A stretch of 20,583 bases of DNA from a virus. The notes under the pieces were generated by a model. That model worked only from the letters and a program-made list of their open reading frames with translations. It ran no database searches and was not told the DNA's origin. Both the position numbers and the translations under genes were made by a program. Shown piece by piece: positions 1-20,583 of this stretch (its first letter is position 1; each line of letters opens with the position of its first letter). The stretch lies in IMG/VR virus record IMGVR_UViG_3300031612_000095, positions 1 through 20,583 of that record. One strand, written 5' to 3'.

Positions 1-1
1 T

Positions 2-145
2 GCTAGGAATATTGCTAGGAAGAAGGTACTAGGAGGACGCAAGAGTAGCCTAGATGTAGATCACAAGGATCGTAACCCTAGAAATAATAGTCGAAGTAAT
101 TTGAGGCTGGTGAATAAGAGCCAGAATAGAGGCAGAAATAAATAA
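2..145 (+). CDS. HNH endonuclease, C-terminal fragment (5' end outside window)
   Basis: An open frame enters from the left edge and ends at a TAA, giving 47 residues. It carries VDHKDRNP followed by NN, then SNLRLVNKSQN. This is the conserved second half of the HNH nuclease fold (the catalytic/metal-binding His in DH, then the N-NLR-T/N-SQN helix) as found in phage homing-type HNH endonucleases. Such enzymes nick or cut DNA and often spread as selfish genes in phage genomes. It lies on the strand opposite the neighbouring block and converges on it. It is either an inserted homing gene or the last gene of a rightward transcript. The N-terminal part, including the first His, lies outside the window, so intactness cannot be judged. 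Confidence 0.72.
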   Translation, partial: ARNIARKKVLGGRKSSLDVDHKDRNPRNNSRSNLRLVNKSQNRGRNK

Positions 146-161
146 ACGAATAGGGAAGGCA

Positions 162-193
162 AGCCTGTACTTCAATCGCTCAAAATACAGGCT
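162..193 (+). terminator. Hairpin between convergent genes, probable terminator
   Basis: AGCCTGTA (162-169) pairs perfectly with TACAGGCT (186-193) around a 16-nt loop. In the plus direction it is followed by a T-rich stretch (CAGTTTCTT). It sits between the plus-strand HNH stop (145) and the stop of the minus-strand gene (203), where both transcripts would need to end. The large loop and weak T tract make it less than ideal, and it may act in both directions. Confidence 0.5.
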
Positions 194-202
194 CTCAGTT
201 TC

Positions 203-712
203 TTAGACGGGCATCCAAGAGGTAGGTCGTAAGTCTTTTTGTGGTATCTGAAAAGCTTTCGGTCGTTCTGGATGACCAAAATCAGATAGGTATTTATTAT
301 CTTTAGCAGTTATACCTTCTATCCAACCATGTATAGTAGCTTTGTATGAAGCTGTAGGATTAATTTTCTCCACCTCTACCAAGGCATACTTATGACCAGT
401 AGCATCAGAAGGTCTAACAATCAAGTCTCTGTTTTTGTTACTGCCTACTGTACGAATCTGCCATACCTTTCCTATGTCAGCTTCTTTAAATGTGTTAACA
501 GTCATTGGGAAGTACTTATCAATCGCCTTCGCAAACGCTATCTCCCCTAACATACCATACAAATTGTCCTGCATATCCCTACCTTTGTAACCATACTTGT
601 GTTCCAATCCTTTCCTTAGTGATTCTGTATGACGTAAACCTACTAGATGAATAGCAGCAGATACCTCATACCATGTTAATGTAACGACAGACGGGTAGCA
701 ATGTTCCTTCAT
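203..712 (-). CDS. Probable PD-(D/E)XK-like phage nuclease-fold protein with degenerate motif
   Basis: The start is set at the ATG at 712, because GAGGAGGTGATCCT lies directly before it. An in-frame ATG at 751 has no SD, although it overlaps the upstream stop (ATGA). The 169-residue protein shows GMLGEIAF (53-60), then EADIG (78-81), WQIRT (84-88) and two beta-strand-like segments DLIVRP and YALVEV. The order GE, D, then x-I-R resembles small phage proteins of the PD-(D/E)XK nuclease superfamily, where E-x-K normally follows the D. Here Q85-I-R87 stands in place of E-x-K, so cleavage activity is doubtful. It is the last gene of the leftward block. The fold assignment is inferred from the pattern of motifs only. 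Confidence 0.5.
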   Translation of the reverse strand: MKEHCYPSVVTLTWYEVSAAIHLVGLRHTESLRKGLEHKYGYKGRDMQDNLYGMLGEIAFAKAIDKYFPMTVNTFKEADIGKVWQIRTVGSNKNRDLIVRPSDATGHKYALVEVEKINPTASYKATIHGWIEGITAKDNKYLSDFGHPERPKAFQIPQKDLRPTSWMPV

Positions 713-747
713 AGGATCACCTCCTCTCACAGTTATAGGGTAAGTAT

Positions 748-933
748 TCATTTGTCTTTTAATGGGCTGTAGTATACGTGATGAGTGCGTATTCTGTTTT
801 CTTTGTAGACTTTGTTTCTTTTACTAGCAGACTCTCCTTGACAGCAATCACCGTCATTGATACGCCCACACTTAGCACATTGTACATGACCATGTACCCA
901 TAGTTCTTCTTCTGAACCACATTGACATTTCAT
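748..933 (-). CDS. Small zinc-ribbon-like protein
   Basis: The protein has 61 residues. Cysteines C3 and C5, then C19 and C22 (CAKC), look like two zinc-binding knuckles, with a further CC pair at 30-31. The rest is basic and hydrophilic (KRNKVYKENRIR). The start is supported by GGAG eight bases upstream. It lies between two nuclease-like genes in the leftward block with almost no spacing, so it is co-transcribed with them. A nucleic-acid-binding role is possible but not shown. No family was recognised. Confidence 0.7.
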   Translation of the reverse strand: MKCQCGSEEELWVHGHVQCAKCGRINDGDCCQGESASKRNKVYKENRIRTHHVYYSPLKDK

Positions 934-935
934 AA

Positions 936-1418
936 TTATTTCTCCATGTATATGTCCATCCTACCATCCGATAATGTATCGTGATGACTGCCACCTTTCA
1001 TACGCATTAGATCCGTCAAAAATTTGACGCATATAGTTACTGTATGGTCAGCCTTTTTATCTATAACCTTATTGTTTGATTCTAACTGCCATAACATATA
1101 GCCCAATGGTACTACAACCTCCCAGTATTTCCAATGGCTTTGTCTATATATTAATACAGGTACAGGATTCAATGCATGTTCATCGTCATTTGCTTGACGC
1201 AATGCTTGAGTCCACCATTCAGCTACGTTACCCTGAGTTACTTTTCTATATAGTTTAACCTCAATGAAATAAGTAAACTCTCCTATAGTTATCTTGACAT
1301 CACAGCCACCATCTCTAGACGCACCCAGTTCTCTGGTGATTGGTTCGCCTAGATATTTGGATAGCATATGGCATACTTCCCTTTCACCACGTTGTCCTTT
1401 AGCTCTACTGTTAGTCAT
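936..1418 (-). CDS. PD-(D/E)XK nuclease, Holliday-junction-resolvase-like
   Basis: The 160-residue protein has a textbook Hjc/VRR-type nuclease core near its N-terminus: KGQRGERE (7-14) with the first acidic residue, then GGCDV with D40, then IEVK with E53 and K55, and a conserved Gln in WWTQA (71) on the following helix. These residues form the metal-dependent active site of resolvase-like PD-(D/E)XK enzymes, which cut branched DNA. AGGAGGT precedes the ATG by five bases. It overlaps the upstream gene by 8 nt. With the DnaB helicase, exonuclease and annealing protein upstream, a role in resolving replication or recombination intermediates is likely. A different structure-specific or restriction-like DNA nuclease is the main alternative. 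Confidence 0.75.
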   Translation of the reverse strand: MTNSRAKGQRGEREVCHMLSKYLGEPITRELGASRDGGCDVKITIGEFTYFIEVKLYRKVTQGNVAEWWTQALRQANDDEHALNPVPVLIYRQSHWKYWEVVVPLGYMLWQLESNNKVIDKKADHTVTICVKFLTDLMRMKGGSHHDTLSDGRMDIYMEK

Positions 1419-1626
1419 GTATTACCTCCTCTTTAGGTATAATCATTACCTCTTCTTCATCCATACCTAGCTCATGATATATGTATCTCTTAGCCTCCTC
1501 TCTTGAAAAAAATATTTTAGTTTTCATGGAGGATTCTTCGTTAAGATACTCCATACCCCGTGGGCATTCCTCTTTATCATCACGACAAGTAGCACATTCT
1601 CTAGCTAGTACATACTCTCTGGTCAT
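1411..1626 (-). CDS. Hypothetical protein with N-terminal Cys cluster
   Basis: The 71-residue protein was not recognised. The N-terminal third has C11, C14 (CATC) and C21, which could be part of a metal site, although a fourth Cys is missing. The C-terminal half is an acidic, probably alpha/beta segment (FFSREEAKRYIYHELGMDEE). GGAGG lies nine bases upstream of the ATG. The gene overlaps both neighbours by 4-8 nt, which suggests translational coupling between the helicase and the resolvase-like nuclease. Confidence 0.7.
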   Translation of the reverse strand: MTREYVLARECATCRDDKEECPRGMEYLNEESSMKTKIFFSREEAKRYIYHELGMDEEEVMIIPKEEVIHD

Positions 1627-2945
1627 AGTATTCCCTCCAATGTTATACGTTGTCTAGCTCCATCAAAGTTAGACTTAAACTTACAGGATTCACCATTACG
1701 ATTCTTCTCTAATGCTACTATGCTCTCACCATCTCTAGTGGTATACATGTTAATAAAACAATCACATACACGACTCAACTCTAGCGTACCTGCTACCCTA
1801 CCCAACCCACCTGCTGAACCTAACCCATTGTTATATCCCTCTCTGTTTTGTTGGGCTACTACTACCAGATGAACGCCTAGTCTTGTCGTTACATTCTTTA
1901 ATTCCTTAACGTATTTCTGTAGCTTAATCCAATGCTCCATGTTGTACTCATCACGCTCACTAGCAATCTCACCTAGATGATCTATGACTACAACCTTGAC
2001 GTTGTTACATGTGACATGCTCCTGTATCAAAGCCATAGTAGTGCCTAATGTTTTAGGTTCGTTACCAGTAATGATTAAGTTTTTACGTTCTAGTAATCCT
2101 AACCTAGCGTTATTGTAGGCTTCTGCGTTTTCTCTACTGCGAAATTTACGGTTATATATTTCGTCATATGTTACCCCAGATGCCATCGCTAAGATACGCC
2201 TAGCCAATTGCTTACGGTTCATCTCATAGTTAATATATAAGACACGCCCATCGTAATCACTACTAGCTATATGGACTACCCAATTAAGAGCAAGCATAGA
2301 TTTACCATGACCTGTCGGTGCAGAGATAACATTGATATCCTGTAACCCGTGCATCTTAACGTCCAGTAATGGCATACCCGTAGCAGGGCCATCATAGTCA
2401 TTTGATTCACGCTCCCCAGAATCCATCTCATCCTGTATCTCTGTTACCCATTCATCAGGCTCTGATACACAGGACTCATTGAATAAAAAATCACGTGATC
2501 TTAGTATGTCTGTAGATTCTTGTTGTAGGATACCAATAACATCAGAAGAATCTGAGTTGCTATTGAGTGAGTTCTGAACCTTAGTACATAAGCTAGATAT
2601 CAATCTCTTAGAAGAAAACTCCTTGAGTAACTTGCTTGAGTTATCGTTAGCTATTGGGTGTTCATAAGCATAGTCTTGTATCTCTTCTAGTACCTCTTGC
2701 CTCCTTGGTTGGTTAGCGAACCTAGCTTTAATGCTTATGTAATCTGTGTTACCACTTAGTTTGAATGAGTCGCATATCTCTGAGTATAGTTCTTGGTGTA
2801 TACCGTAGTAGAAGTCATCCGCAACTAACCTATCCATGAAGAACAAAGCCTCTGATTTCTCACGCATCATAGCAGACAAGATAACCCTCTCAACATCTCT
2901 ATCTGCAAAGGTAGCGGAGAACATATTATCGGGTACTTCTGGCAT
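1623..2945 (-). CDS. Replicative DNA helicase, DnaB family
   Basis: The protein has 440 residues from the ATG at 2945, chosen because CAGGAGACTCT precedes it; an ATG at 2981 has only a weak SD. The N-terminal segment (about 10-150) fits the DnaB N-terminal collar, with ADRDVERVILSAMM at the front. The RecA-like ATPase follows: Walker A APTGHGKS (209-216), the NYEM motif with the catalytic Glu (239-242), Walker B VVVIDH (318-323), then VVVAQQNR and the loop GSAGGLGRVAGT before a final strand. The family forms hexameric rings that unwind DNA 5'-3' at the fork. No primase domain (TOPRIM or zinc) is present, so priming must come from elsewhere. The gene sits just downstream of a long A/T tract and the annealing-protein gene. 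Confidence 0.93.
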   Translation of the reverse strand: MPEVPDNMFSATFADRDVERVILSAMMREKSEALFFMDRLVADDFYYGIHQELYSEICDSFKLSGNTDYISIKARFANQPRRQEVLEEIQDYAYEHPIANDNSSKLLKEFSSKRLISSLCTKVQNSLNSNSDSSDVIGILQQESTDILRSRDFLFNESCVSEPDEWVTEIQDEMDSGERESNDYDGPATGMPLLDVKMHGLQDINVISAPTGHGKSMLALNWVVHIASSDYDGRVLYINYEMNRKQLARRILAMASGVTYDEIYNRKFRSRENAEAYNNARLGLLERKNLIITGNEPKTLGTTMALIQEHVTCNNVKVVVIDHLGEIASERDEYNMEHWIKLQKYVKELKNVTTRLGVHLVVVAQQNREGYNNGLGSAGGLGRVAGTLELSRVCDCFINMYTTRDGESIVALEKNRNGESCKFKSNFDGARQRITLEGIL

Positions 2946-2986
2946 AGAGTCTCCTGTTTGCGGAAAGGGGCATAGCCCCAATCCAC

Positions 2987-3054
2987 ATAATAATTAATAA
3001 TAATAATAATAATATTATATATATATTATAATAATAATTATAATAATAATAATA
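2987..3054. repeat. 68-bp pure A/T tract of TAA/AT repeats
   Basis: Every base from 2987 to 3054 is A or T. The tract is mainly TAA/ATA trinucleotide repeats on each side of a central TATATATATA and has approximate dyad symmetry. It fills the gap between the annealing-protein gene and the helicase gene, which otherwise sit in a densely packed operon. Such a tract melts easily and can act as a DNA-unwinding element, or it may be a slippage-prone microsatellite. The function is inferred only from composition and position. Confidence 0.8.
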
Positions 3055-3079
3055 CCTATAGCTCTTAGGTATATACCTA
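3054..3079 (-). promoter_or_regulatory. Overlapping short inverted repeats (ACCTA / TAGGT / ACCTA)
   Basis: ACCTA (3054-3058), TAGGT (3066-3070) and ACCTA (3075-3079) alternate. The middle arm can pair with either flank, and 3066-3079 is a perfect 14-bp palindrome (TAGGTATATACCTA). The palindrome overlaps the stop codon of the annealing-protein gene and abuts the A/T tract. It could be a binding site, a weak processing or terminator hairpin, or a flank of the unwinding element. There is no G+C-rich stem. Confidence 0.35.
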
Positions 3080-3793
3080 TGTCGTAATAGGAGAGGTATA
3101 CTTACAGTCTGGGTAGTTAGGGCAAGCCCAGAAACTACCAAACTTACCACTCTTAACAACCATAACAGCACCACACTTCTTGCATAATTGGTCTGGATGC
3201 ACACCCTCTGTACTAGTAGGTGTGTCTGTTTTATGCGGTACTGGAGAAGCATTAAAGATGTCAGTAGCGACAGCAATAATGTCCTCTTCATCCAGACCAG
3301 TACTAGCAGGCGTTTCTGATTCTGATTCCGTCTGCGCTTCATCTTCCCTAGTCCATAGCTCTATACCACAACCAAACATAGCTGCATTCTTACACAAGCA
3401 TCTCATCTGGGCGTTATGTATATCTCTAGCATTAGGCTTAAGGTTAACCGTTGTGAATGTCTTGCCATATATAGGGGATGTCATAGATCTGGTTGTTTCG
3501 TAACAAGTAATACTTGTAGTCACAAAGAACCCAGTTGATTGGTCACCCATATAAGGACGCATTGTTTCACATTGGACACCGTCTTGATTGAGCTTAAGAG
3601 TATAGTCTCTGAATACATAGGTAGCACTGGGGCAAGTTCTAAAGAACCTATCCATTACGTTAGGCCACGGTATATAATCCATACCCTTACAACCCTTACT
3701 CTTGATACAGGTAGCTATATCATCTCTGAACTCTTTGGACTGAAAGGAAGCGTATAGCTCTGCAAGCTTCTTCTCATTGGACTTCTCTGGCAT
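3077..3793 (-). CDS. Single-strand annealing protein (DUF1071/Sak3-type) with C-terminal topoisomerase zinc ribbon
   Basis: The protein has 238 residues. The N-terminal domain matches the DUF1071 annealing-protein pattern: MDYIPWPNVMDRFF (38-51), PSATY, a FFVTTSITCYE strand, then NARDIHNAQMRCLCKNAAMFG (121-141), the hallmark helix before GIELWTREDE. After an acidic Ser/Thr/Pro-rich linker (152-200) comes CKKCG (204-208) and ACPNYPDC (223-230). These four Cys are arranged like the zinc-ribbon domain found at the C-terminus of type IA topoisomerases. DUF1071 proteins anneal complementary single strands. The YqaJ exonuclease two genes upstream would supply the single-stranded substrate. AGGAGATACAT precedes the ATG. 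The zinc ribbon probably adds single-strand DNA binding. Confidence 0.82.
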   Translation of the reverse strand: MPEKSNEKKLAELYASFQSKEFRDDIATCIKSKGCKGMDYIPWPNVMDRFFRTCPSATYVFRDYTLKLNQDGVQCETMRPYMGDQSTGFFVTTSITCYETTRSMTSPIYGKTFTTVNLKPNARDIHNAQMRCLCKNAAMFGCGIELWTREDEAQTESESETPASTGLDEEDIIAVATDIFNASPVPHKTDTPTSTEGVHPDQLCKKCGAVMVVKSGKFGSFWACPNYPDCKYTSPITT

Positions 3794-3802
3794 ATGTATC
3801 TC

Positions 3803-4039
3803 CTAATCTAAGGTTAATGTTATACGTATAACTCCATTGGAATCACTAAGCTTGATGTCATTCCTATTAAAATACATAAGGAGAGAGCCATCTTTACCTT
3901 CATCTACAGCACTCTCCATGTTTGCCATAAACTTAGGTAGGTTAGTGACATGTAGTGCTACTGCTACTGGGAAAGTACCTGTATTGTTGGAAATAGGGAT
4001 GCCATCAAAGTCTGATTGATCCCCGTTGTTTGAACTCAT
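3803..4039 (-). CDS. Hypothetical protein between annealing protein and exonuclease
   Basis: The 78-residue protein was not recognised. The N-terminus is polar and Asn/Asp/Ser-rich. The rest suggests a small alpha/beta domain (FPVAVALHVTNLPKFMANMESAV, then LLMYF, then VIRITLTLD). AGGAGACACT precedes the ATG. Its place between the exonuclease and the annealing protein, 9 nt from each, suggests a part in the same recombination step, for example as an accessory or single-strand-binding partner. That is inference from position only. Confidence 0.7.
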   Translation of the reverse strand: MSSNNGDQSDFDGIPISNNTGTFPVAVALHVTNLPKFMANMESAVDEGKDGSLLMYFNRNDIKLSDSNGVIRITLTLD

Positions 4040-4047
4040 AGTGTCTC

Positions 4048-5130
4048 CTATATGTATTTAGCTTTTAATAAAAACCTACGTGATTGTGTGAATGCTTTGG
4101 TAGCGTTAGCCTCACAATGATTTAGCTCAGACATAGCCCAATCAGAAGCATCAGATGGGTTAGCCTTAAGAGACTTGCGAAGTGATTCCACAATGTTCTT
4201 ATGGTCAACCTTTACCCTAGCTTTAGGTGACTTGAAGGAAGCTAACTCTTCACCCTCTTGGCTGATAAGCTTACCTGCATTACCCATGTGTGACTTAATC
4301 ATATTCTTCAGCGATTCCTCCTCTTCTTCTAAGGGTTTTAAATCCATGCGTACATCATATAAGCGGTGTACGGCAGCGTCTATAGTGCCACTACTCTGTA
4401 CCATATCCATTGTATCGGTAGGGTAGAGTAACTTAATGTCCATCTCACTAGGCTTATCTATATGAGGGATTGTACCGCTTTGTAGGCATGTCCAGAAGTC
4501 TATGACTTTATCCAATACCTTAGTCTTTAGATCGGAATCAACATAGATGTCATGGACTAGCATAGGATCGCAAGACATACGAAGATGAGGTGCTAACCCT
4601 ACTAATTTCCAATGATCTATGCCTGTAACAATAGAATACCATACTACTTGGTAGAATTGCCAAGGAGGTATCTCATCGTTAGCCCAGTACTTACGCCACA
4701 TACCCTCACTAACAGTCTTGATCTCTATACCTGATAACTCAAAGTTATCTGGGTCACCTAGCTGGACAAAACCATCTGGATGTGCATACGCCCAACTAGG
4801 TACATCACTCTGAAACTCACCACCTCTAACAATACGTGGTTTGTACAGTACTCCGTCCTTGTCATCTGGGAATCCTACATAGGGGGATTTGTTGTTAAGT
4901 GGTAGCCCGTACAGGTCGAAATGATAGTTGTTATCGTCTGCATACTTTTTGGCAATAACATCCTCCAATATATGACCCCACTCCATAGCATGATTCATCT
5001 GAAGAGGGGGAATTTCCCCCTTCTTATCCTTGTATACTTTGATTATGCTAGAGTATGGGTTGGCTCCCATGATTGCACCGACATCACTACCACCTATGCC
5101 TTGCCTTCTTTCTTCGTGCGTTAGAAGCAT
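4048..5130 (-). CDS. YqaJ/lambda-exonuclease family recombination nuclease
   Basis: The protein has 360 residues. The N-terminal two thirds carries the YqaJ-type core: RRQGIGGSDVGAIMGANPY (8-26), MEWGHILEDVIAKKY (49-63), AHPDGFV with D119, IEIKT with E136 and K138, then QFYQVVWYSIVTG (158-170). D119, E136 and K138 form the PD-(D/E)XK catalytic set of lambda-type exonucleases, which digest the 5' strand from duplex ends. The C-terminal third contains a probable helical or coiled region (LKPLEEEEESLKNMIKSHM) and is longer than the minimal domain. It overlaps the DUF932 gene by 10 nt and lies two genes upstream of the annealing protein, forming an exonuclease/SSAP pair. Confidence 0.88.
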   Translation of the reverse strand: MLLTHEERRQGIGGSDVGAIMGANPYSSIIKVYKDKKGEIPPLQMNHAMEWGHILEDVIAKKYADDNNYHFDLYGLPLNNKSPYVGFPDDKDGVLYKPRIVRGGEFQSDVPSWAYAHPDGFVQLGDPDNFELSGIEIKTVSEGMWRKYWANDEIPPWQFYQVVWYSIVTGIDHWKLVGLAPHLRMSCDPMLVHDIYVDSDLKTKVLDKVIDFWTCLQSGTIPHIDKPSEMDIKLLYPTDTMDMVQSSGTIDAAVHRLYDVRMDLKPLEEEEESLKNMIKSHMGNAGKLISQEGEELASFKSPKARVKVDHKNIVESLRKSLKANPSDASDWAMSELNHCEANATKAFTQSRRFLLKAKYI

Positions 5131-5939
5131 ATCTCCTCCTCTTTGGGAATGATTAAACCATTCAGCTTACTAACCATCTCTATCTGTCGTGTTGGATTAT
5201 ATTTCTTAGCGACAGTATTAAAAGCATTGTATAACCTCCAACCATCGTGCCGTTTGGCGAACTCAGGATGGGTAGGTTCTTCCCAAAACTTATCAACCAT
5301 ACCAATGTGTGACCAAGGCAATAACTTAGTCCTAGCTGCCCTTAGATATGTGTCGGATAATCTTTCGTTTGTGATATATCTTTCCTTCAAAGCAGTAACC
5401 ATCTTACCTAACTCTGGTATCTTATCTAGGTACTTAATTAAACCATGACCTATTAGATGACTCAGGGAATTTACGTTACCAAATGTATGTTTGTAGTTGA
5501 ATGCAATCTCACCTGTAATAGCCATGTTGTCACATACAAAACAGTCACCCCCTACAGTAGCCTTGGCTGCAAACTTACTAAGGTTAGAATGACGTAGCCC
5601 CATAGTAGGCTCTATCTCATTGGTAACATGTTGGGAGAGTATCGTAGGTCTACCTTGTATCTCTGTAGCAAACCTAAGATAACCAAATAGATCAGCACCA
5701 TTCTCACTAACGCCCCACTTAGTACGTTCAAGATCAACAGGCATACCATGTCTATTGCATCCATCTATTACCTTGCAGGCAAAATCATAGTGTTGTATGC
5801 CTTGCCATATATCTGATCGTTTGATTACTCTAGGGTTACCATCCTTGCCTATGTAATGGTATATCCTAGGGGTAATAGGTACATCCTTTAACTCATGTAG
5901 CTTCAATTCACTAGCACCGCAATGTAACATTAACGACAT
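5121..5939 (-). CDS. DUF932 family protein (phage/plasmid-like)
   Basis: The 272-residue protein carries the DUF932 signature MGLRHSNLSKFAAK (113-126) followed by FVCDNMAITGE (134-144) and a His shortly after. The usual form in the family is GLRNSHDKS then VFVCDN..SGE. DUF932 proteins occur widely in phages, plasmids and integrative elements next to recombination genes. Their biochemical role is not established. AGGAGAACAAT precedes the ATG at 5939. The gene overlaps the start of the exonuclease gene, so the two are probably translated together. Confidence 0.82.
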   Translation of the reverse strand: MSLMLHCGASELKLHELKDVPITPRIYHYIGKDGNPRVIKRSDIWQGIQHYDFACKVIDGCNRHGMPVDLERTKWGVSENGADLFGYLRFATEIQGRPTILSQHVTNEIEPTMGLRHSNLSKFAAKATVGGDCFVCDNMAITGEIAFNYKHTFGNVNSLSHLIGHGLIKYLDKIPELGKMVTALKERYITNERLSDTYLRAARTKLLPWSHIGMVDKFWEEPTHPEFAKRHDGWRLYNAFNTVAKKYNPTRQIEMVSKLNGLIIPKEEEICF

Positions 5940-5948
5940 ATTGTTCTC

Positions 5949-6179
5949 CTATTTAGATGTCCAAGTGTGTGCTTCCTCAACAACAAGGACGGGTTTATAA
6001 TCGTACCTACCGTAAGACCAACGCTTATATATCTGGTGTATACGTTGTTTAGAAACATTCCATTCTTTACCTAGCTCTGTAAGGGATCTACCCTCTGCTA
6101 TTTGCTTAAGGATTTTCTTATCCCTGTCACTAGGTTCTAATTGCATCTTCCTTCCACGCTTAAGTAATACTCTTCGCAC
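5949..6179 (-). CDS. Small HTH DNA-binding protein (sigma region-4-like)
   Basis: The 76-residue protein starts at a GTG at 6179, with GGGAGG five bases upstream. An internal ATG (residue 12) has only poorly spaced AAGG before it. Residues about 16-50 form a helix-turn-helix: DRDKKILKQIAEGRS, LTELGKEWNVS, KQRIHQIYKRW. This resembles sigma-70 region 4 or LuxR-type recognition helices (the L..LGKEW.VSKQRIHQI pattern). The N-terminus is very basic (RRVLLKRGRK). It could be a small transcription regulator or a sigma/anti-sigma-like factor. Its start overlaps by one base the stop of the frame-disrupted membrane gene upstream (TAGTG), suggesting coupling. Confidence 0.75.
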   Translation of the reverse strand: MRRVLLKRGRKMQLEPSDRDKKILKQIAEGRSLTELGKEWNVSKQRIHQIYKRWSYGRYDYKPVLVVEEAHTWTSK

Positions 6180-6313
6180 TAAAACCTCCCTTCAGTTAAT
6201 AACTCCTCATAAGGCACAACATAGGTATTGCTGTGCTTGTTGCTTACATACCAAATAGTCCAAGTAACCATTGTTGCTACTAGTATTAAAATAATTAAAA
6301 AAATTCTACTCAT
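6179..6313 (-). pseudogene. Small membrane protein gene interrupted at a T8 run (frameshift, slippage or sequence error)
   Basis: An ATG at 6313 overlaps the upstream stop (ATGA) and has GGAG eight bases before it. After four codons the frame enters eight Ts, and as written it gives a poor 35-residue product. With one T fewer, the frame would read MSRIFLIILILVATMVTWTIWYV followed by a polar tail to a TAG at 6179-6181, 44 residues in all. That frame gives one clear transmembrane segment and ends in a one-base overlap with the GTG of the HTH gene. The well-placed start and stop suggest a real gene. The indel is either an assembly error, a mutation, or a site of transcriptional slippage on the homopolymer. 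Confidence 0.55.
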
Positions 6314-6531
6314 GTAATTGTCTCCGCTTTAATCTTATGTTTGTAAGGGTAATTCTTATATGGATTATTAACAGGTGTTAGCTCCTTGAATGGGTCAACA
6401 GACTCAACGTATTCTAATTTCTTAGTACGCTTATTAGGTCTATAGATCTTGACTAACCCATGTGGGCTACCATCCTCTACCAATTTCAAGATTGGATCTC
6501 TCTCACCAATAAGTCTTCCTATATGATTCAT
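6310..6531 (-). CDS. Hypothetical small basic protein
   Basis: The 73-residue protein was not recognised. It is rich in Lys, Arg, Pro and Tyr (IYRPNKRTKKLEYVE, NPYKNYPYKHK) with no Cys and no membrane segment. GAGG lies about ten bases before the ATG, inside the end of the upstream gene. It overlaps that gene by 4 nt (ATGA) and overlaps the following small membrane gene the same way, so three genes here are chained by start-stop overlaps. Confidence 0.65.
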   Translation of the reverse strand: MNHIGRLIGERDPILKLVEDGSPHGLVKIYRPNKRTKKLEYVESVDPFKELTPVNNPYKNYPYKHKIKAETIT

Positions 6532-6881
6532 AGGTGACCATCCTCTTTAAGATTATAATCTCTTGTTACCTTCTCATACCCATCTGGTATGCCACCAAGA
6601 GCAATGATTTCTTCCTTAGTTTTCCTTATCTGGTCACACAATACCTCTGCCCTTCGCTCATATATAGGCAACCCAAATTTTCTTAGTCTTACCTTAACTG
6701 GCTCAGTTACAGCAGCCCACCGTATGTTGCCACCTTCACTAAAGTATGATTTATCATAGGTAAACATGCGTGTCTCTTCTGGTAGTAGAGGTCTAGTTGA
6801 TTGGAACTCTTCACGGAAAGCACGTAGGTTAAAGTTTAAATCTGTTATTGTCTTAGTTGATAACGTCATCTTCTGGCTCAT
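6528..6881 (-). CDS. Hypothetical protein
   Basis: The 117-residue protein was not recognised. It appears soluble and charged, with a helical C-terminal half (YERRAEVLCDQIRKTKEEIIAL). There are no obvious catalytic motifs. It begins inside the 3' end of the preceding gene (29-nt overlap) and an SD (AAGGAGGTAAG) lies in that gene. Its stop overlaps the next start by 4 nt. Position in the chain of small genes is the only clue to function. Confidence 0.68.
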   Translation of the reverse strand: MSQKMTLSTKTITDLNFNLRAFREEFQSTRPLLPEETRMFTYDKSYFSEGGNIRWAAVTEPVKVRLRKFGLPIYERRAEVLCDQIRKTKEEIIALGGIPDGYEKVTRDYNLKEDGHL

Positions 6882-7146
6882 CCTTCTTACCTCCTTGGAT
6901 TAGTGTGAATTTTCTTATTGTTTTCTCTTTGATTTCTCTTGCAACATCTGTGTCCATGTAGGCTTGATCCATAGCATCTCTATCTCCTGCAGAAAATAAG
7001 TAAGATGCATAAGTACCCACATCATCTATAAATTTATCAACATCTTTATGTGGTAGGTGTCTCTTGTTAGTAATATCTATGTCAACCTCACGACACCAAC
7101 ACACAAGCAACTCATGTAGTATGTCTTCAAAGTCTCTGTATTCCAT
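6853..7146 (-). CDS. Hypothetical acidic protein
   Basis: The start is placed at the ATG at 7146 because AGGAGGTGGAT sits directly before it; a GTG two codons earlier falls inside that SD. The 97-residue product is mostly helical and acidic, opening EYRDFEDILHELLVCWCREV and ending DEPEDDVIN. No motif was recognised. It overlaps the gene on each side by 20-29 nt, typical of this block. Confidence 0.65.
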   Translation of the reverse strand: MEYRDFEDILHELLVCWCREVDIDITNKRHLPHKDVDKFIDDVGTYASYLFSAGDRDAMDQAYMDTDVAREIKEKTIRKFTLIQGGKKDEPEDDVIN

Positions 7147-7483
7147 ATCCACCTCCTTTTAAGTATGGTTCTAGATACTTGTCCTCTGTAGGATACTTAA
7201 TAGTAATACATAAATTATCTTCACCACCTTCTTGTTCTAATCTATCCTTACATGGCTTGCAATCTGGTACTGCACCAAATTTATAGCGTTCTCCATGTTT
7301 AGTACTAGGACGACATAATGGTACTGGGATATGGAACTTAAGGATGTACTGGCTTGTATTGATTACTCTGATTCCATAATGTGTTTTCATATAATCCTTT
7401 CTACAGGACATCATCGGTACTGCAAATGTCCTATGGGAATTAATAAGGTGCTGACTTCCTACTATTAGTCCGTACTTATCCAT
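7127..7483 (-). CDS. Hypothetical Cys-containing protein downstream of the structured RNA
   Basis: About 118 residues from the ATG at 7483. The protein was not recognised. It contains C28, C58 and a CKPC pair (about 76-79), which could bind metal, and a glycine-rich C-terminus. No SD is visible before the start: the bases there belong to the end of the folded RNA element at 7494-7636. An internal ATG at the MKTHYG position has a weak AAGGA. Translation may depend on the upstream structure, or the true start may be internal. Confidence 0.55.
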   Translation of the reverse strand: MDKYGLIVGSQHLINSHRTFAVPMMSCRKDYMKTHYGIRVINTSQYILKFHIPVPLCRPSTKHGERYKFGAVPDCKPCKDRLEQEGGEDNLCITIKYPTEDKYLEPYLKGGGYGIQRL

Positions 7484-7493
7484 CACTACATGA

Positions 7494-7636
7494 GTGGATC
7501 TACTCTACGGGGTTGACGTAAGACTAACGCAATGAAAAGTTCGTAGACTCCGATGGTGCGTCATTGTCTTAAGCATAGTAGGCATTTATAGCCCCTGTCA
7601 GCATGGGTCTGGCTACTAAGGAGAGTGCAGATCCAC
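7494..7636 (-). ncRNA. Probable structured RNA or cis-regulatory element (143 nt), family unknown
   Basis: The ends pair over a long distance: GTGGATCT (7494-7501) with AGATCCAC (7629-7636), then ACTCT (7502-7506) with AGAGT (7622-7626) after a 2-nt bulge, 13 Watson-Crick pairs in all. Inside, TAAGAC (7519-7524) pairs with GTCTTA (7566-7571) and AATGA (7531-7535) with TCATT (7561-7565), forming 11 stacked pairs with one 6-nt bulge. TAGCC (7589-7593) pairs with GGCTA (7611-7615); TAGTAG (7576-7581)/CTACTA (7613-7618) is an alternative. No reading frame explains the gap. The strand is inferred from the flanking genes. It could be a processed RNA or a leader controlling the gene at 7483. Confidence 0.6.
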
Positions 7637-7646
7637 CCGATCCTCC

Positions 7647-7961
7647 TTACCCTTGGTAATCCCTTATCTTATCTGCGTTAGCACGTAGTTCATCATGTTC
7701 TATTTGTACCTCTAACATACGTTCCCTGTTAGCTTCATCAGCATCATGGTATACATTCTTAACCTTGATCTCTGATACAGGGGAATTGAACCTAATCTTC
7801 TTAGCAAATGATGCAGGTATATTAATAACCAATGCACTTCCATCATGTAATACACCGTCACGTATAGACATGGTATGTTCGGGACATATCTTCATCCAGT
7901 ACTCAAGGAAGTGTTTCATTTGTTGCACCTTGTATGTCTCTATTAGTTCTGTATCTAACAT
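7647..7961 (-). CDS. Hypothetical protein
   Basis: The 104-residue protein was not recognised. It is soluble, with a helical start (YKVQQMKHFLEYWMKI), a beta-rich middle (SALVINIPASFAKKIRFNSPVSEIKVKNV) and a charged helical tail (ANRERMLEVQIEHDELRANADKIRD). AAGGAGATAATACT precedes the ATG, an SD shape (ACTAAGGAGATA) that recurs before several genes of this block. It is the gene just upstream of the structured RNA. Confidence 0.7.
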   Translation of the reverse strand: MLDTELIETYKVQQMKHFLEYWMKICPEHTMSIRDGVLHDGSALVINIPASFAKKIRFNSPVSEIKVKNVYHDADEANRERMLEVQIEHDELRANADKIRDYQG

Positions 7962-7973
7962 AGTATTATCTCC

Positions 7974-8111
7974 TTAGTTATTATTCTTAGGTTGTATCTC
8001 TTCAAAAAACCGTAGTGCAACTAACACTAAGATCTGATCTTCGTCATCTCTTAGCTCAAGCATGTGTTCTAATACGTAGTGTATATACTCTGCCTTTTGG
8101 TTGTCGTTCAT
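7974..8111 (-). CDS. Small acidic protein
   Basis: A 45-residue open frame begins MNDNQKAEYIHYVLEHML and ends PKNNN. AAGGAGAGAG lies directly before the ATG. It has no cysteines and no membrane segment and looks like two short helices rich in Glu and Asp. It fits neatly between its neighbours (12 nt on each side), which is the main support. The function is unknown. Small acidic early phage proteins are often host-enzyme inhibitors, but nothing here shows that. Confidence 0.65.
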   Translation of the reverse strand: MNDNQKAEYIHYVLEHMLELRDDEDQILVLVALRFFEEIQPKNNN

Positions 8112-8123
8112 CTCTCTCCTTGA

Positions 8124-8501
8124 TTATGATTGCGTATCAAATGCACCATCTGAATAGAACATCATGTGGTCGTTATAATCTACCGTTTCAAGGCATGGCA
8201 TATCTGCACAGTCTGATCCTGCTCTACTTACATACCATTTCTTCTTTGATGACCACACTTGTATAGTCCTACAATACTTATTAATCCTATGCTTAGTGGT
8301 ACGTGTCTGCCATCCACCAGAATTAATAGCAAACTTACCATCAGGTCTGAATGTAACTATGTCAGTACGATGTAACCGTATAGCTCTACACCCATCCTTG
8401 TATATTACTTCATAGGTATTATTATCTAACTTCCTAGCACTCTCTACTCCCTTAAGATTACGAAGGGATTCCTTCATACTTGTAGTACGTGAACAGCACA
8501 T
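8124..8501 (-). CDS. Conserved-looking phage protein of unknown function
   Basis: The 125-residue protein has a distinctive central segment: HRTDIVTFRPDGKF, then INSGGWQTRTTKHRIN (about 59-74), followed by a Trp-rich strand (IQVWSSKKKWYVS) and a final MMFYSDGAF. The T-D-I-V-T, pdG, NSGGW-T-TTK-R-N pattern resembles a compact domain that I believe recurs in small proteins of other phages, but I know no function for it. CTAAGGAGAGATACA precedes the ATG. It is probably soluble and beta-rich. Confidence 0.72.
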   Translation of the reverse strand: MCCSRTTSMKESLRNLKGVESARKLDNNTYEVIYKDGCRAIRLHRTDIVTFRPDGKFAINSGGWQTRTTKHRINKYCRTIQVWSSKKKWYVSRAGSDCADMPCLETVDYNDHMMFYSDGAFDTQS

Positions 8502-8512
8502 TGTATCTCTCC

Positions 8513-8719
8513 TTAGTGGGTTAAGTATAACGCATTATGATCGGTACATACAGCACCTTTCTTGTTGACTTCTGGGAATAATACCTCTGCTTTTGCTGCC
8601 TGACATTGCTCTTTAGTATCGTAAGTTTGGGTGTAGTAATGTATTCGTGTATCAAACCAACTAGGTTCATACTGGTACATACCCAAGGTTAGTCCTGCTA
8701 ATAGTAATAGTACAGTCAT
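8513..8719 (-). CDS. Small secreted or membrane-anchored protein
   Basis: The 68-residue protein opens with a hydrophobic segment (VLLLLAGLTLGMY) that could be a signal peptide or membrane anchor. A polar region follows with two Cys (C39 and C58) able to form a disulfide outside the cytoplasm. AAAGGAGGTTAATTCCC precedes the ATG. Exported early phage proteins can act in superinfection exclusion or envelope modification; that is only a possibility here. Confidence 0.65.
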   Translation of the reverse strand: MTVLLLLAGLTLGMYQYEPSWFDTRIHYYTQTYDTKEQCQAAKAEVLFPEVNKKGAVCTDHNALYLTH

Positions 8720-8734
8720 GGGAATTAACCTCCT

Positions 8735-8878
8735 TTATAAGCTTCTAATTAAGTATGAGCATATCTGTAAACAGCCTAGGTTTAGTAGTGTATATACTAT
8801 ACCTATACCTACCCCTACCCCTACCCCACACGCAAAGCCTATGCGTATAAGTACATCTGCATATATTATTCTTTTCAT
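8735..8878 (-). CDS. Putative small glycine-rich membrane protein
   Basis: A 47-residue frame starts at the ATG at 8878 (KRIIYADVLIRIGF) and contains a GVGVGVGIGIV run in a hydrophobic stretch. That run is encoded by a tandem ACCCCT/ACCTAT repeat (plus strand 8801-8827). It ends 16 nt before the next start, as expected for an operon gene. No SD is visible. A GTG at 8929 would extend it by 17 residues. The repeat coding and lack of SD make it uncertain; it could be a spurious frame across low-complexity DNA. Confidence 0.4.
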   Translation of the reverse strand: MKRIIYADVLIRIGFACGVGVGVGIGIVYTLLNLGCLQICSYLIRSL

Positions 8879-8980
8879 ATAGTTACGGTAATTAATAACA
8901 GGGTGCATCCACCAAGACCGTGTACCCACGCCCCCACTACAAGTTGCGGGTGTATAGTCTTATAGATAGAGTGAACGCAC

Positions 8981-9088
8981 CCCGTATGATTAAGGTACAC
9001 CCATACCATGCCCGTACCCAATGTGCCTCTTAGGTCTTATTATGGGAGTAGGCAAGTCTTTGTATGAATGTACCCGTATGATTAAGGT
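8981..9088. repeat. Pair of 16-bp direct repeats 92 bp apart
   Basis: CCCGTATGATTAAGGT occurs exactly at 8981-8996 and 9073-9088. The second copy overlaps the stop codon of the small gene at 9082-9243. The spacer contains no clear gene. The repeats could be binding sites, remnants of a duplication of the 3' end of a small gene, or recombination sites. Confidence 0.7.
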
Positions 9089-9243
9089 TTATACCACCTC
9101 CCTGTGTATGGATCTTTAAGCATTACAGTAGGGGTACTCTTACGACCTATATTTATAATGCCACTATATCTACTATACCTAGTGGTCTTCTTCTTAGTTG
9201 GGGAATTACCCAAAGCATTATGTACTAATTTTACTATGTCCAT
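9082..9243 (-). CDS. Small basic hypothetical protein
   Basis: A 53-residue frame begins MDIVKLVHNALGNSPTKKKT and ends DPYTGRWYKP. AACTAAGGAGATACACT lies directly before the ATG, one of the best SD matches in the block. It is rich in Lys, Arg, Tyr and Ser and has no membrane segment. The C-terminal TGRWYKP and basic character suggest nucleic acid or nucleotide contact, but no family was recognised. It follows the 34-residue membrane gene by 11 nt. Confidence 0.65.
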   Translation of the reverse strand: MDIVKLVHNALGNSPTKKKTTRYSRYSGIINIGRKSTPTVMLKDPYTGRWYKP

Positions 9244-9254
9244 AGTGTATCTCC

Positions 9255-9359
9255 TTAGTTATCGTCTATAAATATAGCCATACAACAGGCTATTATAAAG
9301 CCTATGACTACTGAAAACCATACATATACTGCTACATCCATCAGGTTTAATGACTCCAT
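9255..9359 (-). CDS. Very small membrane protein
   Basis: A 34-residue frame begins MESLNLMDVAVYVWFSVVIG and continues with a hydrophobic run to FIDDN. A single transmembrane helix spans about residues 9-30, with an acidic C-terminus. CTAGGAGAGTACT lies before the ATG. It is the most promoter-proximal recognisable gene of the 9.4-to-0.2-kb leftward block. Function unknown; tiny membrane peptides are common in early phage operons. Confidence 0.62.
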   Translation of the reverse strand: MESLNLMDVAVYVWFSVVIGFIIACCMAIFIDDN

Positions 9360-9491
9360 AGTACTCTCCTAGTGGTTAATAATAAGTATGGGAATTAACC
9401 ATACACCCAACCCACCTACCTACCTATAGGCAAATGACTATCATTTCTAAGCGCAGGGAATTAAACATGCACGCATGCCTGCACCTACGCC

Positions 9492-9552
9492 TATGCGCAT
9501 GTGTGTACGTGTGCGTGTGTGCGTATGCGTACGTGTGTGTGCGTACATGCGC
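9492..9552. repeat. 61-nt perfect alternating purine-pyrimidine tract (Z-DNA-type)
   Basis: From T9492 to C9552 every base alternates pyrimidine-purine without a break, made mostly of GT, GC and some AT steps (e.g. GTGTGCGTGTGTGCGTATGC). The ends are inverted repeats: GCGCATGT (9495-9502) and ACATGCGC (9545-9552). Alternating GC/GT runs are the classic sequence able to flip to left-handed Z-DNA under negative supercoiling. The tract is far richer in G+C than its surroundings. Confidence 0.85.
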
Positions 9553-9572
9553 CTGCGCTTCAATGTATATAT

Positions 9573-9607
9573 CTATGCCTATACCTATGCCTATACTATA
9601 CCTATGC
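9573..9607. repeat. Imperfect CTATGC/CTATAC hexanucleotide repeat
   Basis: Units of CTATGC and CTATAC alternate, with one 5-base unit (TATAC) in the run. A related motif, TATACTATACCTAT, is shared with 8793-8806, inside the putative membrane gene. It lies right after the alternating purine-pyrimidine tract and may have arisen by slippage. Confidence 0.6.
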
Positions 9608-9693
9608 TATTACCCTATGCCTGTATATCCGTTTGCTCAAATGCCGTACAATCGATTATTCCCTGTTGACCTAGCCCATTGTACTAATAAATA

Positions 9694-9722
9694 ATTATAA
9701 TGCCCTGTATGACCTTGAAATC
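9694..9722 (-). promoter_or_regulatory. Candidate leftward promoter with perfect -10 box
   Basis: On the minus strand TATAAT occupies 9699-9694. At 15-17 bp upstream only weak -35 matches exist (ATTTCA or TTTCAA). It is the only perfect -10 noticed in the gap upstream of the 9359 gene, so it may drive the main leftward operon, perhaps with an activator. The poor -35 keeps this tentative. Confidence 0.25.
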
Positions 9723-9742
9723 GCCCTGCATTGATTCCAATA

Positions 9743-9760
9743 CCATGTCAACCATGTCAA
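9743..9760. repeat. Tandem 9-bp repeat CCATGTCAA x2
   Basis: CCATGTCAA occurs twice head to tail. On the minus strand each copy reads TTGACATGG, so two TTGACA hexamers lie 9 bp apart. The TTGAC core matches the motif clustered at 10408-10779. It may be a double operator or a pair of -35-like elements, but no matching -10 lies at the usual distance. Confidence 0.6.
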
Positions 9761-9819
9761 AAGGCTCTAAGTTTAAAGCCCTTTGATATATTCGCAGGGT
9801 AGTAATTAGCCCTAAACGC

Positions 9820-9852
9820 AAAAAACCCTACCAGCCGTCAAAGCCGATAGGG
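9820..9852 (-). terminator. Rho-independent terminator of the 9877-10374 gene
   Basis: In the leftward direction the arm 9852-9843 (CCCTATCGGC) pairs over ten bp, including two G-U pairs, with 9835-9826 (GCTGGTAGGG) around a 7-nt loop, followed at once by six Ts (9825-9820). It lies 25 bp after the gene's stop codon. The stem and U tract are textbook quality and separate this gene from the operon further left. Confidence 0.85.
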
Positions 9853-9876
9853 TTTAAAGCGTTTAAAACTAAAGAG

Positions 9877-10374
9877 TTAGCTCCAGTTTACAAGATCTTT
9901 GATCGTGTACGGTGAGTTGTCCGCAAGTAGCTTAACGTCCGTATCTTTTACGCTACCCTTACCGTGCTTTGTAAAGGGCAGGTGATTGATTGTAGCCTGT
10001 TTAAGCTCTGCATATAGCTTGTCATTCATACCGCTATTGTGTAGAGCGTCAAGGAAGTATGCAAAGCCTGTTATTGGTTGGTATATAGCTTGGAAATTCT
10101 TGCCTGTTACTGGATCAATATTGCAGATGTTTACGTTGCCACCAGATAGCTTATCCTTCTGGGTAACAGAGTCCTTAGTTTGTTTTACTTTAGGAAACTT
10201 AACCACCAAATGCTTAGAGATCATAATAGCAATAGGCTTTTCAGTAGGCTTAGATTTACCATGCAATAGCATAGCGTCAAACATAGCTTGTGGCTGATCT
10301 TTAAACTTGATACCTATAGCCTTTAACTCTTTGTTCCATACTGCCATTTCTGTCTCATGTTGTGTCATAGTCAT
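9877..10374 (-). CDS. Unknown protein in its own transcription unit next to the control region
   Basis: The protein has 165 residues from the ATG at 10374, chosen because AAGGAGTATTACT precedes it; a TTG at 10404 lies before the SD. No family was recognised. It looks soluble and Lys-rich: an N-terminal helix (HETEMAVWNKELKAIGIKF), a beta-rich middle (KPIAIMISKHLVVKFPKVK) and an alpha/beta C-terminal part (YQPITGFAYFLDALHNSGM ... YTIKDLVNWS). It is the first leftward gene beside the divergent region and has a strong terminator straight after it. It is therefore likely an early or separately controlled, highly expressed protein, such as a regulator, host-takeover factor or origin/DNA-binding protein. 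The TTGAC cluster lies directly upstream. Confidence 0.8.
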   Translation of the reverse strand: MTMTQHETEMAVWNKELKAIGIKFKDQPQAMFDAMLLHGKSKPTEKPIAIMISKHLVVKFPKVKQTKDSVTQKDKLSGGNVNICNIDPVTGKNFQAIYQPITGFAYFLDALHNSGMNDKLYAELKQATINHLPFTKHGKGSVKDTDVKLLADNSPYTIKDLVNWS

Positions 10375-10407
10375 AGTAATACTCCTTAGTATAGTTACGG
10401 CCAAGGT

Positions 10408-10779
10408 GTCAACCTAGGTCAACCCAGATTGATTCGGCCGTTTGACAAAATTGTAATGCCAGATACGTGCCATTTCCGTTGACAATTTAATTTTATCAGT
10501 GCAACTCATTGCGTTTAAAGGCTAAACTTTTTTGTCGTCAATCATTTGACAGTTGAGTCATTTCTCAAGAGTGTTAAAAAGTTACACCGTTCTGTGTAAA
10601 TTGTGTAGAAATCTTATAATACTGAGTAAGTGGTGATCCTTGACGGTGTCATTTGCTTGGCGGTATTCGATGATGTTGTTGTTTTCATTGGAGTTAGAGC
10701 GACATTCGTTTGACGGTTGCGTCATCATTTTGACGGCATCGATCTAAGTCGTTGTATTTAAAGGCGTTGATTAATTGAC
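10408..10779. promoter_or_regulatory. Cluster of ten TTGAC/GTCAA motifs
   Basis: TTGAC on the plus strand starts at 10442, 10479, 10546, 10640, 10710, 10730 and 10775. GTCAA (minus-strand TTGAC) starts at 10408, 10418 and 10537. Two of the reverse copies form a GTCAACC direct repeat (10408-10414, 10418-10424), and three forward copies extend to TTGACGG. By chance about one 5-mer match on both strands would be expected in 372 bp. Most copies lack a -10 at 16-18 bp, so they look more like sites for a regulator or initiator protein than like ten promoters. Confidence 0.55.
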
Positions 10780-11102
10780 ACGTTTCTTTAGGTTTGTTAA
10801 ACGTATAAGGTGTGTTAGTCTGTGTTATAGGGATTGCATAAGTCTAGGTTATCATTAGGGTTAGGGGTAATAGGATTGAGATGGGTATAGGCCTTATCGT
10901 TTAATGCATTGGTATATTCCTAGACTTCACCCCATTGTGTAATTAAACACTCTATTGCCTAGTTATATACCGTGGGAATCATTGTTATATATCTATAAAG
11001 TAACACCCTTTATCGTTTCTAGGGAATGATGACCCCGAAAAGCGGGAATTACAGCGTATTTAATACATGTCATCCTCAGAACGAAACTATTTACCAAAAG
11101 TC

Positions 11103-11131
11103 TTGACTTTTATCTCAAAAAATGATATAAT
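11103..11131 (+). promoter_or_regulatory. Strong sigma-70-type promoter for the rightward genes
   Basis: TTGACT (11103-11108), a 17-bp spacer and TATAAT (11126-11131). TGA directly before the -10 gives an extended -10 (TGN). Five of six -35 bases and all -10 bases match consensus. Transcription would begin near 11138 and give a leader of about 108 nt before the TTG start at 11246. A host RNA polymerase promoter at the head of the structural block suggests these genes do not need a phage polymerase. Confidence 0.85.
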
Positions 11132-11158
11132 CGAAAATATTAAAAAGCATACATATTA

Positions 11159-11174
11159 CATCCCTATGGGGATG
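11159..11174 (+). promoter_or_regulatory. 5'-leader hairpin
   Basis: CATCCC (11159-11164) and GGGATG (11169-11174) form a perfect 6-bp stem with a TATG loop, about 20 nt into the predicted transcript. Hairpins near a 5' end can protect mRNA from decay. There is no T run, so it is not a terminator. Confidence 0.5.
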
Positions 11175-11245
11175 ATTAATTATTGATTGATTATATAAAA
11201 ATTAAAACAAAAACCATATATCAAAAATTGATCAAAGGGGGTATC

Positions 11246-11689
11246 TTGTCCGAAAAAAAGACATATGAATCAGGGGCTACTAGGAGTGCGGATGTTGAAG
11301 GTGTACGATATGATCTAGTCCCAGCAGAGGGTGTTGAAGCAGTAGCAAGGGCAATGTATGAAGGGGCAGTCAATCACGGAGATCACAATTGGAAGAGAGG
11401 TTTAAAGCATTCAGTCTATGTAAACCATGCCTTACGGCATATCAATCTTTTCATGCAAGGAAAGAGTGAGGAAGATCACATTGGTCATGCTCTAGCTAAT
11501 TTAATGATGTTAGTTTGGAACGACAAACACCTACCAGAGTTTAATGATTTAGGAATGGACAATTGGAATGCAGAAGAAGTAGAAGGGTTTAACTATGCGG
11601 TTAATTCACCACCGACTAAACGACCCGTTGGTCGTCCTAGAAAGAGTGTACAATCTATAGCGAACATGGAGGAGAACAGACATGAGTGA
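11246..11689 (+). CDS. dATP/dGTP pyrophosphohydrolase-like protein (MazZ/DUF5664 type) with AT-hook-like tail
   Basis: The start is the TTG at 11246, preceded by AAAGGGGGTATC. An in-frame TTG at 11183 has no SD and would add 21 atypical residues. The 147-residue product shows the family signature in order: SGATRS (9-14), RYDLVP (21-26), YEGAVNHGDHNW (38-49), HALRH (61-65) and EEDHIGHALANL (75-86). These acidic and His residues form the metal-binding all-helical pyrophosphohydrolase core, which removes pyrophosphate from deoxypurine triphosphates. The C-terminus adds VGRPRK, an AT-hook-like motif. It is the first gene of the rightward transcript. MazZ acts in 2-aminoadenine phages, but the wider family is common in ordinary phages and no PurZ or DatZ is visible here. 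Confidence 0.82.
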   Translation: MSEKKTYESGATRSADVEGVRYDLVPAEGVEAVARAMYEGAVNHGDHNWKRGLKHSVYVNHALRHINLFMQGKSEEDHIGHALANLMMLVWNDKHLPEFNDLGMDNWNAEEVEGFNYAVNSPPTKRPVGRPRKSVQSIANMEENRHE

Positions 11690-11870
11690 ACTAGTACCGA
11701 TAGGTGGTCTTTGGAAAAATAAAGATAAAAATGGTAATGATTATTTTAGTGGTAATTTCACCTATAAGACTAAGTTATTGGTTATGACTAACACCTTTAA
11801 GGATAAAGAAAATGATCCTGACTACATGGTTTACATTACCAAAAAGGATGATCCACCAGCAACAGAGTAG
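11682..11870 (+). CDS. Small DUF736-like hypothetical protein
   Basis: The 62-residue protein reads IGGLWKNKDKNGNDYFSGNF, then LLVMTNTFKDKENDPDYMVYI. This pattern (G-LW-n-D-k-G-Y-sG, hydrophobic strand, N-K-K, PDY.VY) resembles DUF736 and similar compact beta-barrel proteins found in phages and Rhizobiales. Function unknown. GGAGAACAGAC precedes the ATG, and the gene overlaps the pyrophosphohydrolase by 8 nt. Confidence 0.68.
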   Translation: MSELVPIGGLWKNKDKNGNDYFSGNFTYKTKLLVMTNTFKDKENDPDYMVYITKKDDPPATE

Positions 11871-11894
11871 TTGTCCCTATAAATTGGAGCCGTC

Positions 11895-12089
11895 ATGTGG
11901 AGTCTCATCGGAAACGCACTTGGGTTGGTTAGAGAAACAATCACAAGAAGATTTAAAGCAAAACACGAACGTACTTGGAAAGAGAATGAAGTGGATATCA
12001 AGGAAGCATTGGCAAATCGTGATGTCCATAGTATTGCTGGTATCTTTAAACGCCTGCGCAGGAAAGGTAGTTCTTCTGAAAGACGGTGA
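11895..12089 (+). CDS. Small basic amphipathic protein
   Basis: The 64-residue protein opens MWSLIGNALGLVRETITRRF, possibly a membrane-surface helix, then a highly charged helical region ending FKRLRRKGSSSERR. GGAGCCGTC precedes the ATG. It lies in a small cluster with a lipoprotein and a holin-like gene, so a role in lysis or envelope interaction is possible. The lipoprotein gene overlaps its 3' half in another frame. Confidence 0.62.
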   Translation: MWSLIGNALGLVRETITRRFKAKHERTWKENEVDIKEALANRDVHSIAGIFKRLRRKGSSSERR

Positions 12090-12204
12090 TATGAAATTGT
12101 TAGATGACGGTAACTATGCCGTATCTGCTATCTGGATGGAAGAACGCTTGCAATTTGAGAACGATCTGGTAAAAAGATTATCTGAGTGTAATACTAATGA
12201 ATGA
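11986..12204 (+). CDS. Putative lipoprotein encoded in an overlapping frame (possible outer-membrane spanin-like)
   Basis: From the ATG at 11986 the product has 72 residues: a basic start (KWISRKHW), a hydrophobic core (IVMSIVLLVSL) and LNAC at the expected signal-peptidase II site. The roughly 49-residue mature part reads CAGKVVLLKDGDMKLL and onward. Frame +1 relative to the gene at 11895-12089, with 104 nt shared; the later ATG at 12022 is an alternative start. SD signals are weak for both, so translation may be coupled. A small lipoprotein nested against a basic small protein and a holin-like gene recalls spanin pairs, but the partner lacks a clear membrane anchor. Lipobox position -2 (Asn) is unusual. 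Confidence 0.6.
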   Translation: MKWISRKHWQIVMSIVLLVSLNACAGKVVLLKDGDMKLLDDGNYAVSAIWMEERLQFENDLVKRLSECNTNE

Positions 12205-12216
12205 TTGGAGGACAAC

Positions 12217-12411
12217 ATGGTTGAATTGATTATAGGGTTTGTAGATAAAAGATTTCAAGGTCAGAAGACATATATATTGATGGGTGTCGGTATGGCTATG
12301 ATGGCGTGTCAAATGTTTGGATTTCATAGTTTCTCTGAGTCTGCATGGGGCATGTTAGGTATTGGTGGCGCAGCCACATGGAAGATGGGTATGGACAGAC
12401 CGAAGAAATGA
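12217..12411 (+). CDS. Holin-like small membrane protein
   Basis: The 64-residue product starts at the ATG at 12217, preceded by GGAGGACAAC; a TTG four codons earlier lies inside that SD. Segments about 17-35 (TYILMGVGMAMMACQMFGF) and 41-57 (ESAWGMLGIGGAATWKMGM) are hydrophobic and the tail is basic (DRPKK). Two membrane helices and small size fit a class II holin or a holin-like head-cluster protein. No endolysin is in the window, so lysis function is inferred only from shape and the adjacent lipoprotein. Confidence 0.6.
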   Translation: MVELIIGFVDKRFQGQKTYILMGVGMAMMACQMFGFHSFSESAWGMLGIGGAATWKMGMDRPKK

Positions 12412-12725
12412 ATGAAATAATCATAACGATTATGCTGGTTGTACCATCGCCTGATAAGATGGTCGATTGGTCTGTAAATGAAGTACCTACACAGATACAA
12501 ATCAAGCATGAGTCTGGGCTAGAGGTTAGTTACCATTCAAACCCAGTACCATGTTCCTTTAAAACAAGGTCTAGTTCTGAGATGGTATTCAAATCAGATG
12601 ACAACCACTGCTATTCGATATATGATATACATAGTCCGCAGTTCATTAGACATAAGTCATTTTGGTATAGGATTAGTCTTCCTAAACCACCACATGATAA
12701 GGTAACTCCAGATGGAAGAAGATAA
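12408..12725 (+). CDS. Hypothetical protein upstream of terminase
   Basis: The start is the ATG at 12408, which overlaps the holin-like stop (ATGA); the open frame runs further upstream but lies within the previous gene. The 105-residue product begins NEIIITIMLVVPSPDKMVDW and appears beta-rich and polar afterwards. No motif was recognised. It may be translated by coupling, as no clear SD is present. It overlaps the TerS candidate by 14 nt. Confidence 0.6.
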   Translation: MNEIIITIMLVVPSPDKMVDWSVNEVPTQIQIKHESGLEVSYHSNPVPCSFKTRSSSEMVFKSDDNHCYSIYDIHSPQFIRHKSFWYRISLPKPPHDKVTPDGRR

Positions 12726-13092
12726 TAAGTTGCAAAGGTTTGTTAAGGGTGGCGTAGCAGGGCCGGGAAGGCCCAAGAACACCATCAATAAGAACCGAAT
12801 GGTAGGCGAAGTACTAAACAAACTAAACTTTGAACCTTTGAAGGAAGCTATCGCTATATTTAGAGACATAGATACCCCTGTAAAGGTAAAAACTGACATA
12901 GTGTTGAAGGTAATGCGTCTTGTTTACCCAGAAGTTAAACAGATACAGGTTGAAAGTCAGAGTATAGAGAACTCTATGAACCCAATCGCTGAAGCTATGC
13001 TACAAATTCAAGATAAAAAATCAGGCTTCGATTATAACTCAAGGATAAATAGTGACAAAAAAGACGGGAACGAACCTAGTACAACTAATTAA
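12712..13092 (+). CDS. Candidate small terminase subunit
   Basis: The 126-residue protein lies directly upstream of, and overlaps by 41 nt, the large terminase gene, the normal place for TerS. It has an AT-hook-like basic start (GGVAGPGRPKNTINKNR, 13-29), then predicted helices (MVGEVLNKLNFEPLKEAIAIF; VKVKTDIVLKVMRLVYPEV) and a polar tail. TerS proteins bind phage DNA and present it to the motor. The sequence is not diagnostic, so the call rests on position, size and the DNA-binding-like N-terminus. Confidence 0.6.
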   Translation: MEEDNKLQRFVKGGVAGPGRPKNTINKNRMVGEVLNKLNFEPLKEAIAIFRDIDTPVKVKTDIVLKVMRLVYPEVKQIQVESQSIENSMNPIAEAMLQIQDKKSGFDYNSRINSDKKDGNEPSTTN

Positions 13093-14569
13093 GAGCCGTA
13101 CTTGGCGGTTAAACAATTTGTATCATATAAGACCGAAAGAAGGGAGTGCATTAGTACCCTTTAGACTCAATTGGTCGCAACAAGAACTGTATAACAACAT
13201 TTGGAATAGAGTAGTAGTACTTAAAGCACGGCAATTAGGGGTTACAACCTTCTTTGCCGTTCTCTTTTTGGATGATTGCCTGTTTAATTCTAATAGAGAA
13301 GCAGGAATTATAGCTGATACAAGAGAAAACGCTGAAGAAATCTTCCGTACTAAGGTTAAAGATGTCTGGGACAACGTAGCTAAAGACATTCCTGCCCTAA
13401 GAGAACTCATACACAAAACAATTAAGCTAGATAGCGAACAAGGAAAGCGTTTGATCTTTAGTAATGGCTCTGCCTTTCGTGTTTCGACTTCAATGAGGTC
13501 TGGAACACTCTCTCAATTATTGATTACAGAGTATGGCAAGATATGCGCCAAAGAACCAGAGAAAGCAAGAGAGGTAAGAACAGGTAGTATAGAAACTCTT
13601 CCCAGAGATGCACTACTTGCAATAGAATCTACCGCTATGGGGAATGAAGGTGACTTCTTTACTAAGTGTCGTGATGCTGAACTTGCAGGGATATCACAAA
13701 AGGAACTCACTACAATGGATTATAGGTTTTTCTTTTTTCCTTGGTACAAAGAGAACGCATACAAGCTCGACACAACCGCCCAACTAACTCCTGATGTTGA
13801 ATCGTACTTTAAAAGACAGGAAGAGGATCTAGGATGTACATTTACAAAGGCACAGAAGTCATGGTATGCTAAGAAAGTAGCAGAGCTAGGTGATGATGTT
13901 AAACGTGAGTATCCAACAACTGCAAAAGAAGCATTTGAACAGAGTATTGAGGGAGCTTACTTATCACGTCACCTACAGATAGCTTACAAAGACCAAAGAG
14001 TAACGACAGTACCTTATATTAGAAGTTTAGCTGTACATACATGTTGGGATCTAGGTATTAATGACACAACTTGTATTTGGTTTTTCCAAGTACACCGTGA
14101 TACGATTAGATTCATAGATTATTATGAGAACTCAGATGAAGGTCTGACACATTATATTAATTTATTAAAAACAAAAGACTTTAGTTACGGTAAACATCTA
14201 GCACCACATGATATTGAGGTAAGAGATTTTACTATAGGCAAGACTAGGAAAGAGTTCGCAAGGGAACAAGGTCTAATATTTGAAACTGTACCAAGACCTG
14301 CTGACGTTATGGATAAGATTGAAAGCGTTAGGAACTTATTTCCACAATTCTACTTCGATGAGAATAAGTGTAGTAGAGGCTTGACTTGCTTAAAAAATTA
14401 CCGTAAAGAATGGGACGATAAGAACGGCTGTTATAAGAATAGACCGTTGCATAATTGGGCTTCTCATGGATTTGATTCTTTGTCAACCTGTACGCTAGGA
14501 TTTGAAGCAGGATATTTGACAGTTAAGGAAATGCAATCAAGTGCGGTATCAGAATACGATGTTTTTTAA
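13052..14569 (+). CDS. Terminase large subunit (packaging ATPase/nuclease)
   Basis: The product has 505 residues from a GTG at 13052 with AAGGATAAATA before it. ATPase part: Walker A-type KARQLGVTT (58-66), Walker B LLITE (156-160) and the coupling motif ESTAMG (192-197). Nuclease part: WDLGINDTT with D333 as a metal ligand, a middle acidic region and a C-terminal HGFDSLS (about 471-477) matching the last conserved Asp of the RNase H-like fold. It drives DNA into the prohead and cuts the concatemer. It is close to the usual length for the family, and the neighbours (portal, scaffold, capsid) agree. Confidence 0.93.
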   Translation: MTKKTGTNLVQLIKSRTWRLNNLYHIRPKEGSALVPFRLNWSQQELYNNIWNRVVVLKARQLGVTTFFAVLFLDDCLFNSNREAGIIADTRENAEEIFRTKVKDVWDNVAKDIPALRELIHKTIKLDSEQGKRLIFSNGSAFRVSTSMRSGTLSQLLITEYGKICAKEPEKAREVRTGSIETLPRDALLAIESTAMGNEGDFFTKCRDAELAGISQKELTTMDYRFFFFPWYKENAYKLDTTAQLTPDVESYFKRQEEDLGCTFTKAQKSWYAKKVAELGDDVKREYPTTAKEAFEQSIEGAYLSRHLQIAYKDQRVTTVPYIRSLAVHTCWDLGINDTTCIWFFQVHRDTIRFIDYYENSDEGLTHYINLLKTKDFSYGKHLAPHDIEVRDFTIGKTRKEFAREQGLIFETVPRPADVMDKIESVRNLFPQFYFDENKCSRGLTCLKNYRKEWDDKNGCYKNRPLHNWASHGFDSLSTCTLGFEAGYLTVKEMQSSAVSEYDVF

Positions 14570-14582
14570 TTAGGAGATAGAT

Positions 14583-14894
14583 ATGGGTGGTAAAGGATCA
14601 ATGCCTGCAATGCCAGCACCTATGATGATGCCAGCACCAAAGGAAGCAGACTACCTGCCTCCTAAGACTGAGCTACCAGAGCCTGCTGCAATTACACAAG
14701 CAAAATTAGATGATGAGAAAAGAAGGAAGATGGCACGACTAGCGTCTACCGATACCAGAGAAAACACCATTATCAATGAAGGTGGGGCTTTAGGACTAGG
14801 TGCTGCTACAGAGGAAGAGATAAACAAGCCAAGTTTGTTCTATAAGAAGAAGGTTGTAGGTAATAAATCTGAAAAAGGACTCCTATCGTCTTGA
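14583..14894 (+). CDS. Small Met/Pro-rich virion-region protein
   Basis: The 103-residue protein starts MGGKGSMPAMPAPMMMPAPK, a low-complexity Met/Pro/Ala leader, followed by a charged helical middle (ITQAKLDDEKRRKMARLAS) and a basic C-terminus. TAGGAGATAGAT precedes the ATG. Similar short Gly/Pro-rich proteins lie between terminase and portal genes in many T7-like phages, where their roles (minor virion or assembly proteins) are mostly unclear. It overlaps the next start (TTGA). Confidence 0.68.
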   Translation: MGGKGSMPAMPAPMMMPAPKEADYLPPKTELPEPAAITQAKLDDEKRRKMARLASTDTRENTIINEGGALGLGAATEEEINKPSLFYKKKVVGNKSEKGLLSS

Positions 14895-15364
14895 AAAAGA
14901 TAACTAACAGTACGGTTAGATTGGCATTACCTGATGATGCTAGTGAAATAGTACATTTAACTAAAGCAATTAATGAAGAAAGCGACTACGGGCTTGTATA
15001 TAACGAAGAAAACTCATTTAAGTATATCTACAACCACATCTATTATGACGGTTGTGCCATTGCAGTTGCTGAGAAGGATGACGAAATAATAGGATATGTA
15101 ATATTAGCTAGAAGTTTAGAGTACCATGACAGACCGTTCTGTTATATAGGGAAGTTTTTTGTATTTTTATCTGGTAGGAGAACAGATGCTAGTAGAAAAC
15201 TAGCAGCTTACGCATTGAAGTGGGCTAAAGAACAGGATTGCTCTCATGTATTCGCTACAGCTACTGCTGGGCTTGAAGAAAAAGAACAACAACTATTTAT
15301 TAATCTAATGAAGAAGTCTGGGTTGGTGGAACATGGCCCTGTTTTATCACTTAAGATGGAGTAA
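14891..15364 (+). CDS. GNAT-family acetyltransferase
   Basis: The 157-residue product starts at a TTG that overlaps the previous stop; AAGGA lies about 11 bases upstream. Residues 9-157 follow the GNAT plan: RLALPDDASEIVHL (strand and first helix), IAVAEKDDEIIGYVILA (strands 2-4), KFFVFLSGRRTDASRKLAAYA (strand 5 and the acetyl-CoA loop and helix; the usual R/Q-x-x-G-x-G/A is degenerate), then a Cys-His segment and LMKKSGLVEHG. GNAT enzymes move an acetyl group from acetyl-CoA to amines on proteins or small molecules. They occur sporadically near portal genes of podoviruses. The target is unknown. Confidence 0.7.
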   Translation: MKKITNSTVRLALPDDASEIVHLTKAINEESDYGLVYNEENSFKYIYNHIYYDGCAIAVAEKDDEIIGYVILARSLEYHDRPFCYIGKFFVFLSGRRTDASRKLAAYALKWAKEQDCSHVFATATAGLEEKEQQLFINLMKKSGLVEHGPVLSLKME

Positions 15365-15368
15365 TACT

Positions 15369-15815
15369 ATGGGTAAATTTAAGAGTTGGTTTGGGGGTAG
15401 TTCCGCACCACCACAACCTGATTACGCAGCGATACAAAGACAACAAGATGAAGAACGTAAGCGCTTACAAGGTATAAGAGATGAAGAGTTTCGTGTAGAT
15501 GGCATTAAAGATTATGTAGATTACATGTATGACAACCCAGAGAATGTAAAGAGAAGATCCGCAACGGGTTCTTTCTATGGGGCTATTAGTGAGGGTAAAG
15601 TACCTAATGAACTACTCTCTGGTTATGCAAGTAACAAAGACATCACATTAAAAGATGTCAAGGCTAACACAGGAAAATATTTTACCAATAGAGATCCTGT
15701 ACCAACTCTACAAAAAGGTCGTATTAAGCTAGGCAAAAGAGCTATAAAAAGACCAGAAGGAGTTTTAGGTGGGGCTGGAGATGATTCAGACAAAAAAACG
15801 CTACTAGGAGCATAA
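15369..15815 (+). CDS. Portal-adjacent minor protein
   Basis: The product has 148 residues from the ATG at 15369 (GGAGTAATACT before it); an earlier in-frame ATG lies within the GNAT gene. It starts MGKFKSWFGGSSAPPQPDYA, with a helical charged segment (IQRQQDEERKRLQGI), a possible globular middle and a C-terminal LLGA. Small proteins with a Gly/Pro-rich N-terminus and a short hydrophobic C-terminal tail are found just before T7-like portal genes. Function is uncertain; minor virion or assembly factor is likely from position. Confidence 0.68.
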   Translation: MGKFKSWFGGSSAPPQPDYAAIQRQQDEERKRLQGIRDEEFRVDGIKDYVDYMYDNPENVKRRSATGSFYGAISEGKVPNELLSGYASNKDITLKDVKANTGKYFTNRDPVPTLQKGRIKLGKRAIKRPEGVLGGAGDDSDKKTLLGA

Positions 15816-15816
15816 C

Positions 15817-17463
15817 ATGGCTTATAGGTATTCAGTCCAAGATATTCTTAGACAATATGATGTTCTAAAAGAAGACCGTATGCTATGGGAGCCTTTCTTT
15901 AGAGATGTAAGAGATTTTATAAGACCACGAAAACAGGGTGTAGATAGCTCTACAATTATTGGGGCTGAACGCCATACCAACAAATTATTTGATTCATCCG
16001 CACCAGAAGCAAGCCGTCTTATGGCTATGTCTATGCAAAATGCTCTTGTCCCACAATCTGTAGTTTGGTTTGGTTTGGGCATACCGTCAGGACATGCACT
16101 AGCCCCATTAAATAAAGACCCAGAAGTTAAGCGTTGGTTTCATGATGTAACCCAAAAGATGTTTTTTGGTATGCACGAAAGTAATTTCTATACTGCTATT
16201 GGTGAAGCGTTTTTAGATTTCACTTCCTTTGGTACAATCAATATTTTATTAGAAGAGAACGATGCTTACAGCGAAGGATTTGGTGGATTAGTTTTCACTT
16301 CTATTCCTACAGGTCAGTTTTGTTTTGCAGAAGATAAGAGAGGACATCCAGACACAGTATTCTGGGAGTACACATTTACAGCACGGCAAGCCAAGCAGAT
16401 GTTTGGAATGCGTAAACTACCCGACAAGGTGAAAAAGGCTTGCAAGGAAAGGCCACATGAAAAGTTTACTTTTGTTCGTGCTTTGATGCCAAGGGAAGAC
16501 TACAAGGCAGGTTCGCAAGACGCTCTAAACAAGCGTTATGCAGCCCTTGATATTCATGTAGATTCTAAAACCTTAGTGAGAGAAAGTGGTTTTGATGAAC
16601 TTCCTTACGTTATAGGTAGGTTTGAGAAATCATCAGGAGAGTTATGGGGTAGAAGTCCTGCGGATATCGCAATGCCAGACATTAAAACAATTAACAAAAT
16701 ACGTGAATTAGAACTTAAGGGATTAGCAACTGCTGTACATCCACCATTAATAGCACCCGATCAAGGTATCATTGGAACTTTTAGAATGACTCCTTCCGCT
16801 ATTAACTACTCTAGAGAACCAGAAAGATTTAAATTCCTTAGATTTGAAGGACGATTTGATCTATCTTCTCTAAAAGCAAACGAACTTAAAAAATCAATTA
16901 GAGGTATCTTCTTAGCAGATCAACTGGTTTTACCAGAAAAGCTAAACATGACGGCTGAAGAGGTAGCTACTGTTAGAGAACAAATACAAAAACTACTTGG
17001 CCCTACTGTAGCAAGGTTTGAGAGTGAGGTTCTAACACCATTAATTATTCGTAGTTTTGGTATAATGAATAGGTCAGGTGTTTTACCACCTACCCCGAAA
17101 GCCTTGGAGGGCATCGATGAAATTGAAGTGTCATATGTTGGTCAATTGGCTAAAAATCAAAAGATACAAGATGTCACAAGTATTCAACAATGGCTTGGGG
17201 TTGCTGCCAATATGGCATCGTTTTCACCTGACGTGCTTGACCTTATTAATATGGATGAGGCTTTACAAATCATTGGCGAAAGGATGGCTGTACCGAATCA
17301 AATAATGCGTTCACAGGAAGAAATAGCACAACTACGACAACAACGACAAGAACAAATGAAAATGCAGGAACAAATGCAGCAAGCATCTCAGGTAGCTGAA
17401 GGTGCAGGAAAAGCTGCTCCAATGGTTAAAGCTCTAGGAGGCCCAGATGCGTTCCCGTTATAA
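15817..17463 (+). CDS. Portal protein, T7-like head-to-tail connector
   Basis: The 548-residue protein starts MAYRYSVQDILRQYDVLKED, then WEPFFRDVRDFIRPRKQ, FDSSAPEASRLMAMSMQNALVP, W-F-GL, a DFTSFGTINILLEE region and YSREPERFKFLRFEG. This order (N-terminal helix, R-D...I-PR, L-x-DSSA-E-A--MA-M--ALVP-S--WF) is the hallmark of the podovirus head-to-tail connecting protein family. Twelve copies form the ring through which DNA passes. The C-terminus is Gln/Met-rich (QRQEQMKMQEQMQQASQ). GGAGCATAAC precedes the ATG. It is the best evidence that the particle has a short-tailed, T7-like portal vertex. Confidence 0.92.
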   Translation: MAYRYSVQDILRQYDVLKEDRMLWEPFFRDVRDFIRPRKQGVDSSTIIGAERHTNKLFDSSAPEASRLMAMSMQNALVPQSVVWFGLGIPSGHALAPLNKDPEVKRWFHDVTQKMFFGMHESNFYTAIGEAFLDFTSFGTINILLEENDAYSEGFGGLVFTSIPTGQFCFAEDKRGHPDTVFWEYTFTARQAKQMFGMRKLPDKVKKACKERPHEKFTFVRALMPREDYKAGSQDALNKRYAALDIHVDSKTLVRESGFDELPYVIGRFEKSSGELWGRSPADIAMPDIKTINKIRELELKGLATAVHPPLIAPDQGIIGTFRMTPSAINYSREPERFKFLRFEGRFDLSSLKANELKKSIRGIFLADQLVLPEKLNMTAEEVATVREQIQKLLGPTVARFESEVLTPLIIRSFGIMNRSGVLPPTPKALEGIDEIEVSYVGQLAKNQKIQDVTSIQQWLGVAANMASFSPDVLDLINMDEALQIIGERMAVPNQIMRSQEEIAQLRQQRQEQMKMQEQMQQASQVAEGAGKAAPMVKALGGPDAFPL

Positions 17464-17704
17464 TGAAGAATTGGTTGAGATCAGAGAAGCTATAGTCAAA
17501 ACATTTTCTGGAACTTATGGAGAACGTGTTCTAGATTTTTTAGATGAAATGTACTCTAACCAGATATCAGCCGTACCAAATGATCCCTACTCTACGTACT
17601 TCAATGAAGGTGGTCGTGGATTAGTGTTAGGAATCAAAGCACAAATTAAGGCATTCAAAGAAGTTAAACCAACTGTGCAACAAGAAACAACCTACGAAGA
17701 ATAG
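17447..17704 (+). CDS. Bbp19-like small protein
   Basis: The 85-residue protein has the pattern RYNEELVEIREAIVKTFSG, TYGERVLDFLDEMYSN, DPYSTYFNEGGRGLVLGIKA. This matches small Bbp19-like proteins next to portal genes (an N-terminal R..f.f-G..VL-dL helix pair and a C-terminal D-----EGrR-v---I). Their role is unknown, and they may help portal or prohead assembly. GGAGGCCCAG precedes the ATG and lies within the portal gene; the overlap is 17 nt. Confidence 0.7.
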   Translation: MRSRYNEELVEIREAIVKTFSGTYGERVLDFLDEMYSNQISAVPNDPYSTYFNEGGRGLVLGIKAQIKAFKEVKPTVQQETTYEE

Positions 17705-17705
17705 G

Positions 17706-17936
17706 ATGGAAACAACAGAGTGGAATTTCCCATGCGATGAGTGTGGAGCTTGTTGTAAGGTTTTAGATTGTCCTGATCTTACAGCAGATAACAAGTGTTC
17801 TATATATGCTACAAGACCATTCTTATGTAATACTAAAAAGATGTTTGATGAAGTACATAGTAAGACGATGACTAAACAAGGGTATTTTGATAAAGCTGCT
17901 ATAGCTTGTAAACAATTAAAGGAGATGTACTTATGA
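17706..17936 (+). CDS. YkgJ-type CxxCxxCC cluster protein
   Basis: The 76-residue protein carries CDECGACC (C10, C13, C16, C17), then DCPDL (C22), NKCSIYATRPFLC (C31 and C41) and a later C68. CxxCxxCC followed by D--C-iY--RP--C is the signature of the YkgJ/UPF0153 family, which binds zinc or an iron-sulfur cluster. Cellular family members have poorly known roles. Here it lies between the Bbp19-like and scaffold genes, so it is a virion-region accessory gene. The SD is weak (AGG beside the ATG), and its stop overlaps the scaffold start (ATGA). Confidence 0.8.
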   Translation: METTEWNFPCDECGACCKVLDCPDLTADNKCSIYATRPFLCNTKKMFDEVHSKTMTKQGYFDKAAIACKQLKEMYL

Positions 17937-18775
17937 CTGAAGATGCGACCGTGACAAACGATAATCTCATCACAGAGGAAGTAGCAACACCAGAAGATAA
18001 TTCTTGGCAATCACGTTATTTGCCTGATGATCTTAAGGAAAACGCAACCCTACAGAAGTTTAAGGATGTGGGTGGACTAAGTAGTTCCTATCTTTCTATG
18101 CAAGAAATGTTAGGTTCTAGGGTTAAAGTACCTACTGATGATTCTTCTGATGAAGAACGTAGTGACTTCTTTACTAAGGTAGGTCGTCCAGAATCTCCAG
18201 ACAAGTATGATCTGGTAATTGATGAACGCTTTTCTGCTAATCCTGCGGATCAACAAAAGATCCTAGAGTTTAGAAATCAAGCATTCAGTCAAGGATTTAC
18301 TAATAATCAAGCCCAGAAAGCAGTTGACTTTTATACTGATATGATAAATGGGGCTATGATTGATGGTGATGCAGCTATGGGACAAGCACGTATATCTGCT
18401 GAAACTACCCTTAAGAAAGAATGGGGGCCACAAGAATACGATAAAAATCTTGCATTATCAAGACGTGCCTTTAATAGATTTGCTGATGACGATCTAAAAG
18501 CTTTCGTTAATGAGAACGGTATAGCTAATAATGTTGGAATGATTAAGTTTCTACATAAGATAGGGACAGCATTCAATGAGCCAGAAATGTCAGGCTCTGG
18601 TAGAGATACTGGTTCAATAGATTCAGATTCTGCTAGAATTGAAATAGATGCAATAATGAAAGATACCAAGCATAAATACCATGAAGCATTGTTTGACCCC
18701 AAACACATTAAGCATGAAGAAGCAATTGCTTATAGGGATAATCTCTACGATGTGGTATACAGGAGTGAGGAATGA
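17933..18775 (+). CDS. Scaffolding (capsid assembly) protein
   Basis: The 280-residue acidic protein has the usual parts: WQSRYLPDDLKENATLQKFKDVGGLSSSYLSM in the N-terminal third, then KVPTDDSS...FFTKVGRPESPDKYDL, a helical middle (FRNQAFSQGFTNNQAQKAVDFY; LKKEWGPQEYDKNLAL) and a charged helical C-terminus. Podovirus scaffolds chaperone capsid assembly and leave the prohead. The pattern and position just before the capsid gene support the call. GGAGATGTACTT precedes the ATG. Confidence 0.82.
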   Translation: MTEDATVTNDNLITEEVATPEDNSWQSRYLPDDLKENATLQKFKDVGGLSSSYLSMQEMLGSRVKVPTDDSSDEERSDFFTKVGRPESPDKYDLVIDERFSANPADQQKILEFRNQAFSQGFTNNQAQKAVDFYTDMINGAMIDGDAAMGQARISAETTLKKEWGPQEYDKNLALSRRAFNRFADDDLKAFVNENGIANNVGMIKFLHKIGTAFNEPEMSGSGRDTGSIDSDSARIEIDAIMKDTKHKYHEALFDPKHIKHEEAIAYRDNLYDVVYRSEE

Positions 18776-19017
18776 TTGAGAATATAATTTGCTCTGAGTG
18801 TTCGCACTTTACCTACAAAGACAGACGTGTTGATGAGGAAAAAGGAAAGACCACTCCAGAGAAATATGGGTTTTGTAACTCTTACCAGACGAAGACTTCG
18901 GCAGATACATTTTATGGAATGTGTCCTTCGGCAGTCAGACTCCCTATAGAAGTTTACACTCCCCAACTTGTGAAGAAAATAGCCCGTAAAAGGACAACTA
19001 GGTCTTCACGCAAATAA
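18772..19017 (+). CDS. Small four-Cys (zinc-finger-like) protein
   Basis: The 81-residue protein has ICSEC (C7, C10), FC (C35) and MC (C51), spaced as a possible four-Cys zinc site, and a very basic tail (KKIARKRTTRSSRK). The ATG overlaps the scaffold stop (ATGA), with AGGAGTGAGGA before it. It resembles small Cys-containing proteins that sit between scaffold and capsid genes in some phages; function unknown. The basic tail suggests nucleic-acid binding. Confidence 0.66.
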   Translation: MIENIICSECSHFTYKDRRVDEEKGKTTPEKYGFCNSYQTKTSADTFYGMCPSAVRLPIEVYTPQLVKKIARKRTTRSSRK

Positions 19018-19067
19018 GAGCCTGCATGGTGCAGATAACTCTTCCTTTTTATCTCTTAAAATAAGAG
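19016..19067 (+). promoter_or_regulatory. Two-hairpin leader before capsid gene (attenuator-like)
   Basis: AAGAG (19016-19020) pairs with CTCTT (19039-19043) around an inner CTGCA/TGCAG stem (19022-19034), followed by CC and five Ts (19046-19050), like a weak terminator. A second hairpin, CTCTTA (19053-19058) with TAAGAG (19062-19067), covers the start of the capsid SD (AAGAGGTG, 19063-19070). The four AAGAG/CTCTT arms can also pair in the other combination. This fits partial termination or translational control of capsid output, or an RNA-processing site. Confidence 0.5.
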
Positions 19068-19074
19068 GTGTATT

Positions 19075-19956
19075 ATGAGTACTGAAGTCAATAAAGCATT
19101 TGTCCAGAAGTTTAGGGACACTTTTATTCACTTGGTACAGCAAAAGGGTTCACGTTTGCGTGACTATGTTCGTTTAAATGCGGATGTAGTAGGTAAATAT
19201 GACCATTTTGACAGAATAGGTAGCACATCGGCTCAAAAGATTACAAGCCGACATTCTGATACTCCATTAATCTCTACACCACACTCACGTAGACGTGTGA
19301 GCATGGATGACTACAATTGGGCTGACTTGATTGACAAGGCAGATAAAGTCCGAATGTTAGCTGATCCTGCTTCCGACTATATGAAAGCTGGTGTATGGGC
19401 AATGGGGCGAAAGATGGATGATATAATCATCGCTGCTATGTCTGGTAACGCTACAACGATTGATGAGAATGACGCATCATCTAACGTAGCCTTACCTGCT
19501 GCTCAAAAAGTTGCTGTAGGAAGTGGTTCAGCAGTTGATATGAACATCGATAAGTTAATGCAAGCTAAGAAAATCTTGGATGCTTCTGATGTTGATCCTG
19601 ATCTACCACGCCACATTGTTATGAAGAGCAATCAATTTTATGATCTCCTAGGGGATTCTGAAATTCAAAGTTCAGATTACAATACGGTGAAAGCTCTAGT
19701 AGCAGGGGATATTGATACCTTCTTGGGTTTCAAATTCCACCGTTCAGAGCGTTTAGGAGTAGATTCAAGTAGTAATACGCTATGTTTAGCATGGATTCCT
19801 GAAGGAATTGGTCTAAGCATGGGAATGGACGTTAAGACAGAAATCTCTGAACGTGCAGATAAAAACCATAGTACACAGGTCTATGCCCAGATGTGTCTAG
19901 GTGCGGTTCGCATCGAAGACGAAAAGGTTGTAGAGATTGCCTGTACTGATTCCTAA
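19075..19956 (+). CDS. Major capsid protein
   Basis: The 293-residue protein follows the scaffold gene. It starts MSTEVNKAFVQKFRDTFIHL, has a HSDTPLISTPHSRRRVSMDDYNWADLIDK segment, a central AMGRKMDDIIIAAMSG helix and a C-terminal half (MGMDVKTEISERADK...) with beta-rich features typical of the P-domain/A-domain of HK97-fold podovirus capsids. It is shorter than T7 gp10 but similar in size to other marine podovirus capsids. AAGAGGTG lies before the ATG. The identification rests on location, size and general pattern. Confidence 0.83.
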   Translation: MSTEVNKAFVQKFRDTFIHLVQQKGSRLRDYVRLNADVVGKYDHFDRIGSTSAQKITSRHSDTPLISTPHSRRRVSMDDYNWADLIDKADKVRMLADPASDYMKAGVWAMGRKMDDIIIAAMSGNATTIDENDASSNVALPAAQKVAVGSGSAVDMNIDKLMQAKKILDASDVDPDLPRHIVMKSNQFYDLLGDSEIQSSDYNTVKALVAGDIDTFLGFKFHRSERLGVDSSSNTLCLAWIPEGIGLSMGMDVKTEISERADKNHSTQVYAQMCLGAVRIEDEKVVEIACTDS

Positions 19957-19968
19957 CGGAGGTGTAAG

Positions 19969-20436
19969 ATGGCTGAATTAAAAGGTACAGAATACACTAA
20001 CGCTACGGATGGTGCAGGAACCAAAAACGCTCCTTCTTCTTGGAGTGGAGTTACGTATCGGTATGCACGATTTACTGGTGCTGCTCTTGACAATGGAGAC
20101 GTGGTGTCGGTTATGGTTATCCCTTCTGGTGTACGCATTTTACCGCAGTCAATGGTCATTATCAGTGACCTTGAATCATCGGCTACTGTAAATGTTGGTT
20201 ACGCAGCACATACAACCCAGAGTACTGGGGCTGCGGTTGCAATAGATGCAGATGCGTTTATAAGTGCAGTTGCTGCTGACTCAGCAAGAACTGTTACTAA
20301 TTTCCATGAAAGTGGAACGCATGATACAGGGTATTTGACAACTGGTGAACTAGTTCTGACTTTCGCATTGGGAGCAGGAACCGCACTAGCAGCAGATACG
20401 TTTGATTTTCATGTAATGTACGCAGATCCTAACTAA
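19969..20436 (+). CDS. Probable head decoration or minor capsid protein
   Basis: The 155-residue protein follows the capsid by 12 nt, with GGAGGTGTAAG before the ATG. It is Ala/Thr/Ser/Gly-rich and mostly beta, with IPSGVRILPQSMVIISDLES, then SATVNVGYAAHTTQS and VLTFALGAGTALAADTF. This kind of composition and location (right after the capsid gene) is found in phage head-decoration or stabilising proteins. No enzyme motif is present. A terminator follows it, so it ends the capsid transcript. Confidence 0.68.
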   Translation: MAELKGTEYTNATDGAGTKNAPSSWSGVTYRYARFTGAALDNGDVVSVMVIPSGVRILPQSMVIISDLESSATVNVGYAAHTTQSTGAAVAIDADAFISAVAADSARTVTNFHESGTHDTGYLTTGELVLTFALGAGTALAADTFDFHVMYADPN

Positions 20437-20442
20437 CTGTTT

Positions 20443-20477
20443 GGTGGTGGCTTTTCGGAGCCATCGCCTTACTTTTT
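20443..20477 (+). terminator. Rho-independent terminator after the capsid genes
   Basis: GGTGGTGGCT (20443-20452) pairs over ten bp with AGCCATCGCC (20459-20468), including two G-U pairs, with loop TTTCGG. It is followed by TTAC and five Ts (20473-20477). It sits 7 bp after the decoration-like stop codon. It probably reduces transcription into downstream genes, raising capsid mRNA relative to the next genes. Confidence 0.82.
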
Positions 20478-20489
20478 AAGGAGAATGAT

Positions 20490-20570
20490 ATGCCAGCAGG
20501 AAAAGGAACTTACGGCACAAAAAAAGGAAGACCACCAGTACCTAAGAAGAAAAAAATAAAAGGTAAATAA
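20490..20570 (+). CDS. Lys-rich micro-protein
   Basis: A 26-residue frame begins MPAGKGTYGTKKGRPPVP and ends in a run of Lys (KKKKIKGK). TTAAGGAGAATGAT precedes the ATG, an excellent SD. It is strongly basic with a GRP motif like an AT-hook half. Similar tiny basic proteins of the M-P-G-K-G-T-Y-G type occur near capsid genes in phages, to my recollection. It could bind DNA in or near the capsid; function is not shown. Confidence 0.66.
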   Translation: MPAGKGTYGTKKGRPPVPKKKKIKGK

Positions 20571-20583
20571 ATGCCAAAAGAAA
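20571..20583 (+). CDS. Start of the next rightward gene (cut by window end)
   Basis: ATG at 20571, directly after the micro-protein stop, opens MPKE and runs off the window. AAAAGG lies about nine bases before the ATG, inside the previous gene. In podoviruses the next genes are often tail tubular or adaptor proteins, but four codons cannot identify it. Confidence 0.4.

Follow-up and report, generated by a model that had tools for sequence, protein, structure and literature searches.

The leftward operon of an uncultured phage contains a gap from which a folded RNA had been predicted, and the question this locus raises is whether such an RNA exists and, if it does, what it might do. The window analyzed here is the whole 20,583-nt IMG/VR record IMGVR_UViG_3300031612_000095. 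On its minus strand, this 20.6-kb record carries a leftward operon encoding RusA, a DnaB-like helicase, a Sak-like annealing protein and a RecE-like exonuclease; genes for terminase, portal and major head protein run rightward. The portal is closest (38%) to those of Pelagibacter phages, and a marine origin of the clade seems likely. No phage RNA polymerase of its own was recognized with PHROGs. Because neither the p5121 protein (among named phage records) nor the DNA of the RNA element (in similarity searches of 50,697 phage records) found a match, we refer to the clade as uncultured.

The original prediction placed an element at 7494-7636, in a 160-nt gap preceding a gene that starts at 7483 and lacks a Shine-Dalgarno (SD) sequence. 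The intergenic gap is actually about 256 nt (7646-7391). The ATG at 7483 lies inside the RNA, and taking it as the start is what made the SD appear to be missing. The conserved start is ATG 7390-7388, with AAAGGA at 7400-7395, and homologues in two relatives (L023 and L026, described below) begin at the equivalent ATG, after AAAGGA(G). The gene (7127-7390, minus strand) encodes a protein of 87 aa that matches nothing in Pfam, PHROGs or NCBIfam. Across the gap, no reading frame is conserved: all three sense frames have stops, differently placed. A short frame, MLTGAINACYA, was also rejected; it has no ATG in L037 and contains stops in the window and L009.

Copies of the element in related phages

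Using flanking proteins and short DNA patterns, we located further copies in 10 more IMG/VR contigs, all belonging to one podovirus-like clade. These amount to six distinct complete copies, window included, and three partial copies (L022, L023 and L025). The complete copy in 3300031655_000016 is in effect from the same virus as the window, given 99.9% identity over 10 kb. The remaining complete copies are those of L009 (IMGVR 3300046532_001609), L026 (3300032820_001736) and L037 (3300009370_000101), a single allele shared by L006 (3300025133_002159) and L010 (3300025108_004767), and another shared by L007 (3300010153_003689) and L008 (3300025118_002467). Alignment of the six full-length homologues delimits a conserved structured RNA of ~200 nt on the sense (minus) strand of the early leftward operon, from 7642 (5' end, uncertain by about 10 nt) to 7435 (3' end). 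The boundaries first proposed were therefore too narrow, as conservation runs to about 7435 and they exclude the closing helix's 3' strands (7465-7449).

Between the window and L008, the RNA is more conserved than the neighboring genes, with 97% identity in two conserved blocks versus roughly 40-75% (60-nt windows) in the flanking genes. A covariance model trained on the six distinct copies matched the full copies at E<=6e-39. When run on 0.5 Mb of loci, it recovered all the full copies and also L022 and L023 (E below 1e-11); the only other hits there were two weak, chance-like matches (E 0.06 and 0.26). Model searches of 369 gammaproteobacterial and 385 alphaproteobacterial genomes, which include no positive control, gave no copy, and none is present in five cultured phages. 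A 17-base pattern matched bacterial genomes 11 times, fewer than the ~30 expected by chance (our own estimate), and none of these matches was convincing with the covariance model; a pattern match in L030 was also put down to chance.

Covarying helices and a predicted pseudoknot

Comparison of the copies bears out a folded element in the operon gap, on the minus strand, to which all coordinates below refer. Its outer helix (A) pairs GUGGAUCUGC (7627-7636) with GUAGAUCCAC (7494-7503), and all 10 pairs are kept in all six copies, with U-A, A-U and G-C exchanging at the second. The pairing itself (G7636-C7627 with G7503-C7494) had been correctly foreseen, and compensatory changes occur in five other lineages, but the 8 + 5 bp with a 2-nt bulge originally drawn become 10 continuous bp if G.U is allowed. 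Nor is helix A the end-to-end closing stem of a multiloop, as had been supposed: both the closing helix and 7510-7507/7473-7470 cross it, which makes the structure a pseudoknot.

Helices C and D have their 3' strands beyond the interval first proposed. In helix C (P1), the closing helix, UGCUGAC (7597-7603) pairs with GUCAGCA (7449-7455), and A-U is exchanged for G-C in L026 and L037; unconstrained RNAalifold recovers this helix. Helix D (P1b) joins CCUACUAU (7575-7582) to AUAGUAGG (7458-7465), keeps 8/8 pairs, and varies among A-U, G.U and G-C and between C-G and U-A. Helix B (PX) is a hairpin of GUAGCC (7611-7616) and GGCUAU (7588-7593), the loop of which is the 5' strand of helix C; here C-G becomes U-A in L026 and L037, and the two outer pairs are not conserved everywhere. 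The P2 stem-loop (7519-7571) contains a stem that had been predicted, 7571-7566/7524-7519, and that proved real. This outer stem varies in sequence and length, with double (compensatory) changes in five of six pairs on an unforced MAFFT alignment, and the inner part (AUCGG...CUUUCAUU) is conserved. Helix E (P3) pairs CCGU (7507-7510) with ACGG (7470-7473) and shows double changes at every one of its four pairs (CCGU/ACGG, CUGC/GCAG, CCAU/AUGG, CCGC/GCGG, GUAG/CUAC). For this helix, L037 was registered by structure (GUAG/CUAC; one-base shift) and L026 by hand, and as a result helix E looks weaker on the raw MAFFT alignment (75% paired).

From 5' to 3', the strands run A, B, C, B', D, P2, E, A', hairpin, E', D', C'. 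Since the 3' strand of A lies within the loop of E, and since B crosses C while A crosses C, D and E, the predicted structure is a compound pseudoknot. For helices A-E, 97.6% of 210 cells are standard pairs and 9 of 35 pairs are doubly changed, with at least one in each helix; this count uses equal-length strand segments, hand-cut and hand-registered, from helices first spotted by eye. Sliding the partner strand by 1-3 columns, as a control, lowers pairing to 30-43%. An unconstrained RNAalifold run recovers C, D, P2 and E, and 17/36 of its pairs are doubly changed. One caveat here is that the covariation counts rest on six distinct sequences and that pair counts take no account of phylogeny. 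Agreement of the crossing long-range helices is nonetheless far beyond the controls. As judged from these alignments, covariation shows six helices to be conserved on the coding strand of the operon. Of the three results named at the outset as counting against the RNA, none was obtained: covariation is strong, the interval first proposed folds better than shuffled controls, and the gap holds no conserved reading frame. A further 5' hairpin, 7649-7643/7623-7617, fits five of the six copies, but its changes are one-sided only and we do not claim it.

Folding energy is less informative. Relative to dinucleotide shuffles, the sense strand of the interval first proposed folds better (z=-2.9 for 7490-7640 and z=-2.3 for 7494-7636), with weaker values for the antisense (z=-0.7 and -1.3). 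For the full core, pseudoknot-free energies correspond to z of -0.6 to -2.1, compared to +0.4 to +1.8 for the antisense, and sense folds better than antisense relative to shuffles in 6/6 copies. By itself, the folding energy of the full core is unremarkable. Because the nested minimum-free-energy z-scores are weak, we dropped energy as evidence and rest proof of the fold on covariation. On that comparative basis, we regard the element as a real, previously uncatalogued folded RNA of predicted knot-like shape in a phage early operon.

A fixed site next to a variable slot

The RNA lies about 1.6 kb into the leftward gene row. In every contig spanning the site, it is found on the operon strand ahead of the block p6853-p6528-...-RecE-Sak-DnaB-RusA. 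Homologues of p6853 were called by sequence or, where the copies diverge more, from their position and a by-eye alignment. Unlike the gene immediately downstream of the RNA, which varies, the p6853-p6528 block is constant. The slot between the RNA and p6853 holds the 87-aa gene in the window, L023 and L026, holds an endonuclease-VII-like gene in L007/L008 (L008 1317-1736; PHROG 1035, E 2.6e-8), and is empty in L009, L006/L010, L022 and L037. The L007/L008 gene has an HNH-like motif by eye and no Pfam HNH match; it is inserted right behind the RNA, a position suggestive of a homing endonuclease that exploits this conserved site. The 87-aa gene at 7127-7390 is missing from four of the six distinct full copies and from one partial variant, and the RNA remains, which contradicts the earlier idea of a leader dedicated to that gene. 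L022 and L023 (IMGVR_UViG_3300030382_003499; 522-2463 and 1-511) are two variants of the locus joined at a short gap. This apparent assembly join, with and without the 87-aa gene, indicates a presence/absence polymorphism of the cassette. Upstream, the gene is also replaced in L037, and in L006, L008 and L037 an upstream reading frame extends into the 5' portion of the RNA, where it terminates.

Insertions of up to about 190 nt are tolerated immediately 3' of the RNA, before the downstream gene (L026 3255-3425, L023 66-165, L006 1040-1100). Those of L026 and L023, between the closing helix and the start codon, contain a self-closing stem, GGGUUGCUAGG...CCUAGCAACCU, and since they can close on themselves, the ends of the RNA could stay close. 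The same two insertions share a stem, GGGTTGCTAGG...CCTAGCAACCT, flanking otherwise different sequence.

No promoter-like or terminator-like site beyond chance flanks the RNA. On the sense strand, intrinsic-terminator-like sites are absent from the RNA to the left end of the window, and none lies downstream of the RNA in L008; these scans cover intrinsic sites. Elsewhere in the window, a strong intrinsic-terminator-like hairpin of 14 pairs (9823-9855, minus strand) ends the leftward gene 9877-10404. The stretch from there to about 9250 has few plausible genes and could contain the promoter region for the leftward operon. A T7-like promoter reading of TTATTAATTCCCATAGGA was rejected, as there is one full copy per genome only and no phage RNA polymerase of its own was seen.

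Several small motifs lie close to the RNA. A near-invariant 26-nt palindromic hairpin, GGACAU...AUGUCC (GGACATTTGCAGTACCGATGATGTCC; 7405-7430, minus strand), stands directly before the SD. In relatives carrying it there, it is identical or has 1-3 differences, and its loop is also nearly invariant; it is missing at this place in L009 and L037, and is inverted between recE and the next gene in L036/L037. Beyond the window it occurs at L008 1275, L006 1115, L026 3439, L036 618 and L037 9695, and overall it precedes the SD of three different genes. This palindrome is a module separate from the RNA, and is possibly mobile or protein-binding. An 11-mer, TTAATTCCCAT, repeats on the same strand near the starts of several small genes (window 9398, 8728 and 7443, minus strand; L026 2601 and 3427; L009 9031, 9387 and 10658). 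Finally, window positions 7636-7616 (minus strand) and their L009 equivalent could form a 6-codon micro-ORF, GTG GAT CTG CAC TCT CCT TAG, preceded by an SD-like AAGGAGG. This frame is the C-terminus of the upstream ORF in L006/L008, and is not kept in L026.

Relation to known RNAs

The expectation that the element matches no known riboswitch, intron or ribozyme held up. Rfam 15 at the gathering threshold gave no match for the window or for L006, L008, L009 and L023, and permissive scans of the element in three copies (window, L026, L037) yielded either no match or hits well under threshold that are attributable to chance. In the window and relatives, there was no match to RF01745 or RF01761 (manA and wcaG), to the RF00028 group I core, or to the group II and ribozyme families of Rfam. 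ARAGORN found no tRNA or tmRNA, and limited literature searches found no description of this RNA. By these comparisons, the RNA represents a new structured-RNA family, absent from Rfam. Whether it is also a new kind of RNA depends on its function; that it is a functionally new phage RNA machine, such as a ribozyme or an RNA that binds host ribosome, polymerase or defense protein via the knotted core, we would call a long shot.

In kind, its nearest counterparts are orphan structured RNAs such as manA and wcaG, which come mainly from marine metagenomes and phages and precede varied genes (PMC2864571). The likeness lies in an orphan structured RNA, a phage setting and varied following genes. The differences are that manA and wcaG belong to T4-like cyanophages, whereas the RNA described here is found in other phages, at a fixed early-operon place and with no link to metabolic genes. 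Another pseudoknotted RNA within a long operon is the epsC motif, or EAR RNA, of the Bacillus eps operon, where it has an antitermination role; that family, too, gave no Rfam match here. GOLLD, ROOL and OLE (PMC12286853) are likewise elaborate conserved bacterial or phage RNAs, but the present RNA is much smaller, with no Rfam match or sign of oligomers.

Possible functions

The reading we tentatively favor, with a probability of about 0.42, is that of a cis-acting, operon-internal RNA that would gate expression of downstream genes. The RNA would be made as part of the leftward early transcript. After transcription, the loop of hairpin B would capture the GUCAGCA strand near the 3' end of the RNA, and this capture would close the long C/D helix. 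Closure would in turn bring the invariant, anti-SD-like UCUCCU (7619-7624, minus strand) near the ribosome-binding site of the following gene, so that downstream translation would depend on folding, or on a protein or small molecule bound at the conserved loops. A ligand, a protein partner and an alternative fold are parts of this predicted mechanism only. The RNA would act on the slot rather than on one dedicated gene, in which case the next gene can change.

Consistent with cis control are the helices and their covariation, the fixed genomic place on the operon strand, and the fact that promoter-like and terminator-like sites, such as would set off a free-standing gene, do not exceed chance. 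By direct reading, UCUCCU is present in 6/6 copies and lies 5' of the closing helix, with the SD 3' of it. UCUCCU is complementary to SD sequences, and could pair either upstream (7649-7643) or with the downstream SD. On the other hand, anti-SD complementarity comes cheap, and the UCUCCU-SD pairing is predicted from complementarity. A translational leader would also not usually have its immediate downstream gene replaced.

The same data may be compatible with processing into a free RNA. A trans-acting noncoding RNA processed from the operon transcript, serving for example as a decoy, a regulator of host RNA or a scaffold that binds a protein of phage or host, would explain why both neighbors change and the RNA stays, and would sit well with the compact pseudoknotted fold, the strongly conserved loops and the tolerance of insertions just 3' of the RNA. 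We nevertheless consider it less probable than cis control, as the RNA is always embedded in this one operon in sense orientation, flanking promoter-like or terminator-like sites do not exceed chance, and sequence conservation continues toward the SD region.

Less probable is an element of the nascent RNA that modifies host RNA polymerase as it transcribes, by processive antitermination or anti-pausing. HK022 put, an RNA of about 70 nt that folds into two simple stem-loops and lies near early promoters, works with no dedicated protein (PMC9378689), and by analogy would offer the nearest mechanism to borrow (PMC9378689). Like put, the RNA could serve any downstream gene of a phage early operon, which fits its fixed site and the lack of a recognizable phage RNA polymerase. 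In contrast to put, it is about three times as long, has crossing helices and a different fold, lies mid-operon rather than at a promoter, and falls outside the size and fold that define put. After serious consideration we keep antitermination as a rival to cis control, because scans for intrinsic terminators downstream, in the window and in L008, found none.

In group I introns, the strand order is P7-5', P3-3', P8, P7-3'. The order of helix E-5', A-3', hairpin, E-3' resembles this P3-P8-P7 pseudoknot, and an HNH/endonuclease-VII-like gene adjoins the RNA in one lineage (L007/L008), features that might suggest a self-cleaving or splicing RNA, or a remnant of one, such as a group I-like intron with its homing endonuclease. 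We consider this quite improbable: the enclosing C/D helix has no group I counterpart, the Rfam group I, group II and ribozyme searches of window and relatives were empty, and no copy-free allele was found. In every copy the RNA lies between complete genes, with SD and start after it, and hence interrupts no exon. A conserved DNA signal that only resembles RNA (an origin, recombination or packaging site) might account for the very high identity in two blocks and the adjoining recombination genes, but is scarcely credible given that six helices show compensatory changes, including several that are long-range and cross others, and that sense folds better than antisense relative to shuffles in every copy. 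The remaining weight we leave to causes not listed here.

Significance

Large pseudoknotted RNAs so strongly conserved usually have a specific job, be it catalysis or binding of a ligand, protein, ribosome or polymerase. This RNA is placed ahead of the phage replication and recombination genes. All sampled genomes of the clade that span the site retain it, under tighter conservation than the adjacent genes. It adds to the catalogue a family absent from Rfam, with a defined sequence, a predicted fold and natural variants available for direct testing.
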